A stretch of DNA of 64,000 nucleotides from Beijerinckiaceae bacterium (GTDB lineage: Bacteria; Pseudomonadota; Alphaproteobacteria; Rhizobiales; Beijerinckiaceae): positions 186,001 to 250,000 of the forward strand of contig CANGBX010000001.1 in the NCBI GenBank assembly GCA_947452455.1, in the 5' to 3' direction. The notes under the pieces are model-generated. The model made no database searches and was not told the DNA's origin. It saw nothing but the letters and a program-made list of their open reading frames with translations. This document shows, piece after piece, positions 1-64,000 of the stretch. Both the position numbers and the translations under genes were made by a program. How positions within the stretch are numbered: the stretch's first letter is position 1; each line of letters starts with the position of its first letter.

Positions 1-597
1 GATGAACATATGCGCCCCTCGACCGACATGCAGTCGCTGGCTGCGCTTAAACCCTCTTTCGTGATGATGGCGGAGCAGGGCGGCTTTGGGGCAGTGGCGC
101 TTCAAGCCCATCCCGAAATCGAAAAGCTCGATCATGTGCATCATGCGGGCAATTCATCAGGCATTGTGGATGGTGCGGCAGCTGTGCTGATTGGCAATGA
201 AGCCTCAGGCAAAGCGGCGGGCTTGAAACCACGCGCGCGCATCCGCGCTTTTGCCAATATCGGTTCAGAACCAGCACTCATGCTGACAGGCCCCGTCGAT
301 GTGACACGCAAACTTTTGAAGCGCGCGGGCATGAGCATTTCGGATATTGATCTCTTCGAGGTCAACGAAGCTTTTGCCGCTGTCGTGCTGCGCTATTTGC
401 AAGCCTTTGATCTCGACGCTGCCAAGGTCAATGTGAATGGCGGGGCCATTGCGCTCGGCCATCCACTCGGTGCCACGGGCGCGATGATTTTGGGCACGGC
501 TTTGGATGAGCTGGAGCGCAGCGGCAAATCAACCGCCCTCATCACTTTGTGCATTGGCGCTGGCATGGGCACAGCGACCATCATCGAACGGGTTTGA
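1..597 (+). CDS. Acetyl-CoA acyltransferase (thiolase), C-terminal part
   Basis: The gene enters from the left edge of the window, so only about the last 198 residues are visible and the start is unknown. They carry the C-terminal thiolase signatures: EVNEAFA, then [18 protein letters not shown] with the catalytic His, then [10 protein letters not shown] with the second catalytic Cys near the end. The nucleophilic Cys of the N-terminal half lies outside. Thiolases cleave 3-ketoacyl-CoA (or condense two acetyl-CoA). The next gene, 11 bases downstream, is a fused hydratase/dehydrogenase of beta-oxidation, so the pair is probably the fadA-fadB/J arrangement. The exact chain-length class cannot be read from this fragment. 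Confidence 0.93.
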
Positions 598-608
598 GGG
601 AGAGCGTT

Positions 609-2816
609 ATGAATCTCAAAAACTTCCGCTTCGATGTCGATGCTGATGGCGTTGCGACCCTCACATGGGACATGCAGGACCGCTCCATGAATGTCATCAC
701 CGAAGAGGTGATGAATGAATTGGAACTCGTCATTCGCCATGTGGCTTCTGCACCAGAGGTGAAGGGTTGCGTGGTCATCTCCGCCAAGCCCGATTTTTCG
801 GGCGGCGCTGATCTTGGCATGTTGGAAGCCTCAAGCCATCGCTTTGCCCAAACCGCTGCTGTGAAGGGCGAGGAGTTTGCGCGTCAGGAATTTTTTGATG
901 GTACGCGCCGTCTGTCATTGATCTATCGCGAGCTCGAGACGAGCGGCAAGCCATGGGTGGCTGCCATTTCCGGCGTGTGTCTGGGCGGCGCCTTTGAATT
1001 GGCGCTGGCCTGTCACCACCGTCTTGTCAGCGACAATCCGAAAACGCGTGTCGGTCTGCCGGAAGTCAAAGTCGGCCTCTTTCCCGGTGCTGGCGGCACA
1101 CAGCGTGTGATCCGTCTCATGCCGACGGGGGATGCTTTGCAAATGCTGTTCAAGGGCGAGCAGCTGAAAGCCAATGCGGCCAAGGCCATGGGCCTTGTGC
1201 ATGAGGTCGTGCCGCAGACGGAACTGCATGACAAGGCGCGCGCTTGGATTCTGGCCGGCAACAAAGGGCTGGCGCCGTGGGATGATCCGAAATTCAAGCC
1301 GCCATCGGGCCGCGTCTATTCGCCGACCGGCATGATGATCTGGCCGGCGGCCAATGCCATTTATCGTCGCGAGACGCAGGATAATTATCCCGCGGCCAAA
1401 GCCATTCTGCATGCAGCTTTTGAAGGTCTGCAATTGCCGATGGATTTGGCTTTGCGTGTCGAGAGCCGCTGGTTCGCGCATATTCTGGGTACCAAAGAAG
1501 CGCGTGCCATGATCCGCTCGCTCTTTGTCTCGATGGGCGAATTGAACAAAGGCGCACGCCGCCCGAAAGCCGAGCCGCGCGCCGAGATCAAGAAAGTCGG
1601 CATCATCGGTGCGGGCTTTATGGGCGCCAGCATTGCCTATGTCAGCGCGCTCAATGGTCTCGATGTTGTTCTTCTCGATCGCACGCAAGAGGCGGCCGAC
1701 AAGGGCAAAATGCATTCGCATCAATTGATCAGTGGCCAGATTGCCAAGGGCCGCGCCAAGACGGCGGATCGCGATGCTTTGCTCGCGCATATTACAGCCA
1801 GCGATGATTATGCTGCGCTTGGTGATTGCGATCTCGTGGTCGAGGCCGTGTTTGAAGATCGCACGGTCAAGGCCGAGACGATCCGCAAGGCGGAATCGGC
1901 GATGAAGCCCGGCACTATCTTTGCCTCCAACACATCGACTTTGCCGATTACCTCTCTGGCTGAGAATTTCTCGGTGCCTGCCGATTTTGTCGGCATTCAT
2001 TTCTTCTCGCCTGTCGAGCGCATGATGCTGGTCGAGGTGATCAAAGGCGCCAAGACGGGAGATCGTGCATTGGCGACCGCGCTCGATTTTATCCGCATGC
2101 TGCGCAAGACGCCGATTGTCGTGAATGATTCCCGCGGCTTTTATGCCAATCGCTGTGTGCTCAATTATGTGCGCGAAGGCCACCTCATGTTCATGGAGGG
2201 CGTGCCTGCCGCCATGATTGAGAATGTCGCGCGCATGGCGGGCATGCCGGTGGGCCCACTCTCGCTCAATGATGAAGTGGCGCTCGATCTGGCTTGGAAA
2301 ATTTTGCAAGCAACCAAGGCAGATCTGGGTGCGGGCGCTGTTGATCCCGGACAAGAGCAATTGCTGGATGCGCTGGTCAACAAGCATGGCCGTTTGGGCC
2401 GCAAGAATGGCAAAGGCTTTTATGATTATCCCGAAAAGGGTGCCAAGCGCCTGTGGGATGGCCTTGCCGATTTGCAAAAGATCACGCTTGATGCAGATCA
2501 GCTCGACGTTGAAGAGATGAAGCAGCGCTTCTTGGTGACTCAGGCGCTTGAGGCCGCGCGGACGGTTGAAGAGGGCGTGGTGGTTGATCCGCGTGAAGCC
2601 GATGTCGGTTCCATTCTGGGCTTCGGCTTTGCACCTTTCACAGGCGGCACGCTGAGCTACATCGACGGCATGGGTGTCGGTGAATTCGTGCTTCTCTGTG
2701 ATCATCTCGCCAAGACGCACGGTCCCCGCTTCAAGCCTTGCGATCTGCTGCTTGATATGGCCGCCAAGAAAGAGACGTTTTACAGCCGCTTCCTGGCAAC
2801 CAAGGTGGCTGCGTAA
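609..2816 (+). CDS. fadJ: Fused enoyl-CoA hydratase / 3-hydroxyacyl-CoA dehydrogenase
   Basis: A 735-residue trifunctional-type alpha subunit that hydrates enoyl-CoA and oxidises 3-hydroxyacyl-CoA in beta-oxidation. The N-terminal third is a crotonase domain, with GVCLGGAFELALACHHR and PEVKVGLFPGAGGTQRV supplying the oxyanion hole and catalytic Glu. From about residue 315 comes a Rossmann NAD domain with VGIIGAGFMGASIA and NTSTLPI. GIHFFSPVERMMLVEVI and the C-terminal dehydrogenase repeats follow, ending with GFGFAPFTGGTLSYID. I chose ATG 609 because an in-frame upstream extension to 549 runs into the thiolase gene and is not family-like. It follows the thiolase by 11 bases, so the two are likely co-transcribed. 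fadB versus fadJ naming is not decided by sequence alone. Confidence 0.93.
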   Translation: MNLKNFRFDVDADGVATLTWDMQDRSMNVITEEVMNELELVIRHVASAPEVKGCVVISAKPDFSGGADLGMLEASSHRFAQTAAVKGEEFARQEFFDGTRRLSLIYRELETSGKPWVAAISGVCLGGAFELALACHHRLVSDNPKTRVGLPEVKVGLFPGAGGTQRVIRLMPTGDALQMLFKGEQLKANAAKAMGLVHEVVPQTELHDKARAWILAGNKGLAPWDDPKFKPPSGRVYSPTGMMIWPAANAIYRRETQDNYPAAKAILHAAFEGLQLPMDLALRVESRWFAHILGTKEARAMIRSLFVSMGELNKGARRPKAEPRAEIKKVGIIGAGFMGASIAYVSALNGLDVVLLDRTQEAADKGKMHSHQLISGQIAKGRAKTADRDALLAHITASDDYAALGDCDLVVEAVFEDRTVKAETIRKAESAMKPGTIFASNTSTLPITSLAENFSVPADFVGIHFFSPVERMMLVEVIKGAKTGDRALATALDFIRMLRKTPIVVNDSRGFYANRCVLNYVREGHLMFMEGVPAAMIENVARMAGMPVGPLSLNDEVALDLAWKILQATKADLGAGAVDPGQEQLLDALVNKHGRLGRKNGKGFYDYPEKGAKRLWDGLADLQKITLDADQLDVEEMKQRFLVTQALEAARTVEEGVVVDPREADVGSILGFGFAPFTGGTLSYIDGMGVGEFVLLCDHLAKTHGPRFKPCDLLLDMAAKKETFYSRFLATKVAA

Positions 2817-2819
2817 AAA

Positions 2820-5800
2820 TCATGCGCGGATCGCGACACGCCATTGGCTGAGCAGCGAGCGAAGTGCCGCGGGCTTCAGCGGCTTGTTCAAGACATGTAT
2901 GCCGGCTGCCGCCGCACGGTCGCGCACTTCGGGTGTGCGATCTGCGGTGAGCAGAATAGCTGGCAGACCATCATCAATCTTGTCGCGCAGGGAATTGATG
3001 ACATAAATCCCGTTCGTATCGTCGAGGTGATAATCGGCGATCAGCACATCGGGCAAAATGCCAAGCCGCGCGAGAATGCCGCCAGCTTCACGCTCGCTGG
3101 CAGCGGCCACCACTTTGCAGCCCCAGCCGGAGAGCAAAGCTTCCATCCCTTCCAGAATGCGCGGCTCATTGTCGATGGTGAGCACGCAGAGCCCCGCCAA
3201 AGGCAGATGCGCATGGGGTGTTGCTTCGCGCGCTTCATGTGATGTGGGCGCGGCAGCTACAACAGGCAGATCGACAGTGAAGACCGAGCCCTTGTGCGGT
3301 TTCGAGCGCAAAGTGATCGGGTGATCAAGAACCTTTCCGAGACGCTCAACAATAGAAAGGCCAAGGCCAAGACCGGATGCCGTGCGCGCACCGGCTGTGA
3401 GGCGTTCAAATTCGCGGAAGACATTTTTCTGCTTGTCTTCGGGAATACCGATGCCTGTATCCCAGACCTCGACGCGCACCTTATCGGTACCGATGCGGCG
3501 GCAGCCAACCAGCACACGGCCCTTGGGCGTATATTTGATCGCGTTTGAAATCAGATTTTGCAACAGGCGTCGCAGCAGGCGCCGATCCGAGCGGATCGAC
3601 ACGCTGCTTGGCACGAAGACCAGATCCAGATTTTTTTCGCGCGCGGCAGGGGTAAATTCAATGCGCAATTGGCGCAGAATATCATCGAGCCGGAAATGCG
3701 TGGGTTCGGCTTTCATCGCGCCTGCATCGAGACGCGAAATGTCGAGAAGTGCGGTAAGAATCTCTTCAACCGATTCCAGCGAAGCATCGAGATTGCGCGC
3801 AAGTGAATGATCTTGGCGGTTGGGGTCTAGAGTGCCCGTGTCTTTTTCCATCCGCTCCAGAAGCGATGTTGCGTAAAGACGCGCCGCATTGAGGGGTTGC
3901 AAAATGTCATGGCTGGCGGCCGCCAGGAAGCGTGTCTTGGAAATATTGGCATCATCTGCTTCTTGCTTGGCGCGGCCCAGTTCCGCATTCAGGCCCGTAA
4001 GCTGTTCGGTGCGTTCACGCACGCGCTGTTCAAGCGATTCATTGGTGCGCTCGAGCGCTTCTTCGGCGGCCACTGCTTCCGACACATCGGTGTAAGTGGT
4101 CACGATACCACCCTCAGGCAGGCGCGAGGAACGTATTTCGATGACGCAGCTGACAGGCGGATAAAGCCGCAGGCGGAAAGGGTCGCTTTCTGTAATCAGC
4201 GATTGCAAACGTGTGGCGACATAATCCTCGACTGTGCCGGGTCCATAAATGCCGCGTGTCGCATTGAAGCGCACGATTTCTTCGAGGCCAGCACCCATGC
4301 GCAATTTGTCGCCGGGCAGATTGAAGAGTTCACCGAATTCACGGTTCCAGCAGATGAGCCGCAAATCACTGTCGCAAACAGTGATGCCTTGGCGTGCAAA
4401 GTCGAGGGCATATTGCAGCAAGTCGCGGTTTTGCTGCAGTGTCGAGGCGGCATCATCAATGAGGCGCAAGGCTGCGCCGCGCGAGAGATTGCGCCGCCGC
4501 AGAAGCGTGGCGAGCACCAGACGCGATGAGGCCGCACCAATGGCAGAGGCCAGCAAATGTTCGGAAAAGCGCAGCAGATGCACATCGGCTTCAAGCGTCT
4601 GCGTGAAGGTCATATCGCGCGACGTCATAAACTCCTGGAAGGCTTGGCGTGTGTGCTCAACGCCCAGATAGCGCCCCACAGTGGCTTGTAACTCGCGGGC
4701 GGTCACGCCACCGCTCCACAGGCGGTAGGATGGTGGTAAGGGCAGGCCGCTTGGCCCAACAAAAGTTTGTGCTTGCAAGCGTTCAATTGCGCTGGGCGCG
4801 CGTGTCAGTGAGAAGCCGATGAAAGCCAGAATATTGCAGGTGAGGCTCCAGAATGTGCCATGCACCAGCGGGGGCATGTCCGTTCCCAGCAAAGCGGTCG
4901 GCTTGAGATAGCTCATGCCGAGCGGGCCGTTGCTCACGAGCCCGTCGAGCAAAAGATAGTACGTATCAAGCGATGGAATGAGCAGCGTATAGGCCCATAC
5001 GACGAGGCCAATGACAAGGCCAGCAATGGCGCCGCGTGCCGTGGCGCGGCTCCAAAACAGGCCGCCCAGAAAAGCCGGTGCAATTTGTGCGATGGCGGCG
5101 AAAGACAAAAGCCCCATTTGCGCCAGCTGCGCATCACCTGCAAAGCGGTAATAGCCGAAAGCCATCAGCAAAATCAGTATGATTGAAATGCGGCGAATGA
5201 TCAGGATCAGCGTGCCCAGATCATGTGCTTCAATCCATGTGCGCAGACGCACCGAGCGCAACAGGCTTGGCACGATCAGATCATTCGACACCATGATCGA
5301 CAGTGCCACAGATGAAACAATCACCATGGCCGTTGCTGCCGATAGGCCACCCACAAGACCGATCAGCGCAATGACGCTCGCCTGATCAACGAGCGGCAGC
5401 GCCAGCACCGTCATGTCGCGATTGATTGCGCCCGCCGGAAACAGCAAATGGCCTGCAATGGCGAGCGGAATGACGAAGATGTTGATCGCCACCAGATAGA
5501 GCGGGAAAATCCACGCAGCTTTGGCAGCATCGCTCTCGTCACGGTTTTCAACAATGGTGACGTGGAATTGGCGCGGCAGCAGAAGAATGCAGCAGGCCGA
5601 GAGCAACATTGTTGTAAAAGATATGTCGAGATCGGGTGGATCGGCCAAGACATTTTTTAAGATAGGATAGGCTGAGGCGCGATCAGCCAAATCCGCGAAG
5701 CCGTCAAACATGCCCCAAGTGACGTAAGCGCCCACACAAAGAAAGGCGAAAAGTTTCACAATGGATTCGGCTGCAACAGCGAGCATCAAGCCGTCTTGGT

Positions 5801-6368
5801 GTTCGGTCGCATTAATATTGCGTGTACCGAAGGCCATGGCGAAGCCTGCGAGCAGCAAGGTCACGAGCAGCGCAATCGTGCCCGCACCCGGTGACACGAC
5901 CACCATATATTTGGCTTCCAGCGAGACGTAGCTGGTCAACACGGAGGTGGAAATGGCTTTGAGCTGCAAAGCGATATAGGGCACCGCGCCGACAACGGCG
6001 ATCAACGCCACAACGCCAGCCACTGCTTGCGACTTGCCAAAGCGCGAGGCGACGAAGTCAGCCACCGATGTGATGTTTTGTGATTGCGCGAGGCGGATGA
6101 CGCGCTGGATGAATGGATAGCACAGGCCCACGACCAACATGGGGCCGATATAGATCGGCAGAAATTCGAGACCTTTTTCAGAAGCGTAACCAACCGAGCC
6201 GAAAAAAGTCCATGAGGTGCAAAACAGGCCCAGCGTCATCGCATAGATGAAGGGGCGGCTGCGAGAGCCCTTGAACCATTTGGAATGCGTGTCGCCGTAA
6301 TGTGCAACGGCGAACAGCAAGCAAAGATAGACCATCGCGGTGAGAACCGCGGCCCAACCGGCGATCAT
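2820..6368 (-). CDS. SLC5-type transporter-linked hybrid sensor histidine kinase (CrbS-like)
   Basis: A 1182-residue membrane kinase. About the first 510 residues are a sodium:solute symporter (SLC5/PutP) fold with a dozen or more hydrophobic helices. Next come a linker, a PAS-like segment around residues 640-760 (GITVCDSDLRLICWNREF) and a coiled coil. The HisKA box has the phospho-acceptor His near residue 820 (FLAAASHDILQPLNAARLY). A HATPase domain (NLISNAIKYTPKG, DTGIGIP, GLGLGLSIVERLG) and a C-terminal receiver follow, with the acceptor Asp near residue 1112 (VLIADYHLDDTNG). This is the architecture of CrbS, which controls acetate/acyl-CoA synthetase genes in some gammaproteobacteria. Here the ligand is unknown and no LuxR-type partner lies nearby. 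Its stop is 3 bases from the convergent fadJ-type gene. Confidence 0.93.
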   Translation of the reverse strand: MIAGWAAVLTAMVYLCLLFAVAHYGDTHSKWFKGSRSRPFIYAMTLGLFCTSWTFFGSVGYASEKGLEFLPIYIGPMLVVGLCYPFIQRVIRLAQSQNITSVADFVASRFGKSQAVAGVVALIAVVGAVPYIALQLKAISTSVLTSYVSLEAKYMVVVSPGAGTIALLVTLLLAGFAMAFGTRNINATEHQDGLMLAVAAESIVKLFAFLCVGAYVTWGMFDGFADLADRASAYPILKNVLADPPDLDISFTTMLLSACCILLLPRQFHVTIVENRDESDAAKAAWIFPLYLVAINIFVIPLAIAGHLLFPAGAINRDMTVLALPLVDQASVIALIGLVGGLSAATAMVIVSSVALSIMVSNDLIVPSLLRSVRLRTWIEAHDLGTLILIIRRISIILILLMAFGYYRFAGDAQLAQMGLLSFAAIAQIAPAFLGGLFWSRATARGAIAGLVIGLVVWAYTLLIPSLDTYYLLLDGLVSNGPLGMSYLKPTALLGTDMPPLVHGTFWSLTCNILAFIGFSLTRAPSAIERLQAQTFVGPSGLPLPPSYRLWSGGVTARELQATVGRYLGVEHTRQAFQEFMTSRDMTFTQTLEADVHLLRFSEHLLASAIGAASSRLVLATLLRRRNLSRGAALRLIDDAASTLQQNRDLLQYALDFARQGITVCDSDLRLICWNREFGELFNLPGDKLRMGAGLEEIVRFNATRGIYGPGTVEDYVATRLQSLITESDPFRLRLYPPVSCVIEIRSSRLPEGGIVTTYTDVSEAVAAEEALERTNESLEQRVRERTEQLTGLNAELGRAKQEADDANISKTRFLAAASHDILQPLNAARLYATSLLERMEKDTGTLDPNRQDHSLARNLDASLESVEEILTALLDISRLDAGAMKAEPTHFRLDDILRQLRIEFTPAAREKNLDLVFVPSSVSIRSDRRLLRRLLQNLISNAIKYTPKGRVLVGCRRIGTDKVRVEVWDTGIGIPEDKQKNVFREFERLTAGARTASGLGLGLSIVERLGKVLDHPITLRSKPHKGSVFTVDLPVVAAAPTSHEAREATPHAHLPLAGLCVLTIDNEPRILEGMEALLSGWGCKVVAAASEREAGGILARLGILPDVLIADYHLDDTNGIYVINSLRDKIDDGLPAILLTADRTPEVRDRAAAAGIHVLNKPLKPAALRSLLSQWRVAIRA

Positions 6369-6504
6369 GGCGGCTCCGGCTTTTCGTGTTTCTTGAAAAT
6401 GACACTAGCACTGTCCGGCTGGCCAAATCCAATCGGTTGGCCACTGGTTGCGGGCGACTGGTTGAGGTGGTTTAAGGGCCACATAAAAACGGAGGCATGG
6501 GGTC

Positions 6505-7596
6505 ATGGGGCGCAAACCGGATAATTCCGTCGGTGTGGCATCACCCTGGGCATCCGGTTGGCGCGGGCAAGTGCTCACCATGGCGGTGGCTTTTGCCGGC
6601 GGTCTGGCCTTTCTCAAGGCGGGCGTGCCCGGTGGGGCCATGTCGGGCTCCGTGCTCTCGGTGGCATTCCTGTCTTATTTCGGCTGGGCGACGCCCATCG
6701 GCAATTTGCTGCGCCTGACCGCGATGACGATCACGGGCATGTCGATTGGCTCGGCGATTGATCCCGGCACGTTGAAAAATATCGCGACCTATCCGGTCAG
6801 CATTGCCATTATGACCGTGTGCGTGGTTGCAGTGACGGCCTCGTCCATGGCGGTCTCTGCTTTGATCTCGCGTTGGTCGCCGCCCACCGCTTTGCTCGCC
6901 GCAGTTCCCGGATCTCTGGCTTATATTCTCACCATCTCTTTGTCGGTGGGCGCTGATCCGCCACGTGTGGCGATTGTGCAGATGATCCGCGTCATCTTTC
7001 TCGTCGTGCTGTTGCCGATCATCGTGGTGATGGAATCGGACGCTCATCTCGCGCCTGTGGCGGACCTGATCAATGATCCACCGTTGATGCTGGCAGGCAC
7101 GGCTGTGTGTTCCGCATTGCTGGGCCTGCTCTTTTTGCGCTTTAAAATGGGCGGGGGCATGATTTTCGGATCCATGCTGGCCTCGGGCCTCATTCACGGA
7201 ACCGGCTTTGCCACGGGCCGCGTACCGTTGGAGTGGATGATGATCGGCCAGATCATGATTGGCGCATGGGCTGGTTCGCGCTTTGCAGATTTCGACTGGC
7301 AATTGTTTGGCCGCACACTTCTGGCCTCGACGCTAGCGATTGGTACATCCATTGCCGTCACGCTTGTCTTTGCGATTGCCGCCTCAACTTGGCTTGGCAT
7401 GCCTTTCGGCGCGACGTTGATTGCTTATGCGCCGGGTGGTCTTGAAGCGATGATCGTTCTGGCTTTGGGGCTTGGCATTGATCCGCTGTTTGTCAGCGCG
7501 CATCATTTCTCGCGCTATTTCCTGATCAATCTCTCGCTGCCGTTTCTTATCCAATATCTGTTGCGCCGAGAGGCCAAGCGCAAAGCGCAGGATTAA
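6505..7596 (+). CDS. AbrB family membrane protein
   Basis: A 363-residue, very hydrophobic protein with two copies of the AbrB-duplication membrane module, each with GxxGG-like turns (AGVPGGAMSGSVLSVAFL; ITGMSIGSAIDPGTL; YAPGGLEAMIVLALGLG). It has about ten predicted helices. Members are annotated as AbrB family or, wrongly, ammonia monooxygenase; a transport role is suspected but unproven. The E. coli member was named as a putative regulator of aidB. ATG 6505 has GGAGG 9 bases upstream. The gene is divergent from the SLC5-linked kinase, with 136 bases between. It ends in a strong hairpin shared with hemA. Confidence 0.85.
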   Translation: MGRKPDNSVGVASPWASGWRGQVLTMAVAFAGGLAFLKAGVPGGAMSGSVLSVAFLSYFGWATPIGNLLRLTAMTITGMSIGSAIDPGTLKNIATYPVSIAIMTVCVVAVTASSMAVSALISRWSPPTALLAAVPGSLAYILTISLSVGADPPRVAIVQMIRVIFLVVLLPIIVVMESDAHLAPVADLINDPPLMLAGTAVCSALLGLLFLRFKMGGGMIFGSMLASGLIHGTGFATGRVPLEWMMIGQIMIGAWAGSRFADFDWQLFGRTLLASTLAIGTSIAVTLVFAIAASTWLGMPFGATLIAYAPGGLEAMIVLALGLGIDPLFVSAHHFSRYFLINLSLPFLIQYLLRREAKRKAQD

Positions 7597-7624
7597 AAAA
7601 GGGCCGCTCGAAGCGGCCCTTTGT
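7597..7624. terminator. Bidirectional rho-independent terminator
   Basis: The inverted repeat GGGCCGCT-cga-AGCGGCCC has A residues before it and T residues after it. It lies exactly between the convergent stop codons of the AbrB-type gene and hemA, so it can end transcripts from both sides. Confidence 0.85.
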
Positions 7625-8905
7625 TTATTCTGCAGCGACGATTTTCAGCCGCGGCTTGGGCATTTCTGCCACTTTGCCCGGTTGCGGCACGGCGCCGAAG
7701 GGCAGACCCAAACGCCGCCAGACATCGCGCAAGGCTTCCACCAAAGCCTCGATCTGCGCATCGGTGTGATAGGGCGTCGGCGTGATGCGCAAACGCTCCG
7801 TGCCGCGCGCAACGGTCGGATAATTGATCGGCTGGATATAGATCGCGTGCTTTTCAAGCAGAATGTCGCTTGCCGTCTTGCACAGCTCTGCATCACCCAC
7901 GAACACCGGCACAATATGCGAAGGATTCGCCATGACCGGAATTTCAGCGGCAGCGAGTGCCGCTTTGGTGCGCGCCACTTGCTGCTGCTGCAAAGCCCGC
8001 TCGTCTTGTGAATGTTTCAGCTGGCGTACAGCCGCACCCGCAGCAGCAGCGACCGCTGGTGGCAGAGCCGTTGTAAAGATGAAAGAGGGCGCATAGCTGC
8101 GCACTGCATCCACAATGGCTTCATCAGCCGCAATATATCCACCGAGCGTGCCAAAGCCTTTGGCCAGCGTGCCTTCAATGACATCAATCTGCGACATGAC
8201 ATTGTCACGCTCGCAAATACCGCCACCACGCGTGCCGTAAAGGCCGACCGCATGGACTTCATCCACATAGGTCATGGCATTGTATTTTTTGGCGAGCGCA
8301 GCGATTTCTGCGACAGGCGCAATATCGCCATCCATCGAATAGAGGCTCTCGAACACGACGAGCTTGGCGCGGTCATTGCCCGCCGCTTTCAAAATCTCTT
8401 CGAGATGAGCCGTATCATTGTGACGGAAGATCGTCTTTTCGCAGCCCGAGCGGCGCACGCCTTCGATCATGGAATTGTGGTTGAGCGCATCCGAAATGAT
8501 CAGGCAATTGGGCAGAAGCTCGGCAATGGTCGAGATGGCGGCGAGGTTGGATACCCAGCCAGAGGTGAAAGCCAGCGCACTTTCTTTGTGGTGTAGATCA
8601 GCCAATTCGGCTTCGAGCTGAACGAGGGGATGATTGGTGCCGGAAATATTGCGGGTGCCACCAGCGCCGGCGCCGTATTTTTCGGCAGCCTCGCGCATGG
8701 CTTCAATCACCTTCGGATGGCGACCCATGCCGAGGTAATCATTGGAACACCAGATCACGACCTCGCGCGGCGACGGCTCCTTCTCCGTATGCCAAAGGGC
8801 AATGGGGAAGCGGGAGGCATCGCGCTCGAGATCTGCGAAAACCCGGTAGCGCCGTTCCGCCTTGAGGCGGTCGATCGCTTGGCCGAAGTAACGCCGGTAC
8901 TCCAT
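7625..8905 (-). CDS. hemA: 5-aminolevulinate synthase
   Basis: A 426-residue PLP enzyme of the alpha-oxoamine synthase family. It condenses glycine and succinyl-CoA to 5-aminolevulinate, the first step of haem and tetrapyrrole synthesis by the C4 pathway typical of alphaproteobacteria. Family marks are [28 protein letters not shown], the aspartate region [12 protein letters not shown] and the PLP lysine in [11 protein letters not shown]. The C-terminus carries [12 protein letters not shown]. Reading upstream gives TTG at 8911 and ATG at 8905. A GAGGTGG ribosome site is 8 bases from the ATG but only 2 from the TTG, so ATG 8905 is preferred. The gene stands alone, with its own upstream region of about 235 bases. 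Confidence 0.96.
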
Positions 8906-9140
8906 TTTCAAACCACCTCGAATGGATGCCCCGTTTGCTGGGGCGCGCGACCGGGGAACCTTTCATCCCCCGAAACCGCAGTCTGGACTGGTTCCAGACT
9001 ATAAACATTTAAGAGGCAATGCGCGAGGGGACTGATGGGCGCAGGCTAAGGCCCTTGGCTCCCCCCAGTCTTGCATAGGGCCGCCATGGGGCTTTTTGCC
9101 TCAGGTCAGGGGAGCCCCGGCACATGTCCAAGGGGCCAGA

Positions 9141-9668
9141 TCAGCGCAGCAACATATCGCGCACTTGGCTCAAGCCCACGGAGCCCGGACCCAAGAGCAG
9201 TGCTGCCCATACGGCAGCTGACGACCAATTGGCGATTTGAAAGGGTGCCTTTGGCATTTCGCAGGTGCCGGCGACCAGCGGCACAATTGCCCGCAAGGGC
9301 CCGAAGAAGCGGCCGATGAACACGCCGGGCCAGCCCCATTTTTCAAAAAAGGCATAACCTTTTTGTAGCAAGTCGGGATGTTTCGACAAAGGCCACATGC
9401 GCGCGATTTGCTGATGATAATAGCGGCCGAGCCAATAGGACAGCCAATCTCCCAAACCCGCACCCAGCACAGCACCGAAATAAATCGGCCAGAAATCAAT
9501 GCCCGAAGCGCCGATCAAAGCGCCAATGCCCATGAGCAGGATGGTCGCCGGAATGAGCAGCGAGACAAGCGCCAGCGATTCTCCGAAGGCGAGCAGGAAC
9601 ACGATGGGTGCTGCAAATTCCTGGTGCTCGCGCACAAAATCCAGAAGGGCGGCGATATTTGGATGCAT
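9141..9668 (-). CDS. DedA family membrane protein
   Basis: A 175-residue DedA/VTT-domain inner-membrane protein. It shows the hydrophobic FLLAFGESLALVSLLIPATI segment, the conserved GAVLGAGLGDWLSYWLGRY region and the re-entrant motif FIGRFFGPLRAIVPLVAG with the family's functionally important Arg and Pro residues. DedA proteins influence envelope homeostasis; several act as lipid-carrier or phospholipid translocases, but this member's substrate cannot be read from sequence. It starts 3 bases after the stop of the RecD-like helicase on the same strand, so the two are probably one transcript. Confidence 0.9.
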   Translation of the reverse strand: MHPNIAALLDFVREHQEFAAPIVFLLAFGESLALVSLLIPATILLMGIGALIGASGIDFWPIYFGAVLGAGLGDWLSYWLGRYYHQQIARMWPLSKHPDLLQKGYAFFEKWGWPGVFIGRFFGPLRAIVPLVAGTCEMPKAPFQIANWSSAAVWAALLLGPGSVGLSQVRDMLLR

Positions 9669-9671
9669 GGC

Positions 9672-10766
9672 TCAGGTCACAATCGTGATGCGTTCAGCCG
9701 CTCGCGTAATGGCCGTGTAAAGCCAGCGCGCACGATGTTCGCGAAAAGCGTAGGATTCATCAAACAGCACGATCTCGTCCCATTGCGATCCTTGAGCCTT
9801 ATGCACAGTCAGCGCATAGCCAAAATCAAATTCATCTGAATCACGACGGAGTGAATAGGGAATTTCTTCTTCGCTTTCAAAAAAGGCAGGCAGCACGCGC
9901 ACGCGCAAAGGTTTTTTCGTTGTCTCTTCTTCCGGCACAATGGCCATGCGCAATTTGCCGCTGCGCACGGTGGACGTGGTTTTGACCGTCCAGAGACCAC
10001 CGTTCAGCAGACCTTTTTTGCGGTCATTTTTGAGGCAGACGAGGCGGTCGCCGGGCTCCGGCATGGTTCCGGCAAAGCCGAACAATTCGCGCAAGCGCTT
10101 GTTGTAGAGACGACGTGTCTTGTTGAGGCCCACCAGCACTTGATCGGCTTTGGTCACGCTCATCGCATCGATCGCATCACGCGCAATGACGCGGCTTTCG
10201 CCATAAGTGCCGCGTTCCAAACGGCCGCCTTCGCGCACGATCATCGACATGCGCACGATGGGGTTGTCAGCCTCTTGGCGATGCACTTCGGTCAGCATGA
10301 AATCGGGTTCGGCTTCGGTAAAAAAGCCGCCGCCTTTTACAGGCGGCAATTGTGCGGGATCCCCCAAGACCAAGACGGGGCGACCAAAGGAGAGCAGGTC
10401 GCGGCCCAATTCTTCATCGACCATCGAACATTCATCAATGATGATGAGAGCTGCGTCATTGGCAGGGCTTTGTTCATTGATGACGAAAGCCGGCACTTCA
10501 GCATCGACATCTTGCGCGCGGTAGATCAGCGAATGAATGGTGCGCGCATCATCACACCCTTTGTTGCGCAGAACGAGCGCGGCTTTGCCTGTGAAAGCCG
10601 CAAAGACGACATCGCCATCAATATCTTCGGCAATATGACGGGCGAGTGTGGTCTTGCCGGTGCCGGCATAGCCAAACAGGCGAAAGATTTGCGGATGGCC
10701 GGCTTTCAGCCATGTCGCAATTGCCTTGAGCGCTTGGTCTTGTTGCGGCGACCAGACTTCACTCAC
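9672..10766 (-). CDS. Small RecD/Dda-like superfamily 1 DNA helicase
   Basis: A 364-residue SF1B helicase. It shows Walker A GYAGTGKTTLA near residue 33, Walker B IIIDECSMV, a QLPPVKGGGFF segment (motif III region) and a C-terminal UvrD_C_2 module with FGYALTVHKAQGSQWDEIVLF. It lacks the long N-terminal region of RecD and RecD2, so it resembles T4 Dda-like or RecD-like small helicases found in many alphaproteobacteria and phages. The predicted activity is 5'-3' unwinding of DNA in repair or recombination. It lies upstream of dedA with 3 bases between. No recB/recC or phage genes are nearby. Confidence 0.88.
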   Translation of the reverse strand: MSEVWSPQQDQALKAIATWLKAGHPQIFRLFGYAGTGKTTLARHIAEDIDGDVVFAAFTGKAALVLRNKGCDDARTIHSLIYRAQDVDAEVPAFVINEQSPANDAALIIIDECSMVDEELGRDLLSFGRPVLVLGDPAQLPPVKGGGFFTEAEPDFMLTEVHRQEADNPIVRMSMIVREGGRLERGTYGESRVIARDAIDAMSVTKADQVLVGLNKTRRLYNKRLRELFGFAGTMPEPGDRLVCLKNDRKKGLLNGGLWTVKTTSTVRSGKLRMAIVPEEETTKKPLRVRVLPAFFESEEEIPYSLRRDSDEFDFGYALTVHKAQGSQWDEIVLFDESYAFREHRARWLYTAITRAAERITIVT

Positions 10767-10851
10767 TCTCGCGACCTCCAGCCCCGCTTGCCTCTCTGTC
10801 GCCTTGGGACATGAGGCCTTGCGCGCCGCTTGGCAAGGGACAAGTTGGAGA

Positions 10852-11241
10852 TCAGAGCTGTTGTCGCGCCTTGGCGCCTGTCAGTCGCCCATAGGCCTGC
10901 GCGACCTGAACGCTTGCCTGCGCCGCCTGTCGGGGTGAGCGTGCATTGCGCGTGGCAATGACGAGCATGAGTTCGGTGACAATCTGTCGATTGGTTTCAT
11001 CAATACGGTGCTCGCCAAGGCCTAGCCGCAGCGCATTGCGCAAGACTTCATCCTGAAACAGGGCAATGGATCCCGTGCCGGTCAGTAAGGCGCGCCAGAG
11101 CATGGTCTGGCAGCGGGTCAGAAATTGCACCTCGCGGCGATGATCCGTGAGATCGGCATAAGACGCGCTCACCACATCATGGATGATGGGCTCGGCCCAG
11201 CGCATCATGTCGGGATCATGCAAGGGGATTGGCGCGTGCAT
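10852..11241 (-). CDS. Hypothetical protein
   Basis: A 129-residue soluble protein with no signal peptide or membrane segment. It looks all-helical, with several Arg/Leu-rich amphipathic stretches (DEVLRNALRLGLGEHRIDE; TELMLVIATRNARSPRQAA). I do not recognise the family. The codon style matches its neighbours. It precedes the RecD-like helicase on the same strand by 85 bases and may share its promoter. Its reading frame and composition make it a credible gene, but no function should be assigned. Confidence 0.6.
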   Translation of the reverse strand: MHAPIPLHDPDMMRWAEPIIHDVVSASYADLTDHRREVQFLTRCQTMLWRALLTGTGSIALFQDEVLRNALRLGLGEHRIDETNRQIVTELMLVIATRNARSPRQAAQASVQVAQAYGRLTGAKARQQL

Positions 11242-11402
11242 TCAAGAGCCGTATGTTTCAAAAACAGATACAAAAATGACTGGAGCGGAAACTATGGCTT
11301 GGCTCTCCCAAGGGCAAGGCCGTGTCGAGCCTCTGCCTGTGAATAGAAGGAGATTTTTGTTCGGCAATTTGCTTCACTTCCAAAAAAGCGATGGAGGCGC
11401 GC

Positions 11403-12092
11403 ATGAAAGACTGGATGAAACTGATCCCGGCATCAGAGTTTGCAACCTATAAGAGTGCAGGCTTCCTGACAGACATGAAACTGGGTGTGCGCCCTGCGTT
11501 GATCGTCATCGATATGACATATGCCTTCACGGGTTATGAAGGTCAGACATTGGATGAATCCATCGAAAGTTTTGGCTCGGCCTGCGGTCCTGTTTCATGG
11601 GAAGCCATGCCGAAAATCACGCGCTTGATCGACATGTTCCGCGCGCGCGATTTGCCGATTGTCTTTACGCGCGCCAATGAAGACAACACGCCTTTTGCTG
11701 GCAAAGCCACCAAATCCAAGCGTACGAAAGCTTCCCCGCCTGATGCCAATTCTTTCCCGCCGCCCATCATTCCGCGTGCGGGGGAGTGGGTGCTTGGTAA
11801 GACGCGGGCTTCCGCCTTTTTCCAGACACCGCTTTTGTCAGGTCTTGTGCAGAAGGGCGTTGATACGCTGATCTTCTGTGGTGTTTCGACTTCGGGCTGT
11901 GTGCGCGCCTCCGTTGTCGATGGCTTTTCGAATGGCTTTGCGACCTTTGTGGTTGATGAATGTTGTTTTGACCGTTCGCAATTTGCCCATGCCGCCAATC
12001 TCTTCGACATGGATGCGAAATATGCGTCCGTTGTGTCGCTCGATGAGATGGCCAAACTGATGGCGCCATTCAAAGAGAGTAAGGCCGCCTGA
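11403..12092 (+). CDS. Isochorismatase-family cysteine hydrolase (N-carbamoylsarcosine amidase-like)
   Basis: A 229-residue member of the cysteine hydrolase (isochorismatase) fold. The Asp-Lys-Cys triad can be placed in LIVIDMTYAFTGYEG, LGKTRASAF and GVSTSGCVRASVVDGF. The combination resembles N-carbamoylsarcosine amidohydrolase and maleamate amidohydrolase more than true isochorismatases, which need not be active on isochorismate. ATG 11403 is chosen because GGAGG lies 5 bases upstream; an earlier in-frame ATG at 11391 overlaps that site. The gene stands convergent to a TctC gene across a terminator, at the edge of a carboxylate-transport locus. An amide or carbamoyl compound is a reasonable but unproven substrate class. 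Confidence 0.85.
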   Translation: MKDWMKLIPASEFATYKSAGFLTDMKLGVRPALIVIDMTYAFTGYEGQTLDESIESFGSACGPVSWEAMPKITRLIDMFRARDLPIVFTRANEDNTPFAGKATKSKRTKASPPDANSFPPPIIPRAGEWVLGKTRASAFFQTPLLSGLVQKGVDTLIFCGVSTSGCVRASVVDGFSNGFATFVVDECCFDRSQFAHAANLFDMDAKYASVVSLDEMAKLMAPFKESKAA

Positions 12093-12118
12093 TCCCGAGC
12101 CGAAATCATCGGGGAATA

Positions 12119-12150
12119 AAAAAATGGCGGGCCAAGGCCCGCCATTTCAA
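12119..12150. terminator. Bidirectional terminator between hydrolase and tctC genes
   Basis: The long inverted repeat AAATGGCGGGC-caag-GCCCGCCATTT lies between two convergent genes, with an A-run before and a T-rich end after. It should serve both strands. Confidence 0.8.
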
Positions 12151-12170
12151 TGTGCGCTCTGCGCGAAGCC

Positions 12171-13196
12171 TTACTTGATCAGCTCACCAATCTTGCTGAC
12201 GATGGGCTTGGGTGTCGCGTAAATCTGGCGGATGAGCTTTTCGAGATGCTCGCCATCATGAGGCTCGACATCGAGCTTCTGCCTCTTGGCATCGGCCAAG
12301 AAGTCAGGGTCCTTCATGGTTTCCATAAAAGCTTTGCGCAGCATGGCGAGGCGGTCTGGCGGCAGGTTGGGCGGCGCCACGAAGGGGCGACCAATGCCTT
12401 GGCCAGCATAGAGGAAGGTGAGTTCCTGCTTCTGCTGCTCAGTCTTGGCGAGATCATTGATGAAGGGCACGCCCGGCAATTCATGGCTCGGCTCTTCACC
12501 GCCCTGGAAGATGATCTTCACTTTGTTGTTGGGCAACCAATCGGGGCGCTTGCCTTTCACGCTGTCGAGCGACTCGCAAATGCCGTCGACTTCGCCACGC
12601 TCCATCGCCAGAAACACGTCAGAGGATGACGGGAAGCCCGCGATCAGTTTGAACTTCATGCCCAGCAAATCGTTCAGTGCCTTGGGGTAAGAGCGCGTGC
12701 CGGTGCCAGCGCCCGTATCACCGACGATCAATGTCTTCTTGTAGAGATCATCGACCGTCTGCACATCGGCGCCTGTGCGCGCAATGCAGACATTTGTTTC
12801 GGTTGTCGGCGTGCCAATCCAGCTGATCTTCAGCGGATCGAAACGCGCGCCTTCCGCACCCGTCAATGGACCAAGCGCCGCATCGCGCGCGATAATGCCC
12901 ATCACGGTGCCGTCTTTGGGCGCAATGTTGAAAATGTTGGAGGCGGCGGCATAGCTGCCGGCACCCGGCATATTTTGCGGAACGCCCGCCGGCTTACCCG
13001 GCAAATGATTGACAATGTGGCGCGCAACGGTGCGGCCCCAAAGATCATAGCCTCCACCGGGACCAAAGCCGATGATCATGGTGAGATTCTTATTGGCGAA
13101 AACATCGCTTGATTGCGCATGCGCGGGTGAATGCGCGAATGAGCTGGCAAGAGCGAGCGCGCTGGCGGCAGCAAAGAGCCGTGAAGCAAAAGCCAT
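12171..13196 (-). CDS. Tripartite tricarboxylate transporter substrate-binding protein (TctC/Bug family)
   Basis: A 341-residue periplasmic binding protein of the tripartite tricarboxylate transporter type. It has an N-terminal signal peptide (MAFASRLFAAASALALASSF, cleavage after AHA), the Bug-fold start MIIGFGPGGGYDLWGRTVARH and the loop QNMPGAGSYAAASNIF. It would bind an organic carboxylate and hand it to a TctA/TctB pair. ATG 13196 is chosen because it begins a good signal peptide and has GGGAGA upstream; longer in-frame forms only add a charged tail. It has no adjacent tctA or tctB on its strand. The nearest TctAB pair is beyond the LysR gene on the other strand. Confidence 0.9.
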   Translation of the reverse strand: MAFASRLFAAASALALASSFAHSPAHAQSSDVFANKNLTMIIGFGPGGGYDLWGRTVARHIVNHLPGKPAGVPQNMPGAGSYAAASNIFNIAPKDGTVMGIIARDAALGPLTGAEGARFDPLKISWIGTPTTETNVCIARTGADVQTVDDLYKKTLIVGDTGAGTGTRSYPKALNDLLGMKFKLIAGFPSSSDVFLAMERGEVDGICESLDSVKGKRPDWLPNNKVKIIFQGGEEPSHELPGVPFINDLAKTEQQKQELTFLYAGQGIGRPFVAPPNLPPDRLAMLRKAFMETMKDPDFLADAKRQKLDVEPHDGEHLEKLIRQIYATPKPIVSKIGELIK

Positions 13197-13360
13197 GTGA
13201 GAAAGTCTCCCGGTCATTTCCTCGACAACCGGCCATTGCTTGTTCTTGCGCCCATGTGAGGCTTGGCCGGAATTGCGTGCATGGTCGTTGAAAAGGGCCT
13301 TTCCTGTCAACCGCTGCGCAAAGGCTGTGTCAGGCGCTCATTTTCGGGCTGAGGGGCCGC

Positions 13361-14212
13361 TCACCCCGCCACATGATCGAACAATGCCTGTGCCGCGCGC
13401 GAGAGGCGTGCACCGCGTTTATAGGCAATGACGAGCTGCATTTTGCCGTGGCGTTCGCCCAGTTCTTCTATGTTGAGCTCTGCCTTCTCTTCGCGGCGCG
13501 CACAAATCGTATGGACGATCGCTTGGCCTGCGCCGCTTGCAACAAGGTCGATCGCGGTCTGGCAGGTCGGGCATTCCAGCACATTGGAGCGGCCTTCAAA
13601 AAAGCCTGAGCCGCGCAGCAATTGGCGGATGGCGGACCCGCGTGGGGCAATGATGAGGCGACCATTTTCTTCCGTATCACCTTTTCGTGTGACCAGAGAC
13701 ATGGTGGTGCGGGCCACCACTTTCGCAACAATGCCATGGGGCAGGCGTGGAAAAACACCCATGCACAGATCCGTTGTGCCGGCTTGGAGGGCCGCGAGTG
13801 AATCCGAGCGGCGCGCTACGCGCATGGACAATTCCACACGCGGAAAAGCGGCGAGAAAATCCTGCATGCGAGGCACAAAGTAACTTGTGTAATCGCCACC
13901 AATTGCGACTGACACTTGCCCCATTTCTTGCGATTGCGCGGCTTCTGTTTTGATCGCGCCAAACATGCGCTCGGCTTGCGCCAAAAAGGGGGAGAGATCG
14001 CGCAGGAAATTTTCACCCGCCGCCGTCAGCGCCAGCCCATTGGGCATCCGGCGGAATAAGGGCACACCGATGACTTCATCCAACCGCTTCAATTTGGCCG
14101 AGATCGCTGGAATGGTCAGGCCAAGCTGGGTGGCGGCGGCGGCCAAAGTGCCGTGGGTGGCGACCAGCTGAAAGGCCCGTAGCTTGGCGAAGTCCATATC
14201 CTCCAGACGCAT
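13361..14212 (-). CDS. LysR-type transcriptional regulator
   Basis: A 283-residue LysR regulator. The winged helix-turn-helix lies in residues 6-65 (MDFAKLRAFQLVATHGTLAA, ISAKLKRLDEVIGVPLFRR). The C-terminal LysR-substrate domain follows, including DLCMGVFPRLPHGIVAK and a CPTCQ cysteine pair near residue 215. It is divergent from the tctA operon, with 145 bases between, and is the natural candidate to control it in response to the transported carboxylate. It could also control the tctC downstream on its own strand. MDFAK (position 14197) is an alternative start; GGGAGA upstream of 14212 supports the longer form. Confidence 0.92.
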   Translation of the reverse strand: MRLEDMDFAKLRAFQLVATHGTLAAAATQLGLTIPAISAKLKRLDEVIGVPLFRRMPNGLALTAAGENFLRDLSPFLAQAERMFGAIKTEAAQSQEMGQVSVAIGGDYTSYFVPRMQDFLAAFPRVELSMRVARRSDSLAALQAGTTDLCMGVFPRLPHGIVAKVVARTTMSLVTRKGDTEENGRLIIAPRGSAIRQLLRGSGFFEGRSNVLECPTCQTAIDLVASGAGQAIVHTICARREEKAELNIEELGERHGKMQLVIAYKRGARLSRAAQALFDHVAG

Positions 14213-14357
14213 GGCTTTTCTCTCCCGGGGTCACGCGGCCCTAGATTAAATTATTTTTTATCTCTTTTCCAAACCTTTCAATTTACTTGGCCGCCTTTGA
14301 CTTTAGGCTGAGGTCATCAAGGGCGCGGGGCCAACCCGTCGCCGGGAGGAAATGGAA

Positions 14358-15869
14358 ATGTTTGACGTCATGTTCGCGGCGCTGGGCGCCCTCGTGACCA
14401 ATCCCCAAACCATGGGGTTGATGCTGATCGCGGTGATGATCGGCCTGATTGTCGGGGCAACGCCCGGCATTGGCGGCCGTTTGTCGATTGCGCTGGCCAT
14501 CCCCTTCGTCTTCGGCATGGATATGACGCAAGGCGCGGTCTTTCTTTTGACCATGCATGCGGTCAATGGCACGTCGGGACAGATTTCCTCCATCATGTTC
14601 GGGGTGCCCGGCGATGGCGACGATGCCGCCACCACGATTGACGGCTATCCGATGGCTAAAAAAGGTGAAGCGGGCCGCGCGCTCGGTGCCTCAATCACGG
14701 CGTCTGGTGTCGGTGGCATTATCGGCGCGATTGTTTTTGCCGTGATGATTCCGGTGCTCGAGCCGATTGTGCTGGCTTTCTCGCCGGCTGAATTCTTCTT
14801 GCTTGCGATCCTTGGCATTACGTTCATCGCCTTCCTCGCGGGTGGCAATAATATCTTCAAGGGCATGATTGTTGGTCTGTTTGGCATGATGCTGGCGACC
14901 ATCGGCATGGATCCGCAGACCGGCACCGCGCGTTATGCGGGTGACTACCTCTTCCTCTGGGATGGTGTGTCGCTCGTCACTTGCGTGCTCGCGCTTTTCG
15001 CCGTGCCGGAAATGATCACGCTGGCAGTGAAGGGTGGCTCGATTGCCGCCATTTCGATGGAAGGCGTGAAATTCTCCTACAAGCAAATCTTCCAAGGTGT
15101 GATGGAAGTGCCGCGTCATTGGTTCTTGGCGCTGCGCACATCCATCATTGGTGCGCTGATCGGCATGGTGCCAGGTCTGGGTGGTTCGGCAGCAGCATGG
15201 CTTTGCTATGGCCATGCGGTGCAGACGTCCAAACATCCGGAGCGTTTTGGTCGCGGGGCAGTGGAAGGCGTGATTGCGCCGGAAACCGCATCCAATGCCA
15301 AAGAAGGCGGCTCGCTTCTGCCGACCCTCTTCTTCGGCATTCCGGGGTCTTCCGGCATGGCGGTGATGATGGGCGCTTTCCTCATTCTCGGTATTCAGCC
15401 GGGCCCTGCCATGATCACCAAACATCTTGATCTGGTCTGGACGCTGATCTGGGCGCTGGTGGTCGGCAATCTGATTGCGGTCACCTTCCTGCTGTTCATC
15501 ACGCGCTGGGTGGCGGTGCTCACCTTCATCAATGCGACGATGCTGGTGCCCTTCATCGTCGTGCTGGTGGTGATTGGTGCTTATGTGAATGAAGGACAGT
15601 GGGAGAATCTGCTGATCCTCTTGGCCATGAGCATCATTGGCTATGCCATGCTGCGCGCCAATTGGCCGCGTGCACCTTTCGTCATCGGTTTGGTGTTGGG
15701 GCGCATTGCCGAGGAATCCTTGCACAAAGCGATGGATTTGTGGGGCCTCGCCTTCTTCACGCGACCCATTTCGCTCGTGCTGATCGGTATGATCATCGCA
15801 ACCATCGGTTTCGCAATTTATCGCAGCCGCAAGCCCAATGTTCTCGATAATCTGCAGGTGTCCGCATGA
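14358..15869 (+). CDS. tctA: Tripartite tricarboxylate transporter large permease TctA
   Basis: A 503-residue inner-membrane permease of the TctA family, with about 12 helices. It shows the signature region GATPGIGGRLSIALAIPFVF, then FGVPGDGDDAATTIDGYPMA and the second PGxGG turn GMVPGLGGSAAAWLCYGHA. It carries out cation-coupled uptake of a carboxylate delivered by a TctC protein. GGAGGA is 7 bases before ATG 14358 but only 1 base before ATG 14352, so 14358 is preferred. It overlaps tctB by 4 bases (ATGA). A divergent LysR gene and the following tctC complete a standard LysR-tctA-tctB-tctC locus. Confidence 0.93.
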   Translation: MFDVMFAALGALVTNPQTMGLMLIAVMIGLIVGATPGIGGRLSIALAIPFVFGMDMTQGAVFLLTMHAVNGTSGQISSIMFGVPGDGDDAATTIDGYPMAKKGEAGRALGASITASGVGGIIGAIVFAVMIPVLEPIVLAFSPAEFFLLAILGITFIAFLAGGNNIFKGMIVGLFGMMLATIGMDPQTGTARYAGDYLFLWDGVSLVTCVLALFAVPEMITLAVKGGSIAAISMEGVKFSYKQIFQGVMEVPRHWFLALRTSIIGALIGMVPGLGGSAAAWLCYGHAVQTSKHPERFGRGAVEGVIAPETASNAKEGGSLLPTLFFGIPGSSGMAVMMGAFLILGIQPGPAMITKHLDLVWTLIWALVVGNLIAVTFLLFITRWVAVLTFINATMLVPFIVVLVVIGAYVNEGQWENLLILLAMSIIGYAMLRANWPRAPFVIGLVLGRIAEESLHKAMDLWGLAFFTRPISLVLIGMIIATIGFAIYRSRKPNVLDNLQVSA

Positions 15870-16420
15870 GCATGATCGCGCGCCAATCCATGACGGTCTT
15901 CATGCTGGCTGTTTTTTCCATCATGGTGGGAACAGCTCTGACCTATCCCGAAGGAGCGCGCTTCATGCCGCTCACGGTCGGCATTCCCGGCATTTTGCTG
16001 TGCTGCCTGCAAATCGCGCTCGACTTCCGTAAATCAGCGGGTGCTGAAGATGGGGAGAAGGACGAGATCCGCGAAGCTGAGCTGAAAGCTGCCAAGCTCG
16101 TTGGTCATGACGTTGAATTTGGTCAGGCGGCCGTCATTGATGCGCCCAAAGACCAGAAGGAAGAAGTCCGCCGTGAAATCATCACGTGGGGCTATTTCTT
16201 GGGCTTCCTCGGTGGTGTGCTTTTGTTCGGCTTCTGGGTTTCGATTCCGATCTTCCTTCTCTCTTTCTTGAAGGAACGCGCGGGCGCAACATGGACGCGG
16301 TCGATCACGCTGACGTGCATTGCGTCGACCGCCTTCTATTTCATCTTTGCAAAAGGTCTGGGCGTCTCGCTCTACACGGGCATGATCACCGGGCTCATCA
16401 TGGATCGCATCGCGGGTTGA
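15866..16420 (+). CDS. tctB: Tripartite tricarboxylate transporter small subunit TctB
   Basis: A 184-residue TctB-family (DUF1468) protein with four predicted helices. Two are near the N-terminus (MTVFMLAVFSIMVGTALTY, FMPLTVGIPGILLCCLQIAL). A charged cytoplasmic loop of about 60 residues follows, then two C-terminal helices (YFLGFLGGVLLFGFWVSIPI; ITLTCIASTAFYFIFAKG). It is the small membrane subunit that accompanies TctA. The start codon overlaps the tctA stop, which implies translational coupling. The tctC gene starts 24 bases downstream. Confidence 0.9.
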   Translation: MSMIARQSMTVFMLAVFSIMVGTALTYPEGARFMPLTVGIPGILLCCLQIALDFRKSAGAEDGEKDEIREAELKAAKLVGHDVEFGQAAVIDAPKDQKEEVRREIITWGYFLGFLGGVLLFGFWVSIPIFLLSFLKERAGATWTRSITLTCIASTAFYFIFAKGLGVSLYTGMITGLIMDRIAG

Positions 16421-16444
16421 TCCGCCGCGTATGTGGAGGAAACG

Positions 16445-17446
16445 ATGAAACACGCATTTAAGATTTTCTCGCTCGCACTCGCTGCTTGTGCAGCCACGCA
16501 GGCGCAAGCGGCTGATGAAGGTGCTGCTTTCTTCAAAGACAAGACGGTGACCTATATCGTGGCGACCGCTCCGGGCGGTGGTTACGATTCCTATGGCCGT
16601 CTGGTGGCTGAATATATGCAGCGCAATCTGCCGGGCTCCACCTTCGTGGTGAAGAATATGCCGGGCGCGGGTCACATCATCGGCGCGAATGCGATTTACG
16701 CCTCCAAGGCCGATGGTCTGACGATTGGCTCCTTCAATACAGGCCTCATCTACAATCAGATCGTGGGCGCGCAGGGCGTGAAATTCGATCTGTCGAAAAT
16801 GAGCTGGATTGGCAAGGCGGCGTCCGATCCGCGCGTGGTGGTGATTGCATCACAATCACCCATCAAGAGCTTCGCGGAATTGCAGGCGCAAAAGACGCCG
16901 GTGAATTTTGCGACCGCTGGTCCGGGCTCGGCCTCTTATGTCGAGACGGTTATTCTCACCAATACGCTGAAGCTGCCGGTGAAGAATCTGACGGGCTATA
17001 ATGGCACCGACGACCAGCTGGCGATGCGCCGCGGCGAAATCATCGGCTCGATTGCGTCACGCTCTTCTTATTCGACCTTCATCGAAAACGGCTATGGCCG
17101 CTACATTGCCCAGATTGGCGGCAATGATAAGGACGTGCCCCAGCTCTCTTCGCTGGTGAAGGACCAGAAGGCGCTGGATCTCATCGCGCTGGTGCAATCG
17201 CAGGGCGATATTGCGCGCCTGACCGCTGGCCCGCCCGCCATTCCGGCTGATCGCATGAAAGTGCTGATCGAGGCCTATAAGAAGGCGATGGAAGATAAGG
17301 AACTGCAGGCGCGCGCAGAAAAGCTCGAGCGCCCAGTGGAGCCTGCTTATGGCGAAGATGTCGCCAAGGCCATCGTCAAGGCGCTCAATCAGTCGGATGA
17401 AACCAAGCAATTGCTTGCCGAAGCGCTGAAGAGCGATAAGAAGTAA
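16445..17446 (+). CDS. tctC: Tripartite tricarboxylate transporter substrate-binding protein TctC
   Basis: A 333-residue periplasmic binding protein. The signal peptide is MKHAFKIFSLALAACAATQAQA. The Bug-type mature start is VTYIVATAPGGGYDSYGRLV, followed by KNMPGAGHIIGANAIY. It is the third gene of the tctABC operon and most likely its cognate binding protein. GGAGGA lies 4 bases before ATG 16445, which decides against the longer start at 16433. A strong terminator follows the stop codon, so the cupin gene downstream may depend on read-through or its own promoter. The ligand is not predictable from sequence; the surrounding catabolic genes suggest an aromatic or small organic acid. Confidence 0.92.
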   Translation: MKHAFKIFSLALAACAATQAQAADEGAAFFKDKTVTYIVATAPGGGYDSYGRLVAEYMQRNLPGSTFVVKNMPGAGHIIGANAIYASKADGLTIGSFNTGLIYNQIVGAQGVKFDLSKMSWIGKAASDPRVVVIASQSPIKSFAELQAQKTPVNFATAGPGSASYVETVILTNTLKLPVKNLTGYNGTDDQLAMRRGEIIGSIASRSSYSTFIENGYGRYIAQIGGNDKDVPQLSSLVKDQKALDLIALVQSQGDIARLTAGPPAIPADRMKVLIEAYKKAMEDKELQARAEKLERPVEPAYGEDVAKAIVKALNQSDETKQLLAEALKSDKK

Positions 17447-17458
17447 GGATCGAGACAG

Positions 17459-17486
17459 CGCGGGGCTCAAAAAGCCCCGCGTTTTT
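17459..17486 (+). terminator. Rho-independent terminator after tctC
   Basis: Perfect 9-bp stem CGCGGGGCT-caaaa-AGCCCCGCG followed by a T-run, 13 bases after the tctC stop codon. Confidence 0.88.
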
Positions 17487-17517
17487 ATCAAGCAATCAAG
17501 AAAAGGGAGCCCCGCAC

Positions 17518-18714
17518 ATGGCAGACACACCAACCCCGCAAGAACAGCTCGATGGCCGTTACCTCGTTGAGCCCTATCTCGATTGGGTGGCAAAGCAGAA
17601 TATCCCCGTCCATCAGGATTTCGGTTTTGATCTGCTCGCCGTCGAGACGCAGGACTGGGCTTGGTATGATGCCAAGGGCTGCTTCAACCACGCCCATGGC
17701 CGTGGTGACTTCATGGCCAATTATCTGATCGAAGTGCTGCCTGGCAAAAAGACGCGCCCCGTGAAGCATCTCTATGAAGCATTCTTCATGGTGCAGTCGG
17801 GCTTTGGTTCGACAACTGTGTGGCTGCCGACAGGTGACAAGCACACATTCGAATGGGGCCCGAAGGCGCTCTTCGCCATTCCGTTGAATTGCGAATATCA
17901 GATCTTCAATTCATCGGGCAAAGAAAGCGCGCGCATTTCTGTCACGCATGACGCGCCGCTGACGTTGAACCTCTATCACAATGAAGACTTCGTCTTTAAC
18001 AATCCCTGCAAGTTCCCGGAGCGCGCAGGCGCTGCCAACCAGTTTCAGGGCGAAGGCGAGCATCTGGAAGTCGTGCGCGGCGATGGCAAGGCCAAGCTCA
18101 ATCTGTGGGAGACGAATTTCGTTCCCGATCTGACCGGCTTCAAGCTGTATGATCTGGGCGAACGCGGCAAGGGCTCGAAGAATGTCTCCTTCGTGCTGGC
18201 CGATTCCACCATGCATTCGCACACATCCGAAATTCCGATCGGCCGCTACAAGAAGGCGCATCGTCATGCGGCTGGCACACACGTGCATGCGGTGTCGGGC
18301 GAGGGCTATTCGCTCTTGTGGTATGAAGGTGATGAAAAGTTCACGGAAATTCCGTGGCGTCACGGCATTATGTATGTGCCCCCCTTCTGGATGTTCCACC
18401 AGCATTTCAACACATGTGCCGATACGGCGCGTTATGTGGCCTGCTCCATGGGCTCGCGCCGCTATCCCTTCATCTCGCTGCGCAAGCGCTCGGCGGAAGG
18501 CTTTGGCTCGCTGTCGATCCAGCAGGGCGGTCGTCAGGTGGAATATGAAGATCAGGATCCGCGCATCCACCGCAAGTGGTTGGATGCCATCGACAAGACC
18601 GGCGTGAAGTCGGACATGGCCGATATTTTTGATGAGCCCAAACTGCGTGCGCTCGATATGAGCAAGATCACGGGTCCCATCTACACGCCGCAATCGATTG
18701 GGCCTGCGGTTTAA
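17518..18714 (+). CDS. Two-domain cupin protein
   Basis: A 398-residue soluble bicupin. The N-terminal cupin (about residues 75-150, KHLYEAFFMVQSGFG) lacks a clear set of metal ligands. The C-terminal cupin (about 245-315) has HRHAAGTHVHAVSGEGYSLL and, later, VPPFWMFHQHFN, which fit the two cupin motifs with several His ligands. The fold is shared with gentisate and other ring-cleaving dioxygenases, oxalate decarboxylases and isomerases. The sequence does not match the gentisate dioxygenase further along closely enough to call it that. Lying between two tctC genes, it probably acts on the imported carboxylate. Confidence 0.75.
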   Translation: MADTPTPQEQLDGRYLVEPYLDWVAKQNIPVHQDFGFDLLAVETQDWAWYDAKGCFNHAHGRGDFMANYLIEVLPGKKTRPVKHLYEAFFMVQSGFGSTTVWLPTGDKHTFEWGPKALFAIPLNCEYQIFNSSGKESARISVTHDAPLTLNLYHNEDFVFNNPCKFPERAGAANQFQGEGEHLEVVRGDGKAKLNLWETNFVPDLTGFKLYDLGERGKGSKNVSFVLADSTMHSHTSEIPIGRYKKAHRHAAGTHVHAVSGEGYSLLWYEGDEKFTEIPWRHGIMYVPPFWMFHQHFNTCADTARYVACSMGSRRYPFISLRKRSAEGFGSLSIQQGGRQVEYEDQDPRIHRKWLDAIDKTGVKSDMADIFDEPKLRALDMSKITGPIYTPQSIGPAV

Positions 18715-18725
18715 GACAATTCAAG

Positions 18726-18754
18726 AAGGGGCTCGCATCTGCGGGCCCCTTTTT
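18726..18754 (+). terminator. Rho-independent terminator after cupin gene
   Basis: The stem AAGGGGC...GCCCCTT encloses a smaller CGC/GCG hairpin and is followed by a T-run, 12 bases after the cupin stop codon. Confidence 0.8.
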
Positions 18755-18785
18755 CATAAAAAAACAAAAAATATGGGAGGACAGC

Positions 18786-19817
18786 ATGGTCGCATCATGG
18801 CGCCTCATCGCGCCCGCGCTCGCACTGTTTTGTGGGGTGGGATCGACAGCTGCTTATGCGGAAGATTTTTATCGCGGCAAGCGCATCTTCGTCATTTGCT
18901 CATCCGCGCCGGGTGGGGGCTATGATCAATTGGCGCGCCTGTTGTCGCGTCATATCGCGCGCTATATTCCTGGCGAGCCAACTGTGGTTGTGCAGAACAT
19001 GCCGGGTGCTGAAGGCATCAAGGCTGCCAATTACATTTACAATTTGGCACCGCAGGATGGCACCTATATTGGCGGGCTGCCGCGAACCATATCCATGACA
19101 AAGCTTTATGGACTGCATGATCATGGCGTGCAATTTGATCCAGAAAAGTTTCATTGGCTGGGGTCGCTCAAGCGCGACACCGGTATTTTGGTCGTGAATA
19201 CGAAATCGGGCATTGCTACCGCACAAGATCTGAAAACCCATTCTGTGAGCGTTAGCTCGCAGGCTGTGACATCCGCCAATTCTGTTTATGCACGCCTGCT
19301 CAATGCGACCTTTGGTTCGCAGCTCAAGCCGGTGGAAGGCTATGAGGGCTCGACGGCTGGACTGCTTGCTGTGGAGCGGGCGGAGGTTGATGGCCATATT
19401 GCCGGTGGTGCAACCGCACCTGTGAAATCGAAGGTGAATGGCTGGATTGCCGCCGGACAGGGTCGCGTTGTCGTCCAATTCGGCTTGCGCCGCGATCCTG
19501 ATTATGCGGATGCGCCAAGTGCTCTGGAACTTGCGCGCGATGAGCGCGCACGGCGTCTACTTGAAACCGCTTTTGTGGAACAGGAAATTGGCAATCCTTA
19601 CGTTCTGGGTCCTAAAGTCCCCGGCGATCGCGTTGCGATATTGGAAAAGGCCTTCGTGACTATGGTGAAGGACGCTGTTTTTCTCGCCGATGCCAAGCAT
19701 GAAGATGCCGATATCCAGGCTATTGATGGTCCGCAGATCGAACATATTCTGAATGCGGCCTATGCAGTGGCGCCCGACATTCTTGAAGAGTTGCGTGCCA
19801 TTGCCCGCGGTAAATAA
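18786..19817 (+). CDS. Tripartite tricarboxylate transporter substrate-binding protein (TctC family)
   Basis: A 343-residue periplasmic binding protein, the third of its family in this locus. The signal peptide ends at about AAYAEDFY. The ligand-binding region starts FVICSSAPGGGYDQLARLLS, followed by QNMPGAEGIKAANYIYNLAP. GGGAGGA lies upstream of ATG 18786, and the gene has its own terminators before and after, so it is a separate transcript. It could be an alternative receptor feeding the single TctAB pair, as in bacteria with many more binding proteins than permeases. The ligand is unknown. Confidence 0.9.
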   Translation: MVASWRLIAPALALFCGVGSTAAYAEDFYRGKRIFVICSSAPGGGYDQLARLLSRHIARYIPGEPTVVVQNMPGAEGIKAANYIYNLAPQDGTYIGGLPRTISMTKLYGLHDHGVQFDPEKFHWLGSLKRDTGILVVNTKSGIATAQDLKTHSVSVSSQAVTSANSVYARLLNATFGSQLKPVEGYEGSTAGLLAVERAEVDGHIAGGATAPVKSKVNGWIAAGQGRVVVQFGLRRDPDYADAPSALELARDERARRLLETAFVEQEIGNPYVLGPKVPGDRVAILEKAFVTMVKDAVFLADAKHEDADIQAIDGPQIEHILNAAYAVAPDILEELRAIARGK

Positions 19818-19820
19818 GCA

Positions 19821-19849
19821 AAAGGCCCGCTTTGACGCGGGCTTTTTTA
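19821..19849 (+). terminator. Rho-independent terminator
   Basis: GCCCGC-tttgac-GCGGGC followed by six T residues, just after the stop codon of the third tctC gene. Confidence 0.85.
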
Positions 19850-19906
19850 TTGCAATGCTCCAAATCTGGACGCCATAATTGTGGCAGTTCAAGGCAAGGA
19901 TTGGCT

Positions 19907-20602
19907 ATGACGCGCATTTTGTCTCTCTTTTCATTTTTCCTTTTCTACTCCGCCGCAGCTTTTGCCCAGCAAGGTCAGGCTGTCGAAATTGGCGGCACGC
20001 GCGTGCTGTTGATGAAACCCAAAGCGCCAACAGCCAGCCTCATTCTCATGCCCGGCGGCGATGGTGTGATCAATGTCACATCGGATGGCCACCTTGGGCG
20101 CATGAAAGGCAATTCTTTGGTGCGCACAGCCGATGATTTTGTGAAGCGCAATTTTCTCGTGCTGATTGTTGATGCGGATACGGATTTGAGTGCAGCTGTT
20201 GATTATATGCGCGCACTCAAACGCCCCGTGATTGTGGCTGGCACAAGCCGCGGCACATTGCGTGCGGCGCAAGGCATTGCCAAAGGCGCGCGGCCCGACA
20301 AGCTGGTCTTGACGTCGGGCATGCTGTCACCTGAATCAGGGCACCGTTCATTGAATGTTGTTAGCGTGCTGGGCACGCCTGACAAATTGCCGCCCACCCT
20401 GATCGTTCATCATCGCTGGGATGGATGCCGTGTGACGTTGCCTGTTGGCGTCGAGCCATTTTTGAAATGGGCAGGCGGCAAGGCGCGCGTGACATGGCTG
20501 GAGGGCGGGGAAACCGAAGGCGATCCTTGCGAGGCCTTTGGCTATCACGGCTTCAACGGAATCGAAGCGCGCATGGTCGCGGCGGTTGCCAGTTTCCGTT
20601 AA
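19907..20602 (+). CDS. Exported alpha/beta-hydrolase-like protein
   Basis: A 231-residue protein with a signal peptide (MTRILSLFSFFLFYSAAAFA, cleavage near AQQ). It carries an alpha/beta-hydrolase nucleophile elbow GTSRGTLRA (Ser near residue 108). A conserved acid/His region is plausible in HHRWDGCRVT and FGYHGFNG. Two Cys in the C-terminal part could form a disulfide in the periplasm. ATG 19907 has an AAGGCAAGGA site 6 bases upstream; a longer in-frame form would destroy the signal peptide. It is a single gene following a terminator. The substrate is unknown; uncharacterised esterase/hydrolase is the safest name. Confidence 0.75.
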   Translation: MTRILSLFSFFLFYSAAAFAQQGQAVEIGGTRVLLMKPKAPTASLILMPGGDGVINVTSDGHLGRMKGNSLVRTADDFVKRNFLVLIVDADTDLSAAVDYMRALKRPVIVAGTSRGTLRAAQGIAKGARPDKLVLTSGMLSPESGHRSLNVVSVLGTPDKLPPTLIVHHRWDGCRVTLPVGVEPFLKWAGGKARVTWLEGGETEGDPCEAFGYHGFNGIEARMVAAVASFR

Positions 20603-20613
20603 GGCAAAAAAGA

Positions 20614-20639
20614 AGCCGCCGGCGAGACGCCTGGCGGCT
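20614..20639. terminator. Hairpin after the hydrolase gene (possible terminator)
   Basis: AGCCGCCGGCG-aga-CGCC(T)GGCGGCT forms an 11-bp stem with one bulge, 11 bases after the stop codon. The A-run is on the upstream side and there is no T-run downstream, so termination on the plus strand is uncertain. The rest of the gap up to 20900 shows no gene. Confidence 0.5.
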
Positions 20640-20900
20640 GAAGTCGGGGAGGAAACGCGCCAAGGGCGCAGGACCAACGTTGAATCTTTTGCTGATGCGA
20701 AACAAGCACTAAAGTAAGCTTTGCATTTGATTGCTGCGATCTGTTGCAAATTCGTCATCGACTTTTGTTCACGACCGGTCAGCGCAGAGTCAAAGGTCTT
20801 AGGTCTTCCGAACGGGCTTGTTGGCGATGGCTTGCATCACGCAGCGTGACTTGTCATGGTCCGCCCAAGTTTCAGTTTTCAAAAAAGTGAGGAGGCAGGA

Positions 20901-21194
20901 ATGCCCAAGGGCTACATTATTGTGCGCGTCGATGTGAAAGATCCGGAAGCCTATGCCCGCTATGCGGCGGCCACCGCCGATGCTGTTAAGAAATATGGCG
21001 CCCGCCCGCTGGTGCGTGGCGGCAAGCATGAGGCACTGGAGGGCACGGCCCGCACGCGCAATGTGGTCATGGAATTCGACAGCTACGACCAAGCCCGCGC
21101 CTATTATCATTCGCCCGAATATCAGGCTGCCCGCCAGCACCGCATTGGTGCTGCCGAGGGTGAATTTGTGCTGGTCGAGGGTTTTGACGCCTAA
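20901..21194 (+). CDS. DUF1330 family protein
   Basis: A 97-residue small soluble protein of the DUF1330 family, a dimeric ferredoxin-like alpha/beta-barrel fold. Family marks are KGYIIVRVDVKDPEAYARYA, the central GGKHEALEG and the C-terminal FDSYDQARAYYHSPEYQAAR. The biochemical role of the family is not established. GGAGG lies 5 bases before ATG 20901. The gene is free-standing between two short intergenic regions, so the context gives no functional hint. Confidence 0.88.
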   Translation: MPKGYIIVRVDVKDPEAYARYAAATADAVKKYGARPLVRGGKHEALEGTARTRNVVMEFDSYDQARAYYHSPEYQAARQHRIGAAEGEFVLVEGFDA

Positions 21195-21354
21195 GAGTGA
21201 GGCAGGCTGCCGCCCATTTCGGCGGCGCACACAATCTTTCCGCACTGCAATAAGACTGGTCGGGGTTAACCTGATGTCACGGGATTACTGGTGATTGAGT
21301 CATCCTCTCTCAACAGGTCCCGGCTAGTCTGACCTCTTTCAGTGGGGGATTGTG

Positions 21355-21489
21355 ATGAAAAGATTTTCAGAAGTTGCCGGTTTGGTCGCGGGGCTTGCGC
21401 TCTTCCTCGGGACCTTGGTTGTTGCCGAGGCCTATGTCTCGCGCAGCGAGCCCTTCCAGACGGCAGCGCTCGAAGAACAAGCGCATTGA
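21355..21489 (+). CDS. Small single-helix membrane or secreted peptide (44 aa)
   Basis: A 44-codon open frame reading MKRFSEVAGLVAGLALFLGT then a hydrophobic LVVAEAY and a polar tail ending in EEQAH. It has a purine-rich site (AGTGGGGGA) 6 bases before ATG 21355; a GTG one codon earlier is possible. A strong terminator starts directly after the stop codon, so it looks like a complete small transcription unit. The peptide has one hydrophobic segment with N-terminal Lys-Arg. It may be a membrane microprotein or a cleaved signal peptide with a short mature tail. I do not recognise a family. Confidence 0.6.
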   Translation: MKRFSEVAGLVAGLALFLGTLVVAEAYVSRSEPFQTAALEEQAH

Positions 21490-21490
21490 T

Positions 21491-21517
21491 AAAGGGGCCG
21501 GTGAAAACCGGCCCTTT
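21491..21517 (+). terminator. Rho-independent terminator after small gene
   Basis: GGGGCCGGT-gaaa-ACCGGCCC with A-rich lead and T-rich tail, beginning 2 bases after the stop codon of the 44-residue peptide. Confidence 0.82.
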
Positions 21518-21623
21518 GTCATTTCAACCTGACTGCGCGCGAGCTCTTTCAGAACACGCTCTCGGTTGGTGGTTTGCGCTGACCTGACACATTACGGTGC
21601 CTCTTTGTTTTGAGGAGGTGCGC

Positions 21624-21914
21624 ATGCGGTTTTTGGTTTGTTGTGTGGCGATGTTGGGTTTTGTGGCCACATCCAATGCCGGATATGCGCTCGATTGTTC
21701 CAAGGCCAATTGCTACGGCAAGAAACTCGCGGGTGCCTACACATTGGCCTCGGGCGATACTTGCCAAAACTTGTTTCAGAAGGGCAAGCTGAATTTTTAC
21801 AGTGCGACGCAAGTTGAAACGATCAATAGGCCGCTCTCAAATTTTACCTGCACGAATGCCAAAGCGGGTCAGCTCATCTGCTACCCTTCCGTGAAGGGTG
21901 GCGCGAAGTGCTGA
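21624..21914 (+). CDS. Small secreted cysteine-rich LysM-like protein
   Basis: A 96-residue exported protein with signal peptide MRFLVCCVAMLGFVATSNAGYA. The mature part has six Cys. Its spacing follows the LysM carbohydrate-binding module as found in fungal and plant proteins: YTLASGDTCQNLFQ, a VETINRPL segment in place of the usual Asn-Pro, then C...AGQLICYPS. The role is unknown; LysM modules bind N-acetylglucosamine polymers such as peptidoglycan. GAGGAGG lies 4 bases before ATG 21624, ruling out the earlier in-frame start at 21597. It has its own terminator. The LysM call comes from pattern reading only, without a profile score. Confidence 0.68.
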   Translation: MRFLVCCVAMLGFVATSNAGYALDCSKANCYGKKLAGAYTLASGDTCQNLFQKGKLNFYSATQVETINRPLSNFTCTNAKAGQLICYPSVKGGAKC

Positions 21915-21917
21915 ATG

Positions 21918-21947
21918 AAAAAGGGCCGGTTAAAACCGGCCCTTTTG
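21918..21947. terminator. Bidirectional rho-independent terminator
   Basis: AAAAGGGCCGGT-taaa-ACCGGCCCTTTT lies between the convergent LysM-like and DoxX genes. The A and T runs on the two sides suit both strands. Confidence 0.87.
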
Positions 21948-21953
21948 TTCTTC

Positions 21954-22415
21954 TCAGAGCTCTTTGCCCAGCAGCCGGTCGGCTGACCATGGTCCGCCAC
22001 CGCGCAGGGCGATGGCAAAGCACATGATGCCCCAGAGCAGCGTGTATTCATAACCCTTGGACAGCCATCCAAAACCATTGCCCCAATAAACAACAAAGGT
22101 CAGGAAGGCCATTTCGATGGCGTTCGCGGCGGCAAAGAAGCGCGTGAACAGGCCCAGCATAATGCAGATGCCGCCAAGTCCTTCAACAAAGGTCAGGAAG
22201 AAGGACAGCGGGAAATTGATGTCGGCCAGATAGGGCACGGTGATATTGAGCTGCTTGGTCTGGGCTTCCATGCCGCGCATGACTTTTCCATAGCCATGCA
22301 CTGCCAGCACCCAGCCCACGCCCACACGCACGACGACCCAAGAGAAGGGTACGGAAAAATTATAGAAGCGCGCCAGTTTGGGAAAGAAGAGCGCGGGTTC
22401 CCGGTCGAGTTTCAT
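21954..22415 (-). CDS. DoxX family membrane protein
   Basis: A 153-residue integral membrane protein with four predicted helices, typical of DoxX/DoxD-like proteins. Examples are VVVRVGVGWVLAVHGYGKVM, FPLSFFLTFVEGLGGICIML and the Gly-Phe turn GLFTRFFAAANAIEM. The family includes subunits of thiosulfate:quinone oxidoreductase and many proteins linked to redox or thiol stress, but most members have no assigned function. It is a single gene, convergent with the LysM-like gene. The upstream 200 bases before the GT17 gene hold no recognisable gene. Confidence 0.88.
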   Translation of the reverse strand: MKLDREPALFFPKLARFYNFSVPFSWVVVRVGVGWVLAVHGYGKVMRGMEAQTKQLNITVPYLADINFPLSFFLTFVEGLGGICIMLGLFTRFFAAANAIEMAFLTFVVYWGNGFGWLSKGYEYTLLWGIMCFAIALRGGGPWSADRLLGKEL

Positions 22416-22614
22416 AGGTCCTCCTCGGTGGGAATCTTATTCGTTCTTCTCGATTCCCTTGGGAAGTAGTTTACAGGGGCTGCGCGCCAGAGGGAAGGCC
22501 AACGGGGGGGCTGTTGGGGGTGTGGGATGCGCTAGCTTGGGGCTTTTTTGGTTTGCATCCAGCCGCCATTGGCCTAGTAATGCAATCAAAGTCCCGCTCT
22601 CATCATCGAAGTTC

Positions 22615-23496
22615 ATGCTGTTCGACTGTTTTACCTTTTATAATGAGCTCGACCTCCTTGAGGTTCGGCTGCATGAGCATCATGCGGCTGTTGACCACTT
22701 TGTTCTCGTCGAAGCGCGCCAAACATTCCAAGGTGTGCCCAAGGAGCTTGTTTTCGAGGCGAACAAGCAACGTTTCGCACCTTTTCTCGATAAGATTATC
22801 CATGTTGTTGTAGATTTCCCCCAGCAGATTTCGCTGAATTATTACAAAAATAGCAATCCTGCCTGGAACCGTGAATTCTTCCAACGCGATGCGATAGCAA
22901 CTGGCTTGCGCGATGCGAAGCCGGGTGATCTGATCATGATTTCGGACGTAGATGAAATTGTTCGTTCAGATATCCTCGCGAGCGCTGTGGCTTCGCATCA
23001 ACATTCTGAGATCACGTTTTTTGAAATGCCGATATTTCAATTCTGCGTTGATCGTCCGACGATCTATAGGCATGATCGACACAGCGATTATTTGTGGATC
23101 GGGCCGCGCATCATTGATTTTTCTCTATTTAGTACAGCGCAAAATGTACGCATGGCGCGCGCCTTTCAGTTTGATCGTTGGCCGACAGCTTGGTTTACAA
23201 AGCTCGTCACAATGATAAAAAATTGGCGCAAGCGTGATTTTTGGGCCAAGCCCATCATCATTCGCAACGCAGGCTGGCATTTCACTTCTATGGGAAGCTG
23301 GGAAAATTACCGCAACAAAATTCAGTCATATAACCACCCTGAATTTTTGAATGATGAAAAATTCAAAAGCGAAGAAGCTTTCCGTGAATTGGGCTATGCT
23401 CAGACAGTCGATTACCCTTTTGAGGATTTGCCCAAGTTCATCCGCCAAAATCAGGATCGCTTTATTTTCTTCGGTGCGGATCGGATTGCGGGTTGA
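22615..23496 (+). CDS. Glycosyltransferase family 17 protein
   Basis: A 293-residue protein of glycosyltransferase family 17, named after the eukaryotic beta-1,4-mannosyl-glycoprotein N-acetylglucosaminyltransferase. Marks are MLFDCFTFYNELDLLEVRL, HFVLVEARQTFQG, the acidic LIMISDVDEIVR and a C-terminal GWHFTSMGSWENYRNKIQS. Bacterial members are thought to decorate surface polysaccharides; donor and acceptor are unknown here. The start is set by the family's usual M-x-D-x-F opening; no good ribosome site precedes it. The gene is AT-richer than its neighbours and stands alone beside tRNA-Thr, which suggests it was acquired. Confidence 0.88.
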   Translation: MLFDCFTFYNELDLLEVRLHEHHAAVDHFVLVEARQTFQGVPKELVFEANKQRFAPFLDKIIHVVVDFPQQISLNYYKNSNPAWNREFFQRDAIATGLRDAKPGDLIMISDVDEIVRSDILASAVASHQHSEITFFEMPIFQFCVDRPTIYRHDRHSDYLWIGPRIIDFSLFSTAQNVRMARAFQFDRWPTAWFTKLVTMIKNWRKRDFWAKPIIIRNAGWHFTSMGSWENYRNKIQSYNHPEFLNDEKFKSEEAFRELGYAQTVDYPFEDLPKFIRQNQDRFIFFGADRIAG

Positions 23497-23640
23497 GGCC
23501 TGGGTAATCCGCTCGACGTGAACGGTAAGCGAACAAAGCCCACGGATTTTTTCACGCTGATTGGTGCCATTTTTTTCCGAAATATGCCAAATGCAGTATT
23601 CGCCGTTTAGGCAAGATGCGTGATCTTTCAGGGAGAATAA

Positions 23641-23715
<75 letters not shown>

Positions 23716-23886
23716 GTTTTGGGCAGTCGGGCCTAGCCCTTTCGCGCAATGTGGGCGCCTTTTGCCACAGGGGGCAGGGTATGGCAAGCGCACCCAAGGG
23801 GCGGGCCTTGTTGCTTGAAGGCCTCTCTCTTCTCCCCTAAAAAGCGGCGCGCTTGCCCGGTCAGGGACGAGACGACAGGATGCCCC

Positions 23887-24057
23887 ATGAGTGATTCGGC
23901 TGAGAATAAAATGTCAGCGCATGTTCTGGCTGCCAAAGCGGCTGAAAAGGTGCGTCTGGCCAAGGCGCTCAAGGCCAATCTGGCGCGCCGCAAGGCGCAG
24001 ACCCGTGCGCGGGCGGACGAGGGCTCTGCAAAAACCTCCGGTGACGGGCAGGAATGA
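23887..24057 (+). CDS. Small basic hypothetical protein upstream of murA
   Basis: A 56-residue, strongly basic, Ala/Lys/Arg-rich helical protein (AAKAAEKVRLAKALKANLARR) with an acidic tail. Small proteins of this look sit just upstream of murA in several Hyphomicrobiales genomes, as I recall; I could not check this by search. ATG 23887 starts the charged part; the in-frame extension to 23749 overlaps the tRNA-Thr flank and looks unlike protein. It is likely co-transcribed with murA, 73 bases downstream. No function can be given. Confidence 0.6.
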   Translation: MSDSAENKMSAHVLAAKAAEKVRLAKALKANLARRKAQTRARADEGSAKTSGDGQE

Positions 24058-24129
24058 GTTTTGCCCTTATTGCCGCCATGTTCTGGGTTGAGGTCGTGGC
24101 CGAGCTTTGATGCCTTTTTGTGAGGTGAG

Positions 24130-25425
24130 ATGGATCGCATACGCATTGTCGGCGGCAAGCCGCTGAATGGCATCATTCCGATTTCGGGCGCGAAAAATGC
24201 CGCGCTGCCGTTGATGATCGCCTCGCTGCTGACACCAGACACACTGACGCTCGAAAATGTGCCGCGTCTGGCCGACGTCAGCCAGCTCAATCGCATTCTG
24301 GGCAATCATGGCGTCGACTACCGGCTGGAAGGCAAGCGCGTGGGCGATGCGCCCCATGCCGGCCAGACCATTCATCTCGATGCCAAAACCATTGTCGACA
24401 CGACAGCACCCTACGAGCTTGTCTCGCGCATGCGCGCGTCTTTCTGGGTCATTGCGCCGCTGCTCGCGCGCATGGGCGTGGCGAAAGTCTCGTTGCCCGG
24501 TGGTTGCGCCATTGGCACACGCCCCGTCGATCTCCTGCTCATGGTGCTCGAAAAGCTCGGCGCCAATATCGAGATTGAAGGCGGCTATGTTTTGGCCGAT
24601 GCCAAAAAGGGCCTCGTCGGCGGAGTGATCGATTTCCCGAAAGTGACTGTGGGCGGCACGCATACAGCGCTGATGGCGGCTGCACTCGCCAAGGGTCATA
24701 CGAAAATCACCAATGCGGCTTGCGAGCCCGAGGTGAAAGATCTTGCTGATTGCCTCGTGAAAATGGGCGCAAAAATCTCCGGCGCCGGTACGCCGACCAT
24801 CGAGATTGAAGGCGTGACCTCGCTGCATGGCGCGCGTCATGAAGTGCTACCAGATCGCATTGAAGCGGGCACTTATGCTTGCGCGGTTGCGATGACGGGC
24901 GGCGATGTGTTGCTGGCTGGCGCACGCGAAGATCTGCTGCCCAATGCGCTGGATGTCTTGCGCCGCACGGGTGCGCGCATTGAAGAAACGCCTGAGGGCC
25001 TGCGCGTATCGCGCGAGGCTGGCATCATTCGCCCCGTGGATGTGATCACGGCGCCATTTCCCGGTTTCCCGACGGATTTGCAGGCGCAATTCATGGCGTT
25101 GATGACGCGCGCTCAGGGCACATCGCGCATTACGGAAACGATTTTCGAAAACCGCTTCATGCATGTGCAAGAGCTCGCGCGTCTGGGCGCGCGCATCAAG
25201 CTCGATGGCGATGTGGCGATTGTCGAAGGCAGGCCGAAACTGGCGGGTGCGCAAGTGATGGCAACAGATTTGCGCGCCTCTGTGTCGCTGGTGATCGCGG
25301 CTTTGGCTGCGGAAGGCGAGACCATCGTGCACCGCGTCTATCATCTGGATCGCGGCTTCGAGCAGCTGGAAGAAAAGCTGCAAGCTTGCGGGGCCACCGT
25401 CGAGCGCCTGCGCGAGCCGGGCTAA
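24130..25425 (+). CDS. murA: UDP-N-acetylglucosamine 1-carboxyvinyltransferase
   Basis: A 431-residue EPSP-synthase-fold enzyme that transfers enolpyruvate from PEP to UDP-GlcNAc, the first committed step of peptidoglycan synthesis in the cytoplasm. Seen are the substrate-binding [10 protein letters not shown] near residue 20 and the catalytic loop [13 protein letters not shown] with the Cys that fosfomycin alkylates. [16 protein letters not shown] and [13 protein letters not shown] also fit. Length and motifs match the family exactly. GTGAGGTGAG precedes ATG 24130. It heads the murA - DUF2948 - hisD - UPF0262 - phosphatase cluster. Confidence 0.97.
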
Positions 25426-25430
25426 ATCTA

Positions 25431-25526
25431 GCCCGTCATTGCGAGCGTCAGCGAAGCAATCCAGAGGCCTCACGTGCGGCCTTTGGATTGCCGCGTCGCC
25501 TGCGGCTCCTCGGAAGGACGGGCGGG
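25431..25526. repeat. Dispersed palindromic repeat, copy 1
   Basis: Right after the murA stop lies an imperfect long inverted repeat. The left arm is CGTCATTGCGAGCG...AGCAATCCAG, the centre GGCCTCACGTGCGGCC, and the right arm GGATTGCCGCGTCGCC...CGGACGGG-like. The same arms recur at four other places in this window. The element may form a large hairpin in RNA. Confidence 0.8.
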
Positions 25527-25594
25527 GGCATTAGCCCCCAAGCTTGCCCCTGCCTCTGGCTGCCGCTAACACGGTGGCAGGATGGGGTTTCACC

Positions 25595-26080
25595 ATGGCA
25601 ACGGATCAAGTGGACGGGAAAATGGGTGAGGGCGAGGCGCCTCTGCGCCTGATTGCGCTCGATCCCGCAGATCTCGATGCGCTTTCCACCAATTTGCAGG
25701 ATGCCGTGGTGCGGGTAGCCGATCTCGCCTTTTTGCCGGCCCAGCGCCGCTTTGCCCTGCTGGCCTCCCGCTTCGACTGGGTGGCCGCCGAGCACGGCTC
25801 GATGGAGCGCCGCCGGGCGGGCCTGCACTTCGACAATGTCACGCGTGTCGCCTCGACAGGCTTTGACCGGTCGAATAGGGAAGGGGTGCTCAACCTCCTC
25901 TCCCTCGCCTTCTATGAAGGAGAGGCTCCGGCGGGCACGATTGAGCTCGTCTTTTCGGGTGGCGCAGCCATCCGGCTCGAGGTTGAATGCGTAGATGCGC
26001 AGATGCGCGATCTTGGGCCCCGCTGGGCCGCAGCCCATCGTCCGGGCCATGCGATCGATGATGCCCCCGAAGGGCACTGA
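25595..26080 (+). CDS. DUF2948 family protein
   Basis: A 161-residue soluble protein of the alphaproteobacterial DUF2948 family. Marks are LRLIALDPADLDALSTNLQD, the phase LPAQRRFALLASRFDW and a C-terminal IRLEVECVDAQMRDLGPRW. No biochemical role is known to me. In Hyphomicrobiales it typically stands between murA and hisD, exactly as here. ATG 25595 is chosen because the longer in-frame start at 25544 adds only a non-conserved tail read through the repeat region. It is separated from murA by a palindromic repeat and lies 24 bases before hisD. Confidence 0.88.
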   Translation: MATDQVDGKMGEGEAPLRLIALDPADLDALSTNLQDAVVRVADLAFLPAQRRFALLASRFDWVAAEHGSMERRRAGLHFDNVTRVASTGFDRSNREGVLNLLSLAFYEGEAPAGTIELVFSGGAAIRLEVECVDAQMRDLGPRWAAAHRPGHAIDDAPEGH

Positions 26081-26104
26081 AACGAAATTGTTGGAGTGAT
26101 GCGA

Positions 26105-27397
26105 ATGGTGATGCGGCTCGACATGAATGAGCCCGGTTTTGCGGCGCGCTTCGATGCGCTTCTCGCGATGAAGCGGGAAGTGTCGGAAGAAGTGGATATC
26201 GCTGTGCGCGACATTATCGCCGATGTGGTGAAACGCGGCGATGCGGCACTGATCGATACTTCGAAACGCTTTGATCGCGTCGATCTGTCGGGTGGTCTGC
26301 GTGTCACCGATGCCGAGATTGAGTCAGCAACTTCTGCTTGCGAGCCCAAAGCTCTCGAGGCTTTGCGTCTCGCCCATTCCCGCATCGTCACCTATCATGA
26401 AAAGCAGAAGCCTTCGGACCATCGCTTCACCGATGCGCAAGGTGTCGAGCTCGGCTGGCGTTGGACGGCGATCCAGTCGGTCGGTCTCTATGTGCCCGGC
26501 GGCACAGCGAGCTATCCCTCTTCTGTCTTGATGAATGCAGCGCCAGCCAAAGTTGCTGGCGTCGGCCGCATTGTCATGGTTGTGCCCACACCCGATGGCA
26601 TTTTGAATCCGCTGGTGCTGGCTGCTGCCAAACTCGCGGGCGTTGATGAAATCTATCGCGTCGGCGGGGCGCAGGCTGTTGCCGCACTTGCCTATGGCAC
26701 GCAGTCCATCGCGCCTGTCGCAAAGATTGTGGGCCCCGGCAATGCCTATGTGGCCGCTGCCAAACGTCGTGTCTTCGGCACGGTGGGCATTGATATGATC
26801 GCTGGTCCCTCCGAAGTTGTGGTGATGGCTGATGCTAGCGCTAATCCGGAATGGATTGCAGCTGATCTTCTGGCGCAGGCCGAACATGATACGGCAGCGC
26901 AATCCATTCTTGTGACATCGGATCGCGCTGTGGGCGATGCCGTGATCAAAGCGGTCGAGGGCCAGCTTGCCACGCTGCCGCGCCGCGATATTGCGGCCGC
27001 CAGCTGGAAAGATTATGGCGCCATCATTGATGTGCCGGCGCTTGACCATTCGATTGCCATCATTGATCGCTTGGCACCCGAACATCTCGAAATCATCTCG
27101 ACGGATGCGGATGATCTGACCATGCGCATCACCAATGCAGGTGCGATTTTCATCGGTGGCTATACGCCCGAAGCCATTGGCGATTATGTCGGTGGCTCCA
27201 ACCATGTGTTGCCGACTGCGCGCTCGGCGCGTTTCTCGTCGGGCCTTGGTGTGAATGATTTCGTCAAGCGCACGTCACTCTTGAAATGCTCGCCGGATTC
27301 GCTGCGCGTGTTGGGCCCTGCGGCCGTGGCACTGGGTGAAGCCGAAGGGCTCCATGCTCATGCACGCTCTGTCTCCATCCGCATGAATCTCGGGTGA
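26105..27397 (+). CDS. hisD: Histidinol dehydrogenase
   Basis: A 430-residue zinc enzyme that oxidises L-histidinol to L-histidine in two NAD-dependent steps, the last of histidine synthesis. The signature segment GIDMIAGPSEVVVMADASAN is preceded by VGPGNAYVAAAKRRVFG. The C-terminal Zn/substrate region is GGSNHVLPTARSARFSSGLG. The rest of the his operon is not in the window; hisD is often separate in alphaproteobacteria. Several starts lie close together (GTG 26096, ATG 26099, ATG 26105, ATG 26111). GGAG at 26093 is best spaced for 26105. Confidence 0.96.
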   Translation: MVMRLDMNEPGFAARFDALLAMKREVSEEVDIAVRDIIADVVKRGDAALIDTSKRFDRVDLSGGLRVTDAEIESATSACEPKALEALRLAHSRIVTYHEKQKPSDHRFTDAQGVELGWRWTAIQSVGLYVPGGTASYPSSVLMNAAPAKVAGVGRIVMVVPTPDGILNPLVLAAAKLAGVDEIYRVGGAQAVAALAYGTQSIAPVAKIVGPGNAYVAAAKRRVFGTVGIDMIAGPSEVVVMADASANPEWIAADLLAQAEHDTAAQSILVTSDRAVGDAVIKAVEGQLATLPRRDIAAASWKDYGAIIDVPALDHSIAIIDRLAPEHLEIISTDADDLTMRITNAGAIFIGGYTPEAIGDYVGGSNHVLPTARSARFSSGLGVNDFVKRTSLLKCSPDSLRVLGPAAVALGEAEGLHAHARSVSIRMNLG

Positions 27398-27403
27398 GGA
27401 TAA

Positions 27404-27889
27404 ATGAGCGCGCCTGACGCTGATCGGAAAAAACTTGTCGCAGTGCTGCTGGATGAAAATTCCATCGGCCGCGGCAATGCCGATCAGGAACATGAGCGCG
27501 CCATTGCCATTTACGATCTGGTCGAATCCAATTCCTTCGGCGTGCCCGGCCATGAGGGCGGGCCTTATGAACTGCTGATCGCGCTGCATGAAGCAAAGCT
27601 TGCCTTCGACATCCGTCAAGAAGGTGGATCCAGCGTCGTCACGCATATTCTTTCACTGACGCCGTTTCGTCGCATCCTCAAAGATTATTTCATGGTCTGC
27701 GAGAGCTATTATGCTGCCATTCGCACAGCGACGCCGGCGCAGATCGAAGCCATTGATATGGGCCGTCGCGGCTTGCACAATGATGGCGCCAAACTTCTTG
27801 CTGAACGCCTCAATGGCAAGGTCGAATGCGATTTCGATACGGCGCGACGCATTTTTACCCTTGTTACGGCCCTGCACTGGAAGGGCTAA
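27404..27889 (+). CDS. UPF0262 family protein
   Basis: A 161-residue soluble protein of family UPF0262, found almost only in alphaproteobacteria and regularly next to hisD. Family marks are [41 protein letters not shown] and the [16 protein letters not shown] segment. Its function is unknown. It begins 6 bases after the hisD stop and ends 6 bases before the phosphatase gene, so all three are almost certainly one transcript. Confidence 0.92.
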
Positions 27890-27895
27890 CGGCGC

Positions 27896-28372
27896 ATGAT
27901 GCAAGATGTGCCTAACGCGCCGGAAGTTGAGCACAAGCGCCCGCAATCCGTGCTGTTTGCCTGTTCGATGAATGCCGTGCGCTCGCCCATGGCCGAAGCA
28001 CTGGCCAAGCAGCTTTTCGGGCGAGACATTTATTTTGCCTCCGCAGGCGTGCGCGCGGGCGAGCTCGACGGGTTTGCTGTTGCCGCGATGGATGAGCTCG
28101 GCCTTGATATCAGCAAGCACAAGCCGCACACATTCGAAGATCTCGAAGATTCCAGTTTCGATGTCATCATCAGCCTCTCACCTGAAGCCCATCATCGCGC
28201 GCTCGAATTCACGCGAACCATGTCGGTCGAGGTGATTTATTGGCCAACCATTGATCCGACCGCTGTGCAAGGCACGCGCGAAAATATGCTGGATGCCTAT
28301 CGCAATGTGCGCGAGGGTTTAAGCAGAAAGATCAAAGAATTTCTGGAGTGGCGGCCAATTGGCCGCCTTTAA
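27896..28372 (+). CDS. Low-molecular-weight protein-tyrosine phosphatase family protein
   Basis: A 158-residue protein with the low-molecular-weight phosphatase / arsenate reductase fold. The P-loop is LFACSMNAVRSPMAEAL (C-x5-R), and the acidic loop TIDPT probably supplies the general acid. The C-terminal helix is NVREGLSRKIKEFL. The family acts on phosphotyrosine or on arsenate; without the extra Cys pattern of thioredoxin-coupled ArsC, phosphatase is more likely. It is the last gene of the murA/hisD cluster. ATG 27899 is an equally possible start. A GC-rich hairpin overlaps the end of the gene. Confidence 0.86.
   Translation: MMQDVPNAPEVEHKRPQSVLFACSMNAVRSPMAEALAKQLFGRDIYFASAGVRAGELDGFAVAAMDELGLDISKHKPHTFEDLEDSSFDVIISLSPEAHHRALEFTRTMSVEVIYWPTIDPTAVQGTRENMLDAYRNVREGLSRKIKEFLEWRPIGRL
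28350..28370 (+). terminator. Terminator overlapping the 3' end of the phosphatase gene
   Basis: GGCGGCC-aatt-GGCCGCC followed by TTT includes the last codons of the phosphatase gene. The stem is perfect but the T-run is short. Confidence 0.6.
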
Positions 28373-28378
28373 GCTTGA

Positions 28379-28783
28379 TCAGTCGAACATCCAGTTCGAG
28401 ACGAAATAACCAATCGTTGCGCTAGCTGCAGTCACCACAGTGCCCCATGTCAGATCGACCAGAGTCACCGTGAGTGGCCAGTTTTTCAGCGTGGCGTAAT
28501 TGGTGAGATCGTAAGTTCCGTAAGCCACAAGGCCAAGCGCCGCACCAAGCAAGGCCGCCTTGCTCCAGCTGCGCGCATCAAGACCCGGCAGAACAGCAAA
28601 GAGCACAATGCCTGCTGCATAGAGAGCATAGAAAAGGAAAGCGACGCCCAGCTGTGGCTTATCGAGCATCATGTCGCCGAGATATTCTTTGTAGAATTTC
28701 GTCGCAACGAAGCCGAGCCAGATAAAGTCAATGATCAGGAAGCCGATCAGCGTCACGGCATAGGTCGCCAGAATGCGCGTCAT
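28379..28783 (-). CDS. DUF2177 family membrane protein
   Basis: A 134-residue integral membrane protein with four predicted helices. Family marks are FLIIDFIWLGFVATKFYKEY, LGALLGLVAYGTYDLTNYAT-like helix turns (here AALGLVAYGTYDLTNYATLK) and LTVTLVDLTWGTVVTAASAT. DUF2177 proteins have no assigned function. ATG 28783 is preferred; the in-frame extension to 28822 is polar and not conserved in look. It is a single gene, convergent with the phosphatase, followed on its upstream side by a palindromic repeat. Confidence 0.87.
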   Translation of the reverse strand: MTRILATYAVTLIGFLIIDFIWLGFVATKFYKEYLGDMMLDKPQLGVAFLFYALYAAGIVLFAVLPGLDARSWSKAALLGAALGLVAYGTYDLTNYATLKNWPLTVTLVDLTWGTVVTAASATIGYFVSNWMFD

Positions 28784-28876
28784 GGGGCTGTTCTCATCTG
28801 CCAAATGCGAGGGCCGCACCAAAATAGGCGGGCCCTCGTGTTACGATTGGCTTGGGTGAATGGATCAACCCAGCCT

Positions 28877-28976
28877 CGTCATGGCGAGGAGGGCCGAAGG
28901 CCTGACGTGGCAATCCATAGCGCCAGCCTTGGTAGGTTTGTGCTTTGGATTGCTTCGCTTTCGCTCGCAATGACGA
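28877..28976. repeat. Dispersed palindromic repeat, copy 2
   Basis: The left arm CGTCATGGCGAGGAG...GGCAATCCA and the right arm TTTGGATTGCTTCGCTTTCGCTCGCAATGACG form a long imperfect inverted repeat. It lies immediately downstream of the gentisate dioxygenase stop codon. The right arm is the cleanest copy in the window. Confidence 0.82.
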
Positions 28977-28978
28977 AA

Positions 28979-30019
28979 TCAGGCGTTGCCGCGATCCTCG
29001 CGGAACAGGCCGAGCTTTTCCTGCACGGGACGATCCGAGAAGGAGAAGATGACAGCGTCGTCATCCGCCTCATGCACAACGGGGTGCCAGCTTGGCGCCA
29101 CGAAAATGTCTTGTGGCTTCCAGTCAAATGTCTTGTCGCCGATTTTCGTGCGGCCCTTGCCTTCGACAACCGTGAAGACGGTTGCATCGGTCGAGCGATA
29201 GCGGCTCGTTGTAAAGCCTTTCGGCAGAAGCTGGATGAAAGCGCCAATCGTCGGCATGGCGTGATCGCCTGTTTCGGGATTGGTGTAGCGCATTTTCAAA
29301 CCATGGCAGGGGTCGAATTCCTTCGTCTTGCGCATGATCTCCAAAGCTTCGCGCGTGCGCGCATAAGGATAGTTGAAGACGGGTGATGTGAGATTGCGCA
29401 CCTTCTGGTCAACGGGCAATAGGTTCGCACCAAAGCGCGCCAGAGAATCGCCCTCGGGGCGCGAGATCGGCTGCTCGTCTTCTGTCCAATGCTCCAAGAA
29501 GGATGCATCGAGCGCCGTGACGAGCGGCACATCGAGACCGTCGAGCCAGAAAATCGGCTCGTCGGATTCATTGCCGTGGTCATGCCAGGAATTCGATGGC
29601 GTGATGATGAAATCACCCACCGACATTTTGGTGCGCTCGCCATTCACCGCCGTATGCGCGCCTTTGCCTTGCAGAATGAAACGCAAAGCCGATTGGCTGT
29701 GACGGTGGGCTGGCGCAATCTCGCCCGGCAGCACCAGCTGCACGCCCGCATAGAGCGATGTGGTGATGCTCGACTTGCCGCGCAGACCCGGATTTTCGAG
29801 CACGAGCACGCGGCGCTCGGCTTCTTTCGCGGTGATCAGGCCGCCGGCCTCGACCATGTAATCGCGGATCTCGTTAAACTTCCACAGGAAGGGCTGCGCG
29901 GCCGATTTCGGTTCCGGCGTGATGATGGACGAGAGGACCGTCCAAAGCGGTGTCAGATTCTGCTTGTCGATCTTGTCGTAGAAGGCGCGGCGCTGCGGGG
30001 TTTCTGCGGCTTCGCTCAT
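28979..30019 (-). CDS. Gentisate 1,2-dioxygenase
   Basis: A 346-residue bicupin Fe(II) enzyme that opens the ring of gentisate (2,5-dihydroxybenzoate) to maleylpyruvate. The N-terminal cupin has PAHRHSQSALRFILQGKGAH, with the His-x-His metal ligands, then TPSNSWHDHGNE. The C-terminal cupin has FTVVEGKGRTKIG and VAPSWHPVVHE. Family-typical openings are FYDKIDKQNLTPLWTVL and PLLWKF-like PFLWKFNEI. GAGAGGA is 7 bases before ATG 30019. The gene is divergent from the isomerase - MarR - monooxygenase genes of the same pathway, so it probably shares their control region. Confidence 0.93.
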   Translation of the reverse strand: MSEAAETPQRRAFYDKIDKQNLTPLWTVLSSIITPEPKSAAQPFLWKFNEIRDYMVEAGGLITAKEAERRVLVLENPGLRGKSSITTSLYAGVQLVLPGEIAPAHRHSQSALRFILQGKGAHTAVNGERTKMSVGDFIITPSNSWHDHGNESDEPIFWLDGLDVPLVTALDASFLEHWTEDEQPISRPEGDSLARFGANLLPVDQKVRNLTSPVFNYPYARTREALEIMRKTKEFDPCHGLKMRYTNPETGDHAMPTIGAFIQLLPKGFTTSRYRSTDATVFTVVEGKGRTKIGDKTFDWKPQDIFVAPSWHPVVHEADDDAVIFSFSDRPVQEKLGLFREDRGNA

Positions 30020-30102
30020 GACCGTTTCCTCTCTTTTATGCCAGCCCCCAAGGGATTGGCCGGCGGCTTGACGCCGCAATTCCTCCGTATACTGTCAATT
30101 CA

Positions 30103-30114
30103 TCAGGCGCCTGA
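30103..30114. promoter_or_regulatory. Candidate MarR operator in the gentisate divergent promoter
   Basis: The perfect 12-base palindrome TCAGGCGCCTGA, flanked by TGTCA and TGACA-like arms, lies in the 147-base gap between the divergent dioxygenase and isomerase genes. A MarR regulator is encoded two genes away. The pairing is inferred; no site is confirmed. Confidence 0.45.
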
Positions 30115-30166
30115 CAAGTGAGCTCTTTGGCAAAGACCGGGAGGGGGCGCATGGGGGGATACTAGA

Positions 30167-30799
30167 ATGCGTCTGCATGGATTTTTCAGGTCCGGGGCTT
30201 CCTATCGTTTGCGCATTGCGCTCGCCCTGAAGGGGCTCCCCTTCGATCAGATTTCTTATGTGTTGCGCCATGGCGACCAGCGCCAGCCTGACTATCTCGC
30301 CAAAAATCCGCAAGGCCTTGTGCCCACACTCGAGCTCGAAGACGGCACGTTGATGACGCAGTCTCTCGCCATTCTCGAATGGCTGGAAGAGACCCATCCG
30401 GAGCCCGCCCTTTTGCCCAAAGATCCGATGGCGCGTGCGCGCGTGCGGGCTTTTGCACTCGCCATTGCTTGCGATGTGCATCCTGTTCAAAACCTCGGCG
30501 TTCTCAATGCCGTCAAGGCGCTTGGCCACACCGATGCCGACGTCAACAATTGGGCGCGCCGCGTCAACCAGCAGGGCTTGGATGCGTGCGAGAAATTGCT
30601 GGCTGACACAAAGGGGCCCTTCTGTTTCGGCGATCAGCCGACGATGGCTGATCTCTGCCTCATTCCCCAGCTCGCCAATGCGCGCCGCTTCGGCTGCGAT
30701 TTTTCGGGCTGGACGCGTTTGAATGAAGTGGAGGCGGCCTGCAACGCATTGCCGGCATTTCAGTCAGCTCTGCCCGAGCGCCAACCCGATGCCGAGTGA
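30167..30799 (+). CDS. Maleylpyruvate isomerase, glutathione S-transferase zeta type
   Basis: A 210-residue GST of the zeta class (maleylacetoacetate / maleylpyruvate isomerase). The glutathione-binding N-terminal domain has FFRSGASYRLRIALALKG in place of the usual SSCSxRVR, LVPTLELEDG and QSLAILEWLEETHP. The helical C-terminal domain includes GDQPTMADLCLIPQLANARR. In a gentisate cluster the expected reaction is glutathione-dependent conversion of maleylpyruvate to fumarylpyruvate. The tyrosine-pathway enzyme (MaiA) is the alternative and cannot be excluded by sequence. The MarR gene overlaps its end by 11 bases. Confidence 0.87.
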   Translation: MRLHGFFRSGASYRLRIALALKGLPFDQISYVLRHGDQRQPDYLAKNPQGLVPTLELEDGTLMTQSLAILEWLEETHPEPALLPKDPMARARVRAFALAIACDVHPVQNLGVLNAVKALGHTDADVNNWARRVNQQGLDACEKLLADTKGPFCFGDQPTMADLCLIPQLANARRFGCDFSGWTRLNEVEAACNALPAFQSALPERQPDAE

Positions 30800-31286
30800 G
30801 AGCAGCCTCGCTGATCTTTTGCCGGAAGAAGCCGTGCGCGATGCCGCGCATGGCGGCATGGATGATGTCTATCTCAAGCCCGGCCATTTGATCCGCCGCT
30901 TGCAGCAAATGGCGGTCTCGGTCTTCGCGCAGGAATGCGAAGGCTTTGACATGACGCCGATGCAATATGCAGCGCTTGTGGCTTTGCGCGACAATCCGGG
31001 CATTGATGCGACCCGCATTGGTGCGCTTGTGGCGATGGACCGCTCGACCATGGGCAATGTGCTGGAGCGGATGGAAGGCAAGGGGCTCATCGAGCGGCGC
31101 GCCAATCCGCAAGACAAGCGCGTGAAGCTTTTGAAACTCTCGCGCCGTGGCGCAAAACTGCTGGCTGATTGCGAGCCTTTCGTGCGCGCCGCACAAGCAC
31201 GCATGCTGGAGCCGCTGGATGCAGCCGAGCGTGTGCAATTTACCCATATGATGCGGCGCATGATTGCGCGGCAAGATGTGATCTGA
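30789..31286 (+). CDS. MarR family transcriptional regulator
   Basis: A 165-residue winged-helix regulator. The core MarR region is about residues 35-150, with MTPMQYAALVALRDNPGIDA, the recognition helix DRSTMGNVLERMEGKGLIER and the wing RRANPQDKRVKLLKLSRRG. MarR proteins usually repress catabolic genes and release DNA upon binding an aromatic acid, here perhaps 3-hydroxybenzoate or gentisate. ATG 30789 overlaps the isomerase stop, so translation is likely coupled. The 3-hydroxybenzoate monooxygenase gene follows after 11 bases. Confidence 0.92.
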   Translation: MPSESSLADLLPEEAVRDAAHGGMDDVYLKPGHLIRRLQQMAVSVFAQECEGFDMTPMQYAALVALRDNPGIDATRIGALVAMDRSTMGNVLERMEGKGLIERRANPQDKRVKLLKLSRRGAKLLADCEPFVRAAQARMLEPLDAAERVQFTHMMRRMIARQDVI

Positions 31287-31297
31287 GGGAGGTTTTT

Positions 31298-32476
31298 ATG
31301 GCGCAGGCTGACAACAAGCCTTTCATCATTGTGGGCGGTGGCATTGGCGGTCTGGGTGCCGCGCTGGGCTTGGCTCAAAAAGGCTTTGCCGTTCACGTGT
31401 TGGAACAGGCTTCCGATTTTAAAGAAATTGGCGCGGGCATTCAGCTCGGCCCCAATGTTTTCACGCCTTTCAAGAAGCTGGGCTTGCGCGATCGCATCTT
31501 GCAGGATGTCGCCATTCCCACGGGTTTGGAAATGCGCGATGCGCTGACCGGTGATCTCATTACCCGCATGCCTTTGGGTGATGATCTGACGCGCCGCTTT
31601 GGTGACACTTATGCGGTCATTCATCGCGCTGATTTGCATGCGATCATTCTTGATGCCTGCCGCGCGCAGAAAAATATCAAGTTGGAAACGCAGGCCCGTG
31701 TGCTCGATTTCGAGGACAAGGGTGGCGAAGTCATCGTGACCATGGAAGATGGCCGCATCATCACCGGTTGCGCCATGATTGGCGCAGATGGTCTGTGGTC
31801 GAAGACGCGCCAGAAAATTGTGGGTGATGGCAAGCCGCGCGTCTCTGGCCATATTGCCTATCGCGCGGTGTTGAAGCGCGAAGATGTGCCGGAAGATTTG
31901 TGGAAGCCCGATGTCGTGCTCTGGGCTGGCCCGCGCACGCATCTTGTCCATTATCCGCTGCGTCGTGGCGAGCTTTATAATCTCGTCGCCGTTTTCCATT
32001 CCGATCATTATTCGGAAGGCTGGGATCAGGCGGGTGATCCCGCTTTGTTGCATGCGCATTTCAAGGGCCAAGTGCCGCAAGTTTTGCGCATGTTGGAAAA
32101 GATCGATGTGTGGAAAATGTGGGTGCTCTGTGACCGCGAGCCGGTGAAAAACTGGTCGCAGGGTCGTGCAACCCTCATTGGCGATGCGGCCCATCCCATG
32201 CTGCAATATCTCGCGCAAGGCGCCTGCATGGCGCTTGAAGATGCCGTGTGTCTGGCTGAGAAGATCGAGGCCAAGCCCGATGATATTCCGGGCGCTTTGC
32301 TCGATTATCAGAATGCGCGTTATCTGCGCACTGCACGCGTGCAATTGATGGCGCGTGTCTATGGCGATGTTTATCACGCACGCGGCCCGATTGCAGAATT
32401 GCGCGACAATATGCTGAAAGGCCGAACGCCCGAGCAGGCCATTGAAGGCATTGCTTGGTTGTATGGCGGGGGTTGA
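31298..32476 (+). CDS. 3-hydroxybenzoate 6-monooxygenase
   Basis: A 392-residue FAD-dependent aromatic hydroxylase (class A). It has the dinucleotide motif FIIVGGGIGGLGAALGLA at the start, the DG motif region CAMIGADGLWSKTR and the FAD/ribityl motif LIGDAAHPMLQYLAQGACM. It is predicted to hydroxylate 3-hydroxybenzoate at C6 with NAD(P)H and O2, giving gentisate. The assignment rests on family resemblance plus the adjoining gentisate dioxygenase; salicylate 5-hydroxylation normally uses another enzyme type. GGGAGG lies upstream of ATG 31298. It closes the isomerase - MarR - monooxygenase operon. Confidence 0.88.
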   Translation: MAQADNKPFIIVGGGIGGLGAALGLAQKGFAVHVLEQASDFKEIGAGIQLGPNVFTPFKKLGLRDRILQDVAIPTGLEMRDALTGDLITRMPLGDDLTRRFGDTYAVIHRADLHAIILDACRAQKNIKLETQARVLDFEDKGGEVIVTMEDGRIITGCAMIGADGLWSKTRQKIVGDGKPRVSGHIAYRAVLKREDVPEDLWKPDVVLWAGPRTHLVHYPLRRGELYNLVAVFHSDHYSEGWDQAGDPALLHAHFKGQVPQVLRMLEKIDVWKMWVLCDREPVKNWSQGRATLIGDAAHPMLQYLAQGACMALEDAVCLAEKIEAKPDDIPGALLDYQNARYLRTARVQLMARVYGDVYHARGPIAELRDNMLKGRTPEQAIEGIAWLYGGG

Positions 32477-32510
32477 GGCTTTCGCCGCGCAATTTTTTCA
32501 AGGTCGGTGC

Positions 32511-32657
32511 TATGGATTGCCGCGTCGGCCTACGGCCTCCTCGCAATGACGAGGCTAAGATCGTAACCTCTGCGCCGTCATTGCGAGACGAAGGCGAAGC
32601 AAACCAGAAGCCTCACGTGAGGCCCCAGGTTTGCTTCGCTCCGCTCGCAATGACGAG
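32511..32657. repeat. Dispersed palindromic repeat, copy 3 (one and a half elements)
   Basis: A lone right arm (GGATTGCCGCGTCGGCC...TCGCAATGACGAGG) at 32515-32553 is followed by a full element at 32576-32657. That element has the left arm CGTCATTGCGAGACGAAGG, the centre GCCTCACGTGAGGCC and the right arm GTTTGCTTCGCTCCGCTCGC. It fills the gap between the convergent monooxygenase and iorB genes. Confidence 0.83.
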
Positions 32658-32668
32658 GGACGGGCGAT

Positions 32669-34888
32669 TTAAGCCATCAACCCAGCTTTGATCCGAGACG
32701 GCAAGAACGGCACTTCGCGGAAGCGCACACCCGTTGCATCCATCACCGCATTGGCGAGAGCTGCACCTGTCGGGCCTTGCGAGGCTTCACCAGCACCCAA
32801 GAAGGGCTGACCGGGACGATCAATCACCTTCACATCAATCGGCGGGATTTCGGAGAAGGTGAGGATCGGATAAGAGGTCCAATCTTCGCTGCGCACGCCC
32901 TTTTCATCAAAGCGCACGCCTTCCTTCAGCGTCCATGACAGCGATTGAATAATGCCGCCTTCGACTTGATTGACGATGCCGTCATAAGAGACGATCTCGC
33001 CCGCATCATTGGCGGACGAGGCGCGCTTCACGCGGATCGCACCGCTCGCTTTCTCGACTTCAACTTCCACCGCAACGGCGGTGTAGGTCGAGAGATTCTT
33101 GTAGCGCGCGAAAGCAATGCCGCGCCCCTTGCCGGGAGCTGCTTTCCACTTCGTCCAGCCAAACATTTCGGCTGTCTTTGTCAAGACTTCGCGCGCGCGC
33201 GGGTCTTTCAGATAGCGCAGACGATATTCAACGGGATCCGCTTTGGCTGCGCGCGCCAGATCATCAATGAAGCTCTCAATGGCAAAGACATTGCCATAAG
33301 CGCCAAGGCCCCGTGTGGACGATGCACGCGCCGCCAGCTTTTCCACGAAATGCGTGCGCACATGCGTTCCGGGAAATTCATACAGCGGAATGCCATTGCG
33401 ATCGGCTGCATAATTGGGCGCGCCGCCATTGACGGGGGTTGGCAAAGGATGCGCCTTTTCCAGCGTTTGGGCAGGCAATAGATTTCCCGCTCTGCCGCCG
33501 GGTCGTGTGCCATGCGAGGTTGACCAGATTGTGTGATCCCAATCGACAATGTCACCCTTTTCATCCACCGAAGCTTTGACGCGCACGACCATGGCCGAAC
33601 CATAGGGCTCCCATTTGTGCTCGTCCTGACGTGACCATTGCACGCGCACGGGGCGGCCCGTCATGTAGCGCGCGAGCAATGCTGCATCGGCTGCTGCATC
33701 ATCCATCGCATTATGGCCGTAGCAGCCAGCGCCCTGCCAATGTTCGCACTGGACTTTTTCTTTCGGCACATTGAGCATTTGCGCAATGGCCGCCGCTGTT
33801 TCAAACGGTGATTGCGTATGCGTCTGGATCAGCACCGAACCATCGCCTGCAAAAGTGGCAATGGCGGTCGATGGGCCGATGGTCGCATGCATGTGGTAGG
33901 GGCGGCGATATTCCGCTTCGACCACTTTCTTCGCCTTGTTGGCGATGGGGCTTGCGACATCTTTGATGGTGATGAGTTTGGCTGGTTGCGTCTTTAGCCA
34001 ATCATAGATTGTGTCGCTGGTCGGCACATCTTTGGGCAAATCCCAAGTGGTTGCACGACGCAGCGCATCGGCTGCGGCCATTGCCTGTTCTTCGCGCTCG
34101 GCAATAACGCCGAAGAAGGAGCCATCACGCACCACGCGTTTGACGCCCGGCATGGTGGCAACATCGCGATCCACCGAGACGAGTTTGGCGCCATAGGCGG
34201 GCGGGCGCACAACGCGACCATGCAACATGCCATCGGGGCGCAAATCCTGAATGAAGATCAAAGCGCCTGTGGCTTTGGGCGGAATGTCGAGACGGCCGAC
34301 CTTCTTGCCGATATAGCGGCGGTCTTTGGCCTCTTTCACTTTCACCGTGCCAGTGGCTTCAATGTCGATCTTCTGGCCGGCCACGAGATCCCAATAGGTG
34401 ATGCTTTTGCCGCCACCCGAGATTGTGCCATCGACGACTTTGAGTTTGGCTGCATCGACACCCAGTTTTTCAGCAGCGCGTGCGATGAGATAGGCGCGCA
34501 ATTCGGCTGCCGCGATCTGCACAGCCACGCCGCCATATTGCATGGATTGCGAGCCGGCTGTGACACCTTCATTCGGCACAACGCGTGTGTCGCCCGACAC
34601 GATGACGAGGCGCTTCATGTCGATATCGAGTTCATCAGCTGCCAGTTGAGCAGCAGCCGTGACAATGCCCTGGCCGATTTCCACCTTGCCGAACAGCAAG
34701 CGGACTTTGCCGCCTTCTTCAATACGCAGCCAGGATGAGATTTTCGGATAGAGTTTGAGATCACCCGGCAGAGGCGCACCTTCCAGCTTTGCGGCTCTCT
34801 GTGCGAGTGCAGGCGGGACGAGCGAGAAAGCCAAGGTGAGCGAGCCGCCCTGCAACAGGGCGCGGCGTGAGGGGTTCATCATATTCAT
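32669..34888 (-). CDS. iorB: Molybdenum hydroxylase large subunit (isoquinoline 1-oxidoreductase beta type)
   Basis: A 739-residue molybdopterin-binding subunit of the xanthine oxidase family, IorB type. The N-terminus has a Tat-like signal (MNMMNPSRRALLQGGSLTLA, AFSLVPPALA), so the enzyme is probably exported to the periplasm. Characteristic segments are KVEIGQGIVTAAAQLAADEL, QCEHWQGAGCYGHNAMDDAA and FLGAGEASQGPTGAALANA near the C-terminus. IorB-type enzymes hydroxylate N-heterocycles or oxidise aldehydes; the true substrate is unknown. It follows the iron-sulfur subunit by 3 bases. No cytochrome subunit or maturation gene (XdhC-like) is next to it. Confidence 0.9.
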   Translation of the reverse strand: MNMMNPSRRALLQGGSLTLAFSLVPPALAQRAAKLEGAPLPGDLKLYPKISSWLRIEEGGKVRLLFGKVEIGQGIVTAAAQLAADELDIDMKRLVIVSGDTRVVPNEGVTAGSQSMQYGGVAVQIAAAELRAYLIARAAEKLGVDAAKLKVVDGTISGGGKSITYWDLVAGQKIDIEATGTVKVKEAKDRRYIGKKVGRLDIPPKATGALIFIQDLRPDGMLHGRVVRPPAYGAKLVSVDRDVATMPGVKRVVRDGSFFGVIAEREEQAMAAADALRRATTWDLPKDVPTSDTIYDWLKTQPAKLITIKDVASPIANKAKKVVEAEYRRPYHMHATIGPSTAIATFAGDGSVLIQTHTQSPFETAAAIAQMLNVPKEKVQCEHWQGAGCYGHNAMDDAAADAALLARYMTGRPVRVQWSRQDEHKWEPYGSAMVVRVKASVDEKGDIVDWDHTIWSTSHGTRPGGRAGNLLPAQTLEKAHPLPTPVNGGAPNYAADRNGIPLYEFPGTHVRTHFVEKLAARASSTRGLGAYGNVFAIESFIDDLARAAKADPVEYRLRYLKDPRAREVLTKTAEMFGWTKWKAAPGKGRGIAFARYKNLSTYTAVAVEVEVEKASGAIRVKRASSANDAGEIVSYDGIVNQVEGGIIQSLSWTLKEGVRFDEKGVRSEDWTSYPILTFSEIPPIDVKVIDRPGQPFLGAGEASQGPTGAALANAVMDATGVRFREVPFLPSRIKAGLMA

Positions 34889-34891
34889 GGA

Positions 34892-35347
34892 TCAAGCTCC
34901 CCGCGATGCGCGCATGACAGCGCGGACGACACGGTTATGCACGCCGCAGCGGCATAGATTACCATCGAGTGCCGAGCGCACCTGCGCTTCGGTGGGCTTC
35001 GGTGTTTTGTGGAGTAGGGCCTGCGCACTCATGATCATGCCATTCAGGCAATAGCCGCATTGTGCGGCCTGCTCATCAATGAAAGCCTGTTGCAGTTTGG
35101 ACGGTTTGTCCAAAGTGCCCAGACCCTCGAGCGTGGTAATGTCTTGGCCGGTGACGGAGCCGACCGGCGTGACGCAAGAGCGCACGGCCTGTCCATCGAC
35201 GAGCACGGTGCAAGAGCCGCATTGCGACAGGCCGCAGCCATATTTCGGGCCGTTCAGCTTCAAATCATTGCGCAGCACATAAAGGAGCGGGGTGTCGTCG
35301 GGCACCGCAACCTCTTGGGCGCGGCCGTTGACCTTGAGTTTCGGCAT
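34892..35347 (-). CDS. iorA: Molybdenum hydroxylase [2Fe-2S] subunit (isoquinoline 1-oxidoreductase alpha type)
   Basis: A 151-residue small subunit with two [2Fe-2S] clusters. The plant-ferredoxin-type site is YGCGLSQCGSCTVLVDGQAV followed by SC. The second, helical site is QCGYCLNGMIMSA and GNLCRCGVHNR. It passes electrons from the molybdenum centre in IorB to an acceptor. It has no signal of its own, so it would be co-exported with the Tat-type IorB. ATG 35347 is favoured; the in-frame extension to 35395 lacks family likeness. It is the first gene of the pair. Confidence 0.92.
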   Translation of the reverse strand: MPKLKVNGRAQEVAVPDDTPLLYVLRNDLKLNGPKYGCGLSQCGSCTVLVDGQAVRSCVTPVGSVTGQDITTLEGLGTLDKPSKLQQAFIDEQAAQCGYCLNGMIMSAQALLHKTPKPTEAQVRSALDGNLCRCGVHNRVVRAVMRASRGA

Positions 35348-35515
35348 ATCTGACCTCTGGCTATTCCATCCCTGAAAGCCGTCTTGCTTTTTCATGGGTG
35401 CGGCTTTCTTCGAGTCTAAGCTTGAGGAGGCGTGCGCCTTTTGTCAAAGCAAAAGCCCCTTGGAGAGAGGCGCTGTGGATGCCAAAAGAGCCGGAGCGAG
35501 CTGGAGGAAGCCCCG

Positions 35516-36598
35516 ATGCGGATTGATGGCGTGCCATGCCGGACCATTTGGCCGGAAGCTGATGGAAAAGTCGGGATTCTGGACCAGACTTTGCTGCCCC
35601 ATCGCGTCCAGCGCCTGTCCCTCTCAAGTGCCCAAGAGGCGGCGCGTGCCATTGCCGATATGCAGGTGCGCGGCGCGCCGCTGATTGGTGTCACGGCGGC
35701 CTATGGATTGGCTTTGGCACTGCGTCAGGGTACGGGCGATGCCGCCATGGATGTCGCCATTGAAATGCTCGCAGAAACGCGCCCGACCGCGGTCAATCTG
35801 CGCTGGGCTTTGATGCGCATGCGAGACGCCCTCTTGCCGCTTGCCGTCAGCGCAAGGGCCGATGCCGCTTGGGCACTGGCTGGCGAAATGGCGGAAGAAG
35901 ATGTCGCCGTCTGCTCCGCCATTGGCGATCATGGTCTGGCGTTGATTGAAGAGATCGCGCACAAAAAGGGCCGCGTGAATCTTCTCACCCATTGCAATGC
36001 CGGTTGGCTGGCGACGGTCGATTGGGGCACGGCGACGGCGCCGATTTACAAGGCGCATGACAAGGGCATTGATCTGCATGTCTTTGTCGATGAAACGCGC
36101 CCGCGCAATCAGGGCGCAGCTTTGACTGCCTTTGAACTCAGCCAGCACGGCGTTCCGCATCGTGTCATTGTTGATAATGCGGGCGGGCATTTCATGCAGC
36201 ATGGCGAGGTGGATCTTGTGATTGTCGGCACGGATCGCACCACGCGACAGGGCGATGTCTGCAACAAGATCGGCACTTATCTGAAAGCGCTCGCTGCCCA
36301 TGACAATGGCGTGCCGTTCTATGTGGCCGCCCCATCATCTTCTATCGATTTTGCTTTGCGCGATGGCTTGCGCGAAATCCCGATTGAAGAGCGCCATGCG
36401 CGTGAAGTGACCCATCTGACGGGGGAGACGGAAGAGGGCGCTCTGGCCACCATTCGCGTGACGCCGAAAGCATCTGGCGCGCGCAATCCCGGTTTCGACG
36501 TGACGCCCGCACGCTTGGTCAGCGGGCTCATCACCGAGCGCGGAATTGCGGGGGCCAATGAGGCGGCGCTGGTGGGGATGTTTGCGGATCGGGCCTAA
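35516..36598 (+). CDS. mtnA: S-methyl-5-thioribose-1-phosphate isomerase
   Basis: A 360-residue member of the eIF2B-like fold that converts methylthioribose-1-phosphate to methylthioribulose-1-phosphate in methionine salvage. Marks are [40 protein letters not shown] with the catalytic Cys, [17 protein letters not shown] and the Asp-containing [27 protein letters not shown] is 6 bases before ATG 35516; the in-frame extension to 35432 is not conserved. It is divergent from iorAB. No other methionine-salvage gene (mtnK, mtnB, mtnD) is near. Confidence 0.95.
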
Positions 36599-36613
36599 CC
36601 TCCCAGATCGCGC

Positions 36614-36754
36614 GACCCCCACCCGTCACGCTGCGCGCGACACCCTCCCCTCAAGGGGGAGGGGATGGCTGGCATCATGATCGTGACAAGTGATCCGCGT
36701 GACGCGCTGCATCTGAACTCCCTCCCCCTTGAGGGGAGGGCTGGGGTGGGGGTC
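36614..36754. repeat. Large intergenic inverted repeat
   Basis: The left arm GACCCCCACCC...CCCTCCCCTCAAGGGGGAGGG and the right arm CCCTCCCCCTTGAGGGGAGG followed by GCTGGGGTGGGGGTC are inverted copies, about 40 bases apart. Each arm also holds its own small hairpin around CTCAAGGGGGAG. It is different in sequence from the GTCATTGCGAGCG repeat family. It lies between mtnA and the tRNA-His island, and the rest of 36755-36828 shows nothing. Confidence 0.75.
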
Positions 36755-36828
36755 TGCGCATCTCGCCCGTCAGCGCGCGCCAAAGGGTCGCCGCGCCGAT
36801 CTGGATGGGGAGTGGACTTGAAGAGAAA

Positions 36829-36904
36829 TGGTACCACCACCCCGGCTCGAACGGGGGACCTCTAGATCTATATCTTGCGTTCGAACAAATTGATCTATGG
36901 CGGA
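36829..36904 (-). pseudogene. Decayed tRNA-His copy at the left attachment end
   Basis: The first 40 bases are identical to the 3' half of the intact tRNA-His, including encoded CCA. The remaining 36 align to its 5' half with about nine mismatches and one missing base in the anticodon loop. The GTG anticodon and the D-loop GG are lost, so it cannot work as tRNA-His. The abrupt change from identity to decay suggests that recombination renewed only the 3' half. Confidence 0.8.
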
Positions 36905-37027
36905 TCAGTTAGGTCTGTCTGTAACCCTCTGTTTTTATGGTATTAACACAAGGGCCTAAAAGTAAGGAGTTATTAGAGGAATCCTATCTCTTGTGGCCAT
37001 TGTAATAGAAGTTTGACCACCAGCGAT

Positions 37028-37132
37028 TTAAAGATAATCCGTCGCACCCATCCATCTAACAGCCTCAGCAACTGGCCGACCTTGTACGGTGAGAAATTTC
37101 ACCCGCTGAAGTTTGGCGGCTATCTCTTTGTT
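37028..37132 (-). pseudogene. IS3-type (IS407-like) transposase OrfA fragment
   Basis: On the minus strand a 34-codon open stretch reads EIAAKLQRVKFLTVQGRPVA then EAVRWMGATDYL. This matches the N-terminal helix-turn-helix of IS3-family OrfA proteins (usual form EEIVAKLRQVDVL...G.SV.EAVR.IGVTE). It is blocked by stop codons at both ends. A frameshifted continuation (LNRWWSNFYYN) is visible just beyond, toward 36985. No terminal inverted repeats or OrfB are present, so it is a dead remnant. Confidence 0.68.
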
Positions 37133-37364
37133 TCATGCTTTTTCTAAAGCATTCTAATTCCCTCTCAAGCCTCGTAATCAATACATCAGGGAGGAATACT
37201 TGTAGGGGACAAAACACATAGACGGCGATTGATGTGGCATCTGATCTTCGTACATCGGAGCAGCACCTAAATAATAAATCTTGATTTAGATCTCTACTCC
37301 CGAGCGGGTGATGATTACAATATCGATTATACGTAACTAAAACGTGCAGAACTTGATAATCAAA

Positions 37365-38279
37365 TTAAGTGAAATGCTTATATAATAAAAGTTTTAAATC
37401 TTCATCAATAAATTGGCTAGTTACTGGATCCAAGAACGGCATAATCTTTTCATGAATATATTTATCAATATGGGGCCATCTTTTATTTTCGTTCTCAAGA
37501 AATTTTGTAATTGCACGAAGATCTGAGTTAAAAATTCGCCTCAGAATTAAAATGCGCCGCACGTCTGTAATGTCGAGATGTGAAGAAAAAACGAGAATTT
37601 CATAAATTGTATCTAACACTTCTTCGAGTTTTGGCTTTGTTGTAAGATTATCCCCGGCCTCAGTAAGAAAGAGAGAAATGTTCTGCGTTAGTATCGAAAT
37701 GCGTGATGTCGCGAGATAAGCTTTAAGCATGAATAGTTGATCTTCTCCCCAATAGCGTTGTGAAGGAAACTGTAGATTGTTCTTTATTAGAAAATTACGA
37801 TTGAAAAGTTTGCAGGGCCCAAGGTCCTTGATCGCAGCGCAATGAGAAAAAGGGACGCCTGAGCAAGCATCAATAGATAGAAAGTTTCCGTGTATCTTCT
37901 GATCTTGGCGAAGAGCCATTGGAATAACTATGTCGGAACCGCTCTTCTCAGCTTCGTCAACCATGGACTCTAGAGCTTCAGGGGCCAAGAAGTCATCACT
38001 ATCTAGAAAGAATATAAATTTAGCGGATGACTGCTGTAGGCCAAAGTTCCGAGATGCACCGGGACCACAATTTTTAGCGTTTCTAAAAACCCGTAGCTGG
38101 TCAGGAAATTTTTTTGAAATATCAACCAGCATGTCCCAGTAATCTTTTTTCGAGCAATCATCGACAATGATATGCTCGATCTGTACACGGCTCGCGTACA
38201 TAGAGGATGCGATGGCTTTTTTTATTGAAGTCCTGTTGAAAGTGGGTGTTATAATCGAGATTAGCGGAGCACCAGTCAT
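37365..38279 (-). CDS. Glycosyltransferase family 2 protein
   Basis: A 304-residue GT-A fold glycosyltransferase. The N-terminal nucleotide-binding strand is LISIITPTFNRTS, followed by EHIIVDDCS, CGPGASRNFGL and the metal-binding FFLDSDDFLAPEALE. Further on comes the acceptor-side RYWGEDQLFMLKAYL. It has no membrane helices. It would transfer a sugar to a surface glycan; donor and acceptor are unknown. The gene is strikingly AT-rich compared with everything around it and is the only intact gene inside the tRNA-His element, so it was almost certainly imported. The frame is full length with no disruption, suggesting that it may still be expressed. Confidence 0.9.
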   Translation of the reverse strand: MTGAPLISIITPTFNRTSIKKAIASSMYASRVQIEHIIVDDCSKKDYWDMLVDISKKFPDQLRVFRNAKNCGPGASRNFGLQQSSAKFIFFLDSDDFLAPEALESMVDEAEKSGSDIVIPMALRQDQKIHGNFLSIDACSGVPFSHCAAIKDLGPCKLFNRNFLIKNNLQFPSQRYWGEDQLFMLKAYLATSRISILTQNISLFLTEAGDNLTTKPKLEEVLDTIYEILVFSSHLDITDVRRILILRRIFNSDLRAITKFLENENKRWPHIDKYIHEKIMPFLDPVTSQFIDEDLKLLLYKHFT

Positions 38280-38386
38280 AGTTTTTTCTCGAGAAAATAT
38301 ACTTTTTATGAATTTATTTTATAAATAAAATTAAGCGTATTTATAGCCGTAATAATTTCTCCTAGAATATTAATAGGCATAGATAA

Positions 38387-38461
38387 TTATAGATACTTTA
38401 ATTCATTCAACAGGCTGATCTGGACCTGCCACTTGATTCCACGCTTCCTGATGCTCGCCAT
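38387..38461 (-). pseudogene. 5' remnant of a tyrosine integrase gene
   Basis: Starting 79 bases from the 3' end of tRNA-His, and reading away from it, an ATG opens MASIRKRGIKWQVQI. This is the usual N-terminus of rhizobial tRNA-targeting phage-type integrases (MASIRKR...KWQVQIRRKG). After VQI the likeness ends, AT-rich sequence begins and a stop follows at codon 25. Position and orientation are those expected for an island integrase, so I read it as a deletion breakpoint within int. Confidence 0.7.
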
Positions 38462-38539
38462 CTCTGACCCCCGTTGTGACAAGGGCGTGACAGACTGCGA
38501 ACGGGCTAGGGGAGTTGGAAGTCTAAGTACCTGAAAGAA

Positions 38540-38616
38540 TGGTACCACCACCCCGGCTCGAACGGGGGACCTCTAGATCCACAATCTAGCGCTCTAACCA
38601 ACTGAGCTATGGCGGC
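38540..38616 (-). tRNA. tRNA-His (anticodon GTG)
   Basis: The minus-strand sequence folds as a full cloverleaf. The D-arm is GCTCAGTTGGTTAGAGC, the anticodon stem CTAGA/TCTAG with loop TTGTGGA (anticodon GTG), the T-arm CCCCCGTTCGAGCCGGGG, and CCA is encoded. The acceptor starts at G1 with no additional G-1 partner and ends in A73. This is the alphaproteobacterial form of tRNA-His, in which the usual G-1 identity element is missing. Confidence 0.95.
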
Positions 38617-38691
38617 ACGGCACGTCAGTGCGGGGCGGAACCTAAAAGCAAAGGCCTGCCATTGCAACAGGCTTGCGCCCTCGGGGGAAAC

Positions 38692-38717
38692 AAAAAACGG
38701 GGCCTCGGGGCCCCGTT
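38692..38717 (-). terminator. Terminator of the phasin genes
   Basis: AACGGGGCC-tcgg-GGCCCCGTT has a run of six A on its left side, which is a T-run on the minus strand. It lies 26 bases beyond the last phasin stop codon. Confidence 0.87.
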
Positions 38718-38743
38718 GATCCTGTGTTGGCCGGAAGCCCCGC

Positions 38744-39265
38744 TCAAGCGGCGAGTTTCAGGCTTTTTGCGAGCGTCGCTTTGATCGGCTCGACGGATTG
38801 CGTCGAGACCTTTTGGATGAGGTCCGACACATCCTTGGCCGCCGCATTCAGCGTCTCGAATTGCTGGCGCAGGTGCTCATTTTGCAGCGTGATGACATCC
38901 GTCATGCTCTTGGTCGAGAGCAGGGCCTTCACGAAAGCAAATTGCGCATCCGCACTGGCTTGAAACGCTTCAATGGTCTTCACATTGAGATCGGTCACGC
39001 CTTGCGAGACAAGCTTCAAGCTGGCCTCGATTGACGCACTCGCCTCTTCCCTCGCATGACGGATTTGTTCCCTAAAATCGGCCACTTTCTCGATTGAAGC
39101 CTCAAGGGTCTCTTTCAAGGGTTCTTGCAGCGACACTGGCAGCATTTCCGGCACGGCCGGGCTTTCAATGTCAGCAGCAGGTGCTGGCAAAACCGGCGGC
39201 ACGTCAATCGTGACGGGCTCTGCGGCGCGCGCTGCGGCTTTAGGGTTTTTGCGTGGTGTGGGCAT
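38744..39265 (-). CDS. Phasin family protein (longer)
   Basis: A 173-residue phasin. After a Pro/Ala-rich, basic N-terminal region (PTPRKNPKAAARAAEPVTI) comes an amphipathic helical phasin domain of about 110 residues. Within it are SIEASLKLVSQGVTDLNVKT, FQASADAQFAFVKALLSTKS and VITLQNEHLRQQFETLNAAA. Phasins coat polyhydroxyalkanoate granules and set their number and size. AAAGGAG lies 8 bases before ATG 39265. It is the second gene of a phasin pair, 24 bases after the first, and ends in a terminator. Confidence 0.88.
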   Translation of the reverse strand: MPTPRKNPKAAARAAEPVTIDVPPVLPAPAADIESPAVPEMLPVSLQEPLKETLEASIEKVADFREQIRHAREEASASIEASLKLVSQGVTDLNVKTIEAFQASADAQFAFVKALLSTKSMTDVITLQNEHLRQQFETLNAAAKDVSDLIQKVSTQSVEPIKATLAKSLKLAA

Positions 39266-39289
39266 GGAAAGGCTCCTTTCCTGTTGCAC

Positions 39290-39643
39290 TCACTTCTTGA
39301 TGCCAGACGCTTTCTGCACAGCTTCGCCGAGTTCCTTGAACTGGCCTTCGAGTGCAGCAGCCTGCGCCTTCAGATATTCCGACTGGATCGCGAAAACGTC
39401 CTGCGGGTCCTTGGCATGAACGAGCTTTTCGGCCAGTTCGAAAGCCGAGAGCACATTGGCTTCAGCGAAAGTCACGGCCTTGCTCGACACATCCTTGGCG
39501 CCTTCCATAGCGGGGTTGGTGCTGACCTGGTCGGTGGTCTTGTGGACAGCGCCCATAAAGCCTTCAAAGGCCTTGCGGGCCTGGGCTACGCTGCGCTCGG
39601 CGAATTCGCGCATTTCGGCGGGGACTTCATATGTGTTCGTCAT
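39290..39643 (-). CDS. Phasin family protein (short)
   Basis: A 117-residue phasin_2-type protein. It opens with EVPAEMREFAERSVAQARKA, then has the conserved AFEGFMGAVHKTTDQV, ELAEKLVHAKDPQDVFAIQ and EYLKAQAAALEGQFKELGEA. It is amphipathic and helical throughout, with no membrane segment. It binds the surface of polyhydroxyalkanoate granules. It is the promoter-proximal gene of the phasin pair and follows a region with two TGC-N3-GCA palindromes that resemble PhaR sites. Confidence 0.92.
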   Translation of the reverse strand: MTNTYEVPAEMREFAERSVAQARKAFEGFMGAVHKTTDQVSTNPAMEGAKDVSSKAVTFAEANVLSAFELAEKLVHAKDPQDVFAIQSEYLKAQAAALEGQFKELGEAVQKASGIKK

Positions 39644-39741
39644 GGGTCTGCTCCATTTTGGGTGCCCCTGACAGAAAGTCCGTGCGGGCCGGGGCGATGC
39701 ACCAATCAGTCAACTTGGCAGAACAATAGATCAAAAAATGC

Positions 39742-39768
39742 TGCGACGCAACAAAATTGTGCGGCGCA
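39742..39768. promoter_or_regulatory. Candidate PhaR binding sites upstream of the phasins
   Basis: Two palindromes TGC-gac-GCA (39742-39750) and TGC-ggc-GCA (39760-39768) lie 18 bases apart, about 100 bases before the first phasin start. PhaR of Rhodobacter/Paracoccus relatives is reported to bind CTGC-N3-4-GCAG-like palindromes and to repress phasin genes until polyhydroxyalkanoate is made. No phaR gene is in the window, so the link is inferred. Confidence 0.5.
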
Positions 39769-39964
39769 CAAAAAGCTGAGCTTGCTGTGGATCTTAAGCA
39801 TAGATCCAACAAGTTTGCCCTCTGTGGCGGTTCGCCATGGACCCCAAGCCCGGCGCAGATTAATGATTGATTAAGGCCTGAGGCACCCTCAACGGGGGCT
39901 TTGCCGCCCAAGTTTTGCGTCCATTTGTACAGCGTCCATGAGGGACCAGAGGTAGCCGAGGGCC

Positions 39965-42793
39965 ATGACGACCTTCCCGCGCGATCCAGCCCTAATCCGA
40001 GCCGCCGAAGCGGCTCTGTCGGAGCCGCCCTTTGCCTCTTTGATCGAGGCGGGCGGGGCCTTGCTTGTGGCAGCCGGTCAGCCCGTGCGCGTGCTCTTTG
40101 CCAATGAGGCTGCCAAGGCCCTGTTTGGCGCCCATGAAGATGCCATCACCCGTCGTCTCTTTTCTGCGCCCGACCCCGGCGCGCGGCGCGTGGCGGAATT
40201 GTCGCGCAGTCTGGTGCCGGGCGCTGGCGCGCGATTGGAAAAGCTGCGCTTCTATTCGGGCCTGCGCGCGCAAATGCTCACCGTGTTCTGCCGCCGCACG
40301 ATTGGCCCGCATTCTCTGTTCATTCTGGGCGTGCCCGCAGCACCTGCCCCCAAACAGACGCAGCCTGATCTCTCCGCCATGATGATGGCGCAGCAGGATA
40401 TGCAGGTCGCTCAGCCGGCGTTTGTGCCGCCAACACCTGTTGCGCCGATGGCGCCACCACCCGTTGCGCGCGTGACCCCACAAAAACCCGCAGCGCCAGT
40501 GCAGCAACCTGCAGAAGCCGCACAAGAGCCGCGCCGCAATGTCGATGAAGTGGCGGCCGATATCGCCATGCGTGTCAAAGGCAGCGAGAATGTACGCTTT
40601 CTTTGGCAGACCGACAGTGCGCATCGCTTTGTGAAAATCACAGGCGAATTGTGCGATTTCATCGGCTGCATGACGAACCGCCTTGTCGGTCGTTCTTTCA
40701 GCGATGTGGCTGACGAATTAAATCTCGATCCCGAATATGCGTTGCGCGATGCATTGCTGCGCGGTGAGACATGGAGCGGATTGGAAGTTCTCTGGCCCGT
40801 TGAAAATGCCGATGCGGCTTTTCCGGTGACATTGGGTGCTTTGCCCACCCATGATCGTGAGCGCCACTTTGAAGGCTATCGCGGCTTTGGTGTGATTCAT
40901 GTCACGCGCTTGCAGGCGCTTGAGCCCAAACTCCAAACGCAAGCCACACCTGCCGCTGATCCCGCACCTGTTGCAGAGCCAGCACCTATCCCCATGCCGA
41001 ATATGCCCTCGGTGCCGGGCAATGTTGTGGCGCTTCGTCCTTTCCAGATTGTTGCGCGCCGTGATGAGGAAGCTCTTGTCGAAGAGCCTTCCCTTGTCGT
41101 GCCCGAGACGTCTGATGATGAGATGGTGAACCTCTCGCCTGCCGAGCGCCATTCGTTCCGCGAAATTGCACGCGCCTTGGGCGCCAATGTGCGCGAAGAT
41201 CAAGACGAGCCGCAGGCGTCTGCGACGCCATCGTCTATCCGCGATTTGCTGGAAGTGGCCAGCCGCGCAGCCGCAGAGCCGATTGAACCCATTGTGCCGC
41301 CTGCGCTTCCGGTTGATCTGTCGGAAGATGTGCAATCGGTTCTCGACCGCTTGCCGATTGGCCTTTTGGTCTCGCGCGATGCCCATGCGCTTTATGTCAA
41401 CCGCACATTGATTGATCTGCTGGGCTATGAAGATGGCGCGCAATTCTTCCGCGAAGATGGCATGGCGCGCATGTTCCGTGGCCGCGCGCGGGACACGCTG
41501 CAAGACAGCAATGAATTGCATATTTACGGCCGCGATGGTGGCCCTGTGGCGCTCGAAGCCCGTATTCGCAAAGTCGAATGGGACAATGCACCCGCCACGC
41601 TGATGACTTTCCGCACCGCTGATGCGGGCGCTGTGACCGAGCGTATCCGCGAGCTCGAAGGCGAATTGCGTTCGGCTGAAAGCGGCATGCGCGAATTGCA
41701 CGCCATTCTCGACACGGCGACCGATGGTGTCGCGGTGCTCGACAATGACGGAAAGATTGTCGCGCTCAATCGCGCGGGTGAAGCCTTGTTTGGCTATGAG
41801 CAGAGCGAAGTGATGGGCGAAGCCTTCACCTTCTTGCTCGCCAAAGACAGCGCGTCCGTTGCGCAGGATTATTTTGAAGGGCTGAAAGGCTCAGGCGTTG
41901 CGGCCCTCATGAATGATGGCCGCGATCTCTTTGGTCGCGCGCGTCAGGGGGGCTCCATTCCCGTCTTCATGACGCTGGGTCGCATCGGCGGCAATGGCGG
42001 AGAGAAATTCTGCGCCGTGATGCGCGATATGACGGCTTGGAAGAAAGCCGAACAGGAATTGAAAGAAGCGCGCCGCACGGCTGAACAGGCCAATGCGCTG
42101 AAGTCGGATTTTCTGGCCAAAGTCAGCCATGAAATCCGCACGCCCCTGAACGCCATTCTCGGCTTTGCCGAAGTCATTATGGAAGAGCGTTTCGGCCCCA
42201 TCGGCAATGAGCGCTACAAGGAATATGTGACCGACATTCACACCTCTGGCGCCCATGTCATGAGCCTTGTGAATGATCTGCTTGATCTGTCAAAGATTGA
42301 AGCGGGCAAGCTGGAGCTCAATTTCAATGCGGTTGATGCCAATCGCATTGTTGCCGAATGCGTCTCGCTCATTCAGCCGCAAGCGGCACGCGAGCGTGTG
42401 ATTGTGCGCCAGTCGCTCGCGCCGCGTCTGCCCAATATTGTGGCCGATGAACGCGCGCTTCGCCAGATTGTGCTCAACCTTCTCTCGAACGCTGTGAAGT
42501 TCAATGAAGAAGGCGGACAGGTGATTGTCTCCACCGCGCTGACCGATGCCGGACACGCTGTCATCCGCATCAAGGATACGGGCATTGGCATGAGCGATAG
42601 CGAGATTGAAACGGCGCTCGAGCCTTTCCGTCAGATTGCCACCGCCCGCACCACGCGCGGCACGGGGCTTGGTCTGCCGCTGACCAAAGCTTTGATTGAG
42701 GCCAATCGCGCGTCTTTCTCGATCAAGAGCAAGAAGCTTGAGGGCACTTTGGTGGAAGTGGCGTTTCCGCCAACCCGCGTGCTGGCTGAATAA
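39965..42793 (+). CDS. PdhS/PleC-like PAS sensor histidine kinase
   Basis: A 942-residue soluble-looking kinase without clear membrane helices. About the first 100 residues hold a PAS-like fold (LLVAAGQPVRVLFANEAAKA). Next come a Pro/Ala-rich linker at about 135-185, one divergent PAS (about 200-315), another linker, and two further PAS domains (about 455-550 and 575-690). The HisKA domain has SHEIRTPLNAILGFAEVIME near residue 720. The HATPase domain has LLSNAVKFNEEGG, DTGIGMSDSE and GTGLGLPLTKALIE. The segment RFGPIGNERYKEYVTDIHTS is typical of PdhS/PleC/DivJ-class kinases that feed DivK and cell-cycle control. It is a single gene, with its stop adjacent to the convergent DUF2147 gene. Confidence 0.88.
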   Translation: MTTFPRDPALIRAAEAALSEPPFASLIEAGGALLVAAGQPVRVLFANEAAKALFGAHEDAITRRLFSAPDPGARRVAELSRSLVPGAGARLEKLRFYSGLRAQMLTVFCRRTIGPHSLFILGVPAAPAPKQTQPDLSAMMMAQQDMQVAQPAFVPPTPVAPMAPPPVARVTPQKPAAPVQQPAEAAQEPRRNVDEVAADIAMRVKGSENVRFLWQTDSAHRFVKITGELCDFIGCMTNRLVGRSFSDVADELNLDPEYALRDALLRGETWSGLEVLWPVENADAAFPVTLGALPTHDRERHFEGYRGFGVIHVTRLQALEPKLQTQATPAADPAPVAEPAPIPMPNMPSVPGNVVALRPFQIVARRDEEALVEEPSLVVPETSDDEMVNLSPAERHSFREIARALGANVREDQDEPQASATPSSIRDLLEVASRAAAEPIEPIVPPALPVDLSEDVQSVLDRLPIGLLVSRDAHALYVNRTLIDLLGYEDGAQFFREDGMARMFRGRARDTLQDSNELHIYGRDGGPVALEARIRKVEWDNAPATLMTFRTADAGAVTERIRELEGELRSAESGMRELHAILDTATDGVAVLDNDGKIVALNRAGEALFGYEQSEVMGEAFTFLLAKDSASVAQDYFEGLKGSGVAALMNDGRDLFGRARQGGSIPVFMTLGRIGGNGGEKFCAVMRDMTAWKKAEQELKEARRTAEQANALKSDFLAKVSHEIRTPLNAILGFAEVIMEERFGPIGNERYKEYVTDIHTSGAHVMSLVNDLLDLSKIEAGKLELNFNAVDANRIVAECVSLIQPQAARERVIVRQSLAPRLPNIVADERALRQIVLNLLSNAVKFNEEGGQVIVSTALTDAGHAVIRIKDTGIGMSDSEIETALEPFRQIATARTTRGTGLGLPLTKALIEANRASFSIKSKKLEGTLVEVAFPPTRVLAE

Positions 42794-43159
42794 TTATTTC
42801 AGCCGCGTCCAGTTGACGCTTCTGCAAATCAGCCCGCCGAAAACACAACCAGATGTTTTGAGTGCCTCGCCTTCGAGCACCATTTTGCCTGTGTAGGTCT
42901 TTTCATCTTCCGGATTGAAAGCTTGGCCTTCCCATGTGCCGGGGGAGGCAGGCTTCATATCGTAAAAAACCTTCAAGCCGATTTCGCCTGCCCGCTCAGG
43001 GTCTTTGACCCAAGCCACAAAGCCGCAGAGCGCATCTCCACAAGGCGCAATGCGCACATGTGATGCGCCATTTTCACGCAGCCACAGACCCGTGGCTTGC
43101 TGGGCAAGAGCCGGGCTAGTGATCGCAAGAGCCGAAAGAACAAGAAGAATTCGGCGCAT
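42794..43159 (-). CDS. DUF2147 family exported protein
   Basis: A 121-residue exported protein with signal peptide MRRILLVLSALAITSPALA and a small beta-rich DUF2147 domain. Marks are GLWLRENGASHVRIAPCGDA, LCGFVAWVKDP and the C-terminal YTGKMVLEGEALKTSGCVFG, ending in a WTR motif. The domain resembles lipocalin-like or fatty-acid-binding barrels, but no activity is known. Cys pairs could form disulfides in the periplasm. It is convergent with the PdhS-like gene, with no bases between the stop codons. Confidence 0.88.
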   Translation of the reverse strand: MRRILLVLSALAITSPALAQQATGLWLRENGASHVRIAPCGDALCGFVAWVKDPERAGEIGLKVFYDMKPASPGTWEGQAFNPEDEKTYTGKMVLEGEALKTSGCVFGGLICRSVNWTRLK

Positions 43160-43227
43160 TAGCTAAACTCCAGAAGATTCTACTCAACTCATTCCACCGC
43201 AAGCCAAGCAAGGCGTCAACTTTCCAC

Positions 43228-43313
43228 CGTCATTGCGAGCAAAGTGAAGCAAACCGGAGGGCCTCACATGTTGCTTCTGGGTTGCTTAGTCGCTTTCGCT
43301 CCTCGCAATGACG
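43228..43313. repeat. Dispersed palindromic repeat, copy 4
   Basis: The left arm CGTCATTGCGAGCAAAGTGA (then AGCAAACC), the centre GGCCTCACATG and the right arm GGGTTGCTTAGTCGCTTTCG (then CTCCTCGCAATGACGG) lie between divergent genes, upstream of the fused acyl-CoA synthetase gene. This places the copy in a promoter region rather than after a stop codon. Confidence 0.8.
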
Positions 43314-43386
43314 GCTGTGATTGTTGCAGCGCAAAGAACCGGTCGCAATCCTGGGCTAGACTGGGCCTCTCGCAAGGGATTCACTC

Positions 43387-46104
43387 ATGAGCGTCCGTAG
43401 CCTTGATCGCCTGTTCAAACCCGCAAGCCTTGCCCTGATTGGGGCGAGTGCGCGAGCGGGCTCGCTCGGCCATGCTGTGCTCGCCAATCTGCGCAAAGGC
43501 GGTTTTGCCGGTGCCATCCAGCTCGTCAATCCGAGGCATGATGAGATTGACGGTCTGCCTTGCGTCAAAAAGATTTCCGATCTGCCAAGCCCGCCTGATC
43601 TCGTCGTCATCGCCTCGCCGCGGGTCACAGTGGCAGGCTTGGTGCGTGAGGCGGCTGCATTTGGTGTGCGCACGGCCATTGTCATCACGGCTGATCCGCA
43701 GCAGGGCGCGGGTTCTCTGGCTGATGAATTGTCGCGCGTGGCCGCATCCACCGGCATTCGCATTGTCGGGCCCAATTGTCTGGGCGTGCTGGCGCCGCGC
43801 GCTGGATTAGACGCGAGTTTTGCAGCGCATCCGGCGGCACGTGGTGATCTCGCTGTCATTTCGCAATCGGGCGCGGTGACTGCTGCATTGCTTGCTTGGG
43901 CGCATGAGCGCCATATCGGTTTTTCCAGCCTCGTCTCGGTCGGCGATATGTGTGATATCGATTTTGGCGATCTGTTGGATTATTTCGCGCTCGATCATCA
44001 TACGCGCGCCATTCTGCTTTATGTGGAATCGATCCGCGACGTGAAGCAATTTATGTCGGCCGCGCGTGCAGCGGCCCGTGTGAAACCTGTCATAGTCATT
44101 AAATCAGGCCGCCATCCGCGCGCCGCCAAAGCCGCCGCCACGCATACGGGCGCTTTGGCTGGATCAGATGCCGTTTATGATGCCGCCTTCCGTCGTGCGG
44201 GCCTGTTGCGCGTGCATGATATTTCGGAACTCTTTGCAGCTGCCGAGGCTGTCGGGCGCATCAAACCTTTTTCAGGTGATCGCTTAGCCATTCTCACCAA
44301 TGGTGGCGGGCTTGGTGTGATCACCATCGACAATCTGCTGGATCTGGGCGGCAAAGTGGCCGAGCTTTCGCCAGCAATCCGTGATCGTCTCGATCAGGAT
44401 ATGCCGCCCACTTGGTCGCGCGCCAATCCGGTCGATATTGTCGGCGATGCCGATGCCAAACGTTTCCGGATTGCATTGGAGGCTTTGCTCGAAGATCCCG
44501 CCAATGATGCCATCACCATTGTGCATTGCCCGACAGCTTTGTCTGATTCCGAAGAAGCAGCGCTCGAAGTCGCCGATGTGGTGAATGAATATCGGCGCAA
44601 GTCGATTGCACCCAAACCCGTCTTTGCAGTGTGGTTGGGTGCGACTGCGCGTACGGATGAAATTTTTGAAGAGGCGCATATTCCCAATTATCGCTATGGG
44701 GCAACGCGCGGCTTTATGCATATGGTGCGTTGGCGCCAGAACCGCGAAGCTTTGATGGCGGTGCCGCCAAGTCTGCCGTCGGATTTTGTGCCTGATGTTG
44801 CGCGCGCCTCACTCATCTTGCGGGGTGCTCTCGCACGCGGCGAAACATGGCTTGATCCGGTCGAGATCACGGGATTGCTGGAGGCTTATGATATTCCTTG
44901 TGCGCCGGCGCGGCTCGCCCGCACGGCGCAAGAGGCGGGCGAGCTTGCAAAGCCGATGCTGACTGAGCATGGCGCCTGTGTCGTCAAAATATTTTCGCCG
45001 GACATTTCGCATAAATCCGATGTGGGCGGCGTCATGCTCAATCTGGAGAGTGTCGAGGCTGTGGTGCAAGCCACGCAGCAGATGTTTGCACGTATCAGAC
45101 TTGCACGTCCGCAAGCGCGTCTGGATGGCGTGACAGTCCATCCCATGGTGCGTCGCGCGCATGGGCGCGAATTGATTGCAGGCCTTGCGGATGATCCGAC
45201 CTTCGGGCCCGTGCTTGTTTTCGGCCGCGGAGGCAAAGCGGTCGAAGTGATCAATGATCGTGCGCTGGCACTCCCCCCGCTTGATCTGCGCTTGGCTCAC
45301 GAGCTGATCGAGCAGACACGCGTGGTCAAAGTTTTGCGCAAATATCGCGATGAGCCCGCAGTTGATCTGGACGCCGTTGCGTTGGTTTTGGTGAAGCTCT
45401 CGCAAATGGCGGCCGATCTGCCGGAAATTCGCGAGCTTGATCTCAACCCGATCATAGCCGATGAGAACGGGATTGTTGTGATTGATGCGCGTGTCGCTGT
45501 AGCCGCATCGGCGCCTTTGGTTCACGGTGGCTCGAACCCGCGTCTTGCGATCGCGCCTTATCCGAAATCCTGGGAGCGCCAGATCACGCTCAAAAAGGAC
45601 AAGACAATTTTCATTCGTCCTGTGCGGCCCGAAGATGAAGAGCTTTACCGCACTTTTTTTGAAAGCGTCTCACCGGAAGATTTGCGTCTGCGTTTCTTTG
45701 CGCCGGTTAAAGAATTTTCTCACACCTTTATCGCTCGCCTCACGCAGATTGATTATGCGCGTGCGCTTGCATTATGCGCGCTCGATCAGGACGGCGTGAT
45801 GATTGGTGGTGTGCGGCTTATCAAAAATGCTGAAGGCACGGCGGGTGAATATGCCATTCTCCTGCGCGGCGATTACAAGGGCCAAGGGCTTGGCTGGAAT
45901 CTGATGAAGCTCATCATCGAATATGCCGCACAAGAAGGGTTGGACGCGGTGGAAGGGCAAGTGATGGCGAGCAATAAAAACATGCTCGACATGTGCGATC
46001 TGCTTGGATTTCTGGTGCGTGATGATCCCGATGAGCCGGGCACTAAAATGGTGCGGCTGGATTTGAAGAACGATCCGCAATTGGCGAGCCGCTTGCCGAT
46101 TTAG
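43387..46104 (+). CDS. Fused NDP-forming acyl-CoA synthetase / GNAT acetyltransferase (Pat-like)
   Basis: A 905-residue fusion. The N-terminal part is an NDP-forming acyl-CoA synthetase: the CoA-binding domain (PASLALIGASARAGSLGHAV), a succinyl-CoA-ligase-like domain (LAVISQSGAVTAALLAWAHE) and an ATP-grasp domain (VVKIFSPDISHKSDVGGVML). The last 170 residues or so are a GNAT domain (RPVRPEDEELYRTFFESVSP; LRGDYKGQGLGWNLMKLIIE). This is the domain order of Pat/PatZ (YfiQ) lysine acetyltransferases, which inactivate acetyl-CoA synthetase. The catalytic His of true NDP-forming ligases was not located by eye, so regulator versus active synthetase is open. Confidence 0.92.
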   Translation: MSVRSLDRLFKPASLALIGASARAGSLGHAVLANLRKGGFAGAIQLVNPRHDEIDGLPCVKKISDLPSPPDLVVIASPRVTVAGLVREAAAFGVRTAIVITADPQQGAGSLADELSRVAASTGIRIVGPNCLGVLAPRAGLDASFAAHPAARGDLAVISQSGAVTAALLAWAHERHIGFSSLVSVGDMCDIDFGDLLDYFALDHHTRAILLYVESIRDVKQFMSAARAAARVKPVIVIKSGRHPRAAKAAATHTGALAGSDAVYDAAFRRAGLLRVHDISELFAAAEAVGRIKPFSGDRLAILTNGGGLGVITIDNLLDLGGKVAELSPAIRDRLDQDMPPTWSRANPVDIVGDADAKRFRIALEALLEDPANDAITIVHCPTALSDSEEAALEVADVVNEYRRKSIAPKPVFAVWLGATARTDEIFEEAHIPNYRYGATRGFMHMVRWRQNREALMAVPPSLPSDFVPDVARASLILRGALARGETWLDPVEITGLLEAYDIPCAPARLARTAQEAGELAKPMLTEHGACVVKIFSPDISHKSDVGGVMLNLESVEAVVQATQQMFARIRLARPQARLDGVTVHPMVRRAHGRELIAGLADDPTFGPVLVFGRGGKAVEVINDRALALPPLDLRLAHELIEQTRVVKVLRKYRDEPAVDLDAVALVLVKLSQMAADLPEIRELDLNPIIADENGIVVIDARVAVAASAPLVHGGSNPRLAIAPYPKSWERQITLKKDKTIFIRPVRPEDEELYRTFFESVSPEDLRLRFFAPVKEFSHTFIARLTQIDYARALALCALDQDGVMIGGVRLIKNAEGTAGEYAILLRGDYKGQGLGWNLMKLIIEYAAQEGLDAVEGQVMASNKNMLDMCDLLGFLVRDDPDEPGTKMVRLDLKNDPQLASRLPI

Positions 46105-46149
46105 CTGCAATTATTGTGAGTGAAGTAAACAAAACTGCTCGCGCGTGGT

Positions 46150-46246
46150 TTCTGGATTGCCACGTCGCTGCGCTCCTCGCAATGACGGGCGCTATGATGC
46201 GGTTCTTCCGGCGTCAGTGCGAGCGCGAGCGCGTAGCAATCCAGAC
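46150..46246. repeat. Dispersed palindromic repeat, copy 5 (arms rearranged)
   Basis: Here a right arm (TCTGGATTGCCACGTCGCTG...CTCGCAATGACGGG) comes first, and a left arm (GCGTCAGTGCGAGCGCGAGC...GTAGCAATCCAG) comes second. Together they still form a long inverted repeat. It fills the gap between the convergent acetyltransferase-fusion and lutC genes. Confidence 0.78.
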
Positions 46247-46263
46247 AAGCCGCGAGACGCCAC

Positions 46264-46926
46264 TCAGTTCAATGTCACCATAATATGCAGGCGGCGCGGG
46301 CCATGTGCGCCCAGCAACAGCGTTTGTTCAATGTCAGCTGAACGTGACGGGCCGGTCACAATATTGACTGTGCGCGGCAGCGCGCCATTGCGGCGAAGCT
46401 TCACCAGCACGCTTTCAAGATCGCCGCTGAGATCGGCCGCAGCCAGCACAACAAAATGATTGTCGGGCAGAAAAGTCAGCGTCACCGGATTATCGGCGCC
46501 CGAAAGCAGCACCAGCGAACCTGTCTCCGACACACCGCCAAAGGCATAGCTGACGGCATTGAGGTCGGCGCCATCCGAGCGGCCTGTTGCCACATCAAGC
46601 CCCGCTGCCTGCCAATCAAGGCCCGCAAGGCGTGCATCTTCACCACGCTTGAGTGCGAGCGGCAGATTGGCTTCGCGCAGAAAGCGGGCGATTTCTTCCG
46701 GCACGGCTTGCGCCGTGTCGAGCACGACAACGGTGGCCGAAACGCGCGTGGCCTCGGTGATGAAAGTCGCCAGACGTGTCGCCGTGCTGCCTTGTCCGCG
46801 GGCGGGAATCGGCCCGCGCGGTGTCTGCTCCAGTCGCTGCGCAACAGCTGCGCGGCGCGTGCTCTCAGTACCCGTCACGCCAAGTGAGCGGCGAATGTTG
46901 GAGAGAATATCCTCGCGCGCGCTCAT
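46264..46926 (-). CDS. lutC: Lactate utilization protein C
   Basis: A 220-residue LUD-domain protein (LutC/YkgG). It opens SAREDILSNIRRSLGV and carries the LUD core VSYAFGGVSETGSLVLLSGA, FLPDNHFVVLAAADLSGDLE and a final RSADIEQTLLLGAHGPRRLH. It is one of three subunits of the LutABC L-lactate dehydrogenase that oxidises L-lactate to pyruvate. Its exact role in the complex is unclear. ATG 46926 overlaps the lutB stop codon by 4 bases, so translation is coupled; the longer in-frame start at 46956 lies inside lutB. Confidence 0.92.
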   Translation of the reverse strand: MSAREDILSNIRRSLGVTGTESTRRAAVAQRLEQTPRGPIPARGQGSTATRLATFITEATRVSATVVVLDTAQAVPEEIARFLREANLPLALKRGEDARLAGLDWQAAGLDVATGRSDGADLNAVSYAFGGVSETGSLVLLSGADNPVTLTFLPDNHFVVLAAADLSGDLESVLVKLRRNGALPRTVNIVTGPSRSADIEQTLLLGAHGPRRLHIMVTLN

Positions 46927-48356
46927 CGGCGGGCCTCCTGCTGGCGCTTGCGCCATTGCGCTTGGAATGTGTCGCCTTGTGGTGCGGGCAGATCACGATA
47001 ATCCGTCCAGCCTTTGGCGAGCGGGAGCGATGCAAAGCGGCCCTTGTCTCGACCCAGCCAAGCCAGTGTGGTCATCGCAGCGCGTGTTGCAAAAGAATAG
47101 AGCCTCGGGTTCTTTGCAAAGAAGCCCCAGATTTTCAGACCAAAGCGCTGCACAGCTGGCGTGAGGTGGCGCTCGAATTCATTCTCTCGCCAATGGCGCA
47201 TGAGTTTGGGTAGCGGTATCTTCACCGGACACACGCTTTCACAGCGCCCGCAAAAAGTGGACGCATTGGGCAAATGCCCGCCCTTTTCCACGCCAATGAG
47301 AGAGGGCGTCATCACCGCGCCCATCGGGCCGGGATAAACCCAGCCATAAGCATGCCCGCCAATCGCGTGATAGACGGGGCAATGATTCATGCAGGCGCCG
47401 CAACGAATACAGCGCAGCATGTCTTCAAACTCGGTGCCCAGCATCGCCGAGCGACCATTATCCACCAGCACCACATGATAATGCTCCGGCCCGTCGGGAT
47501 CTTGCGGGCGGCGCGGGCCGGTGGAGAGCGTCGTATAGACCGACATATCTTGACCCGTGGCCGAGCGCGCCAGAACGCGCAGCAAGAGGCTCGCGTCTTC
47601 CAGCGTCGGGACAATCTTCTCAATGGACGCAATGACGATATGCACCTTGGGCAAAGATTGCGTGAGATCACCATTGCCTTCATTGGTCACAATGATGGAC
47701 GTGCCGGTTTCAGCGACCAGAAAATTGGCGCCCGTAATGCCCACATCGGCGGCCAGAAATTTTTCACGCAACACGCCGCGGGCTTCCGTCAGCAATTGCA
47801 CGGGCTCGGACAAATCGCGCGCGCCATCAAGATGCGTATGGACACGACGGAAATCGCCTTCCACCTGTTCTTTGGTGAGATGCACGGCGGGCGCGATAAT
47901 ATGCGAGGGCGTCTCGCCACGCAGCTGGATGATATATTCGCCCAGATCCGTCTCGACCGCTTGCATGCCAGCGGCTTCAATGGCCGCGTTCAGGCCGATC
48001 TCTTCGGAGACCATGCTCTTGCCCTTGGTCACGCTTTTCGCGCCATGGCTTTTGCAAATATTGACGATGGTTTCGCAGGCCTCTGCAGACGTGCGCGCAA
48101 AATGCACTTGGCCCCCGGAGGACGTCACGTTGCGCTCGTAAGTCTCCAGATAGAGATCGAGATTTTGCAGCACGTGATTTTTCAAATCGCGGGCAGACTC
48201 GCGCAATGTTTCAAATTCGGGCAAGCGCTCAACGGCAGACTGGCGCTTGTAGATAAAGCCATGCTGCACATGGCCGAGCGCTTTCTGCAATTCGGGATCA
48301 TGCAAAGCCTGGTGCGCATTGTCTTTGAAATCGGGCGTGGTCGGATGCAGCGTCAT
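46923..48356 (-). CDS. lutB: Lactate utilization iron-sulfur protein B
   Basis: A 477-residue LutB/LldF protein. The N-terminal LUD domain has KGKSMVSEEIGLNAAIEAAG and FLVAETGTSIIVTNEGNGDL. Two [4Fe-4S] sites follow: CIRCGACMNHCPVYHAIGGH and CGRCESVCPVKIPLPKLM. A C-terminal LutB tail completes it. It carries electrons from lactate oxidation. The gene overlaps both neighbours by 4 bases, giving the order lutA-lutB-lutC on the minus strand. Confidence 0.95.
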   Translation of the reverse strand: MTLHPTTPDFKDNAHQALHDPELQKALGHVQHGFIYKRQSAVERLPEFETLRESARDLKNHVLQNLDLYLETYERNVTSSGGQVHFARTSAEACETIVNICKSHGAKSVTKGKSMVSEEIGLNAAIEAAGMQAVETDLGEYIIQLRGETPSHIIAPAVHLTKEQVEGDFRRVHTHLDGARDLSEPVQLLTEARGVLREKFLAADVGITGANFLVAETGTSIIVTNEGNGDLTQSLPKVHIVIASIEKIVPTLEDASLLLRVLARSATGQDMSVYTTLSTGPRRPQDPDGPEHYHVVLVDNGRSAMLGTEFEDMLRCIRCGACMNHCPVYHAIGGHAYGWVYPGPMGAVMTPSLIGVEKGGHLPNASTFCGRCESVCPVKIPLPKLMRHWRENEFERHLTPAVQRFGLKIWGFFAKNPRLYSFATRAAMTTLAWLGRDKGRFASLPLAKGWTDYRDLPAPQGDTFQAQWRKRQQEARR

Positions 48357-49129
48357 CGACGCATCTCCTTGCGCGCCGCAATGGGCGGCTCATCGCACAT
48401 GCCCGCCAACACTTCGGCGACATGGCGCACGTCGATCTCTTTGCCTTGGCGGGTGATTTTTCCAGCCATATTCATCAGGCAGCCCAGATCACCCGCGAGC
48501 AAAAGCGGCGCGCCGCTCTCGCTGACATGGGCCGTCTTCTTCGTCACGATGGCATCCGAGATCTCGCCATATTTGGCAGCAAATGTGCCGCCAAAGCCGC
48601 AGCACACATCGCTCTCTTTCATCTCGACAAGTTCGAGACCCTTGACGGTAGCGAGCAAGGCACGCGGCTGGCTTTGAATACCCAGTTCACGAAGGCCCGA
48701 ACAGGAATCGTGATAGGTCACGCGCCCTTCATAGGTCGCTTCAACCGAGGTGACTTTTAAAACATCGGTCAGGAAGCTGACGAGCTCAAAGGTTTTCGCC
48801 GCAAAGGCGCGCGCCCGCATGGCGAGTTGCGGCTCATCAAACAATTCGGGAAAATGTTTCACCATCTGGCCGGTGCAGGAACCAGATGGCGCGACAATGT
48901 AATCGCAGCCCGAAAAAGCATCCATGACTTGCAGGGCGAGATCGCGCGCGCTTAACCGATCGCCGGAGTTGAAGGCGGGCTGGCCGCAGCAGGTTTGCGG
49001 GGGCACCAAAACTTCGCAGCCAGCCTCTTCCAGCAGTTTCGCAGCTGCGAAGCCGACCGATGGGCGGAACAGGTCAACCAGACAGGTGGCAAACAGCCCG
49101 ACGCGGGGGCGGGCAGAGGCGGGGCTCAA
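48353..49129 (-). CDS. lutA: Lactate utilization protein A (CCG-domain Fe-S protein)
   Basis: A protein of about 258 residues with two CCG (cysteine-rich) domains: RVGLFATCLVDLFRPSVGFA leading to VPPQTCCGQPAFNSG, and VTYHDSCSGLRELG leading to DVCCGFGGTFAAKYGE. It is the LutA/GlcF-like subunit of the lactate dehydrogenase. The start is uncertain. ATGs at 49222, 49228 and 49255 would add some 31-42 non-conserved residues and run up to or into the divergent gene. TTG 49129 has GGAG 6 bases upstream and puts the family opening close to the start, so I prefer it; it also leaves a 97-base promoter gap. Confidence 0.88.
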   Translation of the reverse strand: MSPASARPRVGLFATCLVDLFRPSVGFAAAKLLEEAGCEVLVPPQTCCGQPAFNSGDRLSARDLALQVMDAFSGCDYIVAPSGSCTGQMVKHFPELFDEPQLAMRARAFAAKTFELVSFLTDVLKVTSVEATYEGRVTYHDSCSGLRELGIQSQPRALLATVKGLELVEMKESDVCCGFGGTFAAKYGEISDAIVTKKTAHVSESGAPLLLAGDLGCLMNMAGKITRQGKEIDVRHVAEVLAGMCDEPPIAARKEMRR

Positions 49130-49226
49130 GGTGATCTCCGGGGCTTTTGCTATCGTATGCAAATTGGCTTGAGTTTTGACCAAGGGCAAGGCGACGATTG
49201 TCGCGTGCGCCTTATGAGGCATCCGC

Positions 49227-50510
49227 ATGAGCGTCGCCAATTCCCTGTTTCCCACCCTTCAGGCCCATCCTGAACGGGCTTCCGTTCTGGGTGAGGTGCA
49301 TGCGCGCCCCTTTCACCCGCTGCCTACACCCTCCCGTCTGATCCATTTCGCCTTTATGACGGATGCTGCCGAGGCGGCGCAGGCGCGCGCTGATCTCATC
49401 GAATTTTGCCGTGCGCGCGGGCTGCATGGGCCTGATCCCGGCTCGAAGCATTTCCGCCTGTCGCTGGGCGGCCAATCCCTGCGCTTTGAGCAACATAGCG
49501 AATTTGCCACCTATACGCTGGAAGTGCCCGGCGGCGAGGAGACACCCTTCCTGCCAGCGGCAGGCGATCTGGCCTCGGCCTTTGCGGGCCTCAAACAGCC
49601 CGGTCGCCATCTGGTTTCGGTTGATCTGCATCTGGTGCGCGCGGTCGAGGAGACTGTGCTGGACGAGCTGTTTGATCCCTCCAGCTTGGCCGCCTCCACA
49701 GTTCTGGGTGGGCGCGCGGTGGTTGGCTGCGACTTCTTGCCGGTGAATGGCTTTGTGCGGATTCTGGTGATTGATCGCGGGCTTGATCCCGCCTCCGCCG
49801 GGGCGCTGGCGCTGCGTCTCTTGGAGATCGAGACCTATCGTCTGCTGGCACTGCTTGGCCTGCCAGAAGCCCAGCGCCGCGCGCCTGATGTGGCTGAAGC
49901 CGAAACAGCGCTGGCCTCCATTTCCTCTTCGCTGGTCGCTGGTGGCGGGTCTGATGACCACATGCTGCTTGATCGGCTGACGGCACTTGCCGCCAAGGTC
50001 GAGGCCGAGGCGACAGCTGCCGCCTTCCGCTTTGGCGCGAGCCGCGCTTATGAGGGCATTGTCCAGCAACGCTTGGTCGCGATTGGGGAAGCCCCCGTGG
50101 GCATGCGCCCGACGCTGGCCGCCTTTCTGTCGCGCCGCCTGCAACCCGCCATGCGCACCTGCCATATGTTGCAGGAGCGTATGGGCGATCTCTCGGTCAA
50201 ATTGGCGCGCGCGTCCAACCTGTTGCGCACGCGGGTCGACGTCGAAATCGAACGACAGAACCGGGACTTGCTCCGGTCCATGAATGAGCGCACGCGCATG
50301 CAATTGCGCCTGCAACAGACGGTGGAAGGGCTCTCGGTCGCGGCCATCGCCTATTATGTGGTGAGCCTGCTCTCCTATGTGTTCAAGGCCGCTCACGAGA
50401 CGGGCTTGATGAAAATGGAGCCGGGCGTGGCCGCCGCGCTGAGTGTGCCGGTGGCGCTTATCGCCATTGCCGTGATCGTGCGGCGCATCCGCCGCCGCAA
50501 TCACGACTGA
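49227..50510 (+). CDS. DUF3422 family protein
   Basis: A 427-residue DUF3422 protein. The N-terminus has the family opening HPERASVLGEVHARPFHPL, then a central alpha/beta part. A helical middle includes FLSRRLQPAMRTCHMLQERM. Near the C-terminus are two hydrophobic helices (AIAYYVVSLLSYVFKAA; ALSVPVALIAIAVIV) and a basic end RRIRRRNHD, so it is anchored in the inner membrane. No function is established. It lies divergent from lutABC and upstream of glcDEF on the glc strand, between two alpha-hydroxyacid oxidation systems. Confidence 0.9.
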   Translation: MSVANSLFPTLQAHPERASVLGEVHARPFHPLPTPSRLIHFAFMTDAAEAAQARADLIEFCRARGLHGPDPGSKHFRLSLGGQSLRFEQHSEFATYTLEVPGGEETPFLPAAGDLASAFAGLKQPGRHLVSVDLHLVRAVEETVLDELFDPSSLAASTVLGGRAVVGCDFLPVNGFVRILVIDRGLDPASAGALALRLLEIETYRLLALLGLPEAQRRAPDVAEAETALASISSSLVAGGGSDDHMLLDRLTALAAKVEAEATAAAFRFGASRAYEGIVQQRLVAIGEAPVGMRPTLAAFLSRRLQPAMRTCHMLQERMGDLSVKLARASNLLRTRVDVEIERQNRDLLRSMNERTRMQLRLQQTVEGLSVAAIAYYVVSLLSYVFKAAHETGLMKMEPGVAAALSVPVALIAIAVIVRRIRRRNHD

Positions 50511-50595
50511 TTGAGCTGGCACGCGACGGAGGTCGCAGTGTTGTTTGCCGCCCGATGGTCTATGATGGCTCATCAAACCAACGGGCGGAAACACA

Positions 50596-52023
50596 ATGTC
50601 GATTCCCTTCCCCTTGCCGGACGAAGCCATTCTGGCGCGCCGGGACGAAATTCTGGCCGGTCTCGCGCCGCTCCTGCCGCCTGAGGCACTGATCACCACA
50701 GAGGATGAGCGCCGCGCTTTCGAGACGGATGCTTTCACCGCCTATCGCCGCGTGCCGCTGGCGGTCGCTTTGCCAACCACGACAGAAGAAGTCTCGGCCG
50801 TGCTGCGCTATTGCCATGAGCAGGGCGTGAAAGTGGTGGCGCGTGGGGCTGGCACGTCTTTGTCGGGCGGCGCCATTCCGCAGACCGATGCGATTGTGCT
50901 GGGCCTGTCGAAACTCAATCGTATTCTTGATGTGAATTTCCCCAATCGCACGGCGCGTGTGCAGGCGGGCGTCACCAATCTGTCGATCACCGAAGCCGTC
51001 TCGGCAGAGGGATTCTTTTACGCGCCCGATCCCTCATCGCAGCTCGCCTGCACGATTGGCGGCAATATCGGCATGAATTCGGGCGGCGCGCATTGTCTGA
51101 AATATGGCGTGACGACGAATAATATTTTGGGCGTGCGCATGGTGCAGATGGATGGCACCATTTTGGACCTCGGCGGCGAGGCCATGGATGCGCCGGGCTA
51201 TGATCTGCTGGGTGTGATGGTGGGTTCCGAAGGCCAGCTCGGCATTATCACCGAAGCTGTGGTGCGCATTCTGCCCATGGCTGAAGATGCGCGCCCTGTT
51301 CTGTTTGGTTTCGACACGAGTGAAGAGGCAGGCGCTTGCGTTGCCGCCATTATTGGTGCGGGGATTATTCCTGTTGCGATGGAATTCATGGACAAAGAAG
51401 CCATTGCCATTTGTGAGGCTTTTGCCAAGGCGGGCTATCCGCTGGATGTCGGCGCCATGCTGATCATCGAGGTCGAGGGCTCGGGCGTCGAGATGGATGC
51501 GCAGCTCGCCAAAATCATCGACATTGCCAAGCAACACAATGTGCGTGTGGTGCGCGAGAGCAAAAGCGCGATGGAAACAGCCGCCATCTGGAAAGGCCGC
51601 AAATCGGCTTTCGGCGCAACAGGTCGTCTGGCTGATTATATCTGCATGGATGGTACTGTGCCCACAGGCCAGCTCTCTTATGTGCTCAAACGCACGGGCG
51701 AGATTTGTGCGGCAGCGGGCCATCGCGTCGCCAATGTGTTCCATGCCGGCGATGGCAATATGCATCCGCTCATTATGTTCGATGTCAATGATCCGAAATC
51801 TGCCGCGTCTGCTGAACATATCGGGCTTGAATTGCTGAAACTCTGCGTTGACGCAGGCGGGTGTCTCACGGGCGAGCATGGCGTGGGCATCGAGAAGCGC
51901 GACCTCATGCGCTATCAATTCACGGAAGACGATTTGCGCCAGCAGATGCGCGTGCGTGCGGTGTTTGATCCGCAATGGCTGCTCAACCCGGCCAAAGTCT
52001 TTCCGCTTGATGGCAGAGAATGA
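50596..52023 (+). CDS. glcD: Glycolate oxidase subunit GlcD
   Basis: A 475-residue FAD-linked oxidase of the vanillyl-alcohol oxidase fold. The FAD-binding part has VVARGAGTSLSGGAIPQTDA, CTIGGNIGMNSGGAHCLKYG and VGSEGQLGIITEAVVRILP. The C-terminal substrate part has NVFHAGDGNMHPLIMFDVND and GCLTGEHGVGIEKRDLM. It oxidises glycolate (or D-lactate) to glyoxylate (or pyruvate) with GlcE and GlcF, passing electrons to the respiratory chain. It is the first gene of glcDEF and overlaps glcE by 4 bases. Confidence 0.95.
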   Translation: MSIPFPLPDEAILARRDEILAGLAPLLPPEALITTEDERRAFETDAFTAYRRVPLAVALPTTTEEVSAVLRYCHEQGVKVVARGAGTSLSGGAIPQTDAIVLGLSKLNRILDVNFPNRTARVQAGVTNLSITEAVSAEGFFYAPDPSSQLACTIGGNIGMNSGGAHCLKYGVTTNNILGVRMVQMDGTILDLGGEAMDAPGYDLLGVMVGSEGQLGIITEAVVRILPMAEDARPVLFGFDTSEEAGACVAAIIGAGIIPVAMEFMDKEAIAICEAFAKAGYPLDVGAMLIIEVEGSGVEMDAQLAKIIDIAKQHNVRVVRESKSAMETAAIWKGRKSAFGATGRLADYICMDGTVPTGQLSYVLKRTGEICAAAGHRVANVFHAGDGNMHPLIMFDVNDPKSAASAEHIGLELLKLCVDAGGCLTGEHGVGIEKRDLMRYQFTEDDLRQQMRVRAVFDPQWLLNPAKVFPLDGRE

Positions 52024-53225
52024 ACGTGACGATGCTGATCGAACGGCTGCAGCCGCAAAGCGAACAAGAGGCTTGCGAGATCGTCAAACAGGCCAAGCTT
52101 GATCGTTGGTCTCTGGCCATTGAAGGCGGCGGCACACGCGCGGGGCTTGGCCGTCCCGTGCAAGCGGATGCGGTTCTTTCCACGCGCCATCTCACCGGCA
52201 TTACGCTCTATGAGCCCGCCGAGCTTGTGATTTCTGCGCGCGCTGGCACGCCGCTGGCTGAAGTCGAAGCCGCGCTTGCTGCCAAGGGCCAGATGTTGCC
52301 TTTCGAGCCCGCTGATTATCGCGCGCTTTATGGCACGCAGGGCGAGCCGACGATTGGCGCTGTTGCGGCCTGCAATCTGTCAGGCCCGCGCCGCATCCAG
52401 ACGGGGGCTGCACGCGATGCTTTGATTGGCGTGCGTCTCGTCAATGGTGAAGCGCAGGCGGTCAAATCAGGCGGGCGTGTGATGAAAAATGTCACGGGTC
52501 TTGATCTGGTGAAACTCACTTGCGGGGCGCATGGCACTTTGGGCTTGCTGACAGAAGTGACATTCAAGCTTCTGCCGCGTCCGGAAGCGCAAGCAACCCT
52601 CATTCTCGATGGGCTTGATGATGCGCAAGCCATTGCCGCCATGGGCAGTGCCTTGTCGTCTCCTTTTGAGGTGAGTGGCGCGGCGCATCTGCCCGCAGGC
52701 CATGATGGCGCGGGCGCGCAGACGCTTCTGCGTTTGGAGCGTGATGCACAATCGCTTGCCTATCGCGCGCAGAAATTGGTGGAGCGGCTCGCCCCGTTTG
52801 GTTCCGTGCGCCGTGTCGAGGGTGCAGAGAGCGCCGCACTCTGGCGCGACATTGCGCAAGTGAAGCCTTTGACAAAGGCCCATGGTCCGGCGATCTGGAA
52901 ACTCTCGCTTCCCGCGCACAAAGCAGCGGCCTGTATGAAAGCGATCTCAGAAAATCTGGGCGCGCGCTATTTTTATGATTGGGGCGGCGGGCTTGTTTGG
53001 CTGGCCGTCATGCCGGGGGATGATGCGGGCGCTTTGCGCATTCGCGCGGCTGTGGCGGAAGCCCATGGTCATGCCACGCTGATGCGTGCACCCGATGAGA
53101 TCCGCAAAGCCCAAGACGTCTTTGCGCCGCTGGGTGCCGCGCTGATGAAAGTGACTTCCGGCATCAAGCAGAGTTTCGACCCCGACGGGATTTTCAATCC
53201 CGGCCGCATGTATGCGGGGGTGTGA
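52020..53225 (+). CDS. glcE: Glycolate oxidase FAD-binding subunit GlcE
   Basis: A 401-residue second flavin-type subunit. It has a shortened FAD-binding domain: SLAIEGGGTRAGLGRP, LVISARAGTPLAEVEAALAA, EPTIGAVAACNLSGPRRIQ and the loop SGGRVMKNVTGLDLVKLTCG. The end SFDPDGIFNPGRMYAGV matches the family. It works only with GlcD and GlcF. The start codon overlaps the glcD stop (ATGA), and glcF begins 3 bases after its stop, so the three are co-translated from one message. Confidence 0.94.
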   Translation: MNVTMLIERLQPQSEQEACEIVKQAKLDRWSLAIEGGGTRAGLGRPVQADAVLSTRHLTGITLYEPAELVISARAGTPLAEVEAALAAKGQMLPFEPADYRALYGTQGEPTIGAVAACNLSGPRRIQTGAARDALIGVRLVNGEAQAVKSGGRVMKNVTGLDLVKLTCGAHGTLGLLTEVTFKLLPRPEAQATLILDGLDDAQAIAAMGSALSSPFEVSGAAHLPAGHDGAGAQTLLRLERDAQSLAYRAQKLVERLAPFGSVRRVEGAESAALWRDIAQVKPLTKAHGPAIWKLSLPAHKAAACMKAISENLGARYFYDWGGGLVWLAVMPGDDAGALRIRAAVAEAHGHATLMRAPDEIRKAQDVFAPLGAALMKVTSGIKQSFDPDGIFNPGRMYAGV

Positions 53226-53228
53226 GCC

Positions 53229-54566
53229 ATGCAAACGAGCTTTTCACCCGAGCAGCTTGCTGAACCGCAGATGGCAGCGTCTGAAAAGATTTTGCGCAGC
53301 TGCGTCCATTGCGGCTTTTGCACCGCGACCTGTCCGACCTATTTGCTCAAAGGCGACGAGCTCGATTCCCCGCGCGGGCGTATCTATCTCATCAAAGACA
53401 TGCTGGAGAACGGCAAGCCGGCAACTGCGGAAGTGGTGAAACATGTCGACCGCTGCCTGTCCTGCCTGTCCTGCATGACCACCTGTCCGTCAGGCGTGCA
53501 TTACATGCATCTGGTTGATCATGCGCGAGCCTATATCGAGCAGACTTACAAGCGCCCGCTGCCGGATCGCGCCTTGCGCGCGCTGTTGCGCTTTCTTCTG
53601 CCCCATCGCGAGCGGTTCCGGCTGGCGGCGGCAGCCGCTCTTCTGATGAAGCCGCTGCGCCCCATGATTGCCGCAGTGCCGGTGCTGGGTCCACGCCTGT
53701 CGGCCATGATCGATCTGGCGCCATCGCAATTCCCGGCGCGTGCCGTGCCCGAGCTTGTGTCTGTTCAAAGCCCCCGACGCGGGCGCGTGGTCATTCTGGA
53801 AGGCTGTGCCCAGCCGGTGCTCAAACCCTCCATCAATGCCGCAACACGACGCTTGCTCGCGCGTAACGGCATTGAGGCGGTGGATGTGAAAGGGGAGGGG
53901 TGCTGCGGCGCGCTGGTTCACCACATGGGCCAAGAGCATGACGCGTTGGGTTTCGCCCGCCGCAACATTGATCTGTGGCTGGCAGAAGCCGATCGCGGTG
54001 GCTTGGATGCGATTCTCATCACCACATCGGGCTGCGGCACCACGGTGAAAGATTACGGCTTCATGTTCCGCAATGATGCTGCTTACGCAGAGAAAGCCGC
54101 GCGCGTTTCGTCGCTGGCAAAAGATATCAGTGAATATCTTGTGACTTTGGAGCTGACGCCTGCGCGTCCCACGGGCCAGATTCTGGCCTATCATTCGGCC
54201 TGTTCCATGCAGCACGGTCAGCAATTGCGCGAAGAACCCAAGCGTCTTTTGAAGGCGATGGGCTTTGTCGTGAAAGATGTGCCGGAAGGGCATATTTGTT
54301 GCGGATCTGCGGGCACTTACAACATGTTGCAGCCGCAGATCGCGGGTCAATTGAAGGCCCGCAAACTGGCCAATATCGCGCGCACCAAGCCGATGGCGGT
54401 TGCGACCGGCAATATTGGTTGCATGACTCAATTGTCATCAGGCAGTGGCGTGCCGGTGGTCCATACGGTGGAGTTTGTCGATTGGGCGAATGGCGGGCCG
54501 ATCCCCGAGCCTCTTGCGCAGTTTGGATTCCTTGAGCAACCTGAGCATATGTTGGCAGCGCAATAA
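53229..54566 (+). CDS. glcF: Glycolate oxidase iron-sulfur subunit GlcF
   Basis: A 445-residue iron-sulfur subunit. It has two ferredoxin-like [4Fe-4S] sites, CVHCGFCTATCPTYLLKGDE and CLSCLSCMTTCPSGVHYMHL. Two CCG domains follow, with GEGCCGALVHHMG and HICCGSAGTYNMLQP. It takes electrons from the GlcD/GlcE flavins and delivers them to the membrane quinone pool. The domain order and length match the family. It closes the glcDEF operon; the histone-like gene follows 13 bases later on the same strand. Confidence 0.95.
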   Translation: MQTSFSPEQLAEPQMAASEKILRSCVHCGFCTATCPTYLLKGDELDSPRGRIYLIKDMLENGKPATAEVVKHVDRCLSCLSCMTTCPSGVHYMHLVDHARAYIEQTYKRPLPDRALRALLRFLLPHRERFRLAAAAALLMKPLRPMIAAVPVLGPRLSAMIDLAPSQFPARAVPELVSVQSPRRGRVVILEGCAQPVLKPSINAATRRLLARNGIEAVDVKGEGCCGALVHHMGQEHDALGFARRNIDLWLAEADRGGLDAILITTSGCGTTVKDYGFMFRNDAAYAEKAARVSSLAKDISEYLVTLELTPARPTGQILAYHSACSMQHGQQLREEPKRLLKAMGFVVKDVPEGHICCGSAGTYNMLQPQIAGQLKARKLANIARTKPMAVATGNIGCMTQLSSGSGVPVVHTVEFVDWANGGPIPEPLAQFGFLEQPEHMLAAQ

Positions 54567-54579
54567 GGAGTTTCAGTCC

Positions 54580-55305
54580 ATGGCAAAAGCGGCGAAGAAG
54601 AAAACAGCAAAGAAGGCATCTGCGAAAGCGGCGCCAAAAAAAGCATCCAAGAAAGCGACGAAAAAGGCGGCGACCAAAAAAGCTGCCAAGAAGTCTGCTA
54701 AAAAGGCGGCTAAGAAGTCAGCCAAAAAAGCGGCCCCGAAAAAGGCCGCCAAGAAGGCTGCCAAAAAGTCTGCCAAGAAAGTTGCCAAAAAAGTAGCTTC
54801 TAAAAAGTCAGCCCCCAAAAAGGCTGCGAAGAAATCTTCCGCCAAAAAGGCCGTGAAGAAGGCGGCTGCCAAAAAGGCAGCGCCGAAGAAGACCACGGCG
54901 AAAAAAACCACGAAGAAGACGGCACCAAAGACTGCGGCGGCTCCGGCTTCTGCTCCGCGCGCGGCCCGCAAGCCCGCTCGTCCGGCACGCGCACGGCTGG
55001 CTGATGTGCCAAAGACGCCGTCTGCCCGCAAAGTCTCCGTCCGCACGAAAGTCTCCAAGCCGACCCGTCCGCGCAAAGGTCCGGCTCTGGGTGATCTGGT
55101 GAAGGCATTGCTCGCTGCCGATGCTGCGTCCGGCGTGGCGGCGGTGGAAGCTTTGCGCCTTGCCACGCAGGGCCATGAGGATGCGGCCGAGCAATTGGCC
55201 CGTGCTGCGGCCGATGCTGGTGCTTCTGCCATGGTGGCTGCTTGGGTCGCGAGCCTGCCTGATGCGGGCGATGCGGTGGCCTATCTGGCAGGTCGTCCGG
55301 CTTGA
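54580..55305 (+). CDS. Histone H1-like Lys/Ala-rich DNA-binding protein
   Basis: A 241-residue protein. Residues 2 to about 130 are almost only Lys and Ala in repeats such as KKAAKKSAKKAAKK. A Pro/Arg/Ala hinge (APRAARKPARPARARLADVP) follows, then a C-terminal non-repetitive helical domain of about 75 residues (LGDLVKALLAADAASGVAAV, EDAAEQLARAAADAGASAMV). The tail is like histone H1 or Hc1/AlgP-type proteins that coat DNA; the C-terminal domain is not one I recognise. AAGGAG lies 10 bases before ATG 54580. Near-identical codon repeats make it prone to length change between strains. It may be co-transcribed with glcDEF and ends in its own terminator. Confidence 0.8.
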   Translation: MAKAAKKKTAKKASAKAAPKKASKKATKKAATKKAAKKSAKKAAKKSAKKAAPKKAAKKAAKKSAKKVAKKVASKKSAPKKAAKKSSAKKAVKKAAAKKAAPKKTTAKKTTKKTAPKTAAAPASAPRAARKPARPARARLADVPKTPSARKVSVRTKVSKPTRPRKGPALGDLVKALLAADAASGVAAVEALRLATQGHEDAAEQLARAAADAGASAMVAAWVASLPDAGDAVAYLAGRPA

Positions 55306-55347
55306 CGCGACAGAGCTGCTGACGCGGCTGTGATTGAAAAATATTGA

Positions 55348-55388
55348 ATGGGGGGCTTTTGGCTGAGGCTGAAGCCCCCCATATTTTT
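55348..55388 (+). terminator. Rho-independent terminator after the histone-like gene
   Basis: ATGGGGGGCTT...AAGCCCCCCAT is an 11-bp perfect stem around a 13-base loop, followed by ATTTTTG. Confidence 0.85.
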
Positions 55389-55437
55389 GTCAGGCGCGGC
55401 CATGTCTGGTCACGCCTTGCAACAAGGAACCGTTCCG

Positions 55438-56118
55438 ATGACCCCTGAAGAACGCCAGCTTCTGACCGAATTATTCGATCGGGTTCGCTCGGCCTCTGGC
55501 AATACACGTGATCCAGATGCTGAAGCTTTCATCGCCGATCAAGTGCGCGCTCAGCCCTATGCGCCCTATCTCATGGCGCAAGCGGTGATCGTGCAGGAAG
55601 AAGGGTTGAAAAAGGCCGCCGCGCGGATCGAAGAGTTGGAGCACGCCTTGGCTCAGCAGCAACAAAGTGCTGCGCCGCAATCAGGCGGTTTTCTGGGTTC
55701 CGTCTTTGGCGGTGGTGCGCGCGGTTCTGTGCCCGCAACTGGCGCGCCGCGCCCGACAGGCCCATGGGGTTCAGGCTCGGTTCCCTCTGTGCCGCAGCCC
55801 TCTTATGCGCAAGCCCAACAGGGCGCGCCGCAAGGCGGGTCGTTTTTGCGCAATGCGCTTGGCATGGCTGCGGGTGTCGCAGGTGGCGTCTTGCTCGCCA
55901 ATTCTTTGTCGTCGCTTTTCTCCGGCAACAACAATACGCATGGCATAGCGGGCAATGATGCAGGCGCATCAACCAGCAATGCTTCGCAGGATGTGGCGGG
56001 GGGTGTTTTTGATCCGCCAACCACGCCGTCGGCTGGCAGCGATTACATTCAGCCCGCCTCATATGATGATGGTGGCGGATGGGATTCGGGCGGCGATGGC
56101 GGCTCGTTTGATACGTAA
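55438..56118 (+). CDS. DUF2076 family protein
   Basis: A 226-residue DUF2076 protein. The conserved N-terminal helix pair (TPEERQLLTELFDRVRSAS, DPDAEAFIADQVRAQPYAP, LMAQAVIVQEEGLKKAAARI) is followed by a Gln-rich turn. A low-complexity Gly/Ser/Pro region comes next, with one hydrophobic Gly/Ala stretch (LGMAAGVAGGVLLANSLSSL) and an acidic Gly-rich tail. The function is unknown; the family is often annotated as a periplasmic ligand-binding sensor without proof, and there is no signal peptide here. ATG 55438 begins the conserved part; the longer in-frame form reads through the upstream terminator. Confidence 0.88.
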   Translation: MTPEERQLLTELFDRVRSASGNTRDPDAEAFIADQVRAQPYAPYLMAQAVIVQEEGLKKAAARIEELEHALAQQQQSAAPQSGGFLGSVFGGGARGSVPATGAPRPTGPWGSGSVPSVPQPSYAQAQQGAPQGGSFLRNALGMAAGVAGGVLLANSLSSLFSGNNNTHGIAGNDAGASTSNASQDVAGGVFDPPTTPSAGSDYIQPASYDDGGGWDSGGDGGSFDT

Positions 56119-56119
56119 T

Positions 56120-56148
56120 AAAAAAGGGCCGTTTTAACGGCCCTTTTC
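56120..56148. terminator. Bidirectional terminator
   Basis: AAAAGGGCCGTT-tt-AACGGCCCTTTT lies between the convergent DUF2076 and winged-helix genes, with A and T runs suiting both strands. Confidence 0.85.
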
Positions 56149-56542
56149 ATTCTCCGTTTCCGGTGAGGCGGAAATCTATATATTCGCCGACATAACTGGA
56201 CAGCATGTCGAAGCCACGCTTTGTCAGCGCGATTTCTTTCGAGCGCTTATCATCATGCCCCGGCTTTTCAGTGATCAAGCCTGATGACACCAGATTGAGC
56301 AGATGGAGCCGGATGGCTTTTTCTGTTGCGGGAATCTCTTCGTAAATCGCGCTCAGTGCCAGAGCGCCATGATTCGCGCCGAGCAGCAAAAAAATTTCGA
56401 GCGGAATCTGTGGGGCGACTTTGAAGCGTTGCCGTTCCATACGGCAAAGCTTCAGCCTCCGTATAGCAAAGTGGGTATAATCCTGTTTAAACTGCATTTT
56501 GCTCAACTCTATGATTTGCGAGCTTATCTTTGCAGCGCGCAA
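56147..56542 (-). CDS. MarR-like winged-helix protein
   Basis: A protein of up to 131 residues with a winged-helix core: IPLEIFLLLGANHGALALSA, EIPATEKAIRLHLLNLVSSG as helix-turn-helix, and LITEKPGHDDKRSKEIALTK as wing. This is MarR-like, but shorter at the C-terminus than a standard MarR, so dimerisation may differ. The start is uncertain; Met at 56497 or 56440 would also leave the whole core. The upstream region (56543-56661) is AT-rich and holds no gene. Neither neighbour suggests a target, so autoregulation or a distant target is possible. Confidence 0.72.
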   Translation of the reverse strand: MRAAKISSQIIELSKMQFKQDYTHFAIRRLKLCRMERQRFKVAPQIPLEIFLLLGANHGALALSAIYEEIPATEKAIRLHLLNLVSSGLITEKPGHDDKRSKEIALTKRGFDMLSSYVGEYIDFRLTGNGE

Positions 56543-56661
56543 GAGTTACGAGAAAAATGTTCTGCTTTCAGTATTTTATATTATAAATCTACTCATGCAT
56601 AAAATTCTTCGACCAAGTTTTCTTTAATCTTACAGGTCGGGATTCTCGTTTTTGATTTGAA

Positions 56662-58140
56662 TTAAAGCCCGCGGCTCAAGCCGATGCGTTGGCGTAAACC
56701 CACGACATCAAAGGCAATAAGCACCAAAGCGTAGATCAAACCACCCAGCGCCGCTTGCGCGATGAGGGCGGTCAGGCCGGGCGTCATATCCCGTAACGGC
56801 CAGACAAAACCCGTCATGGCAGCGGTTGCGACAATAAGACCGATTATGTCTTTCGGTTGCGGCCAAATGGGTTTGGCCAGAGGCGAAAGCGCTAATAGGG
56901 TGAGAAAACCGCAAATGAGCGCGCCGGATTGCGCAAGGGCAAGCATGTCGACATCCCACGTGGGCGGCAAAAAGGCCAGCAGCAGCGCATCTGCCAGGCA
57001 TGCGCTGGCAGCCGCCGCAATCACCGGCCATGTGCGTTGCGCAATCTGGAAGGCTGGCGCCAGTGCAAAAGTCATCAGCCCATAACAAACCAGACCGGGC
57101 AGAAGGATGGTCAGTGCGCTGGCAAAATCACCCCGGAACTCAACTGGAATGATCAGCGCTTCAAAACTTGGCAGAACAAGCCATGTGCCGACCAAGGCGG
57201 GAAGAAAGAGCGCCACCATGAGCGTCATATTGGACGCGACTTGCGCCTGCCCGCTGCTGCGCCCGCCCGTCTCGTGTTCGCGCACCGCGAGCTGAAACAG
57301 CAATTGGTCCATCGCTGTGCCGATGGTGAGCACAAGCTTCAAACCCACATCCTGCGCGAGCGCCAATTGGCCGGCTTCGGCAAAATCGCTGAAGCGTGCG
57401 CCCAGCGCGCGATTGGCGAGCGGGATCAGCGCAAACAATATGAGCGAGAAGGACAGCGGCAGCGCGTAAGAGAGCGTCTCGCGAATGGTTGCCATGCTGC
57501 TTCGAGCTTGGCGCGCATGGGGATCTTTCAATCGCGCACGCAGGAGGAGCGTTGCGAGGGCAACGCTGGCCGCCGTGCCCGCCAGCGTCAGGCCGGGCGA
57601 GGCCGTGGCCCAAGCCACACCCGCTGTCAGCGCCAGAGACAGGATGTTTTTGGCAAAGATCAGCAGAGCATAGGCGCGGTCATCGAAGCGGGCGCGCAGC
57701 AAAGCGAGCTGATATTCAAAAGCGCCATTGCAGGCGCAAAAAGCCAGAGCCCAAAAGACGAGATCGCGATCAAGACCCGTGAACGGGGCGGCCAGCACGC
57801 CAATGGCACCAAGGGCCAGAGACACTGCCCCCAGCGTCCAGAAGGCCGCATCCAGACTGGCGCGCAGATCCGGGCGGCTGGTGCTGGTAGATTCTGAATA
57901 AAAACGGGCGGCAGCCAGTCGGAGCCAGCCGAAGAAAAGCGCCTGCAACAGGCTGCCGGCGCCCAGAGCCACGGCGAAACGACCAAAGGAATCAGGACCC
58001 AGAAAAGCCGCAACGACCAGACCGATGAAGAAATTCACCAGCAAATTGAATATGTTAATCGATATTACGAGCACGGCTGCGCTGTCTTTTGAGGCGGGCG
58101 GTTGGCTCTTTCTAGCATGGGGCGGGCAGGGGCTCGCCAT
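56662..58140 (-). CDS. Polysaccharide flippase (MATE/Wzx-like) membrane protein
   Basis: A protein of about 492 residues with 12-14 hydrophobic helices. It is of the polysaccharide biosynthesis/MVF (MOP) superfamily, as in Wzx lipid-linked oligosaccharide flippases. Examples are INIFNLLVNFFIGLVVAAFL, FGRFAVALGAGSLLQALFFG and LPLSFSLILFALIPLANRAL. It would flip an undecaprenyl-linked sugar to the periplasmic face. No glycosyltransferase or Wzy neighbours are present, so it is an orphan. ATG 58140 is chosen; the extension to 58224 is polar and runs into the groES control region. A later start near 58060 is also possible. Confidence 0.82.
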   Translation of the reverse strand: MASPCPPHARKSQPPASKDSAAVLVISINIFNLLVNFFIGLVVAAFLGPDSFGRFAVALGAGSLLQALFFGWLRLAAARFYSESTSTSRPDLRASLDAAFWTLGAVSLALGAIGVLAAPFTGLDRDLVFWALAFCACNGAFEYQLALLRARFDDRAYALLIFAKNILSLALTAGVAWATASPGLTLAGTAASVALATLLLRARLKDPHARQARSSMATIRETLSYALPLSFSLILFALIPLANRALGARFSDFAEAGQLALAQDVGLKLVLTIGTAMDQLLFQLAVREHETGGRSSGQAQVASNMTLMVALFLPALVGTWLVLPSFEALIIPVEFRGDFASALTILLPGLVCYGLMTFALAPAFQIAQRTWPVIAAAASACLADALLLAFLPPTWDVDMLALAQSGALICGFLTLLALSPLAKPIWPQPKDIIGLIVATAAMTGFVWPLRDMTPGLTALIAQAALGGLIYALVLIAFDVVGLRQRIGLSRGL

Positions 58141-58233
58141 TTCCGCCACGGGCCAGCACGTTAACCAGCGATTTTTTTGTCTCCGCTGCTCCTTGACGTG
58201 GTGAGGCCCCCCACCTATCTCCAAGGCCGACTG

Positions 58234-58260
58234 TTAGCACTCCGCCTCCGTGAGTGCTAA
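58234..58260. promoter_or_regulatory. CIRCE operator (HrcA site) of groES-groEL
   Basis: TTAGCACTC-N9-GAGTGCTAA is a perfect match to the CIRCE consensus, 74 bases before the groES start. HrcA binds it and represses chaperonin genes; heat or unfolded protein relieves this. The hrcA gene is not in the window. Confidence 0.97.
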
Positions 58261-58334
58261 CAGGCTTCCCCGAGAAGCTTCCCGCTGTATGGAGGCGGCC
58301 GGTTCCGGCGCCTCAGTCAAAGGAAAAAGTGACC

Positions 58335-58625
58335 ATGAAGTTCCGTCCTCTGCACGACCGTGTCGTCGTCAAGCGTATCGAAGGCGAAGAGAAGACCAAG
58401 GGTGGCATCATTATCCCTGATACCGCCAAGGAAAAGCCGCAGGAAGGCCAAGTGGTCGCTGTCGGCCCCGGCGCACGTGACGACAACGGCAAGCTCGTTG
58501 CGCTCGATGTGAAGGCTGGCGACCGCGTTCTGTTCGGCAAGTGGTCTGGCACCGAGGTCAAGCTCGATGGTCAGGACCTGCTGATCATGAAGGAAAGCGA
58601 CATCATGGGCGTTCTGGGCAAGTAA
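58335..58625 (+). CDS. groS: Co-chaperonin GroES
   Basis: A 96-residue co-chaperonin that caps the GroEL barrel. The sequence [20 protein letters not shown], the mobile loop [16 protein letters not shown] and the end [15 protein letters not shown] match the family over the full length. ATG 58335 follows AGGAAAAAG-type purines at a proper distance. It lies just behind a perfect CIRCE element and 63 bases before groEL, so it is the first gene of the standard heat-shock operon. Confidence 0.98.
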
Positions 58626-60332
<1,707 letters not shown>

Positions 60333-60366
60333 GAAGTCCTATCTACCGTCTCATCCAAAAGTCAGA

Positions 60367-60396
60367 GAGGGCCGCCTGTTGGCGGCCCTCTTTTTG
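60367..60396 (+). terminator. Rho-independent terminator of groES-groEL
   Basis: GAGGGCCGCC-tgtt-GGCGGCCCTC followed by TTTTT, a perfect 10-bp stem, 34 bases after the groEL stop. Confidence 0.92.
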
Positions 60397-60585
60397 TGGA
60401 TTAGGTTGGAAGGCGGAGCAAAGGACTGTGGCCCTCAGGGCACAGGCTCATTTGATTTGACGAAGTTATTTCAATGACTTCAGTCATGTCCTATGATCTG
60501 TAGCAGAATGGTCGCGGGAAGACGGGGGGAGGTTGCAGCCGGGGACGCATGAATGCGGGTCCGTCAACATGCAGCCGTAGAGAAA

Positions 60586-60933
60586 ATGTCGAACAGAACC
60601 ACAACCAGAGCTGATTTGCTGGAGGCCGTCTACGGGACGTGCCCGGGACTGTCGCGCGCGCAGGCGCGCGAGGTCGTAGAACAATCGCTTGATGAAATTT
60701 GCGCCGCTCTTGAACGTGGAGAGACGGTGAAGCTGCGCGCATTCGGTGCTTTCTCCGTGCGCTCCAAGCGCGCCCGTGTCGGTCGTAATCCGAAGACCGG
60801 TGAGGAATATCCGATCACAGCACGCCGTGTGCTGACCTTCCGTCCATCACCGCGCCTCATTGCAGCGGTCAATGGCGAGACATTCGAAGATGAATCCGTT
60901 CTGGGACGTTCCCTTTCAGGCTCTTCAGCCTGA
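60586..60933 (+). CDS. ihfA: IHF/HU family nucleoid protein (IHF alpha-like)
   Basis: A 115-residue DNA-bending protein of the HU/IHF family. It shows ADLLEAVYGTCPGLSRAQAR, ALERGETVKLRAFGAFSVRS and the beta-arm VGRNPKTGEEYPITARRVLT with the intercalating Pro. The KxRxFGxFxVRxxxxRxGRNPxTGE pattern is closest to IHF alpha. There is a C-terminal extension of about 12 residues beyond the usual end. ATG 60586 is preferred to 60553. The 190 bases between groEL and this gene hold no other gene. The alpha-subunit assignment is likely, not certain. Confidence 0.88.
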   Translation: MSNRTTTRADLLEAVYGTCPGLSRAQAREVVEQSLDEICAALERGETVKLRAFGAFSVRSKRARVGRNPKTGEEYPITARRVLTFRPSPRLIAAVNGETFEDESVLGRSLSGSSA

Positions 60934-61070
60934 ATTTCACTAAGCTTCAGAGCTGATTGAAAAGAGCACTCCGTCAGGGGTGCTTTTTTATGTCCACAAG
61001 CTCGTGCACCGCATTTGGCGCAGCTTGTGCTAGTCTGTGGCCTGACAAACAGATTCCCGAAAGCCGCCAC

Positions 61071-63191
61071 ATGACCTTTCTCTCGCTTGCGATCCTTGCT
61101 TTTTCGATCCTGAGTTTCGCGCTGAAATTTTCAGGCGTGTTGGACAGCGGATTGTTGCTCGGTGGCGCCACTCTGATTTGTGCTTTCACGACCTTTCGCT
61201 CGCAGACGATCTCCAGCTTTTTGAAAATCTTCGTTGCCATTTTCGGCACGGAGGCGATCGTCTTTGGTCTCGTGCATTACGCCGCGCGTTTGGGTTTCTG
61301 GCCTGACTGGGCGAAAGAATATGCACTGCCCGAAAGCCTGCCGCTGACGGTTGCGATTTTCGGCATTCTCGTCTGGCTTGTGTCGCATCTGCGTGTTGTG
61401 CGCTCGGTCATGCATATTGCCGACCATTATTTCCAATCGAATGATCGCGGCTCTTTGCAGGTCTGGCCCTTGGCGCCGCGCGCTATGCTGGAGCGCAATG
61501 CAGCTATCTGCATGGTTGTGTTTCTGGTGCTGGTCAATCAGGCGCAGGTCGGTTTTTCGCTGCGGATTTCCTTCATCAACCGCGACATGTTCAATGCGTT
61601 TCAGGCCTATGAAGCCGACACTTTCTGGACATTGCTGCTCGTCACCTTCCCGATCTGGGTGTTCATCTATATCGGCAGCGCGGTTGTCGAGATTCTGGTT
61701 GAATCCATGCTGATGATCCGCTGGCGCCGCTGGCTCACCGATCATTATGTGGGCCGCTGGCTCAACGGCAATACGCATTACCGCATGAGCCTGCTCAATG
61801 CCGATGCCGATAATCCTGACCAGCGTATTGCGGAAGATGTGTCGCGCTTTCTGGGATCAGGCGGCAGCACGGGTGTTTATGCCTATTCGATCCTGCTGAT
61901 CTCGAAACTGTCCTCGCTGGTCTCGTTCTCGATCTTGCTGTGGACTCTCTCTGCCAATTTCACCATTCCGGGAACAGAGACGGCTGTGCCGGGCCTCTTG
62001 TTCTGGGTGGCGGTGGTCTATGCGATCATCGGCACGTGGATCACGCATATGATCGGCAAGCCGCTGGTTGGTCTTTATTTCGACCGCCAGAAGTTCGAAG
62101 CCGATTTCCGCTTCTCGCTGGCGCGTCTGCGCGAATATGCCGAACAAGTGGCGCTGCTGGGTGGTGAGCCCGCCGAAAAGCACGCATTGAGCGGGCGCTT
62201 CACGTCGATCATCCGCAATTACATCGATATCATGCACAAGCGCATGAAGCTCACCGCTTTCACCGCGACTTATGGACAGATCAGCCCGTTCATTCCCTAC
62301 ATTATTGCGGCCCCCTTCTTCTTCGCGAAGAAAATCCAGCTTGGTGTGATGACGCAGACGGCCTCCGCTTTCGGGCGTGTGGAAAGCGCGCTGACTTTCT
62401 TCATCGACTATTATACCTCGCTTGCCGATTTCCGCGCAGTGCTCGACCGTCTCACATCTTTCGACAGCGCGATTGAACGTGCGCGTGCTTTGGATGATGC
62501 GCCCCAGCATATCACCACACGGGTCAATGATTTCCGCGACATTATGATCGGGCAAATGCAGATCCGTCTGCCCGATGGTCGCCGCATCGTGGATGTGAAC
62601 GGCTTGCACTTTGCGGCGGGCGAGTCCGTTTTGCTCACGGGGCCTTCAGGCTCCGGCAAGTCGACTTTGTTCCGCGTGCTGTCGGGTGTCTGGCCGTTTG
62701 GCGAGGGCGACATAGCGCTGCCCGAGAATGCCAGCCTGTTGCTGCTCCCGCAAAAGCCCTATCTGCCGCAAGGCACATTGCGCGACGCCGTGACTTATCC
62801 CGGCCGCTCGGAATCTTATTCGGATGAACACATCCGTGCCGCTTTGCGCGCCGCGCATCTGCCCATGCTGGCCGAGCGCATTGATGAGCAGGATGTCTGG
62901 TCGCAGCGCCTCTCAGGTGGCGAGCAACAGCGTGTTGCGATTGCGCGTGCGCTTTTAACCAAGCCCGATTGGTTGTTGCTGGATGAAGCGACTGCCGCGC
63001 TCGATGAAAATCTCGAAGCCGAGATTTACGGCGTGTTGCGTGATCAATTGCCCGAGACAACGGTGATCTCGATTGGTCACCGCTCGACGCTGATTGCCTT
63101 CCATAAGCGCCGCCTGCACATGCGTCGCGGAGCGGACGGCATCTTTACGCCGGCCGATCATGATGAAGAGAAGGCGACTTTGTCCTTTTAG
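61071..63191 (+). CDS. ABCD-like ABC transporter, fused permease and ATPase (YddA/SbmA-type)
   Basis: A 706-residue half transporter. The first 130 residues hold four hydrophobic helices. A SbmA/BacA- and ABCD-like membrane domain follows (SFINRDMFNAFQAYEADTFW, RWRRWLTDHYVGRWLNGNTH, DNPDQRIAEDVSRFL). The C-terminal ATPase has Walker A GPSGSGKSTLF, signature LSGGEQQRVAIARAL and Walker B WLLLDEATAAL. Relatives take up peptides or export fatty acyl compounds; the substrate is unknown. ATG 61071 fits the first helix; an in-frame ATG at 60990 is a weaker alternative. Its stop overlaps the convergent hslJ-like gene by 4 bases. Confidence 0.9.
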   Translation: MTFLSLAILAFSILSFALKFSGVLDSGLLLGGATLICAFTTFRSQTISSFLKIFVAIFGTEAIVFGLVHYAARLGFWPDWAKEYALPESLPLTVAIFGILVWLVSHLRVVRSVMHIADHYFQSNDRGSLQVWPLAPRAMLERNAAICMVVFLVLVNQAQVGFSLRISFINRDMFNAFQAYEADTFWTLLLVTFPIWVFIYIGSAVVEILVESMLMIRWRRWLTDHYVGRWLNGNTHYRMSLLNADADNPDQRIAEDVSRFLGSGGSTGVYAYSILLISKLSSLVSFSILLWTLSANFTIPGTETAVPGLLFWVAVVYAIIGTWITHMIGKPLVGLYFDRQKFEADFRFSLARLREYAEQVALLGGEPAEKHALSGRFTSIIRNYIDIMHKRMKLTAFTATYGQISPFIPYIIAAPFFFAKKIQLGVMTQTASAFGRVESALTFFIDYYTSLADFRAVLDRLTSFDSAIERARALDDAPQHITTRVNDFRDIMIGQMQIRLPDGRRIVDVNGLHFAAGESVLLTGPSGSGKSTLFRVLSGVWPFGEGDIALPENASLLLLPQKPYLPQGTLRDAVTYPGRSESYSDEHIRAALRAAHLPMLAERIDEQDVWSQRLSGGEQQRVAIARALLTKPDWLLLDEATAALDENLEAEIYGVLRDQLPETTVISIGHRSTLIAFHKRRLHMRRGADGIFTPADHDEEKATLSF

Positions 63192-63634
63192 AAGCCGCGC
63201 GCGAAAGACAGGCTTCCGGCCTGGCTTTTGACTTCGAGCAGGCCGTTGACAATGTCCCATGTCGGGCCTGCGAAGAGCGCGCGCAAATAGGCTTGCTCGA
63301 ATTGCATGGCCGCTGGCGGGCAGGCTTTTTTTGTGACCGCTATGCCACCGACCGCAAAGCGCTGGCCGCGCACGGGCCACATGGTGGCAGAATATGTGTT
63401 GCAGCCCGCAAAGCCCGCACCACGAAACTGATTGTCGATGCGCAGCGTCGCTTCCATGCCGGCCGGCACGGGCTTGCCGTTGAGGTTGCGCAGCGTCCAG
63501 TTGGAATCTTTCGGAAAAGTCTTCTCTTCCTTGGGCTGCTGCTTTTGTTGCGGGGGCTGCTGTTGTGCAAGCGCAGGCCCGCCCGTCACGAGAGCGAAGG
63601 CAGCAAGGCAGGCAAAAAGGCGCAAGGACTTCAT
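63188..63634 (-). CDS. META domain (HslJ-like) exported protein
   Basis: A 148-residue exported protein. The signal peptide MKSLRLFACLAAFALVTGG is cleaved near ALAQQ. A Gln/Pro-rich spacer follows, then a META/HslJ domain with WTLRNLNGKPVPAG, GAGFAGCNTYSATMWPV and TKKACPPAAMQFEQAYLRAL. The pair of Cys is conserved in the domain. META-domain proteins are linked to heat-shock or drug tolerance in E. coli (HslJ), with no known activity. It is divergent from hisS, no: it lies downstream of hisS on the same strand, 57 bases after it. Confidence 0.87.
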   Translation of the reverse strand: MKSLRLFACLAAFALVTGGPALAQQQPPQQKQQPKEEKTFPKDSNWTLRNLNGKPVPAGMEATLRIDNQFRGAGFAGCNTYSATMWPVRGQRFAVGGIAVTKKACPPAAMQFEQAYLRALFAGPTWDIVNGLLEVKSQAGSLSFARGF

Positions 63635-63691
63635 GTTTTGTCTCCGACCAGCAGCGCTACGATAGGAAAAGGCGGCGCTGCCTGCAAATGC

Positions 63692-64000
63692 TCACGCGTG
63701 ACGGCCAAGAACTTCTTTCACGGCTGCCACAAGATCAGATTCAGGCACGGAGAATTGGGCCCGCGCCCGCAATTCCAGATAATCAGCGCGATCCTTGCTG
63801 GAGGCAGCAAGCTCGCCACCCAGCACCAGATCACGGATCGACACTTCGCTCTTATCACGCTCGTTCGAGCCTTGAATGACGGCGCAGACCGAATGGCGCT
63901 TATCGGCATATTTCATCTGCGCATTCATGCCCGCTGAACCCAGATAAAGTTCGGCGCGGATGCCCTCGCTGCGCAGTTTTGCGACAAAGCCCTGATAGTG
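63692..64000 (-). CDS. hisS: Histidyl-tRNA synthetase, C-terminal end
   Basis: The last 102 residues of histidyl-tRNA synthetase; the gene runs out of the right edge. The visible part is the class IIa anticodon-binding domain: KLRSEGIRAELYLGSAGMNA, QMKYADKRHSVCAVIQGSNE, then VSIRDLVLGGELAASSKDRA and a final VKEVLGRHA. The GSAGMNAQMKYAD stretch is typical of alphaproteobacterial HisS, which recognises tRNA-His lacking G-1. The catalytic domain is outside the window. The matching tRNA-His lies 25 kb to the left. Confidence 0.9.
   Translation of the reverse strand, partial: HYQGFVAKLRSEGIRAELYLGSAGMNAQMKYADKRHSVCAVIQGSNERDKSEVSIRDLVLGGELAASSKDRADYLELRARAQFSVPESDLVAAVKEVLGRHA

Follow-up and report, generated by a model that had tools for sequence, protein, structure and literature searches.

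Islands integrated in tRNA genes carry recognisable marks at their ends. In PMC4383910, the Islander approach is described with 2083 islands, whose ends are marked by a regenerated tRNA gene and a displaced 3' fragment, and sites centred on the anticodon form one recognised class for tRNA integrases. CIMEs are defined by retained attL and attR (PMC5704250), and tycheposons are presented in PMC10872708 as tRNA-bordered elements of 4-200 kb that carry a tyrosine recombinase and cargo. Here we describe the tRNA-His locus of a Beijerinckiaceae bacterium, contained in a stretch of 64,000 nucleotides (the window) from a source genome of 13 contigs, 3.05 Mb and 95.6% completeness. The 1.7 kb inserted at this locus is very probably the relic of a compact integrative element. 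An earlier note on the same DNA had already placed an integrative element at the 3' half of tRNA-His, and this claim is supported, as are the integrase start beside the intact tRNA and the single cargo gene; relatives have empty sites.

The tRNA-His site and its insert

The components of the locus, with their positions in the window, are the following:

35432-36598, plus strand: left host flank gene, PF01008 family, which we take to be mtnA
36827-36868: left copy of the 42-bp repeat (attR-like), displaced host tRNA-His 3' half, from repeat comparison
36869-36904, minus strand: degenerate tRNA-His-like 5' half, left end of the element, with two substitutions and one deletion in the anticodon-loop core
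37001-37017, minus strand: left arm-type motif, decayed, GTCAAACTTCTATTACA, with 3 mismatches to GTCACRNNNNNGTCACA
37014-37211, minus strand: transposase orfA scrap; contig C5 and G066 have related scraps, likewise at left ends
37365-38279, minus strand: cargo, intact GT2 glycosyltransferase ORF of 304 aa (PF00535)
38417-38461, minus strand: integrase stub, first 15 codons, starting at 38461 with MASIRKRGIKWQVQI and running downwards
38475-38491, minus strand: right arm-type motif GTCACGCCCTTGTCACA, which lies 48 nt beyond the 3' end of the tRNA and has no mismatch to GTCACRNNNNNGTCACA
38538-38579: right copy of the 42-bp repeat (attL-like), 3' part of the intact tRNA-His, from repeat comparison
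38540-38616, minus strand: intact tRNA-His (GTG), the integration target, found by ARAGORN and Rfam
38744-39289, minus strand: right host flank gene, phasin

The two direct repeats are identical over 42 bp with a spacing of 1711; the earlier note was right that the repeat is exact and in the same orientation, and its length of 40 bp is to be extended by two bases. An intact tRNA accompanied by a displaced 3' fragment in the same orientation is the arrangement by which Islander-type islands are recognised. In the source genome 42 tRNA genes passed the cut-off, and this one is the only tRNA-His; within that set it is also the best match of the left copy. Rfam did not call the left copy as a tRNA. 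When the flanks were joined by script, 36827-36868 and 38580-38616 formed a complete tRNA-His, identical to the one that the relatives G071 and G066 have at their empty sites. Beyond the exact repeat the left copy continues, after a one-base deletion, into the tRNA-His-like 5' half with 26/32 identical nucleotides from position 36872, a feature absent from the earlier note. Overall, the left copy shows 10 differences in 78 nt; the probability that a random spread leaves all of them outside the exact 42 is P = 2e-4, for a boundary that was chosen after inspection. A 21-bp perfect inverted repeat is also present near the left copy (36643-36740), and it is part of a short repeat for which the genome gave many matches.

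Similarity to tRNA-His thus extends along the entire left copy, as expected of a decayed tandem tRNA, and this counts against the relic reading. It could be explained by a tandem duplication of tRNA-His in which the left gene decayed and foreign DNA landed between the copies. We consider this very improbable and reject it: identity shifts abruptly from 42/42 to 26/32, the repeat ends at the edge of the tRNA and does not extend into the host upstream DNA, the integrase stub and the motif are positioned as in the ends of the family elements described below, one of which (L281) likewise keeps part of the 5' half of its tRNA at its left end, and the two relatives with an empty site have one tRNA-His copy each.

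The comparison of the site was made with mostly draft genomes. The left flank gene was matched in 35/51 genomes, the nearest being those of G071, G066 and G027 with 94%, 84% and 82% protein identity, respectively. As the earlier note had asked of close relatives, the site proved to be empty in the two nearest, G071 and G066, where tRNA-His lies at most about 100 bp after the left flank gene. The third, G027, has the same site occupied by about 3.4 kb of different content, with an FkbM-type methyltransferase (PF05050) and another short integrase stub; the left repeat there is ragged. Between the window and G027, identity is 91.1% in the stretch from attL to the integrase (124 nt), 86.7% in the DNA just upstream of the tRNA and 78.2% in the flank gene; these short stretches hint that elements of one kind may have entered the two genomes independently. 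The more distant genomes in the genus were uninformative on the site because the flank gene and tRNA-His are mostly on different contigs.

Counted at three mismatches or fewer, the 3' 40-mer of tRNA-His has at least one copy in 45 of the 51 genomes and two copies in five of them (the source genome, G007, G068, G021 and G073). G007 has exact 48-bp copies, which run through the anticodon loop and enclose a 17-kb element with an integrase at its distal end (L050, G007:C19, 1047-17984). The anticodon-loop letters CACAAT or CATAAT are kept in seven out of eight further tRNA-His copies (L165 is the exception, and L166, cut by a contig end, may be an ordinary tRNA), and therefore the crossover was placed in the anticodon loop.

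The insert between the repeats has a G+C content of 0.398, as compared with 0.574 for the window, and the cargo ORF is the only intact gene recognised in it, in agreement with the previous description of AT-rich DNA with one intact glycosyltransferase gene. That description also held for the very start of an integrase, which consists of 15 codons in a frame that reads 31 aa and then stops, short of a full-length integrase. With regard to the piece of an IS3 transposase that had been proposed, the transposase part is supported by the homologue on contig C5, which when read across one stop matches PF01527 (Transposase) at 7.9e-6; the window's own scrap, like the other short orfA scraps, gave no match in a Pfam search, and IS3 is a presumed label. 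In the region 36800-38700, promoter-like sites showed no excess (3 versus a shuffle mean of 4.5), and terminator-like sites a slight one (4 versus 1.9).

A compact family of elements beside several tRNA genes

The DNA around the integrase stub matches places beside tRNA-Val in three other genomes, as well as the tRNA-His site of G027. A complete integrase of 353 aa (PF00589) from the tRNA-Thr site of G027, used as query, found matches in 41/51 genomes, many of them weak. The survey covers the stronger ones, which adjoin tRNA-Val, Thr, Arg and Ala according to ARAGORN, apart from three loci for which ARAGORN gave no tRNA (L282, L283 and L285) and which were set aside from the 19 right ends considered. 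Three elements are complete, with displaced tRNA-Val 3' parts that match at 40/40 positions, and they measure 2.9 kb (G027:C22), 4.2 kb (G073:C75) and 4.5 kb (G066:C133). Besides its integrase, the last encodes a DUF3987 protein and a protein of 157 aa, and a second integrase comes after it in tandem, so that the locus (L292, G066:C133, 1-6617) holds two tandem integrases in tRNA-Val(CAC); an orfA scrap is present at the left end of its first element and another past the second integrase. Among the 17 right ends in which the state of the integrase could be assessed (L289 and L156 are truncated by a contig edge), 9 integrases are full length, including that of L279, which leaves its contig after 331 aa, and 8 are broken, those of the window and of the G027 tRNA-His site included; for L284 and L286 the state was taken from the integrase-match search and the tRNA survey.

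A prominent feature of these ends is a motif, GTCACRNNNNNGTCACA (GTCACR-N5-GTCACA), formed by two GTCAC boxes 11 nt apart and located between the tRNA and the integrase. With two mismatches or fewer it is present at all 19 family right ends, window and G027 tRNA-His included, the motif having been defined from the same sequences and the ends chosen for a tRNA beside an integrase match. In 15 of the 19 it lies 47-49 nt past the CCA. It was found in none of 40 control flanks of other tRNAs from the source genome, which are shorter than the family ends (mean 97 nt versus 170 nt) but long enough to cover the usual motif position, and in 15/2000 shuffles. In the whole window, one mismatch being allowed, the motif occurs twice: the exact copy of the right end and a one-mismatch copy on the other strand at 46344. 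In the window the integrase start comes directly after the motif, as in the compact family; a genus search for the motif and the integrase start at a fixed spacer of 15 found this combination in 1/51 genomes, most family ends, the window's among them, lacking that spacer.

At left ends the motif is exact in 4/4 cases, that is, in the three complete elements, where it precedes the displaced tRNA part by 129, 143 and 152 nt, and on contig C5. The C5 motif is 112 nt before a tRNA-like 5' half, and the decayed one of the window 113 nt before its own; the C5 distance was measured to the 5' half, hence the motif is some 36 nt farther from the core. The GTCAC boxes may be regarded as putative arm sites of the integrase.

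The parent of the relic was likely a member of this compact family; only 15 integrase codons are left, so that its assignment to the family relies largely on the motif and on the spacing of the latter. The relic itself would be a decayed descendant and not a working member. It could also be proposed that a large genomic island or a prophage was reduced to the present remnant, since the losses from the insert could be of any size and the tRNA-His of G007 does hold the 17-kb element with its integrase. This is unlikely: the integrase of the G007 element is at the opposite end, the motif is absent from the 200 nt examined there, and the ends in the window match those of a family with three complete members of 2.9-4.5 kb. 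Titles and abstract starts of the matches listed in the open-access literature contained no description of such a compact tRNA family.

Another aspect of this family concerns a degenerate chimeric tRNA in the source genome (C5:227249-227322, or 5250-5323 of L051), in which two halves are joined near the anticodon: the 5' half is closest to tRNA-His (31/34) and the 3' half to tRNA-Thr-GGT (37/39). The DNA upstream of it is common to the left end of the window relic, arm and part of the orfA scrap included, at about 69% identity. Downstream there are an amino-acid permease and a Usp gene, which in G071 come after an intact tRNA-Thr. The tRNA-Thr of the window (23641-23715) is followed by a GT17-type gene (22378-23496, with 46.8% G+C over 22510-23496) and then DoxX, at the place where G071 has the permease and Usp; the GT17-type gene is possibly the cargo of another tRNA element, and the arm motif was not found within 300 nt of this tRNA-Thr. 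A family element with a tRNA-His 5' half may once have been located in tRNA-Thr, the segment having moved later within the genome; its identity to G071 is 79.4%, as compared with 91.7% for the window's flank gene, which speaks rather for an outside source. A tentative proposal, which we hold to be possible although doubtful, is that an undescribed family of very small elements, composed of an integrase and a few cargo genes, moves from the anticodon loop of one tRNA to that of another and that its left ends can retain the 5' half of a former target, the C5 chimera, with the arm of the window relic, being the fossil of a switch from tRNA-His to tRNA-Thr. If the chimera is a scar of switching, the change of target by tRNA-specific integrases becomes directly testable.

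Cargo, proposed history and mobility

The cargo ORF carries a GT2 domain (PF00535 at 5.4e-27), and it matches the structures 5tze (9e-22) and 6h1j (3.3e-16), which we take to be TarS and TarP, respectively. The DSDD and EDQLF stretches of the protein, presumably with a catalytic role, align with 5tze. By sequence these enzymes belong to the same GT2 class, and tarP genes are also carried by phages; the phage tarP records are only 29.3% identical to the cargo, however, and the host in this case is an alphaproteobacterium. The cargo has matches in 56 phage and 494 plasmid records, none of which reaches 60% identity, and the relatives in phage records include tarP and GtrB-like genes; a viral-contig scan, with a reach of close relatives only, confirmed no phage origin. 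Glycosyltransferase matches exist in 41 of the 51 genus genomes (its own included), the best other one by E-value being 29% identical (5.7e-19). It is plausible that the cargo decorates a surface polymer.

The following sequence of events is proposed. A tyrosine integrase of the compact family would have exchanged strands in the tRNA-His, with a crossover presumably in the anticodon loop. The element would have brought a new 3' half that kept the only tRNA-His gene whole, and would have moved the original 3' half of the host 1.7 kb away. The cargo and its AT-rich upstream DNA would have been flanked by the integrase on one side and the left arm on the other. Beyond about codon 15 the integrase would then have been lost by deletion, and the decay of the left core and arm, in an order that we can only suppose, probably fixed the element in place. 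The addition of a typical 1-kb integrase to the present 1.7 kb gives about 2.7 kb, which would be near the smallest complete relative. The complete relatives are only 2.9, 4.2 and 4.5 kb long, which leaves the integrase body as the chief visible loss; consequently, of the internal deletion to a single cargo gene previously envisaged, the loss of the integrase body and the single cargo gene remain, whereas a larger parent becomes needless. Nor is a one-gene relic as unusual as had been thought, integrase stubs being common in the family. Simple decay after integration explains poorly the three core changes that lie beside 42 unchanged bases; the core may already have been mismatched when the element arrived, or the intact gene may have served as template for a conversion of the 3' half.

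The persistence of both end repeats raises the question of mobility. A still mobilisable CIME, devoid of integrase and either excised in trans or moved by accretion with a later element, would agree with these repeats and with the definition by retained attL and attR given in PMC5704250, and the two family integrases in one tRNA-Val of G066 give an example of a tandem. The 42 bp are retained at both ends, but the core differs between them: the left copy reads TATA-T versus CACAAT, so it no longer matches the right one. In addition, the left arm motif is decayed, and the family integrase had no match in the source genome (95.6% complete), which has five other PF00589 proteins. A mobilisable CIME is therefore quite unlikely, and on these sequence features excision by a borrowed integrase, an idea put forward in the earlier note, also appears unlikely. 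Elsewhere in the genome, a 400-aa tyrosine integrase (C1:8188-9510) has next to it a partial tRNA-like 3' sequence (E 0.36), which may be a second attachment site.

The locus shows how one probable surface-sugar gene, brought by a small element, can become fixed next to a single-copy tRNA once the integrase has been lost. The link between the stub and intact relatives in sister species makes the size, ends and targets of the parent family measurable.

Comparison with known systems

The closest counterparts of the relic are the compact elements of G066, G027 and G073 (L292, L280 and L281), with which it has in common the arm motif and its spacing, the integrase start and the tRNA 3' repeats; the orfA-bearing left end is common to the relic and L292. 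In contrast to the relic, these three have intact integrases, are located in tRNA-Val and carry other cargo, i.e., a DUF3987 protein in L292 and small ORFs in L280 and L281.

With the islands mapped by Islander (PMC4383910) the relic shares the regenerated tRNA and the displaced 3' fragment at its ends; the procedure requires an integrase gene and only the 15-codon stub lies between tRNA and fragment, so the relic was not filed as an Islander-type island. Similarly to a CIME (PMC5704250), it lacks integration and transfer genes and has both end sites recognisable. It departs from a CIME in its changed left core and arm and in showing no sign of a conjugative ancestor; as a CIME it is, for these reasons, probably not functional. 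Tycheposons, as described in PMC10872708, resemble it in the tRNA border, the tyrosine recombinase and the cargo, and differ in their size of 4-200 kb.
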